NCBI RefSeq assembly: GCF_000744815.1
Contig: NZ_JQMQ01000005.1
Span: 2,364,055-2,428,054, forward strand
Direction: 5' to 3'
Source of the DNA: Phaeacidiphilus oryzae TH49
Lineage (GTDB): Bacteria; Actinomycetota; Actinomycetes; Streptomycetales; Streptomycetaceae
DNA length: 64,000 nt
The position numbers and the translations under genes are program-made. Shown piece after piece: positions 1 through 64,000 of the stretch (positions are counted from its first letter, which is position 1; every line of letters begins with the position of its first letter). Under the pieces are notes generated by a model. It made no database searches, was not told the origin of the DNA, and saw only the letters and a list, made by a program, of their open reading frames with translations.

Positions 1-1639
1 CCTCGGTGAGGGCGTGCAGCAGCTCCAGGGTGCGGACGCTGCCGACCGTGCCGGTGATCGCCGCCACCGTGGCCGGGTCCTCCGGATCGCGCCTGGTCGC
101 CGTCTCGACCAGCAGCAGGTGATGCCGGACCAGCAGCGCCAGGACGTCCACGTCCTCCTTGCCGAAGCCGAACCTGCGCCCGAGGTCGCGGGCGATCACC
201 TCGCCCGAGGCGGAGTGGTCGCCCGGCCAGCCCTTGCCGATGTCGTGCAGCAGCGCCGCGACCAGCAGCAGGTCCGGCCGGTCCACCCGGCGGGTCAGCG
301 CGGCCGCCTGCACGGCCGTCTCGACCAGGTGCCGGTCCACCGTCCACCGGTGGACGGCGTTCCGCTGCGGCCGGCAGCGCACCCGCTCCCAGTCCGGCAT
401 CAGCCGGGTGATCAGGCCGCCGGCCTCCAGCGCCTCCCAGACCGGGACCGCGCTGCGGCCCGCGCCCAGCAGGGTGACCAGCTGCGCCCGGGCCTCCTCG
501 GGCCACGGGACCGGCAGCGGATGGGCGGCGGCCGCCTCGGACAGCCGGCGGACGGTGCCCGGCGCGATGGTCAGACCCGCCTGGGCGGCCGCCGCGGCGG
601 CGCGCAGCGGGAGCACCGGGTCCTGGGCCGGGCGCGCGGCGACGGCCAGCACCGCCTCGCCGTCCTGCTCGACCACGCCCTCGGCGAGCGGCACCCGCTG
701 CACGGCGGTCACCGCTCCCCCGCCCCCGCGGCGGAGGAAGGACGGGCGGCGGCCCCGGTTCTGCCGGGCCCCGAGCACCTTGCGGACCTCGCGCCAGGTC
801 ACCTCGGAGGCGTAGGCGACGGTCCTGGCCGCCTCGTAGACCTCGCGGAGCAGGATGTCGGCGTCCAGCACGCCGAGCTCGGCGGCGACCTGGTCCTGGT
901 CCTGCAGCGAGAGCCGGTCGGTGGCCCGCCCGCTGGCCAGGTGGAGGGCGTCCCGGACGTCGGCCAGGCGGGCGGCGGCGTCGGCCAGGCCCTCGCGCGG
1001 GGCGTCGGCGACCCAGGAGGCGGCGACCGCGGACAGGGCGGTGACGTCCCGCAGACCGCCCCGGGCCTCCTTGAGGTCGGGCTCCAGCAGGAACGCCAAC
1101 TCGCCGTGCCGCTCCGCGCGTTCGAGGCAGAGCTCGTGGAGCTCGGGGAGGCGGCGTGGGGCCGAGGAGCGCCAGTCGGCGAGGAGTTCGGAGCGGAGCT
1201 CGGCGGTCAGCGCGTCGTCGCCGGCGATGTGCCGGGCGTCCAGCAGGCCGAGCTGGGCCTTGAGGTCGTCGCGCGCCACGTGGCGGGCGGTGGTGAGGTC
1301 GCGGACCGAGTGGTCCAGCTCGACGCCGGCGTCCCAGATCGGGTACCAGATCCGCTCGGCGAGTTCGGCGACGGCCGCGGAGTCGCGGCCGTCGTGCAGC
1401 AGCAGGACGTCGAGGTCGCTGCGGGGCGAGAGGCGGCGGCGGCCGTAGCCGCCGACGGCGACCAGGGCGACCCGTGGCTGGCCGGCCTCCACGGCTTGGC
1501 GGGCCTCGCGGAGAAGGGAGGTCAGCCACTGGTCCGACAGGTCGGAGAGGGCGCTGCGGCGGGCGACGCCGCGCCGCGGATCCGCGCGCAGCAGCGCTGC
1601 GCGCGCTTCGGGGTAACCGCCTGCCTCCTGCTGCGTCAC
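1..1639 (-). CDS. glnD: PII nucleotidyltransferase GlnD (3' end outside window)
   Basis: Modifies the PII protein in response to nitrogen status; in actinobacteria the family adenylylates PII on Tyr51 and removes the group again. About 546 residues are visible and the gene runs off the left edge, so the C-terminal ACT domains cannot be seen. The nucleotidyltransferase signature GGYGRRRLSPRSDLDVLLL lies near residues 60-78, and the metal-binding HD motif LLHDIGKGWPGDHS near residue 460. The GTG at 1639 was chosen because GGAG stands 10 nt upstream; an in-frame GTG at 1669 would add ten residues. It follows glnB in the same direction after 184 bp, completing the amtB-glnB-glnD set usual in Streptomyces. 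Confidence 0.95.
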   Translation of the reverse strand, partial: MTQQEAGGYPEARAALLRADPRRGVARRSALSDLSDQWLTSLLREARQAVEAGQPRVALVAVGGYGRRRLSPRSDLDVLLLHDGRDSAAVAELAERIWYPIWDAGVELDHSVRDLTTARHVARDDLKAQLGLLDARHIAGDDALTAELRSELLADWRSSAPRRLPELHELCLERAERHGELAFLLEPDLKEARGGLRDVTALSAVAASWVADAPREGLADAAARLADVRDALHLASGRATDRLSLQDQDQVAAELGVLDADILLREVYEAARTVAYASEVTWREVRKVLGARQNRGRRPSFLRRGGGGAVTAVQRVPLAEGVVEQDGEAVLAVAARPAQDPVLPLRAAAAAAQAGLTIAPGTVRRLSEAAAAHPLPVPWPEEARAQLVTLLGAGRSAVPVWEALEAGGLITRLMPDWERVRCRPQRNAVHRWTVDRHLVETAVQAAALTRRVDRPDLLLVAALLHDIGKGWPGDHSASGEVIARDLGRRFGFGKEDVDVLALLVRHHLLLVETATRRDPEDPATVAAITGTVGSVRTLELLHALTE

Positions 1640-1755
1640 GAGGGTGGTGCTCCGTTCTCGTCGGGTCACGTTTCGCCGCCCCGGCAGCGGCCACCGGGTC
1701 GTGACCCGGACGCCGCTGCCGAGGGCGGCGGAGTGCCTGGCTGGGCGCGCGGTCC

Positions 1756-1803
1756 CCCGCGCCCCCCGATCCGCCGCGCGGAACGCCGGGCACGGGGGGC
1801 GGG
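1756..1803. repeat. Dispersed palindromic repeat, hairpin copy
   Basis: A GC hairpin (CCCGC, one bulged G, CCCCCCG against CGGGGGGCGGG) in the glnB-glnD gap. It has the cccgcgcccc / ggggcgcggg arm composition of the repeat family seen at 30.1, 34.4, 43.1, 46.1 and 62.7 kb, but it is a degenerate member. Confidence 0.4.
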
Positions 1804-1823
1804 CCCCCTGGTCGCTGCGCGGC

Positions 1824-3487
<1,664 letters not shown>

Positions 3488-3586
3488 CGGCGCGTCTCCT
3501 CGGATGTCAGGGCCGATCCACCTGGCGGGCTCCCGTCCCGTGCTCCCGCGGTGGCGGCTGTTGACAGAGGAGAGTGGCGCAGCCCG

Positions 3587-3624
3587 GTTTCGGTCGGGGC
3601 CTGCGGCGGTTTCGCCGAGGTGAC
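3587..3624 (-). promoter_or_regulatory. Putative GlnR box upstream of amtB
   Basis: On the minus strand the site reads GTCAC-n6-GAAAC-n6-AGGCC-n6-GAAAC. This is the tandem gTnAC-n6-GaAAc arrangement reported for Streptomyces GlnR; three of the four half-sites fit the consensus and the third is degenerate. The site lies about 100 bp upstream of the amtB start, where a GlnR activator site is expected. The rest of 3488-3801 holds GC hairpins but no gene. Confidence 0.7.
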
Positions 3625-3673
3625 AAGCCGGGCCGGGGTGTTACGGCCGGGTGAACGCACCGGGCGGAATTGT

Positions 3674-3697
3674 GGGCGGGCGGTAATCTGCCCGCCC
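3674..3697 (-). terminator. Hairpin downstream of nsdA
   Basis: A perfect 8-bp stem (GGGCGGGC / GCCCGCCC) with an 8-nt loop. A second, larger imperfect hairpin follows at about 3698-3742. Both lie between the nsdA stop codon and the amtB promoter region and can end nsdA transcription. Neither has a T-run, which is normal for GC-rich actinobacterial terminators. Confidence 0.45.
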
Positions 3698-3801
3698 ATT
3701 CGGCCCCGCCTTCGGGAAGCCGAAAAGGGCGGGCCCGAATGGGCCGGTGCGGCCGGCGGTGAAGTGGATCAGATCCGGATCAGTTGTGGAGCGGATCCGG
3801 A

Positions 3802-5313
3802 TCAGATCGCGACCGACGAGGCGCCGCGGGCTCCCCCGCCGGTCGCGGTGAGATCGTCCGAGAGGTCCTGCGCCACCCGGTCCCGCAGGTCGGCGACGGC
3901 CGGCAGCGAGCCGTACTGCTCGACCGCAGCCGCGGCGGTCTTCCGCAGCCGCGTGTTGACCCGCTCGGAGCGGATCCGGGCGGCGATCTCCACCGCCTGG
4001 CGCCCGTAGCGCGCGGCCTCCTCCGGCTCGTTCTGCAGGAGGTGGACGCTGGCCATGCCGATCAGGTTGAGGGCGTAGGTGCGGACGTGCTCCGGGTCCC
4101 GGCTGAACAGGTCGACAGCGCGGGCCATCACCGGGGCGGCCAGCGAGGAGTACATCGGGCTGCGGTCGGCGCGGTAGCAGAGGTCGCGGTAGGAGTGGGC
4201 GTTCTCGGCGTTGAGCTCGGCCTCGGAGAAGAAGGAGAGCCAGTCCGGGTCCGGATCGCCGGCGCGGATGTCGCTGAAGGAGTCCTCGGCCATCCGGACC
4301 GCGCGGTAGCAGCGGTTGACCTCGCCGAGGTTGGCGTAGGCGCGCGCCTCCAGCGCGGAGAAGAGCGACTGCGCCCGGGGGCTGGCCGAGTCGCGGCTTC
4401 CGTACTGGGCGAGGTGGATGAGCTCCAGGGCGTCGTTGCAGCGGTTGAGATGGATCATCTGGCGGCACATGTCGGCCAGGATCAGCGCGCCGAACGCCTT
4501 GTCGTGCGCCTCCTTGGCGGCGTGGAGGGCCAGCACGTAGTACTTCTGCGCGCTGGGGTGCATTCCCACGTCGTAGCTCATCCAGCCGGCCAGGTGGGCG
4601 AGTTCGGCGGTGGTGCGGAAGAGGCGGCGGGTGGTCTCCGGGGGGTAGGTCTCCTGGAGGAGGTCGCAGACCTCGTGCAGCTGGCCGACCACGGCCTTCC
4701 GGCGCAGGCCGCCGCCGTTCTGGGCGTCCCACTGCCGGAACATCCTGGTGGTGTCCTCAAGCAGCATGAGCTCCGGCTCGGAGAGCCGGCCGGTGTGCCG
4801 CACGCCGTCCTGGGAGCCGGAGGCCGCGGCGAGGACGGGGGTGAAGCCGGGGTCGGGGATGCCGGTGCCGGGGGCCGGGGCGAGCCACCGCTGCATCGGT
4901 TCGATCAGGGCGGAGCCGGCCGCGAGGGCGAGTGAACTGCCCAGGAAGCCGCGGCGGTTGAGCATCAGGTCGCTGCGCGAGTACTCGCTGATCAGCTGCA
5001 CCGTCTGCGGCCCTGACCAGGGCAGGTCCACGCTGGAGTCGCCGGCCACCGGCAGCGTCGAGCGCAGCCCGAGGTCCTCGACCGAGACCACCGCGCCGAA
5101 GCGCTCGGAGAACAGTTCGGAGAGGATCTTCGGGATCGGCTCCCGCGGCTGCTCGCCGTCGAGCCATCTGCGCACCCGGGAGGTGTCTGTGCTGATGTGG
5201 TTGGCGCCGATCTGCCGGGCGCGGCGGTTGACCTGCCGGGCGAGCTCGCCCTTGGACCATCCGCTGCGGCCGAACCATGACGTGAGCTGGACATTGGGCT
5301 GTTTGTCTACCAC
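3802..5313 (-). CDS. nsdA: NsdA-like negative regulator of development and antibiotic production
   Basis: A 503-residue protein with an N-terminal XRE-type helix-turn-helix region (about residues 10-65, with WSKGELARQVNRRA and RVRRWLDGEQP), then a short hydrophobic segment, then a helical TPR-like repeat region to the end. Length and layout match NsdA, a negative regulator of sporulation and antibiotic synthesis in Streptomyces coelicolor. The GTG at 5313 was chosen because a GGGGG ribosome-binding tract stands 7 nt upstream and the NsdA-like sequence starts there, although the open frame continues far upstream. The hydrophobic segment begins with a twin-arginine-like NRRGFLGSSLALAAG, an odd feature in an internal position. 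Divergent from the primase-like gene. Confidence 0.88.
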   Translation of the reverse strand: MVDKQPNVQLTSWFGRSGWSKGELARQVNRRARQIGANHISTDTSRVRRWLDGEQPREPIPKILSELFSERFGAVVSVEDLGLRSTLPVAGDSSVDLPWSGPQTVQLISEYSRSDLMLNRRGFLGSSLALAAGSALIEPMQRWLAPAPGTGIPDPGFTPVLAAASGSQDGVRHTGRLSEPELMLLEDTTRMFRQWDAQNGGGLRRKAVVGQLHEVCDLLQETYPPETTRRLFRTTAELAHLAGWMSYDVGMHPSAQKYYVLALHAAKEAHDKAFGALILADMCRQMIHLNRCNDALELIHLAQYGSRDSASPRAQSLFSALEARAYANLGEVNRCYRAVRMAEDSFSDIRAGDPDPDWLSFFSEAELNAENAHSYRDLCYRADRSPMYSSLAAPVMARAVDLFSRDPEHVRTYALNLIGMASVHLLQNEPEEAARYGRQAVEIAARIRSERVNTRLRKTAAAAVEQYGSLPAVADLRDRVAQDLSDDLTATGGGARGASSVAI

Positions 5314-5916
5314 CGGAACGCCCCCATCCCGGGTCTCCCCGCTGCCGTGCCCGCACCGCGGTGAGCCGGTACGAACGGACGAACACGCGACCCGACGGAT
5401 CGTCAGAGGCTTTCGTTCGGGCCGGAGTTGGGGCCGGACCGCCCGATTGCCTCCACTTGGTTGCCATTGGCATACCCACGATGCCGTTGAACCACCTGGC
5501 CTGTAGGGGGAAAGTAGCGCGATTCCCGAGCCGTTCGGGAGTCGATCCGCAGAAACGCCACCTTTCGCCACCCCCCGGAGTGAACTTTTCCCGAGCCGGT
5601 CGCGCTTGACTGGGAACAGTGCAACTGACCGGCGCATGTGACTCCTCGTCAGCACCGCGTGGACCACCGGGCGCCGAACGTCGGCGACCACGAGGTGACA
5701 CGAGGAGTGACGAGCGTGCCGAGCCCACCCGCGAACCACCCTTGCCGAGTCCTCGACCACCGGCAACAGCTTTCGACGAAGAGCCCCCGAGACGGTGAAG
5801 GCAAGGGCGCGCGGAAAACCCGTGCACGCCCCCCTGAGCGCCGAAGCGCCCCACCGGCGCTCAACACAGCGTGACTGACCCGTAACCATCGGCGACTGCG
5901 CCCCGTTGGGAGTTCC
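5314..5916. other. Intergenic region between divergent nsdA and primase-like gene
   Basis: About 600 bp without a convincing gene. It must contain the promoters of nsdA (leftward) and of the primase-like gene (rightward). The composition is less GC-biased around 5450-5650. I see no clear operator and no small open frame with a ribosome-binding site and normal codon use. Confidence 0.5.
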
Positions 5917-6975
5917 ATGGACATCTCGTTCGGCGGCCCGATCTTCGGCGCCCGGGGCCCCAGGGGCACCGGCCCGCTGAGCTCCCTCGGCGCCCGGCGG
6001 CGGACCAGGGCATCGCTCGCCAAGAGGTGCCAGACCGCCGCCGAGTACACCGGCGTCTGGGGCTGGACGGTGGCGCTCGGAGTCTCCGCTTCGGCCGCCG
6101 CCGGCCGGGAGACCGAGGCGCCGCGGCGGGCCGAGCCGGCGGCCGGCGCGCGGGCGACACAGCCGAGCCGGCGGTCGGCGGATTCGGCGACAGCGCCGAG
6201 CGCCTCCTCGCCGCGCCCGGGGACTCTGCTCCACACCTGGTACCCCGCGGACCCGCGCACGGCGGGCGATGGGCACGACCCCCTCGACCTGGGCCTCCGC
6301 CTCGATCCCTGCCTCGGCGGCGGCGATCCCCGGGCGGCCCTGCCGCGCCCGGCGGCGCTCCGCGACGACCCCGCCTGCTGCCGCTGCCGCCGCCCGCACT
6401 GCCCCGCTCCCGGGCTGCATCCGCTCGGCGTCGGCCGCGGCCTGGACGGCAGCGCCCCGGAGAAGCCCGCAGAGCTGCCTCCGGGCGCCGATCTGGCGGA
6501 CGCCCAGAACGCCTGGGCGCCGGCCCCGGACGCCCCCCTGCTGCTGCCGGTCGGCCGCTCCTTCGACCTGCTGGACGTCCCCGAGCCGGCCGGCCACCGC
6601 GCGCTGGCCCGCCTGGAGCGGATGGGCACCAGGCTGGGGCCGGTGCTCGCCACCCCGGCAGGGCGGGTGCTGTTCTTCGTCGCCCCCGGTGCCACCGCGG
6701 CCCTGCCCGAACTCCTCTACAAGACCGGCTGGGACGACGCCGGCCTCGACCTCCTCGGCCACGGCCCGGGCGCCTACGTGGCGGTGCCGCCGACCGTGCT
6801 GCCGGGGCTGGGCTCGCCCGAGTGGCTGCTCCCGCCCTCCGACGCCACGGCCCGCCAGCTGCCGGAGGCCCGGCTGCTGCTCGGCACCCTCGCCTACGCC
6901 TGCCACCGCGGGCACGACCACGCGGCCGGCCACCGCCTGCTGGACGCGACGGCGGGCTGGGGCGCGACCGGCTGA
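5917..6975 (+). CDS. Bifunctional DNA primase/polymerase N-terminal domain protein
   Basis: 352 residues resembling the prim-pol N-terminal domain protein that usually lies between nsdA and ftsY in Streptomyces. Recognisable segments are AAEYTGVWGWTVALG near the start, CRRPHCPAPGLHPL near residue 160, LLLPVGRSFDLLDVPEPAG near 208, and LFFVAPGATAALPELLY near 250. The start follows GGGAG by 4 nt. A poorly conserved stretch of about 95 residues (roughly 58-152) separates the first two segments and looks like an Ala/Pro/Arg-rich insertion. Whether the protein synthesises DNA is unknown; it is short and probably has lost or never had the helicase part found in phage and plasmid primases. Confidence 0.75.
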   Translation: MDISFGGPIFGARGPRGTGPLSSLGARRRTRASLAKRCQTAAEYTGVWGWTVALGVSASAAAGRETEAPRRAEPAAGARATQPSRRSADSATAPSASSPRPGTLLHTWYPADPRTAGDGHDPLDLGLRLDPCLGGGDPRAALPRPAALRDDPACCRCRRPHCPAPGLHPLGVGRGLDGSAPEKPAELPPGADLADAQNAWAPAPDAPLLLPVGRSFDLLDVPEPAGHRALARLERMGTRLGPVLATPAGRVLFFVAPGATAALPELLYKTGWDDAGLDLLGHGPGAYVAVPPTVLPGLGSPEWLLPPSDATARQLPEARLLLGTLAYACHRGHDHAAGHRLLDATAGWGATG

Positions 6976-7087
6976 GACCGCCGGGGGCCGAGGCGGTCGG
7001 GGCTGAGCCCCGACGGGGCTGAGGACCGGGCGGCCGGGCCCGAACACCGCAGCGCCGCCACCCGCAGCCGGAGCCCGATACGACGGA

Positions 7088-7123
7088 GGCCGAGGCCGCC
7101 CGGTCTCCCGGACGACCTCGGCC
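7088..7123. terminator. Bidirectional hairpin between primase-like gene and ftsY
   Basis: An 8-bp perfect stem (GGCCGAGG / CCTCGGCC) with a GC-rich inner loop, placed between the convergent stop codons at 6975 and 7164. Confidence 0.45.
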
Positions 7124-7163
7124 CCGACTCGCTCCCGGCCCTCAGGTCAGACCGGGCGCGCGC

Positions 7164-8402
7164 TCACTCCACCTCGCCCAGCAGCCCGTCCACGTACTGC
7201 CCGGCGTCGAACGGCGCCAGGTCGTCCGGCCCCTCGCCGAGGCCGATCAGCTTGACCGGGACGCCCAGCTCGCGCTGTACCTGGATCACGATGCCGCCCT
7301 TGGCCGTGCCGTCCAGCTTGGTCAGCACGATGCCGGTGATGTTGACCACCTCGGCGAAGACCCGCGCCTGCACCAGGCCGTTCTGACCGGTGGTGGCGTC
7401 CAGCACCAGCAGCACCTCGTCCACCGGGCCGTGCTTCTCCACCACTCGCTTGACCTTGCCGAGCTCGTCCATCAGCCCGGTCTTGGTGTGCAGCCGGCCG
7501 GCGGTGTCCACCAGCACGGTGTCCGCGCCCTCGGCGATACCCTCCTTCACCGCGTCGAAGGCGACCGACGCCGGGTCGCCGCCCTCCGGGCCGCGGACGG
7601 TACGGGCGCCCACCCGCTCGCCCCAGGTCTGCAGCTGGTCGGCGGCGGCCGCACGGAAGGTGTCCGCGGCGCCGAGGACGACCGTGCGGCCGTCCGCGAC
7701 CAGCACCCGGGCCAGCTTGCCGGTGGTGGTGGTCTTGCCGGTGCCGTTGACCCCCACCACCATGGCGACCGCCGGACGCACCGGGTCCTCGTCGGCGTGC
7801 TTCGCCGTCCTCAGCGACCGGTCGAAGTCGCCGAGCAGCTTGACCAGTTCCTCCCGCAGCAGCTCGCGCAGCTCCTGCGGGGTGCGGGTGCCGAGCACCT
7901 TGACCCGGGTGCGCAGCGCGTCGACCAGCTCCTGGGTCGGGCCGACGCCGACGTCCGCGACGAGCAGCGTCTCCTCGATCTCCTCCCAGGTGTCCTCGTC
8001 CAGACGGTCCCGGGAGAGCAGCGAGAGGAGCCCCTTGCCCAGCGAGTTCTGCGAGCGGGAGAGCCGTGAGCGCAGCCGGACCAGGCGGCCGGCGGTGGGC
8101 TCGGGCACCTCGACGGCCGGCGCCTCGGCGGCCGTCTCCGGCTCCTCGACCTCGGTCGGCTCGACGGTGGCGCCGGCCTCCCCGGGCAGCGACACGTCCT
8201 CGATGGTCCGGGTCGGGGTGTCCCGCGGGGTCTCCGCGTCCTCGCCGACCTGCGGTTCCTTCGGCGGCGCCGGCGGAGCGAGTGTCCCGGCCTTGCTAGG
8301 GGGCTTGGGCAGGCTCTTGCGCCGCCGACCGGAGACGACGAGCCCGGAGGCCGCCGCCACGACGACCACGAAAATGACTACGGCGAGAATGATGGTTTCC
8401 AT
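7164..8402 (-). CDS. ftsY: Signal recognition particle receptor FtsY
   Basis: 412 residues. The SRP receptor GTPase docks SRP-ribosome complexes at the membrane. A single N-terminal membrane segment (about residues 4-25) is followed by an acidic Glu/Pro-rich linker, as in actinobacterial FtsY, then the NG domain. The P-loop GVNGTGKTTTT lies near residues 212-222, then DTFRAAAADQL, DTAGRLHT, the TKLDGTAKGG motif, and the C-terminal GEGPDDLAPF segment. It is followed by a gap to the convergent primase-like gene. Confidence 0.97.
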   Translation of the reverse strand: METIILAVVIFVVVVAAASGLVVSGRRRKSLPKPPSKAGTLAPPAPPKEPQVGEDAETPRDTPTRTIEDVSLPGEAGATVEPTEVEEPETAAEAPAVEVPEPTAGRLVRLRSRLSRSQNSLGKGLLSLLSRDRLDEDTWEEIEETLLVADVGVGPTQELVDALRTRVKVLGTRTPQELRELLREELVKLLGDFDRSLRTAKHADEDPVRPAVAMVVGVNGTGKTTTTGKLARVLVADGRTVVLGAADTFRAAAADQLQTWGERVGARTVRGPEGGDPASVAFDAVKEGIAEGADTVLVDTAGRLHTKTGLMDELGKVKRVVEKHGPVDEVLLVLDATTGQNGLVQARVFAEVVNITGIVLTKLDGTAKGGIVIQVQRELGVPVKLIGLGEGPDDLAPFDAGQYVDGLLGEVE

Positions 8403-8477
8403 GACGCACCCAGTATGCGGGTTGCCGGGGCCGGGCTTCGCGCACCCGCGTGGCGGCGAGCCCGGCCCGGTCCCCGA

Positions 8478-11315
8478 TCAGCGGTGCGACTGGTACTGGA
8501 CCACCTGCTGGTAGGTGGGCCGGTTCTGCCATTCGATCGTCGGGTCGGTGACGCCGCCCAGCGGTCGCTGGATGATGGCGTCGGCGCACCACTGGTCGCC
8601 GGCGGAGCAGTCCGAGTCGCCCGGGTAGACCTGCTGGAAGGTCGCCGCCGAGGCCTGGCTGAGCGTGCTCAGCAGCACCTGCCTGCACTGCGCGAGGTCG
8701 CCCCCGCCGCAGTACTCGGCCCCGAGGCCGCCCCGCACCGGCTCGCCCAGCACCGCCCGCAGGTCCTTGTCCAGGTAGGAGTACCAGCCGAACTGGAAGG
8801 ACGAGCCCTTGTGCGGGATGGACTCGTTGACGTCGGCCGAGCTACTGCCGCTCGCCGTGGCGTACGGGGTGTCGTCGATCTGCAGCGCGCCGGTGAGCGC
8901 GGTGTACAGCGGCTCGCCGAGGTCCGGCTGGAAGACGCCCTTCACCAGCAGCGGCCACCAGGCGTCCATGGTCTTCACCGCGTCCGAGTCGGCGTACTGC
9001 TTGCTGCCCGGGGCGGTCTCCCGGCGCTGGGTGCCGTCCCGCAGCCAGTTCTGCAGCTCCTGGACGGCGGCCTGCTGCCCGGGGTCGGTCACCGGCTGGC
9101 TGTCCACCACCTTGAGCAGCTCCGGCAGCAGGTACTCGCCGCGCAGGTCGGTGACGGCGGCGTCCTCCATGGCCTGGGTGAGCGAGGCCCGGCTGATCTT
9201 CTGGCCGCTCGCGATCAGCCGCTTCACCCGGGTGTCCAGCAGGTTGGCCCGGTGGATCGAGCCGTCGCCGAAGCCGGCCGAGGAGTAGTCGTCGGCCTGC
9301 TTGTTGTTCCAGGAGACGTAGTAGTCCTGGTCGACGGACTGGGGGTGGGTGGACGCCGGCTCCAGGCCGGTCCAGGCGTACTGCGGTTCGCCCCAGGTCG
9401 GCAGGTCGGGGGCGACGTCGGCCGGGCGGGCCGGGTTGTCGCCCGAGTTGTAGTACGCGATGTGCCGGGAGTCCGCGTAGAACCAGTTGAAGGTGTAGTT
9501 GATGTGCTGCGCCGCCTCCTGGAAGGTCTGCGGGGAGTTCACCGCGGAGGGGTCGTTGAGCATCTGGAAGCCGATGATCGAGTCGACCTCGTGGCCGTAG
9601 GTGGAGCGCAGCGAGGTGTACGCGACCGGGACCCCGCCGACCGTCGCCCTGGACTGCACCAGGCCGTACTTGGTGCGGAACATCACGAGCTTGTAGGAGC
9701 CGGCCGCCGTGTTGTCGGCCAGCGTCGGCGACCAGGAGTCGTCCCGCTCCAGCCGGTCCATCGGGGTGCAGGTGCCGTCGAGGAGGTAGGCGTTCGAGTC
9801 CTTGGTGGCCGGTGAGCCGTCGGTGTTGCAGAGCTTCACCGCGTAGGTGTCGGTGATGTCCTGGCCGGCCGAGGTGGCGCTCCACGAGTAGTCCGGGCCG
9901 CGGCCCAGCTCGACGTAGAAGTTGAGTCCGGCGAAGGCCGCGCCGCGGGCGCTGATCCCGGGGCCCTGGAGCTCCTCCAGCATCAGCAGCTGCGGGGCGA
10001 AGTAGCCGGTCTGCGGCCCGAAGACGGCGACCGGGTGCCCGTCGTCGGTGTACTTGCCGGAGACCACCAGGGCGTTGGACATCCCGTGCTTGGCGGTGAG
10101 GAGGTTCCCGGGCAGCACGCCCTTGTCGTAGACGCCCTTGAGCTTCGCCAACCCCGCGGTGGGCGCGGTGACCCGGGCGGTCTTCTCGGCGGTGGCGGAG
10201 GTCGCCGAGCCGGTCGGGTCGTAGACCTCCTGCTGCGGGGTGACGGAGCCGGGGTCGGGCATGGCCAGACCCTTGGGGTCGGCCGGGTCCTGGGCGTAGG
10301 GGAAGGACTGCCCGTCGTGGAGGGTCTGCACGGCCTCCGGGTCGTTGCGCTCCCGGAAGGCCTCCCAGACCTGATCGCCCTTCGCCACCCCGTACTTGGC
10401 CTCGGCGGCCTCCTTGACCAGCGCGGACTGCACCTCTCCCCCGCCGCCGGAGCCGAACAGCGCGCCGATCACCGAGGCCAGCGCGACCAGGTCGGTGAGC
10501 TTGAAGGGCTGGATCTCCCCGGCGTTGGTGATCGGGTCGATATGACCGGTGAGGTCGTACTCGCCGGGGAAGTACCGGCCCGCGTAGGCCTTCTTGATGT
10601 AGGAGTTGACGCCGTCCACATAGGACTGCGCGTCGGCCAGCGCCTGCTGCCCGCGCGGGCCGGACTGGGCGATGGCGTCGATCTGCTGCTGCAGCTCGTC
10701 CTCGGTGTAGGGCGCCGCCTGCCAGAAGCTCTGCTCCAGCTGCCGGTTGGCGACGGCGCCGCCGGCGAAGCCGGTCAGCTCGCCGCGCCCGACGTGCCGG
10801 AAGAGGTCCATCACCCACAGCCGGTCCTCGGCGGCGGCGTATCCGGCGCCGAACTCGGTGCCGGAGCGGGTGGTCCCGGTGATGTGCGGGACGCCGGTGG
10901 CCTTGTCCCGGACGATGGTCACGTCCGAGCGGGGCTGCTCGCTGCTCTCCACCTGGCCGGCGGGGACGCCGAAGGAGGAGTCGTCGAAGTACTCGGCCAG
11001 GTCCGCGTCGGTGAGCCCGGGGTACCCGTCCGCGAGCGAGGCGTAGGGGCCCAACTGGTCGTCCGTGTGGGCGGGGCGGACGCCGAGCGCGCGGTCGGCG
11101 AGTATCTGGGCCAGGGTGGCGTTGCCGTTCTCACCCGGCGGCAGGATGTCGTTGCAGTGGCCCCCGCAGTAGTCCTGCGCGGCGGCCGGCTGTGCGCCAG
11201 CGGCCGCCGCCCTGGCCGGCGCCTGGGCGCTCGCCTCCGCCGCAGGCAGCGCCACCGCCGCGACCAGTGCGCATACGGCGGCCGCCGCGGCCGCCCTGAA
11301 TCCCCTCCGAGCCAT
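8478..11315 (-). CDS. Secreted penicillin acylase family protein
   Basis: 945 residues, an N-terminal-nucleophile hydrolase of the penicillin/AHL acylase family. A signal peptide (arginine pair, hydrophobic core to about residue 30, Ala-rich cleavage region) indicates export. The precursor should self-cleave into alpha and beta chains: the catalytic Ser is predicted at residue 413 in HGM|SNAL, preceded by a linker peptide and followed by a beta chain of about 530 residues. The alpha part contains the usual VPHITGTTRSGTEFGAGYAA block near residue 142. Substrate (beta-lactam, acyl-homoserine lactone, cyclic lipopeptide) cannot be deduced. GGGAGG precedes the ATG. A palindromic operator-like site lies just upstream. 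Confidence 0.9.
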   Translation of the reverse strand: MARRGFRAAAAAAVCALVAAVALPAAEASAQAPARAAAAGAQPAAAQDYCGGHCNDILPPGENGNATLAQILADRALGVRPAHTDDQLGPYASLADGYPGLTDADLAEYFDDSSFGVPAGQVESSEQPRSDVTIVRDKATGVPHITGTTRSGTEFGAGYAAAEDRLWVMDLFRHVGRGELTGFAGGAVANRQLEQSFWQAAPYTEDELQQQIDAIAQSGPRGQQALADAQSYVDGVNSYIKKAYAGRYFPGEYDLTGHIDPITNAGEIQPFKLTDLVALASVIGALFGSGGGGEVQSALVKEAAEAKYGVAKGDQVWEAFRERNDPEAVQTLHDGQSFPYAQDPADPKGLAMPDPGSVTPQQEVYDPTGSATSATAEKTARVTAPTAGLAKLKGVYDKGVLPGNLLTAKHGMSNALVVSGKYTDDGHPVAVFGPQTGYFAPQLLMLEELQGPGISARGAAFAGLNFYVELGRGPDYSWSATSAGQDITDTYAVKLCNTDGSPATKDSNAYLLDGTCTPMDRLERDDSWSPTLADNTAAGSYKLVMFRTKYGLVQSRATVGGVPVAYTSLRSTYGHEVDSIIGFQMLNDPSAVNSPQTFQEAAQHINYTFNWFYADSRHIAYYNSGDNPARPADVAPDLPTWGEPQYAWTGLEPASTHPQSVDQDYYVSWNNKQADDYSSAGFGDGSIHRANLLDTRVKRLIASGQKISRASLTQAMEDAAVTDLRGEYLLPELLKVVDSQPVTDPGQQAAVQELQNWLRDGTQRRETAPGSKQYADSDAVKTMDAWWPLLVKGVFQPDLGEPLYTALTGALQIDDTPYATASGSSSADVNESIPHKGSSFQFGWYSYLDKDLRAVLGEPVRGGLGAEYCGGGDLAQCRQVLLSTLSQASAATFQQVYPGDSDCSAGDQWCADAIIQRPLGGVTDPTIEWQNRPTYQQVVQYQSHR

Positions 11316-11342
11316 CCCTGCTCCCTCCCGTGAACGGATGAG

Positions 11343-11357
11343 CTGACGATACGTCAG
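11343..11357 (-). promoter_or_regulatory. Palindromic operator-like site upstream of the acylase gene
   Basis: CTGACG-ATA-CGTCAG is a perfect 6-bp inverted repeat with a 3-bp centre, 28-42 bp upstream of the acylase ATG. A related half-site (ACTGACCCGTCGG on the minus strand) lies next to it. The shape is like a TetR-family operator, and the position could overlap the promoter. No regulator gene is adjacent. Confidence 0.45.
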
Positions 11358-11428
11358 TTACCGACGGGTCAGTAGGGGGTGGACGAAGGTTTGATGTCCG
11401 TGGGTCAAGAATGCCCGGAAGAGGCCGG

Positions 11429-14400
11429 TCAGGCCGATTCGCGCAGCCGCTGGCTGATCACCTGGGAGATGCCGTCGCCGCGCATCGAGACGCCGTAGAG
11501 GGCGTCCGCGGACTCCATGGTCAGCTTCTGGTGGGTGATCACGATCAGCTGCGAGGAGTCCCGGAGCTCCTCCATGATCGCGATCAGCCGGCGGAGGTTG
11601 GTCTCGTCCAGCGCAGCCTCGACCTCGTCCATCACGTAGAACGGGCTGGGCCGCGCCTTGAAGATGGCCACCAGCAGGGCGACCGCGGTCAGCGAGCGCT
11701 CACCGCCGGAGAGCAGCGAGAGCCGCTTCACCTTCTTGCCCGGCGGGCGCGCCTCCACCTCGACCCCGGTGGCCAGCATGTCGTCCGGGTCGGTGAGCAC
11801 CAGGCGGCCCTCGCCGCCAGGGAAGAGCCGGGAGAAGACGCCCTCGAACTCCCGGGCGGTGTCCTCGTAGGCCGCGGTGAAGATCTGCTCCACCCGCTCG
11901 TCCACGTCCTTGACGATGCCGAGGAGGTCGCGCTTGGTGGTCTTGAGGTCCTCCAGCTGCTCGCTGAGGAACTTGTGCCGCTCCTCCAGCGCCGCGAACT
12001 CCTCCAGGGCCAGCGGATTCACCTTGCCGAGCTGGGCGTACGCCTTCTCGGCCGCCTTCAGCCGCTTCTCCTGCTCGGCGCGGACGAAGGGGCGGGTCCC
12101 GGCCCCGGCGCCGTCCGCGCCCTCCCCGCCCTCGACGCCTTCGGCGCCCTCTTCGGGGGAGGCCGGGACCGGCTGCTCCGGCCCGTACTCGGCGATCAGC
12201 ACGTCCGCCTCGACGCCGTGCTCCTCCAGCGCCTTGGCCTCCAGCTGCTCGATCCGCAGCCGCTTCTCGGCGCGCAGCACCTCGTCCTTGTGCACCGAGT
12301 CGGTCAGCTTGTCCAGGGTCTCCTTGAGCCCCCGGCCGCGGGAGCGCTGCTGGGCGAGCTCCTGCTCGCGCTCGGCGCGCACCTTCTCGGCGGCGGTACG
12401 GCGGGCGGCGGCGCGTTCGAGGGAGGCCTCGACGAAGACCAGCAGCTGCTGAGCGCCGTCCGCGACGGCCTGCGCGACCCGCGCCTCCTCCGCGCGCCGC
12501 TGGGCCCGCGCGGCGGCCCGGGCACGCGCCTCGCGCTCGGCGCGCGCGCCCCGGTCCAGCGAGTCGGCACGGCCGGACAGCCCCCGCACCCGCTCCTCGT
12601 GGGTACGGACGGCGAGCCTGGCCTCCATCTCGGCCTGGCGGGCGGCGGAGGCCTCCGCGTTGAGGCGGTCCCGCTCGGCGGTGTCCGGCTCCTCGTCCCC
12701 GTCGCCCTGGGCCTCCTCGGCGGCCTCGACCCGGGCGGCCAGCTCCTCCGCCTGCTCGGCGGCCTCGGCGAGGGCCTGCTCGGCCCGCTCGACCGAGGCG
12801 GCCAAGCGGTCGGCCTCGCCGGCGGCGGCCTTGGCGGCTCCGGAGAGCCCGCCGAGCCGCTGGCCGAGCGCGGAGCGCTCCTTCTCGGCGGCGCGGTGAC
12901 GTTTCGCCAACTCCTCGACCCGCTCGCCGAGTTCGCGCTTGCGGGCCTGCGCCTCTGCGAGCGCGGCACGCAGCGACTCGGTCCGCTCCGCCAGCTCGGC
13001 GAGGGCGCTCTCCGCCTCGTCCACGGCGGCCTGCGTCTCCAGCAGCGACGGCGCGCCGCCGGAGCCGCCGCGGGCGAAGCGGGCGCTGAGGACGTCGCCG
13101 TCGGCGGTCACGGCGGTGAGCTCCGGCCGCGCGGCGGCAAGGGCTTCCGCCTCCTCAAGGGTCTCCACGACGACGTAGTCCCGCAGCAGCGCGCGCAAGG
13201 CGCTCAGCAGCTCGGGCGGCGCGGACACGAGCGACTCGGCGTGGCGCGCGCTGCTTCCGGGCGGCAAATCCGGCGCCCCGGATTTCGGCGCCGAAGCCGC
13301 GAAATCAGGGGCGCGGGGAACTGCGCGCCCAGCCGGTCCCCCAGCCGCAGACGGCATCGCCCCGTCACTCGCGGAGTCCGAGGCGGCAGTCTCGGAGGCG
13401 ATCAGCAGCGACGCGCGCCCCGCGTCGTCCTTGCGGAGCAGGCGCAGAGCTCCCGCCGCGGCCGGGATGCCGTTCACCGCGACCGCATCGGCCGCGGCCC
13501 CCAGCGCGGCCGCGATCGCCGTCTCGGCGCCCGGGGCCACCGTCACCAGCTCGGCGGCCGAGCCGAGGAGACCCGCCAGCCGGTCGCCGGCGGCGAGCAG
13601 CGCCCCCGTACCGTCCTTGCGCCGAAGCCCCAGCGCCAGCGCCTCCCGCCGCGCGCCCACCGCCGCGGACTCGCGCTCGGCCCGCGCCAACGCCTCCCGC
13701 GCCGCCGAGACGGCCTCCTCGGAGGCCGCCAGCTCGGCGCGCAGCGCGGCCAGCTCGCCCTCGGCCCCGGCCTCGCCGGTCTCCGCCTCGGAGACCTCCG
13801 CGGCCAGCAGCTCGTACTCCTCCTGCGCGGCGGCGGCGCGCTCCCGCGCCTCGTCCCGCGCCCCGGCCAGCCGGCCGATCTCGGCCTCGGCGCTGGCCAC
13901 CTTGCCGCGGGCGGCGCTGGCCTGCCCCTGCAACCGGGCCAGGCCCTCGCGCCGGTCGGCGATCGCCCGCGCCGCCGCCCTTATCCGCTGCTCCTCCTCG
14001 GTCGCGGCGCGCTCAAGCTCGGCCCGCCGCTCGACCGTCTCGGCCAGCGCGTACTGGGCCTCCTCCAGCGCCTCCTGGAGCGCGGCCTCCTCCTCGCGGA
14101 TCCGCTCGGCCTCGCGCTCCATCTCCTCCGGGTCGCGCCCGCGCCGCTCCTCGACGGCCGGCGCGGAGGCGTGCCGGACCTTCGCCTCGGCCAGCCCGAC
14201 CGTCCCGCGCACCCGCTCCGCCAGCGAGGACAGCGCGAACCAGGCCTCCCGGGCCCGCTCCACCCGCGGCCCCAGCTGCCCGAGCTGCGCCTCCAGCACG
14301 GCCTCCCGCCGCTGGGCGCCGGCCAGCTCCTGTTCGACCCCGTCCCGGCGGACCCGCAGCGCCATCTCGTCCGCGACCTCGGCCTCCACCGCCCGGCGCA

Positions 14401-15109
14401 GGGTCAGCAGGTCGTCGGCGAGCAGCCGCAGCCGGGCGTCGCGCAGATCGGCCTGGATCACCGCGGCCCTGCGGGCGATGGCGGCCTGCCGCCCGAGCGG
14501 CTTCAGCTGCCGCCGCAGCTCCCCGACCAGGTCGTTGACCCTGGTCAGATTGCCCTCCATGGCGTCCAGCTTCCGCAGCGCCTTCTCTTTCCGCTTGCGG
14601 TGCTTGAGTACGCCGGCGGCCTCCTCGATGAACGCCCGCCGACCGGTCGGATCGGCGTGCAGCACCGAGTCCAGCTGCCCCTGGCCGACGATGACGTGCA
14701 TCTCCCGGCCGATGCCGGAGTCCGAGAGCAGCTCCTGGATGTCCAGCAGCCGGCAGGTGTCGCCGTTGATCGCGTACTCGCTGCCGCCGTTGCGGAACAT
14801 CGTCCGCGAGATGGTGACCTCGGCGTAGTCGATGGGCAGCGCGCCGTCGGTGTTGTCGATGGTGAGCGCCACCTCGGCGCGGCCGAGCGGGGCCCGCCCG
14901 GACGTGCCGGCGAAGATGACGTCCTCCATCTTGCCGCCGCGCAGCGATTTGGCGCCCTGCTCACCCATGACCCAGGAAAGGGCGTCCACCACATTCGACT
15001 TGCCGGAGCCGTTCGGCCCGACCACGCAGGTGATTCCGGGCTCGAAGCGCAGGGTGGTGGCGGAGGCGAAGGACTTGAACCCGCGCAGGGTGAGGCTTTT
15101 CAGGTGCAC
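11429..15109 (-). CDS. smc: Chromosome partition protein SMC
   Basis: 1226 residues, somewhat longer than the roughly 1190 I recall for Streptomyces SMC. It compacts and segregates chromosomes. Walker A GPNGSGKS lies at residues 31-38; long Glu/Arg/Ala-rich coiled coils flank the hinge (about 500-690); the ABC signature LLSGGERS is near 1133 and Walker B YVMDEVEAALD near 1162. The GTG start follows AGGGGAG by 7 nt. Oddity: residues about 573-617, inside the hinge, are a low-complexity Ser/Ala/Pro stretch whose DNA contains a copy of the dispersed extragenic repeat (see 13305-13334), read in frame. Confidence 0.97.
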   Translation of the reverse strand: MHLKSLTLRGFKSFASATTLRFEPGITCVVGPNGSGKSNVVDALSWVMGEQGAKSLRGGKMEDVIFAGTSGRAPLGRAEVALTIDNTDGALPIDYAEVTISRTMFRNGGSEYAINGDTCRLLDIQELLSDSGIGREMHVIVGQGQLDSVLHADPTGRRAFIEEAAGVLKHRKRKEKALRKLDAMEGNLTRVNDLVGELRRQLKPLGRQAAIARRAAVIQADLRDARLRLLADDLLTLRRAVEAEVADEMALRVRRDGVEQELAGAQRREAVLEAQLGQLGPRVERAREAWFALSSLAERVRGTVGLAEAKVRHASAPAVEERRGRDPEEMEREAERIREEEAALQEALEEAQYALAETVERRAELERAATEEEQRIRAAARAIADRREGLARLQGQASAARGKVASAEAEIGRLAGARDEARERAAAAQEEYELLAAEVSEAETGEAGAEGELAALRAELAASEEAVSAAREALARAERESAAVGARREALALGLRRKDGTGALLAAGDRLAGLLGSAAELVTVAPGAETAIAAALGAAADAVAVNGIPAAAGALRLLRKDDAGRASLLIASETAASDSASDGAMPSAAGGPAGRAVPRAPDFAASAPKSGAPDLPPGSSARHAESLVSAPPELLSALRALLRDYVVVETLEEAEALAAARPELTAVTADGDVLSARFARGGSGGAPSLLETQAAVDEAESALAELAERTESLRAALAEAQARKRELGERVEELAKRHRAAEKERSALGQRLGGLSGAAKAAAGEADRLAASVERAEQALAEAAEQAEELAARVEAAEEAQGDGDEEPDTAERDRLNAEASAARQAEMEARLAVRTHEERVRGLSGRADSLDRGARAEREARARAAARAQRRAEEARVAQAVADGAQQLLVFVEASLERAAARRTAAEKVRAEREQELAQQRSRGRGLKETLDKLTDSVHKDEVLRAEKRLRIEQLEAKALEEHGVEADVLIAEYGPEQPVPASPEEGAEGVEGGEGADGAGAGTRPFVRAEQEKRLKAAEKAYAQLGKVNPLALEEFAALEERHKFLSEQLEDLKTTKRDLLGIVKDVDERVEQIFTAAYEDTAREFEGVFSRLFPGGEGRLVLTDPDDMLATGVEVEARPPGKKVKRLSLLSGGERSLTAVALLVAIFKARPSPFYVMDEVEAALDETNLRRLIAIMEELRDSSQLIVITHQKLTMESADALYGVSMRGDGISQVISQRLRESA
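13305..13334. repeat. Dispersed repeat arm embedded in the smc coding sequence
   Basis: The core caggggcgcggggaactg followed by cgcgccc is the same as the left arm of the intergenic repeat at 30143. Here it lies inside smc and is translated on the minus strand as AGRAVPRAPDF, within the hinge. Neighbouring bases (about 13265-13303) form further small palindromes such as AAATCCGG-CGCC-CCGGATTT. Confidence 0.85.
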
Positions 15110-15424
15110 GCGCCGACTCCCCTTGCCCGCTCGCCCTTCCCGGATGCCTCCTCGTGCCGGATGCAGGGCCGGATTCCTCCCCGGACTCTATCCGGCGGCG
15201 GAGCGGGAAGCGGCCACCGACAGTCAACACACCGTCAACTCCCGGTTTCACCAAGGCCGGTAAGGGGCATCGAAGCCTTGAGAAGCGAACAGCGGGGCAG
15301 CACGGCGAGCGGGGGAACCACAGAAACGGCCCGGAAGACGGAAGGGACGCCACTAGGGCGTCCCTTGCAGAAACTCGGCGGAAGCCGCCGCCTGATCGTC
15401 GATGACGTCAACGACGACGTCGGA
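15110..15424. other. Intergenic region upstream of smc
   Basis: About 315 bp. It contains the smc promoter region and the terminator of the small upstream gene (15342-15366). No open frame here has normal codon use. Confidence 0.5.
15342..15366 (-). terminator. Terminator of the small coiled-coil gene
   Basis: A perfect 10-bp stem AAGGGACGCC / GGCGTCCCTT with a 5-nt loop, about 60 bp downstream of the stop codon of the 67-residue gene and upstream of smc. Confidence 0.6.
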
Positions 15425-15628
15425 TCAGGTCAGGGCCGGCTCCGCCTGGGTCACGTCGATGTCGTTGAACATCTGCTCGTGCTCCGCGACGGCCGACAGC
15501 GTCTCGTTCTCAGCCCGTACCCGGCTGAGCTCGGACTCGAGGTCCTGGACACGCTGCTGAAGACGTCGCATCTCGGCGAGCAGTCGCGGGTCGGGGCCGC
15601 CGACGTAACCGAGAAGCGCCTTTGCCAT
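15425..15628 (-). CDS. Small conserved coiled-coil protein
   Basis: 67 residues starting MAKALLGYVGG. The middle part (RLLAEMRRLQQRVQDLESEL and onwards) is a predicted coiled coil with leucines in heptad spacing; the tail is acidic and ends QAEPALT. The ATG at 15628 was chosen because GGAGG stands 10 nt upstream; the frame is open for ten more residues without a better start. I recognise it as a small protein common in Streptomyces in this neighbourhood but know of no function. It has its own terminator. Confidence 0.75.
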   Translation of the reverse strand: MAKALLGYVGGPDPRLLAEMRRLQQRVQDLESELSRVRAENETLSAVAEHEQMFNDIDVTQAEPALT

Positions 15629-16037
15629 GATGAAGGGTCCTCCACGCTGAGTGACCAACCTATGAAAGGTAGGGTCTAGAGGGTCCGCACCCTTTGCTTG
15701 GCTTCGCTCACCGGGTCGGGGCTTGCCGATCGCGAAGCGGAAGGCTAGGGTGCGCGGGCTTTCAGCGTCTCACCAAACGCCGAAAGGGTCAACACGATCA
15801 CTGCGTGCGACCGCGACCCCTCTACCCGTTCGGCGGTATCCTCACGCCCGGGCGGCGGCTCTCGCACCCTCGCGACGCCCGTTTCCGGTCTTCCCCGTCG
15901 GTCTCGACCGGGGTAACAGCGGCGTTGCGATCACTGATGGTGTGGAGTGAACCACGGTGGGGCGCGGAACGCAACCACATGACGGCGGCAGTTGCCTTTA
16001 TCGCCACCCGCTCTTCGGCACGCCGTCCTTGGACGAA
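15629..16037. other. Intergenic region, no gene recognised
   Basis: About 410 bp between the small coiled-coil gene and acylphosphatase, with lower GC than its surroundings. Open frames here have poor codon use and no ribosome-binding site. It probably contains the promoter of the coiled-coil gene. Confidence 0.4.
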
Positions 16038-16319
16038 TCACCGAATGGCGAATCCCTGGTAGCCGCCCTCGGCGACGGCCCATATCTCGGTGACCCCGTC
16101 CACCCGGCCCGGGGTCCCGCCCCCGCGGAGCAGGTCGAGCAGTTCCTCGCAGCGCTGCTGGGCGCCCTCGGCGACGACCTGGACCCGGCCGTCCGAGAGG
16201 TTGGAGGCGTAGCCGGTCAGCCCGCCGAGTTCGAGCGCGCGGGCCCGCGTCCACCAGCGGAAGCCGACGCTCTGCACCCGACCGCGCACCCAGGCGGTCA
16301 TCCGCACCTGCTCGTCCAT
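16038..16319 (-). CDS. acyP: Acylphosphatase
   Basis: 93 residues, the family length. Hydrolyses acyl-phosphates. The phosphate-binding loop with the catalytic arginine, [13 protein letters not shown], lies at about residues 10-22, and the catalytic asparagine is in [17 protein letters not shown] near residue 41. The ATG at 16319 begins the conserved domain; the open frame extends upstream with no domain sequence. Lies in the usual smc-acylphosphatase neighbourhood. Confidence 0.93.
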
Positions 16320-16483
16320 GGCGGACAGCCTATGTGCTCGGGGAAACGTTCTCCCGTACCGTCCCTCCCACCCGCCACGCCGGGATGCCGTACAGTCCTG
16401 ACACTGCGTCGGCACACCGCGCCGACGACCGCGTCGGCGGGGCACCAAGAGGGCGGACGGGGGCTGGGAGGGCAGCATCAGCC

Positions 16484-17377
16484 ATGGCGCGACATGCACG
16501 TACCTCACGCGGGAACGGCCGTCGTACCACCCGTGGCCACCGAGCCCGCCACGGCCGTGACGCCACCGGCCGGATAGTCCCGGCCACGTTCCAGCCCGCC
16601 CGGATCGCGCTGGTCGCGGGGTGCACCCTGCTGGCCGCCGGGGCGGGGGGCGTCTTCAGCGGAGCCCTGCCGGCCCCGCCGGGGCTGCCCAAGAGCCTGC
16701 TGGTCGCCGGCGATCCGGCGGCCTCGTACGGCAACCCGCTGCCGACCGGGCGGCAGGACACGGCGGCCCGTACCCCCTCCACCGGCTCCTCCCGCACGGC
16801 CGGGCGTCCGAGCCGCTCGGGCCCTGCGGGCGGTCCGGCGCCCTCCGCCGCGCCCGCCTCCCCGGCCTCCGCCAGCGCCTCGCCGAGCGGCGGCGGGGCC
16901 GCTGCGAGCAGCACCGCGCCGGGCGCCGCCCCGTCGGTCTCCGCGAGCGCCTCCGCGGCGCCCGGCCCGGGGGCGCCCGGCCGCGCCTCCGCCGCGCAGG
17001 CGGCCGCGGCGGAGGCCGAGGTGCTGCGGCTGGTCAACGGGGAGCGCGCCAGGCACGGCTGCGGCAGCCTCGCCGACTCCGCGGCGCTCACCGGCCTGGC
17101 CTCCGCGCTCAGCGGGGAGATGGCCGCCCAGGGTGTCCTCGGCCACACCGACCCGTCCGGCCGCTCGCCGTGGCAGCGGGCCGCGCAGGCCGGGATCACC
17201 AACCTCGGCGGGGAGAACATCGCCCGCGGCCAGCCGACGCCGCAGGCCGTGATGGCGGCCTGGATGAAGAGCCCGGGGCATCGCGCCAACATCCTGGACT
17301 GCTCCTACCACTCCCTCGGGGTGGGCGTCGCCTACGGCCCGGACGGGCCCTGGTGGACCGAGGACTTCGGCTTCTGA
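16484..17377 (+). CDS. CAP (SCP/PR-1) domain protein, membrane-anchored or secreted
   Basis: 297 residues. A basic N-terminus ([14 protein letters not shown]) precedes one hydrophobic segment (about residues 48-68), then a long Ser/Ala/Pro-rich linker, then a CAP domain from about residue 175 to the end with [14 protein letters not shown], the histidine-containing [19 protein letters not shown] and [11 protein letters not shown]. Extracellular CAP proteins of bacteria resemble Bacillus YkwD; their activity is not settled. The start is the last ATG before the membrane segment; GGGAGG is about 12 nt upstream, rather far. An earlier ATG at 16334 would add an implausible N-terminus overlapping the acylphosphatase promoter. 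Confidence 0.85.
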
Positions 17378-17432
17378 ACCTCGCCGCCTTGTGGAGATAC
17401 GGTAAGGTCCCGGCGCTGTGGAGTGGATACCT

Positions 17433-18154
17433 GTGAACGGAAGGCCGACGGAGCAGCCGCCCGACGTGCCGCCGCAGCAGGGGACCTGGGAGTACGGCGG
17501 CGGGTACGACGCCCCGTACGCGCCGACGGCCCCCTACCCGTACGACTACCCGTACCCGTACGGCGAGCAGCAGACCGCCGTGCTGCCGGAGGCCGTCCCG
17601 ACCGGGCCGCCGCCGGCCGTCGGAGCGCCCGGGCAGGAGGAGGGCGCCGCCGCCGGCCCGGTCTTCGTGGACGGCAGCGGGCGCCGGCAGCGGATGGTCC
17701 GCCGGGCCGCGCGGCTGGCCGCGCTGCCGCTGGCCGGCTATGTGGTCCTGCTGGTCAGCACGGTGATCGGCGGCCCGACCGTGAGCTCGCCGTTCCTCCC
17801 ACTGCCCGCCGCGCCGCAGCACGAGAGCGGCCACGCCGCCGCCTCCGGCACCGAGTCGGCCGCGCCCTCCGGGGCCGCTCCGCCGCCGGCTCCGGCGTCG
17901 CGGGCGGCACGACCGCCGCCGGGAGCGGCCCCGGACCCGGCACCGCCGCCGGAGCGGGAACCGGCGCCACCGGCGCCACGGGCGCCACCCCCACCACCGC
18001 CCCGGGCACCGCCGCGCCCACCGCCGGCGGGACGACCGCTGCTCCCTCCGCCGCCCCCACGCCCTCCGCCTCCGCGTCCCCCACCACCCACGGCCAGAGC
18101 ACCCACTCCGCCAAGGCGCTCCCCTCCACCCCCGGCCAGCGCCACCGCGGCTGA
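17433..18154 (+). CDS. Proline-rich single-pass membrane protein, apparent frameshift
   Basis: Unrecognised family. The first part, read from the GTG at 17433 (GGAG 9 nt upstream), has a Tyr/Pro-rich cytoplasmic region and one membrane segment (LAALPLAGYVVLLVSTVIGG, about residues 98-117). From about 17880 that frame suddenly uses A- and T-ending codons and would run to 18290, overlapping the next gene by 73 bp. The frame one base off is nearly 100% GC at third positions, reads as a Gly/Thr/Ala/Ser linker (AGSGVAGGTTAAG) and stops at 18154, 63 bp before the next start. One base therefore seems to be missing near 17871-17881, by mutation or sequencing error. Confidence 0.65.
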
Positions 18155-18217
18155 CCGCGGCCGACCCGCCGCGACGCCCCCGCCGGCCGCCTCCGCACAC
18201 CCCGAGGACCCTCCGCC

Positions 18218-20359
18218 ATGCCCGCAGACCACCGCGCCCCGAAACGGCCGAGAGCCCGCCAGGTGCCCGTCCGCACCCACTGGCTGCTGATGGGCGTGCT
18301 GCTCACGGCGCTGACGGTGGCCCTCCTCATCCAGGGCTACACCCAGCACATGTTCGGGGTGAGCAACGACAGCCTGGCCGGCGCCCAGGGCCCGGCGGAG
18401 GCGGTCCCGGCGAGCGTCTCCCACGGCGGCCCGGTGGTGGACGCCTCCGGCGCCGCTCCGCACAGCGCCCGGCCGCGGAGCCACACCATCGCCCTCACCT
18501 TCGACGACGGCCCCGACCCGACGTGGACCCCGAGGATCCTGGACGTGCTGCGCCGCAACCATGTCCACGCGACCTTCTTCGTGGTCGGCTCCCAGGTGGC
18601 GGCCCACCCCGAGCTGGTGCGGCGGATCGTCGCGGACGGCGACCAGATCGGCGTCCACTCCTTCACCCACCCCGACCTCGGCGACATCCCCTCCTGGCTG
18701 GCCCGGGTGGAGCTGAGCGAGACCCAGCTCGCGATGGCCGGCGCGGCGGACGTCACCACCTCCCTCCTCCGCCCGCCCTACTCCTCGGAGAACGACGCGG
18801 TGGACGACAAGGACTGGCGCGTGATGCGGGAGACCGGCCGCCAGGGCTACCTCACCGTCCTCACCACCCGGGACAGCGAGGACTGGACCCGCCCCGGGGT
18901 CGCCCGGATCGTCGCGAACGCCACGCCCGCCGGCCCGGCCGGGGAGATCCTGCTGATGCACGACGCCGGCGGCGACCGGGCGCAGAGCGTGGCCGCGCTG
19001 GCCCGGCTGCTGCCCGAACTGACCCACCGCGGCTACCGGTTCGAGACGGTCAGCCAGTCCGTCGGGATGGCCGACCCGGTGCGGCCGGCCGGCGGGTTCG
19101 AGCACTTCCAGGGCGTGGCGCTGATCTGGGTGCTGCACGCCAGCGCCTGGGTGATCAAGCTCCTCGGCTGGCTGATGTACGCGGCGGGCGGGCTCGCCGT
19201 CCTCCGCGCGATCGCCTCGGTGGCCGCCGCCCGCCGCCATGTGAGGCGGCGCGGCCGGACCTGGGGGCCGCCGGTCACCGCGCCGGTCACGGTCATCGTC
19301 CCGGCGTACAACGAGAGCGCGGGGATCGAGGCCTCGGTGCGCTCGCTGCTCGCCTCCGACCACCCGGTCGAGGTGATCGTGGTCGACGACGGCTCGACGG
19401 ACGGCACCGCCGACATCGTCGAGGCGCTGCGGCTGCCCGGGGTGCGGGTCGTCCGGCAACCGAACTCCGGCAAGCCGGCGGCGCTCAACACCGGGCTGGC
19501 CGCGGCCTCCTGCGAACTGGTGGTGATGGTCGACGGGGACACCGTCTTCGAGCCGGAGACCGTCCGCACCCTGGTGCAGCCCTTCGCCGATCCCTGGGTC
19601 GGCGCCGTCTCCGGCAACGCCAAGGTGGTCAACCGCGGCGGGCTGCTGGGGCGCTGGCAGCACATCGAGTACGTGGTCGGGTTCAACCTGGACCGCCGGC
19701 TCTTCGACCTCGGCGAGTGCATGCCGACCGTGCCGGGCGCGGTCGGCGCCTTCCGCCGCAGCGCGCTCCTCGCCATCGGCGGGGTGAGCGACGACACCCT
19801 CGCCGAGGACACCGACCTCACCATGGCGCTCTGCCGGCAGGGCTGGCGGGTGGTCTACGAGGAGGACGCGGTCGCCTGGACCGAGGCGCCGGCCTCGCTC
19901 GGCGCCCTGTGGCGGCAGCGCTACCGCTGGTGCTACGGCACCATGCAGGCGATGTGGAAGCACCGCCGCTCGATGGTGGAGCGCAGGGCCGCCGGGCGGC
20001 TCGGCCGCCGCGGGCTCGGCTATCTGCTGCTCTTCCAGGTGCTGCTGCCGCTGCTGGCCCCGGCGGTCGACGTGTTCAGCGTCTACGGCTTGGTCTACCT
20101 CGACCCGGTGCGGGTGATCGGCCTCTGGCTCGGCTTCATGGCGATCCAGCTGCTGATGGGGCTCTACGCCTTCCGGCTGGACCTGGAGCGGCCGGGCGCG
20201 CTGCTCAGCCTGCCGCTCCAGCAGTTCGTCTACCGGCAGCTGATGTACCTGGTGGTCATCCAGTCCGTGGTCACCGCGCTGGCCGGGACGCGGCTGCGGT
20301 GGCAGCGGATGGAGCGCTACGGCAGCCTCCCGGGGGCGGAGGCGCGGAGCCAGGCCTGA
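18218..20359 (+). CDS. Polysaccharide deacetylase-glycosyltransferase fusion protein
   Basis: 713 residues. An N-terminal membrane helix (about 23-45) is followed by an extracytoplasmic NodB-type deacetylase: TFDDGPDPTWTP near residue 93 (metal-binding Asp), HSFTHPDLGD near 147 (metal-binding His), RPPYSS, and LMHDAGGDR. Two further hydrophobic segments (around 305-345) lead to a cytoplasmic GT2 glycosyltransferase with VIVPAYNES, VVDDGSTDGT, MVDGDT, EDTDLT and QRYRW, then more membrane helices. This combines in one chain the steps carried out by PgaB/IcaB-like deacetylases and PgaC/IcaA-like synthases for poly-beta-1,6-N-acetylglucosamine. Streptomyces MatA/MatB, needed for mycelial aggregation, have this kind of architecture, so a beta-linked GlcNAc surface polymer is the likely product (inference). 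Confidence 0.88.
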   Translation: MPADHRAPKRPRARQVPVRTHWLLMGVLLTALTVALLIQGYTQHMFGVSNDSLAGAQGPAEAVPASVSHGGPVVDASGAAPHSARPRSHTIALTFDDGPDPTWTPRILDVLRRNHVHATFFVVGSQVAAHPELVRRIVADGDQIGVHSFTHPDLGDIPSWLARVELSETQLAMAGAADVTTSLLRPPYSSENDAVDDKDWRVMRETGRQGYLTVLTTRDSEDWTRPGVARIVANATPAGPAGEILLMHDAGGDRAQSVAALARLLPELTHRGYRFETVSQSVGMADPVRPAGGFEHFQGVALIWVLHASAWVIKLLGWLMYAAGGLAVLRAIASVAAARRHVRRRGRTWGPPVTAPVTVIVPAYNESAGIEASVRSLLASDHPVEVIVVDDGSTDGTADIVEALRLPGVRVVRQPNSGKPAALNTGLAAASCELVVMVDGDTVFEPETVRTLVQPFADPWVGAVSGNAKVVNRGGLLGRWQHIEYVVGFNLDRRLFDLGECMPTVPGAVGAFRRSALLAIGGVSDDTLAEDTDLTMALCRQGWRVVYEEDAVAWTEAPASLGALWRQRYRWCYGTMQAMWKHRRSMVERRAAGRLGRRGLGYLLLFQVLLPLLAPAVDVFSVYGLVYLDPVRVIGLWLGFMAIQLLMGLYAFRLDLERPGALLSLPLQQFVYRQLMYLVVIQSVVTALAGTRLRWQRMERYGSLPGAEARSQA

Positions 20360-20383
20360 CCGGGGGCCGGGCCTGGCCGAAGG

Positions 20384-21244
20384 TCACACCTGCCGGGGGC
20401 GGCGCTGGCAGCGCGGGCAGTAGTAGCTGGAGCGGTTCATGAACGGCACCCGGCGGATCGGCGTCCCGCAGCGCCGGCAGGGCTGGTCCTCCCTGCCGTA
20501 GGCGTCCAGGTCGCGGGAGAAGTAGCCGCTCTCGCCGTTCACGTTGACGTAGAGGCTGTCGAAGCTGGTGCCGCCGACGGCGAGCGCCGCCGACATCACC
20601 TCCCGTACGGCGGCGAGGAGTTCGGCGCTGCGCGCGGGGGCGAGGGTCCCGGTCGGGCGGTCGAAGTGGAGGCGGGCGCGCCACAGCGCCTCGTCGGCGT
20701 AGATGTTGCCGACGCCGCTGATCAGGGTCTGGTCGAGGAGCGCCCGCTTCAGGGTGGTGCGGCGGCGGCGCAGGGCGGCGTGGAAGGCGGCCTCGTCGAA
20801 GAGCGGGTCCATCGGGTCGCGGGCGATGTGGGACACCGAGAGCGGCAGGCCGTCCAGGCCGGTGTCCTCGACGCTGAGGCCGCCGAAGGTGCGCTGGTCG
20901 ACGAAGCGCAGCTCGGTGCGGGCCTCGTCGGCGAAGCGGATCCGGACCCGGAGGTGGGTCTCGGCGGGGGCGTCCTCGGGCTGGATCAGCAGCTGCCCGC
21001 TCATGCCGAGGTGACCGAGGAGGGCTCCCTTGGGCTCGCCGCCCAGGGGGAGCCAGAGGTACTTGCCGCGGCGGGTGGCCTCGCCGAGGGTGACCCCGAC
21101 GAGACGGGCGGCGAAGTCCTCCGCGCCGGCGATGTGGCGGCGGACGGAGCGGGGGTGGAGGACCGCCACCTCGCGGATCGTGCGGCCGCTCGCCCAGCGG
21201 GCTAGTCCGCGGCGGACGACTTCTACCTCTGGCAGCTCGGGCAT
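20384..21244 (-). CDS. mutM: Formamidopyrimidine-DNA glycosylase
   Basis: 286 residues. Removes oxidised purines such as 8-oxoguanine. The mature N-terminus [13 protein letters not shown] supplies the catalytic proline and Glu; a helix-two-turn-helix region includes [11 protein letters not shown], and a C-terminal four-cysteine zinc finger ([20 protein letters not shown] followed by CPRC) binds DNA. It follows rnc after about 50 bp in the same direction, the normal rpmF-rnc-mutM order. Confidence 0.97.
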
Positions 21245-21294
21245 GCCTGGATTCTCCCCCAGCCCCGCCCCTGCCCGTCTCCCGGGCCGGCGCG

Positions 21295-22074
21295 CTACTC
21301 CGCGACTGCCTTGGGGTAGGCCTCGCGGATGGCGTGGTACGCCGAGGCCGCGGCCTTCTGCTCGGCTTCCTTCTTGGAGCGGCCCTCGCCGGTGCCGTAG
21401 TCGACGCCGGCCACCCGCGCGTACGCGGTGAAGGTCTTCTCGTGGTCGGGGCCGGCCTCGGAGACCACGTACTCCGGGACGCCGATGCCCGCCGCGGCGG
21501 TCAGCTCCTGCAGAGAGGTCTTCCAGTCGAGTCCGGCGCCGAGGTTGGAGGACTCCTCGATCAGCGGGTCGAAGAGGCGGTGGACCAGCTCGAACGCCGC
21601 GTCCAGGCCCTTGTCGAGGTAGATCGCGCCGATCATCGCCTCAAGGGTGTCGGCGAGGATGGACGACTTGTCGCGGCCGCCGGTGCCCTCCTCGCCGCGG
21701 CCGAGCCTGATGTACCGGCCCAGCTGAAGCCTGCGCGCCACCGTCGCCAGGGCGCGCGAGTTGACCACCGCGGCGCGGAGCTTGGCCAGCTGGCCCTCCG
21801 GCAGGTCCGGGTGGACGCGGTAAAGGGTGTCGGTGACCACCAGGCCCAGCACCGAGTCGCCGAGGAACTCCAGGCGCTCGTTGGTGGGCAGCCCGCCGTT
21901 CTCGTACGCGTACGAGCGGTGGGTCAGCGCACGCACCAGAAGGGATCGCTCGATCTGGTAACCGAACGATCCCTCCAGGGCGTCGTACGCGGTGTCGGCG
22001 CGTCGCGGCGCCGTGCGCTTGGCAGCGTCGGTCTCGTCGGCTGCCTTGGGAGGAGTCGCAGTCCCGTCTGCCAT
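21295..22074 (-). CDS. rnc: Ribonuclease III
   Basis: About 259 residues. Endonuclease for double-stranded RNA (rRNA maturation, antisense decay); in S. coelicolor the gene is absB and affects antibiotic synthesis. The catalytic signature [16 protein letters not shown] is near residue 60, a second acidic cluster lies in [14 protein letters not shown], and a double-stranded-RNA-binding domain forms the last 70 residues. The start is uncertain: the ATG at 22074 and a GTG at 22086 are both possible and neither has a clear ribosome-binding site. Its start is only 7-20 nt after the rpmF stop. Confidence 0.96.
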
Positions 22075-22093
22075 AGCGCGCGTCACCAGCCGA

Positions 22094-22267
22094 TCAGACC
22101 GAGAGGACCTGACGGCGGTTGTAGGTGCCGCAGCTCGGGCACGCGATGTGCGAGAGCTTCGGCTCGTGGCAGCGGTCGCACGCCACCAGGGCCGGCGCCG
22201 CAGCCTTCCACTGCGAACGGCGGTGGCGCGTGTTGCTGCGCGACATCTTCCGCTTCGGAACAGCCAC
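22094..22267 (-). CDS. rpmF: 50S ribosomal protein L32
   Basis: 57 residues starting [20 protein letters not shown] from a GTG with AGGAG 8 nt upstream. It keeps two CxxC pairs (CDRC and CPSC), so this is the zinc-binding type, not the Cys-less paralogue used under zinc starvation. It stands 2 bp after the YceD-like gene and directly before rnc. Confidence 0.97.
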
Positions 22268-22269
22268 GG

Positions 22270-22935
22270 CTACTTCTCCTGGTTCTCGGCGGCACCGTCA
22301 CCGGTACCGCTGTTCTCGATTCCGTCACCCTCGGCGTCGCTCGGGGCGGCGGAGAGTCCCTGCAAAGCCGCCCACCGGGGGTCGGCGGCGTCATGGTGGT
22401 GGTCCGGGTCGTCCGCCAGGCGCGCTCCGCACTCGGAGCACAGGCCCGGACAGTCGTCCTGGCACACCGGCTGCAGCGGCAGTGCGAGCACCACCGCGTC
22501 CCGCAGCACCGGTCGGAGGTCGAAGAGATCGCCCTCCAGCCGGTAAGTCTCGTCTTCCGACTCGGCGTCGTCGCCGGACTCCGCCAGTTCGGCGACGATC
22601 CGGTCGGCGACCTCCGGGTAGTAGTACAGCTCCTGGAAGTCCACGTCGACGTCGTGCTCGACGGGCTCCAGACAGCGTACGCACTCGCCCTTGATCCCGG
22701 CCTCGGCAGTGCCCGTGACGAGCACTCCCTCGACCACCGACTCCAGTCGGACGTCCAGCTCTACGGGGCTGCCCTGGGGCACGCCGATCACATCGATCCC
22801 GAAGTCCTCGGGAGCCGGCACCGAACGGGAGACCTCGCGCATCGCACCGGGACGACGGCCCAGCTCGTGTGTGTCGAACACGAGCGGATCGCGGTGGTCG
22901 AGGCGGTTCAGGGCTTCCTGCTCTCTACGGCGCAC
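22270..22935 (-). CDS. YceD/DUF177 family protein
   Basis: About 221 residues. The DUF177 family is almost always encoded directly upstream of rpmF, and in plants and bacteria is linked to 23S rRNA accumulation. The sequence has [26 protein letters not shown], and a C-terminal cysteine cluster [16 protein letters not shown] followed by DDPDHHHD. The start is uncertain: the GTG at 22935 is used here, but it has no ribosome-binding site, while a CTG at 22911 sits just behind GAGCAGGAAG and would begin the conserved sequence. Confidence 0.9.
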
Positions 22936-23113
22936 GGCGAGGACCGAGACGCTTGAACTGCTGGCGAAGTGATCTGCCGACTGACGGGCAGCCGAAATCC
23001 CCGGCGCTGAACAGGCCGGAGCGGTCAGGATACCGGACAGTCCCGGACAGCCCAACTCCGCCGGTCACGACCCCGCTGAGCTGGGCCGACCGCCGGCGGC
23101 CGACCCCCGGCGG

Positions 23114-24286
23114 TCAGCCGCCGAGCTCCTTGAGCCGGCTCATGTCGATGAAGCCGGTGTCGAAGAGGCTGGTCTCGTCCAGGCCCTGCGGCTGGCGGCC
23201 GTGCTGGTCGGCCTGGTGCGGGTCGGCGCCGTGCTGGCCCTGGTAGCCGGAGTCGGGGTAGCCGGCGGCGGCCGGATAGTCGTACTGCTGCGGCGGGAAG
23301 GCGTTGGCCTGCTGGGCGTACCCGGCCGCGTAGGGGTCGGCGGCCTGCTGCTCGTAGCCGGCCGGCGAGCCGTAGTCCTGGTAGGGCTGCTGCTGGTAGC
23401 CGTAGTCGGGCTGCTGGACGTCCTGGTGGCCGGGCCAGCCGGCGGCGGGGTCGACCGGGTCGGTGTACCACTGCTGCTGGTCGGCGGGGTGCGGGTCGAC
23501 CGCGTGCTGGTCGGCGCCGGATCGGCCGGCGGACTGGGCGGCCGGGACCGGCTCCGGGTCACCGGTCAGACCGGCCTCGGCCAGGGCCGCGGCGATCTCC
23601 GAGGCCCGGCCGGGGTGGCCGGCGTCCGCCTCGGCGAGGTAGGCGCCCAGCTCGTCGATGGGGGCCTTGCCGGTCAGCTTGTCGCGGCCCTTGCCGACCG
23701 CCTCCAGGGTCTTGCCGAGGACGGTCTCCAGGGTCGCCAGCTTGGCGTCGACGTACTCGTCCACCTCGGGGCTGGGGCTGCGGTACGGGTCCGGGGTGAA
23801 CTCCTCGCCGTCCTCCGCCTGCTCCTCGCCGGGGACCGGCAGGCCGCCGTTGCGCAGCTTGTTCCGGCCGCGGCCGATGGCGCCCAGCGTCTTGTTGAGC
23901 ACCACCTCGAAGTTGGCCAGCTGGGCGTCCACGTAGTCGTCGGCCGAGCGGCGCTGCTCCTCGGCCTCGGCGCGGGCCTCGGCCAGCACCCGGTCGGCCT
24001 CCGCCTGGGCGCGGCGGACCACCTCGGTCTCCGAGATCAGCGCCCCGCGCTCGCCGTGGGCGCCGTGGATGATCTGCTCGGCCTCCCTGCGGGCGGCCTC
24101 CACCAGCTCCTCGCGCTCGGCCAGGGTCTGCTGGGCGACCAGCAGCTCGTCGGGGAGCGAGCCCCGGACCTCCTCCAGCATCGCGAGCAGCTCGGAGCGG
24201 TTGACGACGCATGACGCGGACATCGGCATGGACTTGGCGCCGCGCACCGTCGCCGCGATGTCGTCGAGTTTCTGCTGCACGTCCAC
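23114..24286 (-). CDS. DivIVA-like coiled-coil cell division protein
   Basis: 390 residues of the family annotated in Streptomyces as cell division initiation protein (sometimes wrongly as ATP synthase subunit B). Residues 1-115 are mostly alpha-helical and Glu/Ala/Arg-rich. A 27-residue motif is repeated at 118-144 and 178-204 (18 of 27 identical, YVDA.LA..VL.KTL pattern). The C-terminal 130 residues are Gln/Tyr/Pro-rich and disordered, ending in a conserved-looking short helix TSLFDTGFIDMSRLKELGG. Probably a cytoskeletal or membrane-curvature scaffold; the function is not established here. Confidence 0.8.
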   Translation of the reverse strand: MDVQQKLDDIAATVRGAKSMPMSASCVVNRSELLAMLEEVRGSLPDELLVAQQTLAEREELVEAARREAEQIIHGAHGERGALISETEVVRRAQAEADRVLAEARAEAEEQRRSADDYVDAQLANFEVVLNKTLGAIGRGRNKLRNGGLPVPGEEQAEDGEEFTPDPYRSPSPEVDEYVDAKLATLETVLGKTLEAVGKGRDKLTGKAPIDELGAYLAEADAGHPGRASEIAAALAEAGLTGDPEPVPAAQSAGRSGADQHAVDPHPADQQQWYTDPVDPAAGWPGHQDVQQPDYGYQQQPYQDYGSPAGYEQQAADPYAAGYAQQANAFPPQQYDYPAAAGYPDSGYQGQHGADPHQADQHGRQPQGLDETSLFDTGFIDMSRLKELGG

Positions 24287-24411
24287 GAGAGCCCCGGTCC
24301 TTCGCTGTCAGCTGTCAGTCGAGTCAGCCGTATTCGGGTCAGCCGAATAGCTGTTGTGTGGAGGACACAGTACGACCACCGCCAGGGGTGCGGCGGGGTT
24401 CTGTCGGTGCG

Positions 24412-24903
24412 TCAGCTCTGCCTGCGCTCCGCGATGCGCTCGATGAGCCTGCGCAGCACGCTCTCCGGCACCAGGTGGGAGACGTCGCCCCCGTAGGTGG
24501 CGACCTCCTTGACCAGCGAGGACGACAGGAAGCTGTACGTCGGGCTGGTCGGGATGAACACCGTCTCGACGCCGGTCAGGCCGTTGTTCATCTGGGCCAT
24601 CTGCAGCTCGTAGTCGAAGTCGCTGACCGCGCGGAGGCCCTTGACGATGGCCGGGATCTCCCGGTCCTTGCAGTAGTCGACCAGCAGACCGTGGTGCGAC
24701 TCGACGACCACGTTCCCGTACTCGGCGGTCACCTCCTTGATCAGCTGGATCCGCTCCTCGACGGTGAACAGGCCCTGCTTGGACTTGTTGATCAGCACGG
24801 CGACGTGCACCACGTCATAGAGCCTGGAGGCTCGCTCGATGATGTCGAGGTGTCCGTTGGTGATCGGGTCGAAGGATCCGGGACAAACGGCGCGGCGTTC
24901 CAC
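24412..24903 (-). CDS. coaD: Phosphopantetheine adenylyltransferase
   Basis: 163 residues. Catalyses ATP + 4'-phosphopantetheine to dephospho-CoA, the penultimate step of CoA synthesis. The nucleotidyltransferase motif [10 protein letters not shown] ends in catalytic His18, and the C-terminal motif [15 protein letters not shown] is present. The GTG at 24903 follows AGGA by 5 nt. rsmD stops 7 bp upstream, the usual rsmD-coaD pair. Confidence 0.97.
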
Positions 24904-24909
24904 TTGGTC

Positions 24910-25524
24910 CTACCTCTCGGGCCTCGGCGACTCTGGTTCGGCCTGGTCAGCAGCCGGATGGGCGGCGCGACCGTACCAGAGGGCGCCTTCGCCGTAGCGA
25001 CGCTCCCGTACCCCTTCGTACCCCTCCGGCCAAGAGAATTCGCCGCCCCTGGTGCTGCGTTCCACCGTGGCGACCGCGCCGTCGGCGATCCAGCCCCCGC
25101 GGGCGAGTGTGATCAGTATCTCGCGCAGGACGGCGTCCGCCACGGCGTACGGCGGGTCGAGGAAGACCAGGTCGTAGGGGGTGGCCGGCGGGTCGGCCGC
25201 GATGACCCGCTCGGCCTTGCCGGAGCGGACCTCGGCGCCGGGGAGGCCCAGGGCGCGGACGTTCTCCCGGATGGTCCGGACGGCCTTGGCGTCGGCCTCG
25301 ACGATGAGGGCGTGCGCCGCGCCCCGGGAGAGCGCCTCCAGGGCCACCGCGCCGGAGCCGCCGTAGAGGTCCAGCACGCGGGCGCCGTGGAGGGTGCCGC
25401 GGCGGAGCGACTCCCAGGTCGAGAAGAGGCCTTCACGCGCGCGGTCGGAGGTGGGGCGGGTGCCGGTGCCGGGCGGGACGGCGAGGCGTCGGCCGCGGGC
25501 GGTACCGGCGATGACGCGGGTCAT
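24910..25524 (-). CDS. rsmD: 16S rRNA (guanine966-N2)-methyltransferase
   Basis: 204 residues. [14 protein letters not shown] at the start, the SAM-binding [19 protein letters not shown] near residue 52, and the catalytic FLDPPY near 117 identify RsmD. The ATG at 25524 was chosen because it starts the conserved sequence, with GAGGA about 7 nt upstream; a start at 25563 would add 13 unrelated residues. Same transcription unit as coaD; recG follows upstream in the same direction. Confidence 0.95.
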
Positions 25525-25654
25525 GGGGCGGTCCTCTGCGTGGTGCGGGTGGCTCGGGCGCAATCCTTCCCCAACCCCGCCCCTTCCCGAAACCGGGGCC
25601 CCGCACCGGCCCCCGGGGTGTCCTGCGGTGCGGCGCCGGCCCGCCTGGGCGCGG

Positions 25655-27865
25655 TCAGCCCTTGTCGAGGTAGTCCGCGCGGTCCGCGGAGAGGATGCCC
25701 GTGACCGTGGCCCGGAGGTCGGGGTGGTCGGCGAGGTCGGGGTCGGCGGCGATGAGGGCGGTCGCCTCGGTGCGGGCCTCGGCGATGACCTCCTCGTCCT
25801 GGAGGACGGAGAGGACCTTGAGGGAGGAGCGGCCGCCGGACTGGTGGACGCCCAGGACGTCGCCCTCCCCGCGCTGTTCGAGGTCGATCCGGGACAGCTC
25901 GAAGCCGTCCAGGGTGGCCGCCACGGCCTCCAGCCGCTGGCGGGCGCCCGAGCCGCCGGGGGCCTCGCTGACCAGCAGGCACAGGCCGGGGGCCGAGCCC
26001 CGGCCGACCCGGCCGCGCAGCTGGTGGAGCTGGGAGACGCCGAAGCGGTCGGCGTCCATGATCACCATGGCGGTGGCGTTGGGGACGTTGACGCCCACCT
26101 CGATCACGGTGGTGGCGACCAGCACGTCGACCTCGCCGGCGGCGAAGCGGCGCATCACGTCGTCCTTGGCGTCCGGTGCCATCCGGCCGTGGAGGATCTC
26201 CACCCGGAGGCCGGAGAGCGGCCCCGTGCGCAGCTGCTCGGCGATGTCCAGGACGGCCAGCGGGGGGCGGCGGTCGTCGGCCGGGGCCTTCTCCTTACCG
26301 CCCTTCGCCTTCTTCGGGTCGTCCTCCTCGTCGCCGATCCGCGGGCAGACCACGTAGGCCTGGTGGCCCTTGCCGACCTCCTCGCGGACCCGCTCCCAGG
26401 CGCGGCTGAGGAAGTGCGGCTTCTCCAGCGCGGGGACGGTGTGGGTGGCGATCGGCGAGCGACCGGCCGGCAGCTGGTCGAGGACCGAGGTCTCCAGGTC
26501 GCCGAAAACGGTCATGGCGACCGTCCGCGGGATGGGGGTCGCGGTCATCACCAGCAGGTGGGGGGTGGTGTCGCCCTTGGCCCGGAGGGCGTCGCGCTGC
26601 TCGACGCCGAAGCGGTGCTGCTCGTCGACCACGACCAGGCCCAGGTCGTGGAACCGCACCACGTCCTCGATCAGCGCGTGGGTGCCGATGACGATCCCGG
26701 CCTCGCCGGTGGCGAGGTCGAGCAGCGGCTTGCGGCGGGCGGCGGCGCCCATCGAGCCGGTGAGGAGGACGACCTCGGTGGACAGCTCGGAGCCGCCGAG
26801 GAGGCTGGGCCGCTCGGCGAGCTCGCCCAGCATCTCGGTGATGGACCGGTGGTGCTGCTGGGCCAGCACCTCGGTGGGGGCGAGCAGCGCCGCCTGGCCG
26901 CCGGCGTCGACCACGGAGAGCATGGCCCGCAGCGCGACCAGGGTCTTGCCGGAGCCGACCTCGCCCTGGAGCAGCCGGTGCATGGGGTGGGTGCCGGCCA
27001 GGTCGTCGAAGACCTCCTCGCCGACCTTCCGCTGGCCCTCGGTGAGGGTGAACGGGAGCTTCTCGTCGAAGGCGGCGAGCAGCCCGTCCGGGCGGCGCTC
27101 GCGCGGGGTCGCGGTCAGCGCGGACTCGCCGGCCCTGCGCTGGGCCAGCACGACCTGGAGGACGAAGGCCTCGTCCCACTTCAGCCGGGACCTGGCGCGC
27201 TCGACGTCGTCCTGGGTGCGGGGGCGGTGGATCAGCTCCAGAGCCTCGGGGAGCGGGAGGAGGCCGCGATCGGCCCGGAGGGCGTCCGGCAGCGGCTCGC
27301 CGAGGCCCTCCCAGCCGGTGGCGGAGAGGCTGTCCAGGGCCATCTCCACGCAGTTGGAGATCTTCCAGGAGGGGGCCTTGGCGGCGGCCGGGTAGACCGG
27401 GATCAGCCGGTTGGCGAACTTGGCGGCCATCGCCTCGCCCTCGTCGCCGTCCATCAACTGGTAGTCGGGGTTGGTCAGTTGGCGCACCCGGTTGAAGGCG
27501 GTGACCTGGCCGGCGAAGAGGCCGCGGCGGCCGGGCCTGAGCTCCTTCTGCCGCCAGGGCTGGTTGAAGAAGGTCAGCGCGAGGCGGCCGTGGCCGTCCG
27601 TCACGGTGAGCTGGAGGCGGTTGCCCTTGCGGCCGCGGAACGGGATCAGCTCGCACTTCTCGATCTCGGCGACGACCGTGACCTCCTCGTCCAGTTCGAG
27701 GCTGTCGAGGCGGGTGAGCTCGCCCCGGGCCGCGTACCGGCGCGGGTAGTGGTGGAGGAGGTCGCCGACGGTGTGCAGGTCGAGATGGGCGGCCAGGGTC
27801 TTCGCCGAGTCGCCGCCCACGAGCTTCTTCAGTGGCTCGTCAAGGACCGTGTGCGTGGTGGTCAT
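25655..27865 (-). CDS. recG: ATP-dependent DNA helicase RecG
   Basis: 736 residues. Remodels stalled replication forks and Holliday junctions. An N-terminal wedge/OB domain (about 60-170) is followed by superfamily 2 helicase motifs: Walker A GEVGSGKT near 297, DEQH near 412, TATPIPRT near 440, and motif [11 protein letters not shown] near 625. A Lys/Glu-rich insert between helicase motifs, near residue 520, is common in actinobacteria. The gap to rsmD (about 130 bp) holds GC-rich palindromic sequence but no gene. Confidence 0.97.
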
Positions 27866-27925
27866 CGGGTCTTATGGAACACCATCCCGGTGACAGTCCG
27901 GGCCCGCCGCCGTCTTCCCGCCGGG

Positions 27926-29602
27926 TCATTCGACCCCGATGAGCAGCAGCGGGGCACTGCGGCCGCCCTCGTAGACGACCGTGTCGACGACCGGGTGGGT
28001 GCTGCGGAGGTGGGCCTGGAGCCGCTCGCCGCAGCCCTCCGGAAGGGCGTCGCCGAGGACCAGGGTGACCAGCTCGCCGCCGGAGGCGAGCATCCGGTCC
28101 AGCACGGCGGTGGCGGTGCCGCCGGGGTCGGCGCCGATGACGGCGACGTCGCCGTCGATCAGGCCGAGGACGTCGCCGGCCTGGCAGACCCCGGCCATCG
28201 TCCAGGACTCCCCCTCGGCGACGGCCAGTTCGGCGTACCGGGTGGCGCCGGCCGCCGAGGTCATCGCCACCACGTCCTCGTCGAAGCCGCGGCCCGGCTC
28301 GTGGACGGCGAGGGCGGCCAGTCCCTGCACGGGCGAGCGGGTGGGGATCACCGCGACCCGCACCCCCTCCTCGCGGAGCTGGTCGGCGGCGACTCCGGCG
28401 GCGGCGCGCAGCTCCGGGTCGTTGAGCAGCAGCACCACCTCGCGGGCCCGGGCCCGGCGGACCGCGGCCAGCAGCTCGGCGCTGGACGGGGGGCTGTCCG
28501 GGTCCGCGGTGAGGAGGGTCGCCCCGGCCTCCGCGCAGAGCGCGGCCAGGCCCTCGCCGTGGACGACGGTGACCACCCCACGGTGCCGGCGGCCCTGGGG
28601 CGGGGTGCCGGCCGCGGCCTCGGCCGCGGCGGCGGCGGTCGCGGCCGGGGTGGCCGGCCGGGCGCTGCCGAAGTGGGTGATCCGCACCCGGTGCGGCCGG
28701 CCGGCCGCGATGCCGGCCTCGACGGCGGCGCCGGCGTCGTCGGTGTGCACGTGGACGTTCCACAGCCCGTCGCCGCCGACCACGACCAGGGAGTCGCCAA
28801 GGGCTTCGAGCTCCTCCCTGAGGGCGGGGATCGCGTCGTCGGCGGCGTCGAGGAGGTAGATCACCTCGAACGCCGGTCCCTGGTGGGCGACCGGCGGCCG
28901 CTCGGCGAGCAGCCGGACGGCGGATCCGCCGGAGAGGGCCAGCGGGCCCATCGGGGTGTCCCCCGCGACGGCGTCCGCGAGGGCGCCGAGGACGGCGAGC
29001 AGCCCGCGCCCGCCGGCGTCCACCACCCCGGCCCGGCCCAGCACGTCGAGCTGCTCGGGGGTGCGGGCGAGGGCCACCAGCGCGCCCTCGTGGGCGGCGC
29101 GGGCGGTGGCGGCCAGGGTGTCGCCGTGCGGGCCGTGGCGCTCGGCCGCCCGCTCGGCGGCCTCCGCGGCGGCGGCGGCCACGCTCAGCACCGTCCCCTC
29201 GACGGGGCGGGCGACCGCCTCGTAGCCGGCCGCGGCGGCGGCGCGGAGGGCCTTGCGGAGGGCGGGGGCGTCGGCCGGGTCGGGGGTGAGCGCGGCCGAT
29301 ATGGCCCGGAGGAACTGGGCCAGGATCGTCCCGGAGTTGCCGCGGGCGCCGAGCAGGGCGCCGTGCGCCATGGCGCGGGTGGCCTCGGCGAGGGCGGGCG
29401 GGTCCTGCGGGGGCGTGTCCCGGAAGAGGCGGTCGACCTCCCGGGCGGCGGCCTCGACGGTGAGGTAGAGGTTGGTTCCGGTGTCGCCGTCCGGGACGGG
29501 GAAGACGTTGAGCGCGTCGATCTCCTCCCGGGCCTGGCCCAGCGCCTCCAGGGCGAGCCGGCACCAGGTGCGCACGGTGGGAGCGTCGAGCGAGTCCAGC
29601 AC
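27926..29602 (-). CDS. DAK2 domain protein (FakA-like fatty acid kinase subunit)
   Basis: 558 residues. The N-terminal DhaL/DAK2 nucleotide-binding domain has the metal-binding motif [13 protein letters not shown] near residue 32 and [15 protein letters not shown] near 105. The middle and C-terminal domains resemble the DAK1-2/DegV-associated region of FakA, which phosphorylates fatty acids bound to FakB (DegV) proteins. No FakB gene is in the window, so the substrate is an inference. The GTG at 29602 is preceded by GAGGAG. It lies directly upstream of recG and divergent from rpmB, as usual in actinobacteria. Confidence 0.9.
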
Positions 29603-29791
29603 CAGGATTCTCCTCGGGGAACGGCGGGCTCCGGCCCTCGCAGGCTACTGTCCGCTTCGGCGCTCGTGTCAGGGCAGGTCGGAACGCATGGTAGTTTCGT
29701 TGTACGGCAGTGGCGGATGTATGCTGCTCCGGTTGCCCGGCCCAGGCCGGGCGTTCATACGCAAGTGCATCTGAAGTCTTTGGAGTTTCCC

Positions 29792-29977
29792 GTGGCTGCC
29801 AACTGCGACGTCTGCGGCAAGGGGCCGGGCTTCGGCAACAACATCTCGCACTCGCACCGTCGCACTCGCCGTCGTTGGAACCCCAACATCCAGACGGTGC
29901 GTGCCACGGTCGGGCGCACGCCGAAGCGGCTCAACGTCTGCACCTCGTGCCTGAAGGCTGGGAAGGTCTCGCGGTAA
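29792..29977 (+). CDS. rpmB: 50S ribosomal protein L28
   Basis: 61 residues from a GTG with GGAG 6 nt upstream. It starts [15 protein letters not shown] and keeps both CxxC pairs (CDVC, CTSC), so it is the zinc-containing paralogue. Followed by a strong terminator. Divergent from the DAK2 gene. Confidence 0.97.
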
Positions 29978-30014
29978 CGTCCGCGGGGGTCCTCCCTCTT
30001 TTCGGGCTTTCCTG

Positions 30015-30047
30015 AAGGCCGGTTCCCCTCGCGGGGGGCCGGCCTTT
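30015..30047 (+). terminator. rpmB terminator
   Basis: AAGGCCGG, TT, CCCC, TCGC, GGGG, GG, CCGGCCTTT: a 12-bp interrupted stem that ends in a short T-run, 38 bp after the rpmB stop. Confidence 0.8.
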
Positions 30048-30142
30048 CTGGTTTCCTGCCCCGGCCCCGCCCCTTCCCGTTTCCCGGGGCTGCGCCCCGG
30101 ACCCCGCTCGGCTGCCCCGGGATGAAGCCCGCAGGGCGAATC

Positions 30143-30274
30143 CAGGGGCGCGGGGAACTGCGCGCCCGGCCAGGCACTCTGCCGCACTCGGCAACGGAGT
30201 TCGGGATGCAGCCCAGTAGCCGTTGGCGAGTGCGGCGCCGTAGCTGGCCGGGCGCGCAGTTCCCCGCGCCCCTG
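30143..30274. repeat. Dispersed palindromic repeat, complete two-arm copy
   Basis: The best-preserved copy in the window. A 31-bp perfect inverted repeat (30143-30173 and 30244-30274) encloses an inner imperfect palindrome (30181-30197 with 30220-30236, 16 of 17 paired). Arms carry the caggggcgcggggaactg core; the inner part has gccgcactcgg / gagtgcggc. It fills the 29978-30302 gap between rpmB and thiD, which contains no gene. Confidence 0.85.
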
Positions 30275-30302
30275 AAGTTGCTGCGCAACTTTGCGGGGCT
30301 GC

Positions 30303-31097
30303 TCAGCGCCAGCGCCAGGCGTGGTCCACCGGGCCGATGCCCTCGCCGAGGGGGAAGCCGGCGGCGATCGCGCCGGTGATGTAGGACTTGGCGGCGGCCA
30401 CGGCCTCGGGGACGGCGTCGCCGAAGGCCAGGCGGGTGGCGATCGCGGAGGCGAGGGTGCAGCCCGTGCCGTGGGTGTGGCGGTTGTCGTAACGCGGGGA
30501 GCGGTACCAGTGGACGGCGGTGCCGTCGGTGAGGAGGTCGGCGGCCTCGCCGTCCAGGTGGCCGCCCTTGATGAGGGCCCAGCGGGGGCCCAGCGCGAGG
30601 ATCGCCTCCGCGGCGGCGGGCATGTCGGCCTCGGTCCCGACCGTGACGCCGGTGAGCTGGGCCACCTCGTGGAGGTTCGGGGTGACGACGGTCGCGGTGG
30701 GGAGCAGCCGGTCGCGGACGACCGAGACCGCCTCGGCCGCGAGGAGGGGGTCGCCGTGCTTGGAGACGCCGACCGGGTCGACGACCACCGGGGCCGGAGA
30801 GGCGGCGAGGAGGTCGGCGACGGCGGAGACCAGGGCCGGCGAGGAGAGCATGCCGGTCTTGACCGCCTGGACGCCGATGTCGTCGACCACACTGCGGTAC
30901 TGCGCCACCACGGCTTCCACCGGCAGCTCCCAGGCGCCCTGCACGCCGAGGGAGTTCTGCGCGGTGACGGCCGCGACCACGCTCATTCCGTGCGCGCCCA
31001 GGGCGAGCATCGTCTTGAGGTCGGCCTGGATTCCGGCGCCGCCGCCGGAGTCGGAGCCGGCGATGGTCAGGACGCGTGGTGGCACGGGGGCAGTCAT
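30303..31097 (-). CDS. thiD: Hydroxymethylpyrimidine/phosphomethylpyrimidine kinase
   Basis: 264 residues. Phosphorylates HMP and then HMP-P in thiamine biosynthesis. [20 protein letters not shown] at the start, KGGHLDG for phosphate contact, and the anion-hole motif [13 protein letters not shown] with the catalytic cysteine are all visible. A TAACTT hexamer (31104-31109 on the minus strand) followed by GGGGGG and the ATG suggests either a leaderless mRNA or a very short leader. Confidence 0.96.
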
Positions 31098-31120
31098 CCC
31101 CCCAAGTTAGTTCAGCCCGG

Positions 31121-32149
31121 TCAGAGGACCGCCTCGGCCTCCCGCCAGCGGTACTCGGGGACGGTCTTGAGCCGGGCGACCGCCTCGGCGATCGGCAGCC
31201 GGTGGATCTCCGTGCCGCGCAGCGCGACCATCTGCCCGTAGTCCCCCGCGTGGACAGCCTCGACGGCGTGCCAGCCGAAGCGGGTGGCGAGCACCCGGTC
31301 CAGGGCGGTCGGGGTGCCGCCGCGCTGGGTGTGGCCGAGGATCACCGGGCGGGACTCCTTGCCCAGCCAATGCTCCAGCTCCATGGAGAGCCGGTTGCCG
31401 ATGCCGGTGAAGCGGCGGTGGCCGAAGGCGTCGGTGGCGCCCTGCTCATAGTTCATGGTGCCGGGGGCCGGGTGGGCGCCCTCGGCGACCGCGACGATGG
31501 CGAACTTCTTGCCGCGGGCGAAGCGCTCCTCGATCATCTGGCAGACCGCCTCGATGTCGAAGGGCTTCTCCGGGATGAGGATGCCGTGAGCGCCGCCGGC
31601 CATCCCGGCCTCCAGGGTGATCCAGCCGGTGTGCCGGCCCATCAGTTCGACCACCATCACCCGCTGGTGGGACTCGGCGGTGGTCTTCAGCCGGTCGATG
31701 GCCTCGGTGGCCACGTGGACGGCGGTGTCGAAGCCGAAGGTGACGTCGGTGCCGTCGATGTCGTTGTCGATGGTCTTGGGCACGCCGACCACCGGCAGGC
31801 CGTTCTCCCAGAGGAGTTGGGCCGCCGTCTGGGTGCCCTCGCCGCCGACCGCGATCAGGGCGTCGATGCCGAGCGCGGCGGCCAGCTCGGCGGCCCGGCT
31901 GGTGACCGCGTCGCGGAGCTTCTCCGGGGGGACCCGGGCCGAGCCGAGGATGGTGCCGCCGCGGGTGAGGAGGCCCTGCACGTCCTCCAGGGTGAGCCGG
32001 CGGGAGCGGCCCTCGATCAGGCCGAGGAAGCCGTCCTCGATGCCGACGATCTCGTCCTCGTGGTCCGCGATGCCGCGGTGGACGACGGACCTGATCACCG
32101 CGTTCAGGCCGGGGCAGTCCCCGCCGCTGGTCAGAACGCCGATGCGCAT
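31121..32149 (-). CDS. pfkA: 6-phosphofructokinase
   Basis: 342 residues. MRIGVLTSGGDCPGLNAVIR is the nucleotide-binding N-terminus; GGEGTQTAA and PKTIDNDI form the catalytic region, and MGRHTGWI binds fructose 6-phosphate. The Gly after GGE fits the ATP-using type; PPi-dependent enzymes carry Asp there. This type matches the actinobacterial clade with mixed ATP/PPi-like sequence. Leftward, between thiL and thiD. Confidence 0.95.
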   Translation of the reverse strand: MRIGVLTSGGDCPGLNAVIRSVVHRGIADHEDEIVGIEDGFLGLIEGRSRRLTLEDVQGLLTRGGTILGSARVPPEKLRDAVTSRAAELAAALGIDALIAVGGEGTQTAAQLLWENGLPVVGVPKTIDNDIDGTDVTFGFDTAVHVATEAIDRLKTTAESHQRVMVVELMGRHTGWITLEAGMAGGAHGILIPEKPFDIEAVCQMIEERFARGKKFAIVAVAEGAHPAPGTMNYEQGATDAFGHRRFTGIGNRLSMELEHWLGKESRPVILGHTQRGGTPTALDRVLATRFGWHAVEAVHAGDYGQMVALRGTEIHRLPIAEAVARLKTVPEYRWREAEAVL

Positions 32150-32275
32150 GGTCGACTCCGTCGGGACGAGCGGTTCCGGTACGGGGGTCAGACTATGCGG
32201 TTCGGCGGAGTTCGTCGCTTTCGCACCGATTGCTCCCGCGCGTCGGGGTGAGTCGGCGCGGGAGGGGCGGCGGGA

Positions 32276-33244
32276 TCAGGGCGCGTTGAAGTGGTCCCAG
32301 CCCGCCGTGTCGGTCCAGGCCGCGCCGTCGACCGTGACGCCGCCCTGGCGGGAGAGCCCGGCCGGGCGGGTGACCTCGCCGATCACCCGCCAGCGCGCGG
32401 GCAGTTGGACGTCCTGGGGGAAGGTCGCCACCAGGGCGTGGTCCTCGCCGCCGGAGAGCACCCAGACCAGCGGGTCGACGCCGACCGCCTGGCCGATGTC
32501 CTTCATCTGGGCCGGGATGTCGAAGAGCTCGGACCGCAGGTCGATGTGCACCCCGGAGGCGACCGCCACATGGGAGAGGTCGGCGACCAGGCCGTCGCTG
32601 ATGTCGATCATCGAGGTGGCACCGAGCTTCGAGGCGGCGGGGCCCGCGTGGTACGGCGGCTCGGGGCGGCGGTGCGCCTCCACGAAGGCGCGCGGGGAGC
32701 GGAATCCGCGGGAGAGGACGGTGAACCCGGCGGCGGACCAGCCGAGCCAGCCGGTCACCGCCACCCGGTCCCCCGGCTTGGCGCCGGTGCGGGTGACCGG
32801 GGGCCGGCCCTCCAGGTCGCCGAGCGCGGTGATGGAGACGGTGATGGCCTCGCCGCGCACCACGTCCCCGCCGGCCACCCCGGCGCCGGCCACCTGGCAC
32901 TCGTCGCGGATGCCGTCCATCAGCTCCAGCGCCCAGGTGGCGGGGAGTTCGGCCGGGGCGACCAGGCCGAGGAGGAGGGCGGTCGGGACCGCGCCCATCG
33001 CGGCCACGTCGGCCAGGTTCTGCGCGGCGGCCTTGCGGCCGACGTCGTAGGCGGTGGACCAGTCGCGGCGGAAGTGCCGGCCCTCGATGAGGACGTCGGT
33101 GGTCGCCACCACGCGGCCGTCCGGCGCGGAGACCACGGCCGCGTCGTCGCCGGGGCCGAGTTCGACGGCCGACCCGTGCGGCAGCCGGGAGGTCAGCGCC
33201 CTGATCAACCCGAACTCGCCCAGCTCCCCCACGCTGCCCTGCAT
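32276..33244 (-). CDS. thiL: Thiamine-monophosphate kinase
   Basis: 322 residues. Makes thiamine diphosphate from thiamine monophosphate. GPGDDAAVV near residue 32, TTDVLIEGRHFRRDW near 50, NLADVAAMGA near 78, and SMIDISDGLVADLSH near 214 bind metal and nucleotide; GGEDHAL lies near 270. The ATG at 33244 begins the conserved sequence MQGSVGELGEFGLI with AGGA about 10 nt upstream; the open frame extends upstream with non-conserved residues. Divergent from the Lrp-type gene. Confidence 0.95.
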   Translation of the reverse strand: MQGSVGELGEFGLIRALTSRLPHGSAVELGPGDDAAVVSAPDGRVVATTDVLIEGRHFRRDWSTAYDVGRKAAAQNLADVAAMGAVPTALLLGLVAPAELPATWALELMDGIRDECQVAGAGVAGGDVVRGEAITVSITALGDLEGRPPVTRTGAKPGDRVAVTGWLGWSAAGFTVLSRGFRSPRAFVEAHRRPEPPYHAGPAASKLGATSMIDISDGLVADLSHVAVASGVHIDLRSELFDIPAQMKDIGQAVGVDPLVWVLSGGEDHALVATFPQDVQLPARWRVIGEVTRPAGLSRQGGVTVDGAAWTDTAGWDHFNAP

Positions 33245-33482
33245 CTGCTGTCGCCGTCCTTCCCACGCGCTCGCTGCGCCCGCGCGCGCCGTTGCCGCTG
33301 TGCTGTGTCCTGCCGGTGTGCCGTGTGCTGCCGGTGTGGTGCGTCCTGGTGTGCCCGCTCGCGTTCCCGCGCGCAGCGTACGCCCTGCCGACGCGGGCCG
33401 GGTCTCCCCGCCGCAGGCGACCGCGCGGTAGGTTGGCCTCCCGCCGCAAGATCCCCGCTCGTGAGCCGCCGGGAGGACGTCC

Positions 33483-33716
33483 GTGGTGCAGGCATACATT
33501 CTGATCCAGACCGAGGTGGGCAAGGCCTCCGCGGTGGCCGGAGTGATCTCCGGGCTGCCCGGGGTCATCCAGGCCGAGGACGTGACCGGTCCCTACGACG
33601 TGATCGTGCGCGCCGAGGCGGACAGCGTCGACGACCTGGGCAAGATGGTGGTGGCCCGGATCCAGCAGGTGGAGGGCATCACCAGAACACTGACCTGCCC
33701 GGTGGTGCATCTCTGA
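33483..33716 (+). CDS. Lrp/AsnC ligand-binding domain protein (RAM domain only)
   Basis: 77 residues consisting only of the ligand-binding (RAM/SAM) domain of Lrp/AsnC regulators, with no helix-turn-helix. VQAYILIQTEVGKA begins strand 1 and GPYDVIVRAEA is the conserved ligand region. Such stand-alone domains form oligomers and may sense amino acids or modulate full-length Lrp proteins. The GTG follows GGGAGG by 7 nt. Only 19 bp separate it from the DUF3515 gene. Confidence 0.9.
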   Translation: MVQAYILIQTEVGKASAVAGVISGLPGVIQAEDVTGPYDVIVRAEADSVDDLGKMVVARIQQVEGITRTLTCPVVHL

Positions 33717-33723
33717 GCGCGGA

Positions 33724-33735
33724 TACCATCGGCGG
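33724..33735 (+). promoter_or_regulatory. Candidate leaderless promoter of the DUF3515 gene
   Basis: TACCAT followed by 6 nt and the GTG start. In actinobacteria a TANNNT hexamer ending 6-7 nt before the start codon marks leaderless transcription. No ribosome-binding site is visible for this start, which agrees. Confidence 0.5.
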
Positions 33736-34335
33736 GTGACCACCACCCAGTCCCCCGACACGGCCGGGGCCGCCTCCGTCTCCCCGGCCGACGAGCGCAG
33801 GAGTGCCGAACGGCGGCGGCTGCGGAAGTACCTGATCGTCTTCTTCGTGCCCGTCGTCGTGGTGGCGCTGTGGGTCTGCTGGTCCTTCTTCGCCGACCGG
33901 CTGCCGGTCGACGCCCCGAAGCTGACCGGCGCGACGGCGAGGACCTGCGCGGCCGTCCACTCGGCGCTGCCGGGGAAGCTGCTCGGCGAGGACTCGCGGC
34001 CGGTGAGCGCCGGGTCGGGGTCCGCGGACGCGGCGGCGGCCTGGGGGGATCCGGCGATGGTGCTCCGGTGCGGGGTGGGGACGCCGGCCGTGCTGGACCC
34101 GAAGAGCTCGTCGTACGACCCGACGGTTCAGGCCGAGGACATCAACGGGGTGTGCTGGGTGGATCAGAAGGGGAAGGCGGGCGGGACCGTCTTCACCACC
34201 GTCAAGCAGCGGGTCTTCGTCGAGTTGACGGTCCCGGCCTCGGCCGCCGGGGGGAACTCTCCGCTGCCGGAGCTGACGTCGGCGATCTCCCGTAACGACC
34301 CCGTGGACCCGGCGAAGCAGTTCGACTGCGCGTAG
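33736..34335 (+). CDS. DUF3515 family membrane protein
   Basis: 199 residues. A charged N-terminal region, one membrane helix (about residues 33-53), and an extracytoplasmic domain with cysteines at CAAVHSAL, LRCGVG, CWVDQ and the C-terminal FDCA. This is the conserved actinobacterial DUF3515 family found next to ddl and thiL; function unknown. It appears to be leaderless. Confidence 0.9.
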   Translation: MTTTQSPDTAGAASVSPADERRSAERRRLRKYLIVFFVPVVVVALWVCWSFFADRLPVDAPKLTGATARTCAAVHSALPGKLLGEDSRPVSAGSGSADAAAAWGDPAMVLRCGVGTPAVLDPKSSSYDPTVQAEDINGVCWVDQKGKAGGTVFTTVKQRVFVELTVPASAAGGNSPLPELTSAISRNDPVDPAKQFDCA

Positions 34336-34385
34336 CCGCCGCGGGTCGGGCCGCCGCGCGTCGGCGTCCCCGCCCTGGGCCAATT

Positions 34386-34431
34386 CCCCGCGCCCCTTCA
34401 GCGCGCCTGCGGCGCGAAGGGGCGCGCGGGG
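34386..34431. terminator. Repeat-derived bidirectional terminator
   Basis: CCCCGCGCCCCTTC against GAAGGGGCGCGCGGGG, with a smaller GCGC/GCGC stem inside. It stands between the convergent stop codons of the DUF3515 gene and ddl and has the arm sequence of the dispersed repeat family. Confidence 0.65.
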
Positions 34432-35627
34432 TCAGCGGAGGCCGGTGGAGCGGGACAGCGCCGCCTGGAGGAGGCGGTCGATCAGCTCCGGATAGGGCAC
34501 GCCGGTGGCCTCCCACATCCGGGGGAAGGCCGAGATCGGAGTGAAGCCCGGCATCGTGTTGACCTCGTTGACGACGTAGCCGCCGTCCTCCTGGAGGAAG
34601 ACGTCGACCCGGGCCAGGCCCTCGCAGGAGAGCGCCTCGAAGGCCTCGACCGCGAGCGCGCGGAGGCGCCCGGTCTCCTCCTCGGTCAGCTCCGCGGGGA
34701 TGCGGACCTCGTTCGAGTCGATGTACTTGGCCTCGAAGTCGTAGAAGTCGTAGCCCTCGGCGATCCGGATCTCCGCCGGAAGGCTCGCGCGCGGGCCGTC
34801 CTCGAACTCCAGGACGCCGCACTCGAGCTCGCGCCCCGCCACCCCGGCCTCGACGATGATCTTCGGGTCGTGCTCGCGGGCGGCCTCGATCGCCGCCGGC
34901 AGGTCCTCGACCGAGTGCACCTTGCTGATGCCGATCGAGGAGCCGGCCCGGGCGGGCTTCACGAAGACCGGGAAGCCGAGTCCGGCGATCCGGGAGAGGG
35001 TGGCCTCGCGGCCGTCCGCGGTCTCCCACTCGCGCGGCCGGACCACCGTGTACGGGCCGATCGGCAGGCCGAAGGAGGCCAGCACCCGCTTGGTGTACTC
35101 CTTGTCCATGCCGACCGCGCTGGCCAGCACGCCCGCGCCGACGTACGGCACCCCGGAGAGCTCGAACAGGCCCTGGACGGTGCCGTCCTCGCCCCACGGG
35201 CCGTGCAGCAGCGGGAGGACGACGTCCACCTCGCCCAGCGCCTTGGGCACCGATCCCGGCTCGGTGTAGACGAGTTCGCGGGAGGTGGCGTTGGCCGGGA
35301 GGGCCACCTCGCCCTCGGCGGACTCGGCGATCTCCGCGACGCTCGGCAGGCGGCCCTCGGTGATGGCCATCCGGGCCGGCTCGTCCGCGGTGAGCGCCCA
35401 GCGCCCGTCCAGGGTGATGCCGATCGGCACGACGTCGTAGCGGTCCCGGTCGATCGCGCGGAGCACGCTGCCGGCCGTGGAGACCGAGATGGCGTGCTCC
35501 GAGCTGCGGCCGCCGAAGACCACCGCGACCCGCGGCTTGCGACCGGCGCGGCCGGCGCGGCCGGCGGCCCGGGGCCGTCCCCGGAGGGGGCGCTGTGGGA
35601 GGTAGGGGCGTTGGGCTCGTTCGTCAT
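34432..35627 (-). CDS. ddl: D-alanine--D-alanine ligase, apparent frameshift near 5' end
   Basis: Makes D-Ala-D-Ala for peptidoglycan. From FGGRSSEHAISVSTAGS onward the ligase is intact: LHGPWGEDGTVQGLFEL, the ATP-grasp KPARAGSSIG, LECGVLEF, and the end-region VNEVNTMPGFTPIS. The expected first strand RKPRVAVVFGG has no start codon in its own frame; the only ATG with good codon use (35627, MTNEPNAPTS) is in a frame one base away. The frame break must lie in the repetitive GC tract at about 35540-35585 and looks like one missing base. Starting at the internal GTG of VVFGG would delete the first strand and is unlikely. Confidence 0.85.
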
Positions 35628-35663
35628 AACCCGGCAGAGACTACCCTGCGGTACTGCCGGGGC

Positions 35664-36665
35664 CTAGCGTTCGGCCTTCGCCGAGCGTGCCATGAGTTCC
35701 TTGACCGCCACCAGCGGCGGCTTGCCCTCGTGGACGATGTCGACGACGGTCGCGGTGATCGGCATGTCCACCCCGTGCCGGTGGGCGAGTTCGAGCACCG
35801 ACTCGCAGGACTTGACGCCCTCGGCGGTCTGTCGGGTGGCCGCGATGGTCTGCTCCAGGGTCATCCCCCGGCCGAGGTTGGTGCCGAAGGTGTGGTTGCG
35901 GGAGAGCGGCGAGGAGCAGGTCGCCACCAGGTCGCCCATCCCGGCCAGGCCGGCGAAGGTGTGCGGGTCCGCGCCCATCGCGATGCCGAGCCGGGTGGTC
36001 TCGGCCAGGCCGCGGGTGATCAGCGAGGCCTTGGAGTTGTCGCCCAGGCCCATGCCGTCCGCGATGCCCACCGCCAGGGCGATGACGTTCTTGACGGCGC
36101 CGCCGAGTTCGCAGCCGATCACGTCGGTGTTGGTGTACGGGCGGTAGTAGCCGGTGTGGCAGGCCGCCTGGAGGTTCCGGGCGACCGCCTCGTCCCGGCA
36201 GGCGACCACCGCGGCGGCCGGCTGGCGGGCGACGATCTCCTTGGCCAGGTTGGGCCCCGAGACCACCGCCACCCGCTCCGGACTGGCGTCCGCGACCTCC
36301 GCGATGACCTGGCTCATCAGCTTCGCCGTGCCGAGTTCGACGCCCTTCATCAGGGAGACGAAGACCGAGTCCGCCGGGAGGAGCGGCGCCCAGGCGGCCA
36401 GGTTGCCGCGGAGCGTCTGCGAGGGGATGGCGAGCACCGCGAACTCGGCGCCGTCCGCGGCCTCCGCGGGGTCGGCGGTCGGCTCCACCGTGTCCGGCAG
36501 CCGCAGCTCGGGGAAGTACTCGGGGTTGGCGCGGGTGGTGCGGATCGCTTCGACGAGTTCGGGCCGGCGGCCGTAGAGCGACACCTGGCAGCCGGCGTCG
36601 GCGAGGATCATCGCGAAGGCGGTGCCCCACGATCCGGAGCCGAACACGGCGCAGCGGGTGGTCAC
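35664..36665 (-). CDS. gpsA: Glycerol-3-phosphate dehydrogenase [NAD(P)+]
   Basis: 333 residues. Reduces dihydroxyacetone phosphate to sn-glycerol 3-phosphate for phospholipids. N-terminal dinucleotide-binding [14 protein letters not shown], then SGPNLAKEI, and [19 protein letters not shown] with the catalytic lysine. Its ATG overlaps the stop of the acyltransferase gene by 4 bp, so the pair makes and then acylates glycerol phosphate. Confidence 0.96.
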
Positions 36666-37540
36666 TGGGCTTCCTCCTCGGGTTCGCCGGTCACGGTCTC
36701 GTCGGGCTTCGGCTCCGCCTCCGAGGGGGCGTCAGCCTGCTGCTCGGGCACGGCCGTCGGGGCCGTCGGGGCGGCCCCCGGCGCCGCGCCGGCACCGGCG
36801 CCGGCGCGCGGGACGCGGGTCTTGCGGCGCATGTCCCAGCGGCCCTCGGGGGCCTTCTCCCCGCGCAGCTCCTCGAGGAGCTCGGTGATCGCGTCCATGA
36901 TGGCGTCGGTGGCCTGGCGGAGCAGTTCGGGGGTGACCTCGCGGTCCTGAAAGCGCGTCAGGTCGACCGGCGGCCCGGCGAGCACATGGACGGTGCCGCG
37001 CGGCGGGTAGTTGAACCGGCGGTGGCCCTTCCCGCCCTTGGCGTACGGCGGCATGATCAGGTGGCCGCCCCACTGGGCGATCGGGATCACCGGGGCGCCG
37101 GTCGCCAGCGCGACCCGGGCGATTCCGGTCTTGCCGGTCATCGGCCAGAGTTCGGGGTCGCGGGTGAGGGTGCCCTCCGGGAAGAAGGCCACGCATTCGC
37201 CGGCGTGCACCGCGTCGACGGCGCCGCGGAAGGCGTCGGTCGCGGCGGCCGTGCCGCGGTACACCGGGATCATTCCGGTGCCGTTCATGACCCACTTCAG
37301 GCCCGGCACCCGGAACAGCGCGGCCTTGGCGAGAAGGCGGGCCGGGCGCCCGGTGTTGTACTGGAAATGCGGATAGACCACGGTATCGAGATAGGAATTG
37401 TGGTTCACCGCGGTCAGGAAACCGCCTTCGGCGGGGATGTTCTCCAGTCCTCGCCAGTCCCGCTTGGCGATGGCGATCAGCGGGGGCTTGGCGATCACAG
37501 CCGCCAGGCGGTACCAGAAGCCGTATCTGCGGCGGGCCAC
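36662..37540 (-). CDS. plsC: 1-acyl-sn-glycerol-3-phosphate acyltransferase
   Basis: 292 residues. Acyltransferase of phosphatidic-acid synthesis. The catalytic H-x4-D motif is in [11 protein letters not shown] near residue 42, and [10 protein letters not shown] near 120 is the second substrate motif. A basic/proline-rich tail of about 60 residues lies beyond the enzyme core. The GTG at 37540 is preceded by GAGGAGG 6 nt upstream and starts the conserved [13 protein letters not shown]. Overlaps gpsA by 4 bp. Confidence 0.9.
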
Positions 37541-37744
37541 CGAAGTCCTCCTCGTCCTCAGCGGCCGGTCGGGCCGCGCACTGGGGTCCCCCCGGCCCGA
37601 AGGCCCGGGGAGCAACCGCACAAGTGTCGCCCCGGTCCGGCCTACTGTCGAGAAAGTGACTCGGCAGCGGGTCCGGGCGTGACGCACAGCACTCGCCGCG
37701 CGGTGGCGCGGCCGGTGCGGCCGTGGGCGGCAGGGGTGGCGGTG

Positions 37745-37757
37745 GACAATGGCGGGG
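37745..37757 (+). promoter_or_regulatory. Candidate leaderless promoter of cofC
   Basis: GACAAT followed by 7 nt and the ATG at 37758. The spacing fits a -10 element of a leaderless transcript; the GGCGGGG between them could alternatively serve as a ribosome-binding site. Confidence 0.4.
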
Positions 37758-38744
37758 ATGAATCCGCAGCCCGCGCGTCCCGCGCCTCCCCCGCACTCCA
37801 CTGGCGCCGGCGACTCCGTTGGCGGGATCGGTCATACGGTACGCGCCGCGAAGCGCGGAGACGGCGGCTGGGCGCTGGTGCTGCCGGTGAAACGGCTGGC
37901 GGTGGCCAAGAGCCGGCTGGCGGCGACCTGGGGGCCGCACCGGCCCGAGCTGGCGCTCGCCTTCGCCCTGGACGCCGTCTCGGCGGCGCTGAGCTGCCCG
38001 GAGGTCCGGCGGGTGGTGGTCGTGACGGACGATCCGAGGGCCGCGCCCGAGCTGGTCCGGCTGGGCGCGGCGGTGGTGCCGGACGAGCCCGGGGCCGGTC
38101 TGAACGAGGCGCTCGCGCACGGCGCGCGGGAGGCCCGCTCGCTCGGCGTGGCGCGGGGGGTGGCGGTGATGAGCGCCGACCTCCCCGCCCTGCGCGCGGA
38201 CGAGCTGGGGCGGGTGCTGCGGGCCGCCGAGGCGCATCCGCGGGCCTTTCTGGCCGACGCCCACGGGATCGGCACGACTCTGCTGGCGGCCTCGGCGGCC
38301 GGGGTGCCGCTGGAGCCCGCCTTCGGCGGGGAGTCGCGGGCCCGCCATCGGCGGTCGGGCGCGGTGGAGTTGGCGCCGGCGGGCGGGGCGGCGTCGGTAC
38401 GGCTGGACGTGGACACCGCGGAGGATCTGGCGGCGGCGGAGCGGCTGGGGGTCGGGCCCCGGACCGCCCGGGTGCTGGCGGCCGCGCGGGCGGGGCGGCG
38501 GGCGCGGGCGGCGGCGGCGCGGGTGGATAGGGTGGCGGCCATGCAGGCGACGGCTTTCACCTTTGACGCGGCGACGCGCAGCGGCTCTGTGCTGCTGGAC
38601 GACGGGACGCCGGTGGAGTTCGACGCGGCGGCGTTCGACGCGGGCGGCCTGCGGCTGGTCCGGCCCGGGCAGCGGGTCCGGATCGAGGTCGCGGGCGAGG
38701 GCGACGCGCGGCGGGTCACCTTTCTGACGCTGCAGACGCTGTAG
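37758..38744 (+). CDS. cofC: 2-phospho-L-lactate guanylyltransferase with C-terminal cold-shock-like domain
   Basis: 328 residues. Residues about 30-240 are CofC, which links GTP to a phospholactate or related acid in coenzyme F420 synthesis: ALVLPVKRLAVAKSRL, VVVTDDPRA, MSADLPALRADEL and FGGESRARH are typical. The frame then continues, without a stop, through an Ala/Arg linker into a 67-residue domain that elsewhere stands alone as a small cold-shock-like protein (LDDGTPVEFDAAAFDAGGLR). The fusion may be real or may result from a lost stop. A start codon with its own promoter-like hexamer lies at the domain boundary (38541). A start at 37749 is also possible. Confidence 0.85.
   Translation: MNPQPARPAPPPHSTGAGDSVGGIGHTVRAAKRGDGGWALVLPVKRLAVAKSRLAATWGPHRPELALAFALDAVSAALSCPEVRRVVVVTDDPRAAPELVRLGAAVVPDEPGAGLNEALAHGAREARSLGVARGVAVMSADLPALRADELGRVLRAAEAHPRAFLADAHGIGTTLLAASAAGVPLEPAFGGESRARHRRSGAVELAPAGGAASVRLDVDTAEDLAAAERLGVGPRTARVLAAARAGRRARAAAARVDRVAAMQATAFTFDAATRSGSVLLDDGTPVEFDAAAFDAGGLRLVRPGQRVRIEVAGEGDARRVTFLTLQTL
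38528..38540 (+). promoter_or_regulatory. Candidate internal leaderless promoter within cofC
   Basis: TAGGGT (38528-38533), 7 nt, then the ATG of the cold-shock-like domain. This fits a leaderless actinobacterial promoter and would let the domain be made on its own even though it is also fused to CofC. Confidence 0.5.
38541..38744 (+). CDS. Cold-shock-like small protein, in frame with the end of cofC
   Basis: 67 residues from MQATAFTFDAATRSGSVLL to FLTLQTL. The length and the ends match the free-standing small protein that follows cofC in many Streptomyces. The fold appears cold-shock/OB-like by pattern (short strands around GSVLLDDG and GQRVRIEV), but classical RNP motifs are absent, so RNA binding is uncertain. 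Likely translated independently from the internal promoter as well as in fusion. Confidence 0.6.
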   Translation: MQATAFTFDAATRSGSVLLDDGTPVEFDAAAFDAGGLRLVRPGQRVRIEVAGEGDARRVTFLTLQTL

Positions 38745-38782
38745 ACGCCTTAGACGCCGTAGGCCTCTCGGCGCGAAAAGGC

Positions 38783-38844
38783 GCCGCACCCGGCGACGGT
38801 CCCTGGGGTCGGTTGCAACCCCAGACTCCGTCGCCGAGTGCGGC
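38783..38844. terminator. Repeat-derived bidirectional terminator between cofC and hupS
   Basis: A long near-perfect palindrome: GCCGCACCCGGCGACGG and CTGGGGT pair with ACCCCAG and CCGTCGCCGAGTGCGGC, with a short mismatch and a small loop. It is the inner-core type of the dispersed repeat (compare 30181-30236). The two genes converge here. Confidence 0.7.
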
Positions 38845-38883
38845 ACCTCCGCGCGCCGGCCGCCGGGCGGCCGGGCCCTGCCG

Positions 38884-39600
38884 TCAGCGCGTGCGCCGAG
38901 TGGCGGCCTTCTTCGCGGGAGCCTTCTTGGCGGTGGCGGTGGCCTTCCTGGTGGCGGGGGCCTTCTTCGCGGCCGGGGCCTTCTTCGCGGTGGTCTTCTT
39001 CGCCGCCGGGGCCTTCTTGGCGGCGACCTTCTTGGTCACCGTCTTCTTCGCGGCGGTCTTCGCCGCCGGCGAGGTCTTCTTCGCCGTGGTCTTCTTGGCC
39101 GCCCCGGTGGTCTTCTTCGCCGCGGGGGCCTTCTTGGCGGTGGTGGTGGCCTTCTTCGCCGCCGTGGTGGTCTTCTTGGCCGCGGTCTTCTTCGCCGCGC
39201 CCGACGCCGCGGCGCTCTTCTTCGCCGCCGCGCGCTTCTTCGCCGCGGTGCCGCCGGTGGTGGTGCCGGCGGACAGCGAGCCCTTGGGAGCCTTCTTCAC
39301 CGCCACGTCGTTCTTCGGCAGCTTCTTGCTCCCGCTGACCAGGTCCTTGAACCCCTGGCCCGGACGGAAGCGGGGCACCGAGGTCTTCTTGACCCGGACC
39401 CTCTCCCCCGTCTGCGGGTTGCGTGCGTAGCGCGCGGAGCGGTCGACCCGCTCGAAAGTCCCAAACCCGGTGACGGATACGCGGTCGCCCGCGACCGTCG
39501 CCCGGACGATGGCGTCGAGCACAGCATCCACTGCTTCAGCGGCGGTCCTTCGACCACCGAGCTGCTCGGCCACCGCTTCGACAAGCTGTGCCTTGTTCAC
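38884..39600 (-). CDS. hupS: HU-family nucleoid protein with lysine-rich tail (HupS)
   Basis: 238 residues. The first 95 are a complete HU domain (MNKAQLVEAVAEQLGG at the start, VTGFGTFERVDRSARYARNP, and VPRFRPGQGFKDLV). The remaining 140 are Lys/Ala/Thr/Pro repeats (AAKK, AKKAP, KKTT) like histone H1, the mark of HupS, which condenses the spore nucleoid in Streptomyces. The GTG at 39600 is preceded by AAGGGGAAGAC. A good vegetative-type promoter lies upstream. Confidence 0.95.
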   Translation of the reverse strand: MNKAQLVEAVAEQLGGRRTAAEAVDAVLDAIVRATVAGDRVSVTGFGTFERVDRSARYARNPQTGERVRVKKTSVPRFRPGQGFKDLVSGSKKLPKNDVAVKKAPKGSLSAGTTTGGTAAKKRAAAKKSAAASGAAKKTAAKKTTTAAKKATTTAKKAPAAKKTTGAAKKTTAKKTSPAAKTAAKKTVTKKVAAKKAPAAKKTTAKKAPAAKKAPATRKATATAKKAPAKKAATRRTR

Positions 39601-39650
39601 GTCTTCCCCTTCGGAAACCGATGCCGGATGGTTCGATCCTGGCTTTTTGC

Positions 39651-39679
39651 ACATTAGGCAGGCATAAACGGCAAATCAA
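39651..39679 (-). promoter_or_regulatory. Promoter of hupS
   Basis: On the minus strand TTGATT (39674-39679), a 17-bp spacer, and TAATGT (39651-39656). Both elements are close to the housekeeping sigma consensus and lie in the most AT-rich patch of the area, giving a leader of about 45 nt. Confidence 0.7.
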
Positions 39680-39724
39680 TTACCAAAGGAGCGAATCACC
39701 CTTGTGTCGCAATGGATTCGACTT

Positions 39725-39991
39725 TCAGGACGGCGGCTGCGGTGGCTGGTCGCCTGCGTCGAGCTCGTCGACAAAACGACTCAACCGCCGTGCCGCTTCC
39801 GGCAGATCGCGTTTGGACGCCTCGGTCACCTGAAGCAGGCGGCGGGTCAGCGCCGCCCGCGTCTCGGCCGACACGTCCAGCGCGCGGACTCGCGTGTGTG
39901 CCTGCTTCAACCGCTCGGCGACCAGTGCGTAGAGCGCTGCGTCCGCCGGGCCCGCCGGCTCTTCCGGAACCGAGGGGTGGTGCGCGGCCAT
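39725..39991 (-). CDS. Small conserved alpha-helical protein
   Basis: 88 residues (MAAHHPSVPEEPAGP at the start). The body is amphipathic alpha-helix with many Ala/Arg/Leu; no membrane segment. I recognise the neighbourhood (upstream of hupS, near leuCD) as conserved in Streptomyces but know no function. Codon use is normal for this genome. Confidence 0.75.
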   Translation of the reverse strand: MAAHHPSVPEEPAGPADAALYALVAERLKQAHTRVRALDVSAETRAALTRRLLQVTEASKRDLPEAARRLSRFVDELDAGDQPPQPPS

Positions 39992-40066
39992 GGCTTGATT
40001 CTCTCAGGTGACCGACCTTCGGCCAAAGCCGGGTGCGGCTGTTCGGGTTGACCGGGCGTCAACGGG

Positions 40067-40107
40067 AAAGGCCCGCCCCGGCCCCGAAGGGGTCGGAACG
40101 GGCCTTT
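40067..40107 (-). terminator. leuCD terminator
   Basis: AAAGGCCCG paired with CGGGCCTTT around an inner GC stem, about 40 bp after the leuD stop. Confidence 0.75.
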
Positions 40108-40146
40108 CTGAGCGGCTGTTCGGCCGTTTCGCGAGTTGGCGCCGGA

Positions 40147-40743
40147 TCAGGCCGCAGGCTGCGTACGGGGCTTGAAGGCCGGTCGCTTGGCCTCGTAGGC
40201 GGCGATCGCGTCCTCCTGGTCGAGGGTGATGGAGATGTCGTCCAGGCCGTTGAGCAGACGCCAGCGGGCGTTCTCGTCCAACTCGAAGGAGGCGGTGACG
40301 CCCTGGGCCCTGACCTCGCGGTTCTCCAGGTCGACGGTGATCTCGGCCTGCGGGTCGGCCTCCACGAGCGCCTGCAGCGCCTCCACGGTCTCGGCCGGCA
40401 GAATCACCGTCAGCAGGCCGTTCTTGAGCGAGTTGCCGCGGAAGATGTCCGCGAAGCGCGGCGAGATCACGGCCTTGAAGCCGTAGTTCTGCAGCGCCCA
40501 GACGGCGTGCTCGCGGGAGGAGCCGGTGCCGAAGTCGGGTCCTGCGACCAGGACGGTCGCGCCTTTCCGGACCGGGTCGTTGAGGACGAAGGACTCGTCC
40601 TTGCGCCAGGCCTCGAACAGGCCGTCCTCGAAGCCGGTGCGGGTGACCTTCTTCAGCCAGTGCGCCGGGATGATCTGGTCGGTGTCCACGTTGGAGCGGC
40701 GGAGCGGGACGGCCCGGCCGGTGTGGACGGTGAACTTCTCCAT
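40147..40743 (-). CDS. leuD: 3-isopropylmalate dehydratase small subunit
   Basis: 198 residues. With LeuC isomerises 2- and 3-isopropylmalate in leucine synthesis. [17 protein letters not shown] near residue 16 and [17 protein letters not shown] near 70 are the conserved swivel-domain motifs. It starts 5 bp after the leuC stop codon. Confidence 0.97.
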
Positions 40744-40748
40744 GATGG

Positions 40749-42173
<1,425 letters not shown>

Positions 42174-42280
42174 CGCTTTTCCTTCCGTGGACGCGAGCTG
42201 GAGTGAGCTCCGGCCAAGAGTGACGCAAACCTCGGAATCGTGAACTTGCGTCTCGCGATCTGAGATTGCAATATCGGTGC
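42174..42280. promoter_or_regulatory. Divergent leuC/ndgR control region
   Basis: Contains a perfect ATTGCAAT palindrome and an ATCTGAGAT near-palindrome just upstream of ndgR (about 42255-42272), with TTGC/GCAA half-sites 20 bp apart. These are candidate NdgR contact sequences. ndgR has no good ribosome-binding site and may be leaderless. Confidence 0.5.
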
Positions 42281-42994
42281 ATGGACAACTCTAGCGGCGT
42301 CGGCGTTCTCGACAAGGCTGCTCTGGTGTTGGGGGCGCTGGAGTCCGGCCCCGCGACCCTGGCAGGCCTGGTCTCCTCCACCGGTCTCGCGCGGCCCACC
42401 GCGCACCGGCTGGCGGTCGCCCTCGAACATCACCGTCTCGTCACCCGGGACATGCAGGGACGATTCATTCTCGGGCCCCGGCTGGCCGAGCTGGCCGCCG
42501 CGGCGGGCGAGGACCGGCTGCTGGCGGCGGCCGGGCCGGTGCTCACGCATCTGCGGGACGTGACGGGCGAGAGCGCCCAGCTGTACCGGCGGCAGGGCGA
42601 GATGCGGATCTGCGTGGCGGCGGCGGAGCGGCTCTCCGGGCTGCGGGACACCGTGCCGGTCGGCAGCACCCTGCCGATGAAGGCCGGGTCGGCGGCGCAG
42701 GTGCTGCTGGCCTGGGAGGAGCCCGAGCGGTTGCATCGGGGCCTGCAGGGGGCGCGCTTCACCGCCACCGCGCTGTCGGGGGTGCGGCGGCGGGGGTGGG
42801 CTCAGTCCATCGGCGAGCGGGAGCCGGGGGTCGCGTCGGTGTCCGCGCCGGTTCGCGGGCCGTCGAACCGGGTGGTGGCGGCGGTGTCCGTGTCCGGGCC
42901 GATCGAGCGGCTGACCCGGCATCCCGGGCGGCTGCACGCGCAGGCGATCGCCGAGGCGGCGAACCGCCTCACCGAGGCGCTGCGGCGGGCGTAG
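42281..42994 (+). CDS. ndgR: IclR-family regulator NdgR
   Basis: 237 residues. An N-terminal winged helix ([20 protein letters not shown] near residue 36) and a C-terminal IclR effector domain ([43 protein letters not shown]). The start [15 protein letters not shown] matches NdgR, the regulator of leucine and other amino-acid genes and of quorum-like responses in Streptomyces. The ATG at 42281 was chosen over one at 42266 by this match. Confidence 0.95.
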
Positions 42995-43052
42995 CCCGAC
43001 CTTTTTTGGCCCCGGCCCCGCCTGGCTGCCCCGCGAAGTTGCGCAGCGACTT

Positions 43053-43182
43053 CAGGGGCGCGGGGAACTGCGCGGGCCGCCGCTTACGGTCCGCAGCCGG
43101 CAGCGGAGTTCGGGTTGCAACCCGGTGGCTGTTGCCGGGTGCGGCGCCGTAGGGGGCTGGTCGCGCAGTTGCCCGCGCCCCT
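43053..43182. repeat. Dispersed palindromic repeat, two-arm copy
   Basis: The left arm (caggggcgcggggaactg) and the right arm (cagttgcccgcgcccct) flank an inner palindrome around cggagttcgggttgcaaccc. Same organisation as 30143-30274 but with more mismatches. Fills the gap between ndgR and the ABC permease gene. Confidence 0.75.
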
Positions 43183-43217
43183 TACTTGCGCCTGCGGCGC
43201 CGCATCCGGGGCGCGGC

Positions 43218-44858
43218 TCACGCCGTCTTCGTCGCTCGTTGCTTGGCCCACAGGGCCAGGACCGCTGTGGTCGCAGCCGCGAGGACGCAGGTGGTGGCCA
43301 GGTGGGCGGCGGTCGGCGCGTGGAGGGTGGTGACCAGGGGGCCGGCCAGGACGACGATCGCCACCCCGGGACCCGCCGCGTACCACGCGGCGAAGAGGAA
43401 CGGGCCGGCGCTGCCGCCGGGGACCTGGGCCGTGGTGAGCATCAGGTCCTGGCGCGCGGGACCGCGGCACGCGTTGACCAGCGCGGCGGCCACCAGCGGC
43501 GGGACGACGGCCACGGCCAGGTAGGCCGCGGGGGCCGCGCCGAGCGCTGTGGCGAGGATCGCGGCCAGCAGCATCCCGGCAGCGGCCGGGAGCAGGCCGT
43601 GCCGCAGCATGAGCGCCGGATACGGGTACGGCGACCAGCCGGAGCGGGTGGTGTCGTCCGCCTCCACCCGCGCCGGCTCGGCCAGCTGCGCCACCGAGAG
43701 GTAGCCGAGGACGAGCGCGATCACGGTGAGGACGAGGCTGGTGAAGCCCCGTGCGGCGGTGGCCGGGAGGCCGAGGAGCATGGCCGGGGCGGCGAAGGCG
43801 ACCGCCTTGCCGATCCGGCCGGGCGCGCGCAGCAGGCCCACCGCGTCCCGCCACGGGATCACCGCCCAGGCCCGGCGCGGCGCCGGCAGCCGCAGGCGCG
43901 GCGGCCTGGGGACCGCCGTCGCACGGTCCACGGTCTGCCGCGCGGTACGGAGTTCGGTGGTGCGGAGGGAGGCCGCCACGTCGGCCGCGGTGCGGGAGCG
44001 GCGGCGGAGCTCGGTGATGCTGATCCGGCCCACCGAGCGGTCGGCGAGGAGGAGGCCGGCCGCGGTGGTCAGCAGAAGGAGGAGAAGGGCGAGTTGGGGC
44101 AGCGCGTGGCGGGCGGTGGTCGGCGCCAGGGCGCAGAGCGCCGGCCAGCCCCACGGCCCCGACCACATCTCGGCCAGTTCCGCCGGGCGCAGCCGGTCGC
44201 CGGCGGCGGCGAACCCGCTCTGGGCGGCCAGCAGCAGCACCAGCCCGGTGACGTACGGGGTCGCCCGGCCGACGAAGCGGGCGGCGCCCTCGAAGCGCTC
44301 CACCCCCAGCGCCGCGGCGGTGGCCAGCAGGGGGACGCAGACGCCGCCGGCCGCGCACCAGCCGAGGGTGAGGAGCGCGGAGGCGCGGTCGGTGAGCGCC
44401 AGGAGCACGGTGAGCGCCCCCGTCCCGAGCAGCCCCGGCAGCAGCGCGAGGCCGCAGGAGACCCAGAACCACGGGCGGACCACCGGGGTCCGTTCCACGG
44501 GATGGGCCAGCAGCCAGTCCACGGTCGCCCGGGGCGGCACCACCGGTCCGCGCCAGAGGGCGTCCCGCGCGGCCAGCAGCAGGGTGCCGAGGGCGAGGGC
44601 GGTCAGCCCGGCGGGCAGCGCGGCCAGGACGGCCTGGCGGTGCACCGTGTAGTCGGCGCCCAGCGAGGCCTTCTGGAAGAGGCCGAGGGCGAACAGGCCG
44701 CCCCAGGAGGCGACCAGGAGCAGCCCGGCGTAGAGCGCGTAGCCGACCTGGACCAGGCGGGAGCGGCGCTGCGGGGCGCGCATCTCGCCGAGGAGGCGGA
44801 GGGTCTCGGCGGTGAAGTCCTCGACCGGGGCCCCGGCGTCGAGTTGGGGGTTCGTCAC
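43218..44858 (-). CDS. DUF6297-like membrane protein, probable ABC permease
   Basis: 546 residues with about twelve hydrophobic segments in two blocks, separated by a hydrophilic loop rich in Arg and Thr near 280-330. No catalytic motifs. The stop/start overlap of 4 bp with the following ABC ATPase gene indicates one transporter. I recognise the family as an actinobacterial permease of unknown substrate; direction of transport is probably export, by analogy with ATP-binding partners lacking a binding protein. Confidence 0.75.
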   Translation of the reverse strand: MTNPQLDAGAPVEDFTAETLRLLGEMRAPQRRSRLVQVGYALYAGLLLVASWGGLFALGLFQKASLGADYTVHRQAVLAALPAGLTALALGTLLLAARDALWRGPVVPPRATVDWLLAHPVERTPVVRPWFWVSCGLALLPGLLGTGALTVLLALTDRASALLTLGWCAAGGVCVPLLATAAALGVERFEGAARFVGRATPYVTGLVLLLAAQSGFAAAGDRLRPAELAEMWSGPWGWPALCALAPTTARHALPQLALLLLLLTTAAGLLLADRSVGRISITELRRRSRTAADVAASLRTTELRTARQTVDRATAVPRPPRLRLPAPRRAWAVIPWRDAVGLLRAPGRIGKAVAFAAPAMLLGLPATAARGFTSLVLTVIALVLGYLSVAQLAEPARVEADDTTRSGWSPYPYPALMLRHGLLPAAAGMLLAAILATALGAAPAAYLAVAVVPPLVAAALVNACRGPARQDLMLTTAQVPGGSAGPFLFAAWYAAGPGVAIVVLAGPLVTTLHAPTAAHLATTCVLAAATTAVLALWAKQRATKTA

Positions 44859-45532
44859 AGGAGGAACGCCTTCGGGATGACCTCCTGGGGGTCGCCGGAG
44901 AGCAGCACCGCGCCCTCGTCGAGGAGGACCGCCCGGGCGGCGACCGAGAGGGCCAGCTCGGGATGGTGGGTGGCGAACAGGACGGCGACACCGTCGGAGA
45001 GTTCGCCGCGCAGCAACTCGGCGAGGCGGTGCCGGGCGCTGGGGTCGAGCCGCTGCTCGGGTTCGTCGAGGATCAGCAGGTCGCGCGGGCGGACCAGGGC
45101 CGCCGCCAGCTGCATGGCCTGGAGTTGGCCGGAGGAGAGGGCGGCGGGCAGCGCGTCGCCGTGCTCGGTGAGGTGCTGGAGCTCCAGGATGTGGTCGATC
45201 CAGGAGAGGGGGTCGTCCACCCCGTGCGCCACCGCCACCAGCGCCAGATGCTCACGCACCGTCAGATCCGGGTAGTACGCGGTGGTGTCGCCGACGACGG
45301 CGACCCGGGCGCGGACGACCGGGTCGTTCTCGTCCATCGGGCGGCCTTCGAAGCGGGCCGTGCCGGTGTTCGGGGTGTCCCGTCCGGCGGCGATCCGCAG
45401 CAGGGTCGATTTGCCGGAGCCGTTGTGGCCGAGGAGGGCCACGCACTCGCCGGAGTCGACGGCCAGGTCGGTCGGGTGGAGCGCGGTGCGGACGCCGTAG
45501 CGGCGGCTCACCCGGTCCAGCTGAAGCAGCAT
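44855..45532 (-). CDS. ABC transporter ATP-binding protein
   Basis: 225 residues. Walker A GHNGSGKSTLLRIAAG near residue 38, signature LSSGQLQAMQLAAAL near 130, Walker B LLILDEPEQRLDPSARH near 153, and the switch histidine region LFATHHPELA. The ATG at 45532 has GGAG 5 nt upstream; the ATG at 45553 has none. Partner of the DUF6297-like permease. Confidence 0.88.
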   Translation of the reverse strand: MLLQLDRVSRRYGVRTALHPTDLAVDSGECVALLGHNGSGKSTLLRIAAGRDTPNTGTARFEGRPMDENDPVVRARVAVVGDTTAYYPDLTVREHLALVAVAHGVDDPLSWIDHILELQHLTEHGDALPAALSSGQLQAMQLAAALVRPRDLLILDEPEQRLDPSARHRLAELLRGELSDGVAVLFATHHPELALSVAARAVLLDEGAVLLSGDPQEVIPKAFLL

Positions 45533-45625
45533 GCGGACTCCGTCGAGGTGCATGACGTGCGGTTAAGCGTGCGGGGGTGCATGAAGAAGGCCCCCGGTCC
45601 CACTGAGGGACCGAGGGCCTGAGCG

Positions 45626-45698
45626 TACCCCCGACCGGATTCGAACCGGCGCTACCGCCTTGAGAGGGCGGCGTGCTAGGCCGCTACACAACGGGGGC
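45626..45698 (-). tRNA. tRNA-Glu (anticodon CTC)
   Basis: 73 nt. Acceptor stem starts GCCCCCG, D-arm with TAGCGGCCTAGC, anticodon loop CTCTCAA with CTC at the centre, T-arm GGTTCGAATCC. First of two nearly identical copies. Confidence 0.97.
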
Positions 45699-45735
45699 GC
45701 GAGAAAGATCCCGAAAGAGTGCCGATCAGGATCCG

Positions 45736-45808
45736 TACCCCCGACCGGATTCGAACCGGCGCTACTGCCTTGAGAGGGCAGCGTGCTAGGCCGCTACACA
45801 ACGGGGGC
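45736..45808 (-). tRNA. tRNA-Glu (anticodon CTC), second copy
   Basis: 73 nt, identical to the first copy except for one base pair in the anticodon stem (C-G replaced by T-A). The two copies are 37 bp apart. Confidence 0.97.
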
Positions 45809-45833
45809 TTTGAGTCTTCTCGCGAGACTCGCG

Positions 45834-45905
45834 CTGGGCTACCAGGACTCGAACCTAGACTAACTGAACCAGAATCAGTCGTGCTGCCAATTACACCATA
45901 GCCCA
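45834..45905 (-). tRNA. tRNA-Gln (anticodon CTG)
   Basis: 72 nt. Acceptor stem TGGGCTA / TAGCCCA with discriminator G, anticodon loop TTCTGGT, T-arm GGTTCGAGTCC. Transcribed leftward and probably together with the two tRNA-Glu genes. Confidence 0.97.
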
Positions 45906-46099
45906 CCGGAACTCAACCCCTCGGCGGGGTTTTCGCTCGGTATACGCTGCTCGGTCGGTCTCGGCGGGGGCTCTCGGCCCTCGCTTCGCTCCCTCCCGGG
46001 CGGCGCAGAAAGAACATTACCCGATGGGGGGCTTGGGTCCCAAATCCGTTCCCCGACGGGCGTTCGTGCTGGTCGCGCGGCATGTCGCGGGAACGTTCA

Positions 46100-46153
46100 G
46101 GCCCCCGCGCCCCCGTAACCCGCCTGCGGCGGCGGCTCCGGGGCGCGGGGGCC
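46100..46153 (-). terminator. Repeat-derived terminator of gltX
   Basis: A perfect 14-bp inverted repeat, GGCCCCCGCGCCCC and GGGGCGCGGGGGCC, with a GC-rich loop. It lies 10 bp after the gltX stop codon and belongs to the dispersed repeat family. The rest of 45906-46162 has no gene. Confidence 0.7.
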
Positions 46154-46162
46154 GATCGCGGC

Positions 46163-47662
46163 TCAGGAGCAGCGCTCCAGCGCGCCGGCCAGCCTGCGGA
46201 GGGTCTCCTCGCGGCCGAGGAGCTCCATCGACTCGAAGAGCGGCGGGGAGACCCGGCGGCCGGTGACGGCGACGCGGAGGGGGGTGAAGGCGTGCTTCGG
46301 CTTGAGGCCGAGGCCTTCGACCAGGGCCTCGCGCAGCGCGGCCTGGATGGCGTCCGGGTCGTCGAAGGCCGGCAGGGCCTCGATCGCCTTGATGGAGGCG
46401 GCCAGCACCGGGGCGGCGTCCGGGGTGAGCACCTTCTCGGCGTCGGCCGGGTCGAGGGCGAAGTCCTCGGGCGCGACGAAGAGGAAGCCGAGCATCCCGA
46501 CCACCTCGCCCAGGACCACCATCCGCTCCTGGGTCAGCGGCGCCGCCTTCGCGAGGAGGGCGAGCTGCCCGGCGGTGGGCTCGGCCGGCAGCAGCCCGGC
46601 GGCCTGGAGGTACGGGATCAGCCGCCGGACGAACTCCTCCGGCGGGAGCGCCCGCAGGTGCTGGGCGTTGAGCGCCTCGGCCTTCTTCAGGTCGAAGCGG
46701 GCCGGGTTGGAGTTGACCTTGCCCAGCTCGAAGGCGTCGACCATCTCCTCGACGGAGAAGAAGTCCCGGTCCTCGGCGAGCGACCAGCCGAGCAGCGCCA
46801 GGTAGTTGAGCAGCCCCTCGGGAAGGAAGCCGCGCTCCCGGTAGAGGTTGAGCGAGGCCTGCGGGTCGCGCTTGGACAGCTTCTTGTTGCCCTCGCCCAT
46901 CACATACGGCAGGTGGCCGAAGGCGGGGACGTGGCCGTCGCTGACGCCGATCTCGCCGAGCGCCTCGTAGAGGGCGATCTGGCGGGGGGTGGAGGAGAGG
47001 AGGTCCTCGCCGCGGAGCACGTGGGTGATCCCCATCAGGGCGTCGTCCACCGGGTTCACCAGGGTGTACAGCGGGGCGCCGTTGGCGCGCACGATGCCGT
47101 AGTCGGTGACGTTCTCCGGGGTGACCGTGATCTCGCCGCGGACCAGGTCCTCGAAGGTGATCGCCCGGTCGGGCATCCGGAAGCGGACGATGGAGCTGCG
47201 GCCCTCGGCCTGGTAGGCGGCGATCTGATCGACCGTCAGATCGCGGCAGTGGCCGTCGTAGCCGGAGGGCCGGCCGGCCTTGCGGGCGGCCTCGCGGCGC
47301 TCCTCCAGCTCCTCGGTGGTGCAGTAGCAGCGGTACGCCCGGCCGGCGGCGAGCAGCTTCTCGGCGACGTCGCGGTAGAGGTCCATCCGCTGCGACTGCC
47401 GGTACGGCGCGTGGGGGCCGCCGACCTCGGGGCCCTCGTCCCAGTCGAAGCCGAGCCAGCGCAGCGAGTCCAGCAGCTGGTTGTAGGACTCCTCGGAGTC
47501 GCGGGCGGCGTCGGTGTCCTCGATCCGGAAGACGAAGGTGCCGCCGTTGTGCCGGGCGAAGGCCCAGTTGAAGAGGGCGGTCCGGATCAGGCCGACATGC
47601 GGGTTGCCGGTCGGGGAGGGACAGAAACGGACCCGGACCGAGGGGTCCTTGACGTCAGCCAC
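46163..47662 (-). CDS. gltX: Glutamyl-tRNA synthetase
   Basis: 499 residues. Charges tRNA-Glu; in most actinobacteria it also mischarges tRNA-Gln, later amidated by GatCAB. The HIGH-type motif is in [18 protein letters not shown] near residue 10, and the KMSKS-type motif is KKLSKR near 247. The GTG at 47662 overlaps the end of the FAH-family gene by 8 bp. Close by are the tRNA-Glu and tRNA-Gln genes it serves. Confidence 0.97.
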
Positions 47663-48449
47663 GCTTGATCACCTTGTTGGCGAGAGTTCCGATGCCTTCG
47701 ATGCCGACGGCGACCTCGTCGCCGACGTTGAGCGGGCCCACGCCCGCGGGGGTTCCGGTGAGGACGACGTCGCCGGGGAGCAGCGTCATGGCCTCGGTGA
47801 TGAAGGAGATGAGCTCGCCGATCGGGCGGATCATCTGGGAGGTGCGCCCGGACTGCCGCACCTCTCCGTTGACCGTGCAGGTGATCGCCAGGTCGGAGGG
47901 GTCCACGTCGGTCTCGATCCAGGGGCCGAGCGGGCACGCCGTGTCGAAGCCCTTGGCCCGCGCCCACTGGCCCTCGGCACGCTGGGCGTCCCGCGCGGTG
48001 ACGTCGTTGGCGCAGGTGTAGCCGAGGATCACCTCGTGGGCGCGGTCGGCCGGGACCTCGCGGCACATCCGGCCGATCACCACGGCCAGTTCGGCCTCGT
48101 GGCTGAGCTCGCTGCTGAACGGCGGGTACGCGATGTTCTCCGAGGGGCCCACCACGGAGGTGGAGGGCTTGAAGAAGGTGAGCGGGGTCTCGGGGACCTC
48201 GTTGCCCATCTCCTTGGCGTGCTCGGCGTAGTTGCGGCCGACCGCGACGATCTTGTTCGGCAGCATCGGCGTCAGCAGCCGCACCTGGGAGAGCGGGTGG
48301 TTCACACCGGTGGGCTGCGGCGGCTCGAAGGGGTGTCCGGCGATGGCGTGGACGACGAGCGTCTCGGGCTGGGCGGGGTCTCCCTGGACCACTCCGAAGG
48401 AGACGTTCCCCTGGTGGGAGAACCTGGCGATGCGCACGGGCGGATGCAA
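47655..48449 (-). CDS. Fumarylacetoacetate hydrolase family protein
   Basis: 264 residues. Metal-binding family with [37 protein letters not shown], and [11 protein letters not shown] near the end. Typical activities are hydrolysis or decarboxylation of acylpyruvates and 2-oxo acids (for example 2-hydroxyhepta-2,4-diene-1,7-dioate isomerase, or acylpyruvase); the substrate is unknown. The ATG at 48449 has AGGGG 4 nt upstream; a GTG at 48437 (MRIARFS) is the start common in relatives. Overlaps gltX by 8 bp. Confidence 0.9.
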
Positions 48450-48592
48450 CCCCTGTCTGGTTCCGGTGGGCGTATTGGCTTGTCAGCCAAGGCTACCGGG
48501 GGCGGCACGCCGAGCCCCCGACGGCGGTCTTCGCGCCGCCGGGCGCCGGGGTTCGCGCCGCCGGGCGCGGGACGGGGGCGGCCCCTCGGGGC

Positions 48593-48781
48593 CTAGCTCC
48601 GGGGCGTCACCTGCGGCGCGACCATCAGCTTGGTGCGGCGCGGGTTCGCGGTGGCGGCAGGGAGCTCGCCGGCGTCGGGGCGGACCGCGGCCGGCTGCGG
48701 CTGGAAGGCGTCCTTCGGCACGTCGGCGAGGGTGGTGCGGCGGGGGTTCGCCGTCGAGCGGGCGGACAGCGTGGACTTCAT
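48593..48781 (-). CDS. Micro-protein with duplicated TANPRRT motif
   Basis: 62 residues, unrecognised. The sequence TANPRRTTL at residues 10-18 is repeated as TANPRRTKL at 44-52, each in a context of alternating Ala/Pro/Val. No signal peptide, membrane segment or cysteine. An AGAGG ribosome-binding site is 10 nt upstream of the ATG, and almost every third codon base is G or C, so it is likely a real gene. It could be a small RNA- or protein-binding peptide; as there are no Ser/Thr/Cys-rich core or modifying enzymes nearby, a RiPP precursor is a weak alternative. Confidence 0.6.
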   Translation of the reverse strand: MKSTLSARSTANPRRTTLADVPKDAFQPQPAAVRPDAGELPAATANPRRTKLMVAPQVTPRS

Positions 48782-48974
48782 CTGGCTCAGGCCTCTTCTG
48801 CTTCTGCTCTGCTACCGGGACCGGCCTTACGTTAACGGCCCTGACATGCGCCGCATTCCACAACAGCCCCTCGGCGCACCAGATCGCATGCTGTGATTTT
48901 GGTCACTCCTGATACGACATTCCGTACTATCTCGGACATTCAGCGGCACTCTGCCACTCCGACATCAGGGCTAC

Positions 48975-49038
48975 TTCGGACAAATCCATCACCCTGCGTC
49001 GCGCCACGGGGGTGGCGCAAACCCGTTCGCTGTCCGAA
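48975..49038. repeat. Nested inverted repeats upstream of the first conservon
   Basis: TTCGGACA (48975-48982) and TGTCCGAA (49031-49038) form a perfect outer pair; inside, GCGCCAC / GTGGCGC (49001-49018) forms a 7-bp hairpin with a GGGG loop. The stretch 48782-49114 is otherwise the lower-GC promoter region of the divergent micro-protein gene and the conservon side; related TCGGACA words recur at 48932-48982. Confidence 0.55.
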
Positions 49039-49114
49039 ACGTGCGGTATGCACGGAGACGCAGGACACCGACGGTTACCGAGCGCATACGGTACGCACAA
49101 GCGGAGAGCCCCGA

Positions 49115-49267
49115 GTGACGCACCTTGTTGCGGGTCCGGCACTGTGCTGGAATGCCACGGACCGCCGGAGGGCACCCCTCCACCGCGTGCTGATCGTGCT
49201 GACCGCGCTGATCGCGACGGTGCTGTTGTTGAAGCGGCGGACTCAGGGGCAGATTCCGGCCCAGTGA
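49115..49267 (+). CDS. Possible small membrane peptide
   Basis: 50 residues (MTHLVAGPALCWNAT at the start) with one hydrophobic helix PLHRVLIVLTALIATVLLL followed by KRR. The GTG is preceded by GGAG 8 nt upstream. Codon use is only partly like that of the genome, so the call is tentative. It lies 98 bp before the first cvnA. Confidence 0.4.
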   Translation: MTHLVAGPALCWNATDRRRAPLHRVLIVLTALIATVLLLKRRTQGQIPAQ

Positions 49268-49365
49268 TCCGGCCAGGGAGGCCGGAGAGGAATGCCTACC
49301 GAAACTCGACACCGTCCCGTCCGCCTCGGTGCGGGGGGACGCCTGGTCCAGAGGTTGCGACGCTA

Positions 49366-52300
49366 GTGCAGGGACGTTTCAAGAGGGGTGGCGGAGCCGG
49401 CGATCCGGCCGACGACCGACCCGCTGTCCACCACCAGGCACCGCCGACAGGATCCCCGGTGCCTCCGGGGGACGCCGCCACCGGCCACGCCCAGGACCCG
49501 GGTACGGGTGGGTCCGCGGGGCCTGCGCGCGGAAGCCAGGCGGTGGCGGCGGCGGCAGCCCGAATAAGCAGCGCTGCCCCGCCGAAGATCACCGGCATGC
49601 GCCGATGGGCGCTCGGCAACCTGCGCATCCGCACCCGCCTGGTGGTGCTGCTGGTACTGCCGGTGGTCGCGGCGATCGTGCTCGGTGCCCTCCGCATCAA
49701 CACCGCCCTCGCCAACGAGGCGGCGCTGACCAAGGTCTCCGAGCTGTCGAACGTCGCCCAGGCGGCGACCACGCTCGCCGACCAGCTGGAGAACGAGCGG
49801 GACGCCTCGGCGATCCCGCTCACCCGCACCGGCAACCTGAACGACGACGGCGTGCGGGCCGCGCAGCAGCAGACGCAGCGCGCCCAGCAGGCCTTCGTCC
49901 AGGTGACCTCGTCGATCGACCTGGCCGGCCTGCCCGGTGGCGGTACCGACATCGCCACCGAGCTGAAGGACCTGCAGAAGCTGCCGGACATCCGCAAGTC
50001 CGCCTTCCCCAAGGGCGGCGGCAACGGCGGCATCCAGCTGACGGTCAACCAGTACGACTACCTGATCCAGGGTCTGATCTCGCTGACCCAGGACATGGCG
50101 CTGGGCTCCGACACCTCCTCGCTGATCACCTCCGGCCGCGCCCTGGAGCAGTTCTCCACGGCCAAGGAGTACGCCTCCATCGAGCGCGCCATGCTGGCCG
50201 GCGTGCTGGCCACTCCGGACCAGAAGATCTCCCCCAACGACCTGGCCTACCTGAGCCACGCGAACAGCCAGATGACCAACTCGGTCACGGCGTTCAAGTC
50301 GGTGATGGCGAACAGCCAGGCGACGGACATCCTCAACACCTTCGAGAACAACAACAACGTCAAGACCTCGCGGCAGTTCCTGAACGAGGTGCTGACCACC
50401 GGCCAGCTCTCCGGCGCCGCCGACGGGATGACCGCGCAGACCTGGTACGACAACGCCAGCACCCAGGTCACCGCGATGACCTCGGCCGAGCAGGACCTGG
50501 TCCACCGCCTGGACCTGCAGGCCAAGCAGCTCAAGACGGACGCCCAGGCCCAGACGCTGATCAACTCGATCGTGATCGCCCTGGTCCTGATCGTCGCCGT
50601 GCTCGGCGCCATGCTGGTCGGCCGCTCCATGGTGCGGACGCTGCGCCGGCTGCAGAAGTCCGCCGAGGACGTCGCCCAGCACCGCCTGCCGGAGCTGGTG
50701 CGGACCCTCTCCGAGGCGGACCCGCAGGACGTGGACGTCTCGGTGGCGCCGATCGGCATCAACAGCCAGGACGAGATCGGGCACGTGGCCCACGCGTTCG
50801 ACAAGGTGCACAGCGAGGCGGTCCGGCTGGCCGCCGAGCAGGCGCTGCTGCGGGGCAACATCAACGCGATGTTCACCAACCTGTCCCGCCGCTCGCAGGG
50901 CCTGATCCAGCGCCAGATCTCGCTGATCTCGGAGCTGGAGAGCCGCGAGGCGGACCCGGACCAGCTGGCCTCGCTGTTCAAGCTCGACCACCTGGCCACC
51001 CGCATGCGGCGGAACGGCGAGAACCTGCTGGTGCTCGCCGGTGAGGACCCGGGCCGCCGGTGGACCCGGCCGGTCCCGCTGGTGGACGTCCTCCGCGCGG
51101 CCGCCTCCGAGGTGGAGCAGTACGAGCGCATCGAGCTGGCCTCGGTGCCCACCACGGACGTGATCGGGCGGGTCGTCAACGACCTCGTCCACCTCCTGGC
51201 CGAGCTGCTGGAGAACGCCACCTCGTTCTCCTCCCCGCAGACCCGGGTGAAGGTCACAGGACACGCGCTGCCGGACGGCCGCGTGCTGGTCGAGATCCAC
51301 GACACCGGCATCGGCCTCTCCCCCGACGACCTCGCGGACATCAACGAGCGGCTGGCCAACCCGCCGGTGGTGGACGTCTCGGTGTCCCGCCGGATGGGCC
51401 TGTTCGTGGTCGGCCGGCTGTCCCTGCGCCACGGCATCCGGATCCAGCTGCGCCCGAGCGACTCGGGCGGCACCACCGCGCTGGTCATGCTCCCGGTGGA
51501 CATCACCAACGCCGGCCGCCAGCGGGCCGAGAAGCCCGGCCAGGGCGGACCGGGCCCGCTGGGCCGCGGCCCGGCGGGCGGCCCGGCCGGCAACGGCAGG
51601 GCGCTGCCCACCCGCGGTGGCGAGGGCGGGGCCGGCGGCCTGGCCGCGGCCTTCGGCGGGGCGGCCGGTGCGCGGGCGAGCCAGGGCGGACCGGGCGCGG
51701 GTGCGCCGGGCGGCTCGGCGCTGCCCGGGCGCGGTGCGGCCGGGGCCCTCGGCCCGGGCCGGGGCGCGGACATGTTCGGGGGCGCTCAGAACGCTCCCAG
51801 CGCTCCCAACTCCCCCAATGCGCCGGGCGCGCCGAGCGCTCCTGCGCCCTCCTCCGCGCCGGGTGGCGCGGGCGGCGGGCGCGGCGACCTCCCCGTCCGC
51901 GGGCGGGAGCTGCCCTCCCGCGGCGGACAGGAGAGCGGGCTGCCGACCGGCGGTCTGCCGACCCGCGGCCAGAACGGCGGCGGCCAGAACGGCGGCGGTC
52001 TGAACGGCGGCGCTCCGAGCGCGGGCGGCCTCGGCGGGGACACCGGCGAGTGGACCCGGCCGCAGGACCCGGCGGCCAACGGCCGGGTGCCCGAGCAGGG
52101 TTACCCGACCCCGCCGCAGCCCACCGGGTACGCCCCGCAGCAGCCCGAGCAGCCGTCCGAGTGGACCCGCAGGGCCGACCCGGCGCCTGCCGAGACCAGC
52201 CCGTTCGCCGAGCGCACCCAGCATGCGGCGGCCGGCCCGGACCCGCGGCAGTCGTCGCCGGAGATCGCCCCGCAGGGGCTGCCCTCCGGGATGCGCGGCT

Positions 52301-53256
52301 CCCGCTACCCCGGTCAGGACCCGCAGCAGGGCCAGTTCGGCCAGCACAGCCAGGCGGGGCAGCCCGGCCAGGGGGGTCAGCCCGGCCAGCCCGGCCAGCC
52401 CGGTCAGCAGCGCGCGGAGAGCACCCTGCAGTTCTCCCGGCCGCTGCCGCCCGCGCCGCCGGTGCCCGAGCCGGCCCAGCCCCAGCAGGCCCAGCCCCAG
52501 CAGTCGCAGGCCCCGGCCCAGCAGATGCCGCAGCAGATGTCGCAGCAGACGCCGCAGCAGCAGCGCGCTGCCGAGGAGAACGACCCGCTGACCGGACGGA
52601 TGGCCCTGCCGCCCGCGGAGTCCGGCGGTTCGCCGATCTTCGAGGCGATGGAGAGCACCTGGTTCCGCTCCGGCCGGGCCGACCGGATGCGTGCCGTCCA
52701 GGTCACCTCCGGCTCGGACCGGTCCCAGGGCGACGCCCGCGACCAGCAGTCCCCGGCCGCGCCCAGCGCGCCGGCCGCCCAGTCCGGCGGCGTCCCCAAC
52801 GGGGCCACCGGCAGCGGCAGCTGGCAGGCCCGGCAGCAGTCGGCCGGGGCCTTCCCGGCGCAGCCCCAGGCGCAGGCGCAGAGTCAGGCCGCCTACCCGG
52901 CGGCCGCGCAGGCGCCGGGGATGCAGGACGCGCCCTGGCGGCCGTCGGCCAACGACGACCGCTGGCAGCGCGCCTCGGCGGTGCGCTCCCCCAGCACCTC
53001 CGGCACCACCCCGTCCGGACTGCCCCGCCGGGTGCCCAGCGCCAACCTGGTGCCGGGAACGGCGGAGGCGGCCTCGATCGGCGGCACCCAGATCGAGGGC
53101 CCGCAGGTCGACCGCTCCCCGGACCAGGTCCGGGGCCGGCTGTCCAGCCTTCACCGGGGTGTCCGGCAGGGCCGCCAGGCCCGCGAGGGCGGCAACGAGT
53201 ACGGCAACAACAACGGCGGTAACGGTCCGTACGGTCCCGAACGTCAGGAGCGTTGA
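49366..53256 (+). CDS. cvnA1: Conservon sensor kinase CvnA (first conservon)
   Basis: 1296 residues. Starts MQGRFKRG, as CvnA proteins do. One membrane helix (about 91-110), an extracytoplasmic nitrate/nitrite-sensor-like domain, a second helix (about 400-425), HAMP linker, then a histidine-kinase-like region: LDHLATRMRRNGENLLVLAG near 541, N-box ELLENATSFS near 613, G-box DTGIGLS near 645. A disordered Gly/Pro/Gln-rich tail of about 570 residues follows, with GQPGQPGQPG and QNGGGQNGGG repeats. Conservon kinases with CvnB, CvnC and the GTPase CvnD form a membrane complex resembling a G-protein-coupled receptor. The gene order matches cvn1 (SCO5544-5541, from memory). Confidence 0.92.
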   Translation: MQGRFKRGGGAGDPADDRPAVHHQAPPTGSPVPPGDAATGHAQDPGTGGSAGPARGSQAVAAAAARISSAAPPKITGMRRWALGNLRIRTRLVVLLVLPVVAAIVLGALRINTALANEAALTKVSELSNVAQAATTLADQLENERDASAIPLTRTGNLNDDGVRAAQQQTQRAQQAFVQVTSSIDLAGLPGGGTDIATELKDLQKLPDIRKSAFPKGGGNGGIQLTVNQYDYLIQGLISLTQDMALGSDTSSLITSGRALEQFSTAKEYASIERAMLAGVLATPDQKISPNDLAYLSHANSQMTNSVTAFKSVMANSQATDILNTFENNNNVKTSRQFLNEVLTTGQLSGAADGMTAQTWYDNASTQVTAMTSAEQDLVHRLDLQAKQLKTDAQAQTLINSIVIALVLIVAVLGAMLVGRSMVRTLRRLQKSAEDVAQHRLPELVRTLSEADPQDVDVSVAPIGINSQDEIGHVAHAFDKVHSEAVRLAAEQALLRGNINAMFTNLSRRSQGLIQRQISLISELESREADPDQLASLFKLDHLATRMRRNGENLLVLAGEDPGRRWTRPVPLVDVLRAAASEVEQYERIELASVPTTDVIGRVVNDLVHLLAELLENATSFSSPQTRVKVTGHALPDGRVLVEIHDTGIGLSPDDLADINERLANPPVVDVSVSRRMGLFVVGRLSLRHGIRIQLRPSDSGGTTALVMLPVDITNAGRQRAEKPGQGGPGPLGRGPAGGPAGNGRALPTRGGEGGAGGLAAAFGGAAGARASQGGPGAGAPGGSALPGRGAAGALGPGRGADMFGGAQNAPSAPNSPNAPGAPSAPAPSSAPGGAGGGRGDLPVRGRELPSRGGQESGLPTGGLPTRGQNGGGQNGGGLNGGAPSAGGLGGDTGEWTRPQDPAANGRVPEQGYPTPPQPTGYAPQQPEQPSEWTRRADPAPAETSPFAERTQHAAAGPDPRQSSPEIAPQGLPSGMRGSRYPGQDPQQGQFGQHSQAGQPGQGGQPGQPGQPGQQRAESTLQFSRPLPPAPPVPEPAQPQQAQPQQSQAPAQQMPQQMSQQTPQQQRAAEENDPLTGRMALPPAESGGSPIFEAMESTWFRSGRADRMRAVQVTSGSDRSQGDARDQQSPAAPSAPAAQSGGVPNGATGSGSWQARQQSAGAFPAQPQAQAQSQAAYPAAAQAPGMQDAPWRPSANDDRWQRASAVRSPSTSGTTPSGLPRRVPSANLVPGTAEAASIGGTQIEGPQVDRSPDQVRGRLSSLHRGVRQGRQAREGGNEYGNNNGGNGPYGPERQER

Positions 53257-53261
53257 GTCCG

Positions 53262-53693
53262 ATGACCCAGATGTCCCAGATGAGCCATGCGGCCAGCAAC
53301 CTGAACTGGCTGATCACCAACTTCGTGGAGAACACCCCCGGGGTGTCGCACACGGTGGTGGTCTCCGCGGACGGACTGCTGCTCGCGATGTCGGAGGGCT
53401 TCCCCCGGGATCGCGCGGACCAACTCGCGGCCGTGGCCTCGGGTCTGTCCTCGCTGACCCAGGGCGCCTCGCGGATCTTCGAGGGCGGCGCGGTGAACCA
53501 GACCGTGGTGGAGATGGAGCGCGGCTTCCTCTTCATCATGGCCATCTCTGACGGATCGTCACTTGCCGTGCTGGCAGCACCGGACAGTGACATCGGTCTC
53601 GTCGGGTACGAAATGGCCCTCCTGGTGGACCGGGCCGGTGATGTACTCACCCCGGCGCTCCGGGCCGAACTCCAGGGCAGCCTGCTCCACTGA
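53262..53693 (+). CDS. cvnB1: Roadblock/LC7 protein CvnB (first conservon)
   Basis: 143 residues. Roadblock/LC7 fold, typical for proteins that act on small GTPases. WLITNFVENTPGVSHTVVVS and LAMSEGFPRDRADQLAAVA are the conserved start, ending in LRAELQGSLLH. The ATG at 53262 was chosen; a TTG at 53253 overlapping the cvnA1 stop is possible. Nearly identical to the second CvnB at both protein and DNA level. Confidence 0.95.
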   Translation: MTQMSQMSHAASNLNWLITNFVENTPGVSHTVVVSADGLLLAMSEGFPRDRADQLAAVASGLSSLTQGASRIFEGGAVNQTVVEMERGFLFIMAISDGSSLAVLAAPDSDIGLVGYEMALLVDRAGDVLTPALRAELQGSLLH

Positions 53694-53805
53694 TCGAAAC
53701 TGCTCGAACACCGAACCACGGTCGCCCTGGGGACCACAGCCCCGGGGCATCCGCCATCCTCGAGCGGACGTCGGCCGACTCAGCGTTCCAGCGCAAGGAG
53801 GATCC

Positions 53806-54351
53806 ATGAGCCCGCTCCCAGGCACGGCCGGTCCGTACGGGGACCCGTACGGCGGCGGCTTCGGTGGCAACGGGTACCGGGGGGGCTACGCGGGGCAGCA
53901 GCCCCCGCAGCACGGTCAGCCGCGGCACCGGCAGCCGACCGGCCCCGGCCCGATGAGCGCCGGCGCGGGTGCGATGGGGGCCGGTGCGAGCGCCGGCCAG
54001 CCCCCGCAGCAGCCCCTGGTGCGGCCGTACGCGATGACCGGCGGCCGGACCCGGCCCCGGTACCAGCTGGCCATCGAGGCCCTGGTCTCCACTACCTCCT
54101 ATGCGGACCGCGCGGGCGGACTCCTTCCGGAGCACCAGCGGATAGTGACGCTCTGCCGCGAACTCAAGTCCGTGGCCGAGGTGTCCGCGCTACTCTCCAT
54201 ACCTCTCGGGGTGGCCCGGATCCTGGTGGCCGACCTGGCCGAAGCCGGGCTGGTCGCCATCCACCAACCCGCTGCCGCCGGGGCCGACGCCGGCGGACAG
54301 CCCGACGTGACACTGCTCGAAAGGGTGCTCAGTGGACTTCGCAAGCTCTAG
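53806..54351 (+). CDS. cvnC1: DUF742 protein CvnC (first conservon)
   Basis: 181 residues. The variable Gly/Pro/Tyr-rich N-terminus is followed by the DUF742 domain from RPYAMTGGRTRPRYQLAIEAL to the end, a winged-helix-like fold (VSALLSIPLGVARILVADLAE). The ATG follows AAGGAGG. Its last 20 bp overlap the start of cvnD1, so the two are translationally coupled. From codon 149 on, the DNA is the same as in the second conservon. Confidence 0.93.
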   Translation: MSPLPGTAGPYGDPYGGGFGGNGYRGGYAGQQPPQHGQPRHRQPTGPGPMSAGAGAMGAGASAGQPPQQPLVRPYAMTGGRTRPRYQLAIEALVSTTSYADRAGGLLPEHQRIVTLCRELKSVAEVSALLSIPLGVARILVADLAEAGLVAIHQPAAAGADAGGQPDVTLLERVLSGLRKL

Positions 54352-54714
54352 CGGCGCAGCCTCGACAGGCTCCGCGGCCGCCGTCCCCGGAGCCCGTACC
54401 ACCACCTCGGCGAAGATCGTCGTCGCCGGCGGCTTCGGCGTGGGCAAGACCACCCTCGTCGGCGCCGTCTCCGAGATCAACCCCCTGCGCACCGAGGCCG
54501 TCATGACCTCCGCCTCCGCAGGCATCGACGACATCAGCAAAGTCGCCGACAAGACCACCACCACCGTGGCCATGGACTTCGGCCGCATCACCCTCGACGA
54601 AGACCTCATCCTCTACCTCTTCGGCACCCCCGGCCAGGACCGCTTCTGGTTCATGTGGGACGACCTGGTACGCGGCGCCATCGGCGCCGTCGTCCTCGTC
54701 GACACCCGGCGGCT
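54250..54714 (+). repeat. Near-identical tract shared by the two conservons (copy 1)
   Basis: This 465-bp stretch (end of cvnC1, first two thirds of cvnD1) equals 60075-60539 except at 54667 (G against C). Identity falls off abruptly at both ends. Confidence 0.95.
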
Positions 54715-54943
54715 CGCCGACTGCTTCCCCGCCATCGACTACTTCGAGAACAGCGGACTCCCCTTCATCATCGCGCTCAACAACTTCGACGGACAGCAGC
54801 CCCACACCGCTGACGAGGTCCGCGAGGCGCTTCAACTCGGGCACCACATCCCGATTCTGAGCACCGACGCACGCCGCCGCGACTCCGCGAAGGCGACGCT
54901 GATCACGCTGGTCGAGCACGCGCTGATGGCGCGGCTGCGCTGA
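54332..54943 (+). CDS. cvnD1: Conservon GTPase CvnD (first conservon)
   Basis: 203 residues. A Ras/MglA-like GTPase: P-loop GGFGVGKTTLVGAV near residue 33, switch region with TTTVAMDFG, the G3 motif FGTPGQDRFWFMW near 97. The G4 position, NKxD in Ras, reads LNNFDG. It should cycle between GDP and GTP with CvnB as partner. The first 128 codons are identical in DNA to the second CvnD except for one base. Confidence 0.95.
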   Translation: MDFASSSGAASTGSAAAVPGARTTTSAKIVVAGGFGVGKTTLVGAVSEINPLRTEAVMTSASAGIDDISKVADKTTTTVAMDFGRITLDEDLILYLFGTPGQDRFWFMWDDLVRGAIGAVVLVDTRRLADCFPAIDYFENSGLPFIIALNNFDGQQPHTADEVREALQLGHHIPILSTDARRRDSAKATLITLVEHALMARLR

Positions 54944-55265
54944 CCCACTGGCACCGGCGGTGCGGAAGTTGACCGCGGTGCGCAGGAACCGGATGGGTTC
55001 CGTCGCTTCCATAACAGTTCGGTAGGCAATTCCCCGGCCTTGATCACCGAGAGCATCCGCAGGTGTGCGGAGGGCTCGGACCAGGCCGGGGTTTCGCCAC
55101 TCCCGTGGGCCTATGCCCCTTTTGTCGAAGCAATCCGTCCATGAACCAGGTGTTTGGCCCCGCACCGGCAGGCGTGCTGGAATTCGTGCGACCCCAGCAC
55201 TCGCAGGGCTCGAAACGCCGCTGGGTCGTCGATGGCCGGACCACGGCCGAGAGGTTGTTGTCGTA
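54944..55265. other. Intergenic region between the two conservons
   Basis: About 320 bp, lower in GC at 54980-55160. No convincing gene. Presumably carries a promoter for the second conservon. Just before the cvnA2 start there is GAGAGGTTG about 11 nt upstream of the GTG, like the site before cvnA1. Confidence 0.5.
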
Positions 55266-58200
55266 GTGAGGCAGAAGAAGACAAACTCCGGACAGCGCCA
55301 GGTCGACCAGGGGTCGACCGGGCGCGGGTCGCGCCCTGCGCAGGGTTCGGGCCCCGGCTTCGCCCCCTTCGGCGCCGCGCCCGGCGGTTCTGCGTCCTCG
55401 GCCCCGGCCTCCGCACGCGGCGCCTCGGCCTCCGGCGCGTCCTCGTCGCCCTTCGGCCCCGGCCCGGCGCCCGGCCCCCGGCCGGGCGGGAGCTCCGCCG
55501 CGGCGGCACCGCCCGGACGCGGCTTCCGCAACTGGCGGGTGCGCTCCCGGCTGACCGCGATCCTGATCGTCCCCGTGGTGGCCGGCCTCTCCTTCGCGGG
55601 GCTGCGGGTCGCGGACGAACTCCAGACCATGTCCGACGCGGGTAAGAACGAGCAGGTCTCCAACCTGGTCTCGCTCGCCACCACCGTCGTCGACGATCTG
55701 GAGCGGGAGCGCGACGAATCCGTCCAGCCGCTGATGAAGGGCAAGCGGAACGACCCCCAGGTCGCCGCCGACCGGCAGCGGACGGACCAGGACATAGCCC
55801 GGCTGGACGCGATGTCCGCCCAGGTCGCCGGGACCGGCGGGGGCGCCGGCGAGGACCATCAGCTGACCACCGAGCTGGCCCAGTTCCGCGCGCTGCGGAA
55901 CGGTAAGGGCAGCATGAAGGTGAGCGGCAAGGACGTCCCGGTCCCCGGCCTCCAGCAGCTCCGCGCCGTCGCGTACGGCAAGCTCTCCCCGCAGGAGACC
56001 CAGCTCGCCTACTCGGCCTACTTCTGGCCGCTGATGGCGCTGGACAACGAGCTGTACTTCGGCAGCAACACGGTGAACAGCCGCGGCCGCGAGCTGTACG
56101 CCCTCACCCTGGCCAAGGCCTCCTACTCCACCGAGCGCAACCTGGTGATGATCGGGCTCGTCCGCGGGCACCTCACCCAGCAGGAGGCGATCGGGATCCA
56201 GGTCGCCAACAAGCTGACCGAGACCGCGATGAACCAGGTCACCACCGGCGGCATCCCGGCCGACCTGGACCTCTACAACCGCGTGGTGAGCTCCCCCGAC
56301 CTGGCCAGGGCCGACGCCGCGGAGAACGCGATCGGCCTCCTCGGGCTCGGTGGCCGCTCCCTCTCCGCCGCCGGGGTCAGCCCCGACGAGTGGTACCAGC
56401 TGGCCTCCGTGCGGGTCGACAAGGAACGCCAGGTCGAGCAGGAGATCACCGACTCGATCGGTTCCGAGGCCAAGCAGGCCAAGACCGACGCGCAGACCCA
56501 GGTGTACATCAACTCCGGGGCGGCGCTCTTCGCCCTCCTCCTCTCGATCCTGCTGACCGGCGCCTTCTCCCGCTCGCTTGTCCGCGGCATGCGGACGCTG
56601 CGGAACAGCGCCCAGGACATCGCCGCCAACCGGCTGCCCGCGGTCGTCGAGCACCTCTCGCAGAACACCCCGGAGCGGGTCAACACCAAGGTCGATCCGA
56701 TCCCGCTGACCGGCCGGGACGAGGTCGGCGAGGTCGCCCGGGCCTTCGACGACGTCCACCGGCAGGCCGTACGGCTCGCCTCCGAGCAGGCCATCCTGCG
56801 CGGCAACGTCAGCGCGATCTTCAGCAACCTGTCCCGCCGCACCCAGGGCCTGATCGAGCGCCAGATCGCGCTGATCACCGACCTGGAGAACAACGAGGGC
56901 GACCCGGACCAGCTGGAGAGCCTGTTCCGGCTGGACCACCTGGCCACCCGCATGCGGCGGAACGGCGAGAACCTGCTGGTGCTCGCGGGCGAGGAGCCCG
57001 GCCGGCAGTGGAACCAGCCGATCCCGCTGGTCGACGTCCTCCGCGCGGCGGCCTCCGAGGTGGAGGAGTACGAGCGGATCGAGCTCAGCGGCATCCCGGA
57101 GACCGACGTCGTCGGCCCCGCCGTCAACGACCTCGTCCACCTCCTGGCCGAGCTGCTGGAGAACGCCACCTCGTTCTCCTCCCCGCAGACCCGGGTGCGG
57201 GTCACTGCCACCCGGCTGCCGGACCAGCGGGTGCTGGTCGAGATCCACGACAAGGGCATCGGGCTCAGCGCCGAGGACTTCGCCGAGATCAACGCCAAGC
57301 TGGCGGCCCCCTCCACCCTGGACGCCTCGGTCTCCCGGCAGATGGGCCTGTACGTGGTCGGGCGGCTGGCCGCCCGGCACAGCGTGCGGGTGCAGCTGCG
57401 GGCGTCGACCGAGGGCACGGGCACCACCTCGCTGGTGATGATCCCGGACCGGCTCACCCAGGCCCCGCAGCCGATGCCGGCCGAGGAGGAGTTCACCGTC
57501 TCCCGGATCGTCGGCGAGGCGGACGCCTCCGCCTACGCCGACCCGACGCGGGATCAGCAGCCGCGTACGGCCGGTGAGTTGGGCTTCGACGAGTCGCGCT
57601 GGGCGGCAGGTCAGGCCGGGCAGATGACCGCGCTGGACTCGGTGCGCCGCTCGCTGGAGGTCGACCGCAGGCGGCGGGCCACCACGGACGGCCCGGAGGG
57701 GCAGCAGTTCGGCGACCCCCAGCAGTACCCGCAGGAGCAGGCCTACCCGCAGGGGCAGGCGTACCCGCAGGAGCAGCCTTTCCCGCAGGGGCAGCCGTCG
57801 TACCCGCAGGGGCAGGCGTCCTACCCGCAGGGGCAGGCCTACCCGTCGGAGCAGCAGCCCTTCGCGGCCGAGTCGCGGTTCCAGCCGGGCACCCCGCAGC
57901 AGTCCGAACCGCAGGCCCTGAGCGGGCAGCCGGAGCAGCGGGCGCTGGAGTCCGGCAGCGGCGCCCAGGCCCCGAGCGGGTGGTCCGCGGGCGCCCCGGG
58001 CGGCGGGCCGTCCTCGTACCCGGCGCCGAGCGGCTACCCGGCGCCCAGCGCCTACCCGAGCGCCCCCGACCAGGCGGGCGGGTACGAGCAGGGGCAGGGC
58101 CTCGGCGGGCAGCGGCCGTACGGTGGCCCGGCCGCCGGCGGCGGCTACCCGTCCGGCGGCAGCGCCTACCCGGCGCCGCAGGCGCCCAGCGCCTACCCCC

Positions 58201-58976
58201 AGTCCCGCCCCTACGGCTCCGACTCCGAGGCCGAGGAGCGCGAGCAGGCCGCCGGGCAGGAGCCGGCCTCGGCCGCGCTGGAGCGGGCCGAGAACGGGCT
58301 GCCGCTGCGGCGACCCGGGCAGACCATCGACGCCGGCTCCGGCATCGGCAGTGCGGCGGACCGTTTCGGCGGGGACGAGCGCGGCGGTGAGCGCGGGGAA
58401 CCCGCCTCCCCCGCCCAGTCGGTGACGCCGAGTCAGTTCGCCCCGGCGACCCGGCCCGCGACCGGCGGGCCCGCCTCGGGCCGGCCGGCCGGCGGCGGCG
58501 GGGGCGGGCAGCCGAACTGGTTCAGCCGCAGCTCCGCCCGGGTGAGCGGCCCGGCCTCCACCGGCGGGTCCGTCGGCTCGTCCACCGGCTCGTCCACCGG
58601 CTCGTCCGTGGGCGGAACCGGCGCCGGAGCGGCCGGCGGCCGGGAGGAGAGCGGCTGGCGTTCGCCCGCCGACGACTCCTGGCAGCAGGCCTCCCAGGTC
58701 CAGCGGCCGGCCTCCGGCGGCACCACCTCCTCGGGCCTCCCGCTGCGCGTCCCGCGCCAGAACCTGGTGCCGGGCAACGCGCCCACCGTCGAGGAGTACA
58801 CGGGCCCGCAGATCTCCCGGGACCCCGGCGAGGTCCGCGGCCGGCTCTCCAGCCTGCTCCGCGGCGTCGAGCAGGGGCGCAGCACCAGCGCCGAGACCGA
58901 GACTTCATCCGCTTCTCCCGATCAGCACGGCGGCACCGATTACTTCGGCGACCCCCACCCCCAGGAGCGTCAGTGA
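55266..58976 (+). CDS. cvnA2: Conservon sensor kinase CvnA (second conservon)
   Basis: 1236 residues, the same layout as the first: first membrane helix about 95-115, extracytoplasmic domain, second helix about 413-435, HAMP, kinase-like region (LDHLATRMRRNGENLLVLAG near 556, N-box ELLENATSFS near 631, DKGIGLS near 663), then a 500-residue disordered tail. The tail has about seven [YF]PQ[EG]Q repeats around residues 818-860 and a GSSTGSSTGSS tract. The GTG at 55266 was chosen; the longer frame into the spacer is unsupported. Its last bases overlap cvnB2 (GTGA). Confidence 0.92.
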   Translation: MRQKKTNSGQRQVDQGSTGRGSRPAQGSGPGFAPFGAAPGGSASSAPASARGASASGASSSPFGPGPAPGPRPGGSSAAAAPPGRGFRNWRVRSRLTAILIVPVVAGLSFAGLRVADELQTMSDAGKNEQVSNLVSLATTVVDDLERERDESVQPLMKGKRNDPQVAADRQRTDQDIARLDAMSAQVAGTGGGAGEDHQLTTELAQFRALRNGKGSMKVSGKDVPVPGLQQLRAVAYGKLSPQETQLAYSAYFWPLMALDNELYFGSNTVNSRGRELYALTLAKASYSTERNLVMIGLVRGHLTQQEAIGIQVANKLTETAMNQVTTGGIPADLDLYNRVVSSPDLARADAAENAIGLLGLGGRSLSAAGVSPDEWYQLASVRVDKERQVEQEITDSIGSEAKQAKTDAQTQVYINSGAALFALLLSILLTGAFSRSLVRGMRTLRNSAQDIAANRLPAVVEHLSQNTPERVNTKVDPIPLTGRDEVGEVARAFDDVHRQAVRLASEQAILRGNVSAIFSNLSRRTQGLIERQIALITDLENNEGDPDQLESLFRLDHLATRMRRNGENLLVLAGEEPGRQWNQPIPLVDVLRAAASEVEEYERIELSGIPETDVVGPAVNDLVHLLAELLENATSFSSPQTRVRVTATRLPDQRVLVEIHDKGIGLSAEDFAEINAKLAAPSTLDASVSRQMGLYVVGRLAARHSVRVQLRASTEGTGTTSLVMIPDRLTQAPQPMPAEEEFTVSRIVGEADASAYADPTRDQQPRTAGELGFDESRWAAGQAGQMTALDSVRRSLEVDRRRRATTDGPEGQQFGDPQQYPQEQAYPQGQAYPQEQPFPQGQPSYPQGQASYPQGQAYPSEQQPFAAESRFQPGTPQQSEPQALSGQPEQRALESGSGAQAPSGWSAGAPGGGPSSYPAPSGYPAPSAYPSAPDQAGGYEQGQGLGGQRPYGGPAAGGGYPSGGSAYPAPQAPSAYPQSRPYGSDSEAEEREQAAGQEPASAALERAENGLPLRRPGQTIDAGSGIGSAADRFGGDERGGERGEPASPAQSVTPSQFAPATRPATGGPASGRPAGGGGGGQPNWFSRSSARVSGPASTGGSVGSSTGSSTGSSVGGTGAGAAGGREESGWRSPADDSWQQASQVQRPASGGTTSSGLPLRVPRQNLVPGNAPTVEEYTGPQISRDPGEVRGRLSSLLRGVEQGRSTSAETETSSASPDQHGGTDYFGDPHPQERQ

Positions 58977-59395
58977 CCCAGATGAGCCAAGCGGCACAGA
59001 ACCTGAACTGGTTGATCACCAGTTTTGTGGAGAACACCCCGGGGGTGTCGCACACGGTGGTGGTCTCCGCGGACGGACTGCTGCTCGCGATGTCGGAGGG
59101 CTTCCCCCGGGACCGCGCGGATCAACTCGCGGCCGTGGCCTCGGGATTGACTTCTCTGACCCAGGGCGCCTCGCGGATCTTCGAAGGCGGCGGTGTCAAC
59201 CAGACCGTGGTGGAGATGGAGCGCGGGTTCCTCTTCATCATGGCCATCTCCGACGGTTCGTCACTCGCGGTGCTCTCCGCCCCGGACAGTGACATCGGTC
59301 TCGTCGGATACGAAATGGCTCTCCTGGTCGACCGGGCCGGTGATGTACTCACCCCGGCGCTGCGCGCCGAGCTCCAGGGCAGCCTGCTCCACTAG
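58973..59395 (+). CDS. cvnB2: Roadblock/LC7 protein CvnB (second conservon)
   Basis: 140 residues, nearly identical to the first CvnB apart from the N-terminus (MTQMSQAAQNLNWLI) and a few substitutions. The GTG start overlaps the cvnA2 stop by 4 bp. Expected partner of the GTPase CvnD2. Confidence 0.95.
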   Translation: MTQMSQAAQNLNWLITSFVENTPGVSHTVVVSADGLLLAMSEGFPRDRADQLAAVASGLTSLTQGASRIFEGGGVNQTVVEMERGFLFIMAISDGSSLAVLSAPDSDIGLVGYEMALLVDRAGDVLTPALRAELQGSLLH

Positions 59396-59492
59396 GCGCC
59401 CGACGGTCCCGGCGCCGCGTGCGCCGGGCCTGATGCACCGTCACCATCGGCGCCCGGCCGGCGCCTTGGCAGCACCACCGTGAGGAGGAACA

Positions 59493-60176
59493 GTGACACC
59501 GCCCGAGGACCAGCACGGTCAGTTCGGCGTCCCCTACCCCGGTGCGGGCCAGGACGCCTTCGGCGTGCCCGGCGCCGACTCGGCCCAGCGGGATTCGCGG
59601 TCGCCCCAGGGGGCCCATGCCGCACACGGCGGAGGGCCCGGCGAGGCCCCGCCGTCCTCGATCTACCCCGACGGAGGTTCCGGCCCGAACTGGGCGGACG
59701 CCGGCGCGGCCTTCCGCACCCCTCCGCGCGCCGGTGAATCGGCGCAGCTCAACACCGCCGAGGAGTACGGCGGTTGGGACAACGACCCGTGGGGACTGCA
59801 GACCGCCCCGGTCTCCGAGCCGCACGGTGAGCAGGAGTCGCTGATCCGCCCGTACGCGATGACGGGTGGGCGTACCAAGCCGCGGTACCAGCTGGCCATC
59901 GAGGCCCTGGTGTCCACCACCGCGCATCCGGACCGCATCGGCGGGCTGCTGCCCGAGCACCAGCGGATCTGCGACCTGTGCATGGAACTCAAGTCGGTGG
60001 CCGAGGTCTCCGCCCTGCTGCACATGCCGCTGGGCGTGGCCCGGATCCTCGTAGCCGACCTGGCCGAATCCGGCCTGGTCGCCATCCACCAACCCGCTGC
60101 CGCCGGGGCCGACGCCGGCGGACAGCCCGACGTGACACTGCTCGAAAGGGTGCTCAGTGGACTTCGCAAGCTCTAG
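59493..60176 (+). CDS. cvnC2: DUF742 protein CvnC (second conservon)
   Basis: 227 residues. An acidic, Gly/Pro-rich N-terminus of about 115 residues that is unlike the first CvnC, then a DUF742 domain from RPYAMTGGRTKPRYQLAIEAL. The GTG follows GAGGAGGAACA. It overlaps cvnD2 by 20 bp. The last 33 codons are identical in DNA to cvnC1. Confidence 0.93.
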   Translation: MTPPEDQHGQFGVPYPGAGQDAFGVPGADSAQRDSRSPQGAHAAHGGGPGEAPPSSIYPDGGSGPNWADAGAAFRTPPRAGESAQLNTAEEYGGWDNDPWGLQTAPVSEPHGEQESLIRPYAMTGGRTKPRYQLAIEALVSTTAHPDRIGGLLPEHQRICDLCMELKSVAEVSALLHMPLGVARILVADLAESGLVAIHQPAAAGADAGGQPDVTLLERVLSGLRKL

Positions 60177-60539
60177 CGGCGCAGCCTCGACAGGCTCCGC
60201 GGCCGCCGTCCCCGGAGCCCGTACCACCACCTCGGCGAAGATCGTCGTCGCCGGCGGCTTCGGCGTGGGCAAGACCACCCTCGTCGGCGCCGTCTCCGAG
60301 ATCAACCCCCTGCGCACCGAGGCCGTCATGACCTCCGCCTCCGCAGGCATCGACGACATCAGCAAAGTCGCCGACAAGACCACCACCACCGTGGCCATGG
60401 ACTTCGGCCGCATCACCCTCGACGAAGACCTCATCCTCTACCTCTTCGGCACCCCCGGCCAGGACCGCTTCTGGTTCATGTGGGACGACCTCGTACGCGG
60501 CGCCATCGGCGCCGTCGTCCTCGTCGACACCCGGCGGCT
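60075..60539 (+). repeat. Near-identical tract shared by the two conservons (copy 2)
   Basis: Second copy of the tract at 54250-54714, offset by 5825 bp. The single difference is at 60492. It covers the end of cvnC2 and the first two thirds of cvnD2. Confidence 0.95.
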
Positions 60540-60768
60540 GGCGGACTGCTTCCCGGCGATCGACTACTTCGAGAACAGCGGACTCCCCTTCATCATCGCG
60601 CTGAACGCGTTCGACGGGCAGCAGCCGCACACCGCAGACGAGGTCCGCGAGGCGCTCCAGCTGGGACCGGACATCCCGATCCTCAGCACGGACGCGCGGC
60701 GCCGGGACTCGGCGAAGGCGACGCTGATCACGCTGGTCGAGCACGCGCTGCTGGCGCGGCTGCGGTAA
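60157..60768 (+). CDS. cvnD2: Conservon GTPase CvnD (second conservon)
   Basis: 203 residues. Same motifs as CvnD1 (GGFGVGKTT; FGTPGQDRFWFMW). The G4 position reads LNAFDG, so neither copy has the usual Lys. Differs from CvnD1 at only a few residues, all in the last third, where the DNA identity is lower and the codons diverge. Confidence 0.95.
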   Translation: MDFASSSGAASTGSAAAVPGARTTTSAKIVVAGGFGVGKTTLVGAVSEINPLRTEAVMTSASAGIDDISKVADKTTTTVAMDFGRITLDEDLILYLFGTPGQDRFWFMWDDLVRGAIGAVVLVDTRRLADCFPAIDYFENSGLPFIIALNAFDGQQPHTADEVREALQLGPDIPILSTDARRRDSAKATLITLVEHALLARLR

Positions 60769-60806
60769 GAAGCACACCGGGGGGACGGCCCCCCCGACCC
60801 CCAACG

Positions 60807-60890
60807 GCGCGGCAGTCGGTGGCGGAGACCGGGTTGTGCGACCCAGTGCCCGCCGCCGAGTGCGGCGCCGTAGCCGTTCCGGGCGCGCGG
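60807..60890. repeat. Dispersed palindromic repeat, core-type copy
   Basis: Contains gtcggtggcggagaccgggttg and, inverted, ccgccgccgagtgcggcgccgtag; the same inner core as at 30181, 38783 and 43090. It lies in the short gap between the convergent cvnD2 and cimA and could end both transcripts. Confidence 0.65.
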
Positions 60891-60891
60891 C

Positions 60892-62493
60892 CTACTCCGC
60901 GGGGGTCTGGCCGGCCTTGAGGAGGCCGTAGGTGTAGGCGTCGTCCAGGGCCTGCCAGGAGGCGGCGATGACGTTGGAGCCGACGCCCACCGTGGACCAC
61001 TCGCTCTTGCCGTCGCTGGTGGTGACCAGGACGCGGGTGACGGACTCGGTGCCGTGCCGCTCCTCCAGGATGCGGACCTTGTAGTCCACCAGCTCGAAGG
61101 CGGCGAGCTGCGGGTAGATCCGCTCCAGCCCGGCCCGGAGCGCCCGGTCGAGGGCGTTCACCGGACCGTTCCCCTCCCCCGTGGTGACCAGGCGCTCGCC
61201 CTTGGCCCACAGCTTCACGGTGGCCTCGTTGGCCTGCTCGCCGTCCGGCCGCTGCTCGACGATGGCCCGCCAGCTCTCCAGCGCGAAGAAGCGCTGGGGC
61301 AGGTCGCCCGACTGCTCCCGGAGGAGGAGTTCGAAGGAGGCGTCCGCGGCCTCGTAGGTGTAGCCGGCGTTCTCCCGCTCCTTGAGGACGTCGACGACCC
61401 GGCCCACCAGCTCCCGGTCCCCGCTCAGGTCGAAGCCCAGCTCCTTGCCCTTGAGCTCGACGGAGGCCCGGCCGGCCATGTCGGAGACCAGCATCCGCAT
61501 GGTGTTGCCGACCAGCTCCGGGTCGATGTGCTGGTAGAGGTCCGGGTCCACCTTGATCGCGGAGGCGTGCAGCCCGCCCTTGTGGGCGAAGGCCGAGACG
61601 CCGACGTACGGCTGGTGGGTGGCCGGGGCGAGGTTGACCACCTCGGCGATGGCGTGCGAGATCCGGGTCATCTCGGCGAGCCGGCCGGCCGGGAGGACGC
61701 TGCGGCCGAGCTTCAGTTCGAGGGCCGCGGTGACCGGGAAGAGGTTGGCGTTGCCGACCCGCTCGCCGTAGCCGTTCGCGGTGCACTGGACGTGGGTGGC
61801 GCCGCCCTCGACCGCGGCCAGGGTGTTGGCCACCGCGCAGCCGGTGTCGTCCTGGGCGTGGATGCCGAGCCGGGCGCCGGTCTCGGCGAGGGTGTCGGCG
61901 ACGATCTCGCGTACGCCGGACGGCAGCATCCCGCCGTTGGTGTCGCACAGGACGACGACGTCGGCGCCGGCCTCGTGGGCCGTGCGGACGACGGAGAGGG
62001 CGTACTCGCGGTTGGCCCGATAGCCGTCGAAGTAGTGCTCGCAGTCGATGAAGACCCGGCGGCCCTGCGCGCGGAGGAACTCCACGGAGTCGCGGACCAT
62101 GGCGAGGTTCTCGTCCAGGGTGGTGCGCAGCGCCAGCTCCACGTGCCGGTCGTGGGACTTGGCGACCAGGGTGACCACCGGGGCGCCCGAGTCGAGGAGC
62201 GCCTTGAGCTGCTGGTCCTCGGCGGCGGTGCCGTTGGCGCGGCGGGTGGAGCCGAAGGCGACCAGCTGGGCGTGGGAGAGGTCGAGCTCGGTCGCGGCGC
62301 GGGAGAAGAACTCGGTGTCGCGGGGGTTGGCGCCGGGCCAGCCGCCCTCGATGAAGCCGACGCCGAACTCGTCCAGATGGCGGGCGATGGTGAGCTTGTC
62401 CGCGACGGTCAGCTTGATGCCTTCGCGCTGGGCGCCGTCTCGGAGGGTGGTGTCGAAGACGTGGAAGGCGTCGGAGGTGGGCTGGGTAGTCAT
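60892..62493 (-). CDS. cimA: Citramalate synthase
   Basis: 533 residues. Condenses acetyl-CoA and pyruvate to citramalate, a route to 2-oxobutyrate for isoleucine. The HMGL-like barrel has DTTLRDGAQREGIKLTVADK near residue 12 with catalytic Arg/Asp, the metal motif in HxH form within SAFAHKGGLHASAI near 312, and GNANLFPV near 257. A C-terminal LeuA-type allosteric domain (from about 420) is present and likely binds an end product. The ATG at 62493 follows AGGAG by 7 nt; the open frame runs 63 codons upstream through the attenuator and is not coding there. Confidence 0.93.
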   Translation of the reverse strand: MTTQPTSDAFHVFDTTLRDGAQREGIKLTVADKLTIARHLDEFGVGFIEGGWPGANPRDTEFFSRAATELDLSHAQLVAFGSTRRANGTAAEDQQLKALLDSGAPVVTLVAKSHDRHVELALRTTLDENLAMVRDSVEFLRAQGRRVFIDCEHYFDGYRANREYALSVVRTAHEAGADVVVLCDTNGGMLPSGVREIVADTLAETGARLGIHAQDDTGCAVANTLAAVEGGATHVQCTANGYGERVGNANLFPVTAALELKLGRSVLPAGRLAEMTRISHAIAEVVNLAPATHQPYVGVSAFAHKGGLHASAIKVDPDLYQHIDPELVGNTMRMLVSDMAGRASVELKGKELGFDLSGDRELVGRVVDVLKERENAGYTYEAADASFELLLREQSGDLPQRFFALESWRAIVEQRPDGEQANEATVKLWAKGERLVTTGEGNGPVNALDRALRAGLERIYPQLAAFELVDYKVRILEERHGTESVTRVLVTTSDGKSEWSTVGVGSNVIAASWQALDDAYTYGLLKAGQTPAE

Positions 62494-62529
62494 CGGGGTG
62501 CTCCTGTCTCCTGTGCGGAGGGGTGGCCC

Positions 62530-62563
62530 AAAACAAAAGACCCCTCGCGGGTGCGAGAGGTCT
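62530..62563 (-). terminator. Attenuator terminator of cimA
   Basis: An 11-bp stem (AGACCTCTCGC / GCGAGGGGTCT, one G-T pair) with an ACCC loop, followed by TTTTGTTTT on the minus strand, about 40 nt before the cimA start. A textbook intrinsic terminator in the wrong place for an ordinary leader. Confidence 0.85.
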
Positions 62564-62579
62564 GCGCGCGGGTCTGGGA

Positions 62580-62608
62580 CGCGGTGGGCGGACGGGGTCG
62601 TCACCGCG
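62580..62608 (-). promoter_or_regulatory. Leader hairpin overlapping the leader-peptide stop
   Basis: CGCGGTG and CACCGCG form a perfect 7-bp stem that includes the TGA of the leader peptide. In attenuators such a hairpin is the pause or anti-terminator element. Confidence 0.5.
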
Positions 62609-62651
62609 GACCGGCGCGCCTGGCGGTAATAATGCTGAGCCGCTCGGGCAT
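62601..62651 (-). CDS. Leader peptide of cimA with tandem isoleucine codons
   Basis: 16 codons encoding MPERLSIITARRAGPR. It has Leu-Ser followed by two ATT isoleucine codons, very rare in this GC-rich genome. The TARR sequence after the hydrophobic codons is as in the leader peptide of Corynebacterium ilvBNC as I recall it. Its stop codon sits in the first leader hairpin and the terminator follows. The start lacks a strong ribosome-binding site, and the transcript may begin close to it. Confidence 0.6.
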   Translation of the reverse strand: MPERLSIITARRAGPR

Positions 62652-62696
62652 GTTCGGCAGTTTGCCACAGCGCGGCGCGCACGGGGACGCGGTCTC

Positions 62697-62703
62697 AGTA
62701 TCC
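62697..62703 (-). promoter_or_regulatory. Candidate -10 element of cimA
   Basis: GGATACTGAGAC on the minus strand. The same GGATACTGrGAC words occur upstream of ilvE (63978-63984), so this is probably the shared -10 region. It would place the transcription start about 35 nt before the leader peptide. No clear -35 is seen. Confidence 0.45.
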
Positions 62704-62732
62704 GGTCACCGTGGCGGACGGCCGCCGCAGTT

Positions 62733-62779
62733 CCCCGCGCCCCTGGATCCGCCCTTCGGGCCGCATCCGGGGCGCGGGG
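62733..62779 (-). terminator. Repeat-derived terminator of ilvE
   Basis: CCCCGCGCCCC / GGGGCGCGGGG, 11 bp perfect, continued inward by GGAT/ATCC and GCCC/GGGC stems. It lies 14 bp after the ilvE stop and is a hairpin copy of the dispersed repeat (right arm: cagttccccgcgcccctg). Confidence 0.7.
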
Positions 62780-62792
62780 GCCGCCGCGGGCG

Positions 62793-63872
62793 TCAGGCGA
62801 TCGGGTGGCGCCAGCCGTGGGGGTCCTCGGCGTTGCCGGTCTGCAGGGAGAGCAGCGCCTCGCGGAGCCGGAGGGTGACCGGCCCGGGCTCGCCGGAGCC
62901 CTGCGTCCAGGCGGCGCCCTTGGTCTTCACCTCGCCGACGGGGGTGATGACGGCGGCCGTGCCGCACGCGAAGACCTCGGTGAGGCTGCCGTTCGCGGTG
63001 TCCTCGCGCCACTGGTCGACGGAGATCCGGGCCTCCTCGGACTCGTAGCCGAGGTCGCGGGCGAGGGTGAGGAGGGAGTCGCGGGTCACGCCCTCCAGGA
63101 GGGAGCCGGTGAGGGCGGGGGTGACGATCCGGTCCCCGTACACGAAGTACAGGTTCATCCCGCCGAGCTCCTCGACCCACCGGCGCTCGACCGCGTCCAG
63201 GTAGGCGACCTGCGCGCAGCCCTGTTCGGCCGCCTCGGCCTGGGCCAGCAGGGAGGCCGCGTAGTTGCCGCCGGTCTTGGCGTCGCCCATGCCGCCGGGG
63301 ACGGCGCGGACGCGGTCCTGGGAGATCCAGATGGAGACCGGCTTGACCCCGCCCGGGAAGTACGGGCCGGCCGGCGAGGCGATCACCAGGAAGAGGTACT
63401 CGTTGGCCGGCTTCACGCCGAGCCCGACCTCGGACGCGATCATGAACGGGCGGAGGTAGAGGGAGGCCTCGCCGCCGTGCGGGGGGACCCACTCCACGTC
63501 CTGCGCGACCAGCGCGTCGCAGGCCTCGATGAAGGTCTCGACCGGGAGCTCCGGCATCGCCAGGGTGCGCGCCGAGTGCTGGAAGCGGAGCGCGTTGCGC
63601 TCGGGACGGAAGAGGGCGACGCCGCCGTCCGGCTGCCGGTACGCCTTCAGGCCCTCGAAGATCTCCTGCGCGTAGTGGAGGGTCATGTTCGCCGGGTCCA
63701 TCTCCAGCGGTCCGTACGGGACCAGCTGGGCGTCGTGCCAGCCGCGGCCCTCGGTCCACCGGATGGTCACCATGTTGTCGGTGAAGTAGCGGCCGAACCC
63801 GGGGGCGGCCAGGCGGGCTTCGCGCTCGGCGGCGGGAAGCGGGTGGGCGGAGGGCTTGAGTTCGATCTGCAT
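62793..63872 (-). CDS. ilvE: Branched-chain amino acid aminotransferase
   Basis: 359 residues. PLP enzyme for the last step of leucine, isoleucine and valine synthesis. The PLP lysine is predicted as Lys199 in GGMGDAKTGGNYAAS; AQEIFEGLKAYR near residue 68, YLRPFMIASE near 139 and EVFACGTAAVITPV near 310 are typical of the class IV fold. Transcribed toward cimA, which shares its promoter word and pathway. Confidence 0.96.
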   Translation of the reverse strand: MQIELKPSAHPLPAAEREARLAAPGFGRYFTDNMVTIRWTEGRGWHDAQLVPYGPLEMDPANMTLHYAQEIFEGLKAYRQPDGGVALFRPERNALRFQHSARTLAMPELPVETFIEACDALVAQDVEWVPPHGGEASLYLRPFMIASEVGLGVKPANEYLFLVIASPAGPYFPGGVKPVSIWISQDRVRAVPGGMGDAKTGGNYAASLLAQAEAAEQGCAQVAYLDAVERRWVEELGGMNLYFVYGDRIVTPALTGSLLEGVTRDSLLTLARDLGYESEEARISVDQWREDTANGSLTEVFACGTAAVITPVGEVKTKGAAWTQGSGEPGPVTLRLREALLSLQTGNAEDPHGWRHPIA

Positions 63873-63923
63873 GTTCGGGTTCGTCCTTCACCTGTCGTCG
63901 TGACGGGACGTGCGCCTGCCGGG

Positions 63924-63984
63924 GTTTCACCGCACTCGCGCGGGGGCTGGCTGAAACTCTCGGTACTCGGACGTCCCAGTATCC
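63924..63984 (-). promoter_or_regulatory. ilvE upstream region with candidate promoter and inverted repeat
   Basis: On the minus strand GGATACT (63978-63984) is a candidate -10 with the same flanks as before cimA. Between it and the ATG, GTTTCA / TGAAAC (63924-63929 and 63952-63957) forms a perfect 6-bp inverted repeat in the leader. The -35 would be at the edge of the window. Confidence 0.4.
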
Positions 63985-64000
63985 AGGGTCGCATCCCCGG

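Follow-up and report, generated by a model that had tools for sequence, protein, structure and literature searches.

The window analysed here, a stretch of 64,000 nucleotides from Phaeacidiphilus oryzae TH49, carries the citramalate synthase gene cimA on the minus strand (60892..62493, 533 amino acids). The cimA product scored 643 bits against TIGR00977 (cut-off 450), and domain matches identified a catalytic HMGL-like domain and a C-terminal LeuA_dimer domain (PF08502, allosteric), in agreement with the C-terminal regulatory domain that an earlier note on this DNA had assigned to CimA. Upstream of cimA lies ilvE (62793-63872, minus strand), with its own hairpin region and a promoter-like stretch between the two genes. 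Directly after ilvE, a strong G+C-rich inverted repeat (62725-62776, minus strand) is probably the ilvE terminator; it also gave a chance sub-threshold match to Rfam.

The region between this repeat and cimA contains, on the minus strand, a short leader. A -10-like hexamer, CAAACT (62659..62664), lies 7 nt ahead of an ATG, from which a leaderless transcript would begin. The frame reads MPERLSIITARRAGPR followed by a stop and comprises 16 codons, from the ATG at 62651 to the TGA at 62601 (62601..62651). Its codons 7 and 8 are ATT ATT (62628..62633), the putative sensor codons, and Ile codons at this place are kept in relatives. The earlier note had pointed to this 16-residue frame with two rare ATT codons, and both its presence and the rarity of the codons were confirmed: ATT accounts for 0 of the 26 Ile codons in cimA and ilvE of the window. 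Hairpin P1 (62564..62619; 5' arm 62619-62609, 3' arm 62574-62564) was delimited by folding and covariation. With zero gap it is followed by the terminator hairpin P2 (62538..62563, 11 pairs; terminator scan and folding) and a U-rich tail, TTTGTTTTGG (62530..62537; terminator scan). The strong terminator with a T-rich tail that had been claimed 5' of cimA was thus recovered by the scan above shuffled sequence (2 terminator-like sites in 61500-63200 vs. 0.2 ± 0.5 in shuffles), the other site being weak (5 pairs, at 62903, on the opposite strand). The hairpin said to cover the leader stop codon is also present, but it belongs to a larger helix, P1, the 3' arm of which runs up to the base just before the terminator. 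The leader fold had an energy of −100.6 kcal/mol (z −2.68), and 1 of 200 shuffles folded equally well. Folding of the window by itself says little; the comparison among relatives was what decided.

The close set consisted of the window and, from a genome collection, the 80 cimA loci most closely related to it, mostly from Streptomyces. The terminator and the leader frame were carried by all 80 relatives, and the terminator was found within four substitutions in 81/81 sequences. The usual leader of the relatives is MLSFAMIIGSRRAGPQ followed by a stop, with a GTG start 6 nt after a CAGACT-like hexamer. Since leader codon 6 is ACG and not ATG in some of them, the GTG, not the inner ATG, must start their frame. 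A first tabulation left 5 of the 81 rows unparsed and misparsed locus L053; a later one parsed 80/81. Two adjacent Ile codons were present in 77/81 leaders, the remaining four having one Ile (Ile-Met in L013, L040 and L044, Ile-Thr in L062). The alignment of cimA upstream regions that had been suggested as a check therefore showed conserved Ile codons in the Streptomyces relatives, and the same held class-wide (73/74 model matches, see below). The codon bias was likewise conserved: ATT made up 123 of the 152 Ile codons (81%) in the leaders of 76 relatives vs. 8 of 1,470 (0.5%) in cimA of the 80 relatives.

Translation of the leader was indicated by its stop codon. The P1 5' arm, GCGCGCCGGTCC, was in one frame in 60 of the 80 parsed close-set sequences and shifted in 19, and one leader stopped before the arm. 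The 60 unshifted leaders stop 16 nt into the P1 5' arm, and none of them has a stop triplet at +23. In contrast, all 19 frame-shifted leaders have a stop triplet at +23 and end there. Because the moved stop codon matches the frame shift (19/19 vs. 0/60), we consider the frame to be translated; as judged from these sequences, the stop codon tracks the reading frame rather than the RNA. The leader stop codon was located inside P1 or at most 3 nt before it in 107/111 leaders. Very short leaders of only 8-9 codons occurred at L005, L117, L130 and L162 (e.g., MSFAMIIG, MAQTLIIE and MSTSTIIIA, each followed by a stop).

TIGR00977 was matched at E <= 1e-100 in 199 of the 246 genomes of the class, and the upstream regions of 100 cimA genes out of these 199 genomes formed the class-wide set. 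A short frame with Ile-Ile followed by a terminator was found in 61/100 regions vs. 1/2,000 dinucleotide shuffles. This rule was strict, and its 39 misses include element-bearing loci (L097, L123, L115 and others) that were matched by R1, a covariance model built from 39 aligned leaders (alignment A1). R1 matched 74/100 class-wide cimA loci (E <= 4.3e-6), of which 35 were in its training set. An Ile codon occupied the sensor place of a short frame in 73 of these 74 matches (two or more Ile in 69), and a -10-like hexamer stood at leaderless distance in 64. There was no R1 match at 26/100 cimA loci, including 12/12 of family f16 and 7/7 of family f21 (small genomes). As a sequence pattern, an extended -10 at the start codon was present in 124/138 leaders vs. 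725/6,900 random placements, and the first Ile codon followed the start by 15 or 18 nt in 120 of the 124 leaders with a -10. A search with Rfam 15 (window 60000-64000) gave no family match at the element, only sub-threshold chance matches at cimA. A second Rfam search (11 loci) likewise gave none at the element and returned, at a single locus, just one tRNA and a weak match to a plastid family.

Both hairpins were supported by covariation. In A1 (39 rows), 82 double-changed cells kept their pairing, compared with 21.5 ± 4.0 after partners were re-dealt and at most 24 in slid-partner controls; double changes were present in 7/11 pairs of P1 and 6/11 of P2. Over 61 cimA leaders, pairing energies were lower than in shuffles for P1 (z −2.73) and P2 (z −4.51), with 97 of 3,050 shuffles as stable as the real P1 segment. 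P1 starts 3-9 nt past the last Ile codon, mostly 4-6 nt. The gap between P1 and P2 was 0 nt in 47/61 and 1 nt in 11/61 leaders of the diverse set, and 0 nt in 71/77 and 1 nt in 6/77 leaders of Streptomycetaceae. Such abutment (gap 0-1) thus characterized 58/61 diverse leaders vs. 719/3,050 when this stretch was shuffled. At the base of P1, the four 5'-arm positions had a G-C share of 0.98 in the class set and 1.0 in Streptomycetaceae; the base of P2 was weaker (0.61 and 0.51, respectively). In L103, and probably also in L136, the terminator finder set P2 at a wrong place. Comparison among relatives thus supports the putative sensor codons, the translated frame, P1, P2 and the abutment of P1 and P2.

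The position of the ribosome relative to P1 was modelled with two footprints. In one, the ribosome blocks RNA only as far as its mRNA entry, 8 nt on from where the A-site codon starts; frameshift signals, with a spacer of 5-9 nt (accessible part of PMC7618472), fit this figure. At +8, P1 was predicted to survive in 61/61 leaders whether the A site held the first or the last Ile codon, and to be lost with the ribosome at the stop codon in 60/61. With the toeprint footprint (+13), P1 remained intact at the first Ile codon in 56/61 and at the last in 3/61. The control and stop codons are therefore placed such that ribosome position decides the first hairpin, as in trp-type leaders, to an extent that depends on the footprint assumed. 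In the trp leader, the antiterminator occupies a place matching that of P1 here. P2 was predicted to form in 59/61 leaders regardless of P1 masking (the two exceptions include L103, in which P2 was miscalled), so folding energies alone show no switch.

These observations are best explained by a leaderless, ribosome-mediated transcription attenuator that senses charged tRNA-Ile and very probably sets cimA transcription. Like branched-chain leaders of the ilvB/leuS type, the cimA leader has a short translated frame with codons for the amino acid of its pathway, a leaderless start after a -10 element (by sequence pattern), and an upstream hairpin with an intrinsic terminator, and R1 joins the cimA, ilvB and leuS leaders. 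Transcription would begin at or beside the leader start codon, and a ribosome would translate the leader immediately. When charged Ile-tRNA is short, the ribosome would halt while an Ile codon occupies its A site, 3-9 nt ahead of P1. When isoleucine is plentiful, it would reach the stop codon just before or inside the P1 5' arm and melt P1; P2 could then form and transcription would end ahead of cimA. We infer the promoter, the start site, termination and its dependence on isoleucine, as well as the influence on citramalate flux. For the step by which an intact P1 would prevent termination, a steric action is suggested, since P1 and P2 have no base in common, and steric exclusion is our favoured guess. 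With P1 only 0-1 nt from the P2 base, no RNA next to P2 would remain single-stranded where it leaves the polymerase, and the abutting helix would hinder closure of the weak P2 base. The element is real and conserved, and the earlier note was right in its main point. Its proposal of attenuation by Ile-tRNA charging is backed by the Ile codons, the compensated stop codon, the leaderless -10, the covariation and the occurrence of the scaffold with other codons; a strand-sharing antiterminator was not found.

That missing part is central to one alternative, a classical attenuator in which P1 pairs with one arm of P2 to give an antiterminator that escaped our tests. This is the arrangement suggested for ilvB in Corynebacterium and M. 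tuberculosis. Such antiterminators have been proposed for ilvB leaders (accessible parts of PMC10272879, PMC11857589 and PMC13236596), the P1 loop matches the P2 3' arm by 6 bp at the single loci L086, L099 and L150, and the streptomycete consensus shows a weak 2:4 pairing once P2 is forbidden. Against this, pairing of the P1 loop and 3' arm with the P2 5' arm (2:3) was worse than in shuffles (mean z +0.72) and pairing with the P2 3' arm (2:4) was no better (z +0.03), each over 61 cimA leaders. Antiterminator pairing was likewise not above shuffles in ilvB, leuS, ilvA and leuA leaders. The P1 loop matched the P2 3' arm at p <= 0.05 in just 3/64 class and 1/77 streptomycete cimA leaders, and P1 could be extended into P2 in 6/64 and 0/77, respectively; the corresponding leuS count is inflated, as the P1/P2 border is displaced by 3 nt in some leuS leaders. 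Tested in four ways, a strand-sharing antiterminator was discarded as a common property of these leaders; a 6-bp match remains at single loci. The textbook trp attenuator shares with the cimA leader a leader peptide, control codons, a stop codon that precedes the first hairpin or falls within it and an intrinsic terminator, but its mutually exclusive 2:3 pairing was not found in cimA leaders. Because of this absence of a strand-sharing antiterminator, the cimA leader does not have the textbook trp layout, and we regard the classical alternative as distinctly unlikely.

The same sensor could also act with the opposite role of P1, which would stack on P2 or pause RNA polymerase and so strengthen termination, a stalled ribosome then opening P1 and allowing readthrough. 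P1 and P2 are compatible and abutting, as this would need; with the +13 footprint, a ribosome at the last Ile codon opens P1 in 58/61 leaders, and the distance to P1 is kept more tightly by the last sensor codon (SD 1.6) than by the first (SD 2.46). However, a ribosome at the first Ile codon leaves P1 intact in 56/61 even at +13, a ribosome at the stop codon opens P1 too, so that excess and starvation would look alike, and P2 by itself already resembles a complete terminator. We consider this reversed role unlikely. In another reading, no amino acid is sensed: the leader is a structured 5' end or a premature terminator that acts constitutively, and something else explains the retained Ile codons. 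This would account for the strength and conservation of the terminator, but is very improbable given that the sensor codons match the downstream pathway, the stop codon follows the frame and the Ile codons are biased towards ATT. A conserved structured 5' leader ahead of a biosynthesis gene might equally be a metabolite riboswitch or a protein-binding leader. Yet the two Rfam searches gave no family match at the element, and what is conserved amounts to codons plus two simple hairpins, A1 showing no unpaired pocket that is conserved; this explanation is the least credible of the four.

An attenuator sensing Ile-tRNA would join a known group. Published descriptions or proposals of ribosome-mediated attenuators in actinobacteria cover ilvB, leuS, leuA and trp genes (accessible parts of PMC1262725, PMC8079986, PMC10272879, PMC11109978 and PMC13236596). 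In Streptomyces lividans, the leaderless IlvL and the leuS leader, MRAVRLLLSEPR followed by a stop, are both accompanied by hairpins and a U-rich stretch (PMC8079986, in part). cimA is absent from the table of eight S. lividans leaders (table 4 of PMC8079986) and from the leader-bearing genes in the accessible part of PMC1262725, and we found no report of a cimA leader in the open-access literature, in which the ilvB and leuS leaders are already known. The Corynebacterium ilvB(NC) leader (ilvB-II motif; a three-hairpin 'fast' attenuator) is similar, with a leaderless short frame, Leu, Val and Ile codons, rare regulatory codons (CUU, GUA) and a hairpin beside an intrinsic terminator (accessible parts of PMC10272879 and PMC11857589). 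In that leader, a GCC trinucleotide is common to antiterminator and terminator, or else P2 is paired by the P1 loop, whereas in cimA leaders the hairpins abut with no common bases and the codons would sense Ile only. The nearest studied case is C. glutamicum ilvBNC, for which mutations support adjacent antiterminator and terminator hairpins overlapping in three bases (PMC11857589, in part). The M. tuberculosis ilvB1 leader is also alike, with control codons LVVI by the published description; their change to Ala led to low, inducer-independent reporter expression and abolished induction. It precedes another gene, and its anti-terminator and terminator are given as mutually exclusive (PMC13236596, accessible part). 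At S. coelicolor ilvB, changes of the candidate codons are reported to have left regulation unaffected (work cited in the accessible part of PMC1262725), an argument against simple codon sensing in this sister leader.

The scaffold was not confined to cimA. In the own genome, R1 matched cimA with 74 bits, and this cimA-trained model also recognized the ilvB leader (39 bits) and the leuS leader (33 bits), in keeping with the likeness to the Streptomyces ilvB and leuS leaders; the identity of the genes was confirmed, and one further match was due to chance (E 4.1). Among 98 genomes of the class, 70 had a match. For a tally of downstream genes, 60 places were hand-picked from the R1 match list; they were followed by ilvB (34), leuS (9), cimA (8), ilvA (5), leuA (2) and none of the five reference proteins (2). 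With sensor letters assigned per gene before the tally, the control codons were Ile runs at cimA, a single Ile at the four parsed ilvA leaders, Leu-Leu(-Leu) at leuS and leuA, and mixtures of Ile, Leu and Val at ilvB. All five ilvA places belong to family f16 (L223-L226, L275), in which an Ile leader precedes the threonine ammonia-lyase gene ilvA while cimA is without a model match (12/12); in this family, the control point seems to have moved from cimA to ilvA. As the P1-P2 scaffold with Leu-Leu-Leu precedes leuA at L220 and L221 (family f11) and L278 (outside the class), these leuA genes have a terminator-bearing leader. Outside the class, 20 R1 places were retrieved, 16 before ilvB, one before leuA, one (L291) with too little sequence and two misfits, judged by the longest downstream frame: a prephenate dehydratase (L282, codons V-L-L-I) and an isocitrate lyase (L290).

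Two places in the class lay ahead of less expected genes. The leader at L239, MRARLLLTGPR and a stop, is like leuS leaders, and its downstream gene was unmatched by the five reference proteins. A strong R1 match at L235 (G087:C6:196631-196722, minus strand) has the leader MFTPRIII and a stop and lies next to a tRNA gene; the gene after it encodes a small protein whose only ACT-domain match is weak (E 0.0037, below the cut-off) and is a candidate for an unrecognised isoleucine-regulated gene.

Since R1 matched before ilvB, leuS, ilvA and leuA, the cimA leader belongs to an actinobacterial scaffold that was seen most often before ilvB. The exchange of control codons on this common scaffold is a natural codon swap. 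Tentatively, we suggest that an old actinobacterial scaffold may switch without strand exchange, the abutting P1 serving as a steric antiterminator barely touched by the waiting ribosome, with the control codons alone swapped among cimA, ilvA, ilvB, leuA and leuS.

Upstream of the leader, a CTGAGAC box (62692..62698, minus strand; 47 nt 5' of the leader start) has a conserved position in Streptomycetaceae: CTGAGAC/GTGAGAY was found 46-48 nt 5' of the leader start in 79/81 cimA promoters of this family vs. 58/1,620 shuffles. Of the two rows without a counted box, L025 lacks it and L021 was unparsed. A similar box, GGATACTGGGAC, occurs upstream of ilvE in the window. The box is possibly a regulator site or a promoter part, unneeded for the attenuator. 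NdgR was considered as a cimA regulator and rejected, because SCO5529, which we take to be the S. coelicolor cimA locus, is nowhere named in the main text of the ChIP-seq study on NdgR and the motif differs. Compared by eye, the box did not match the 15-bp NdgR motif (consensus in PMC4340878).

That no shared-strand antiterminator was found is relevant to a long-standing puzzle, namely that actinobacterial ilvB and leuA leaders look like attenuators yet lack parts or behave oddly (accessible part of PMC1262725), and the codon swaps among cimA, ilvA, ilvB, leuA and leuS allow testing what a leader senses. The Ile leader also supports annotating these LeuA-like enzymes as isoleucine enzymes. cimA is a control point on the way to isoleucine and to odd-chain precursors used by streptomycetes, and in most of the sampled class it is preceded by a predicted Ile-tRNA switch, an arrangement that probably lets the cell make citramalate synthase only at isoleucine shortage.
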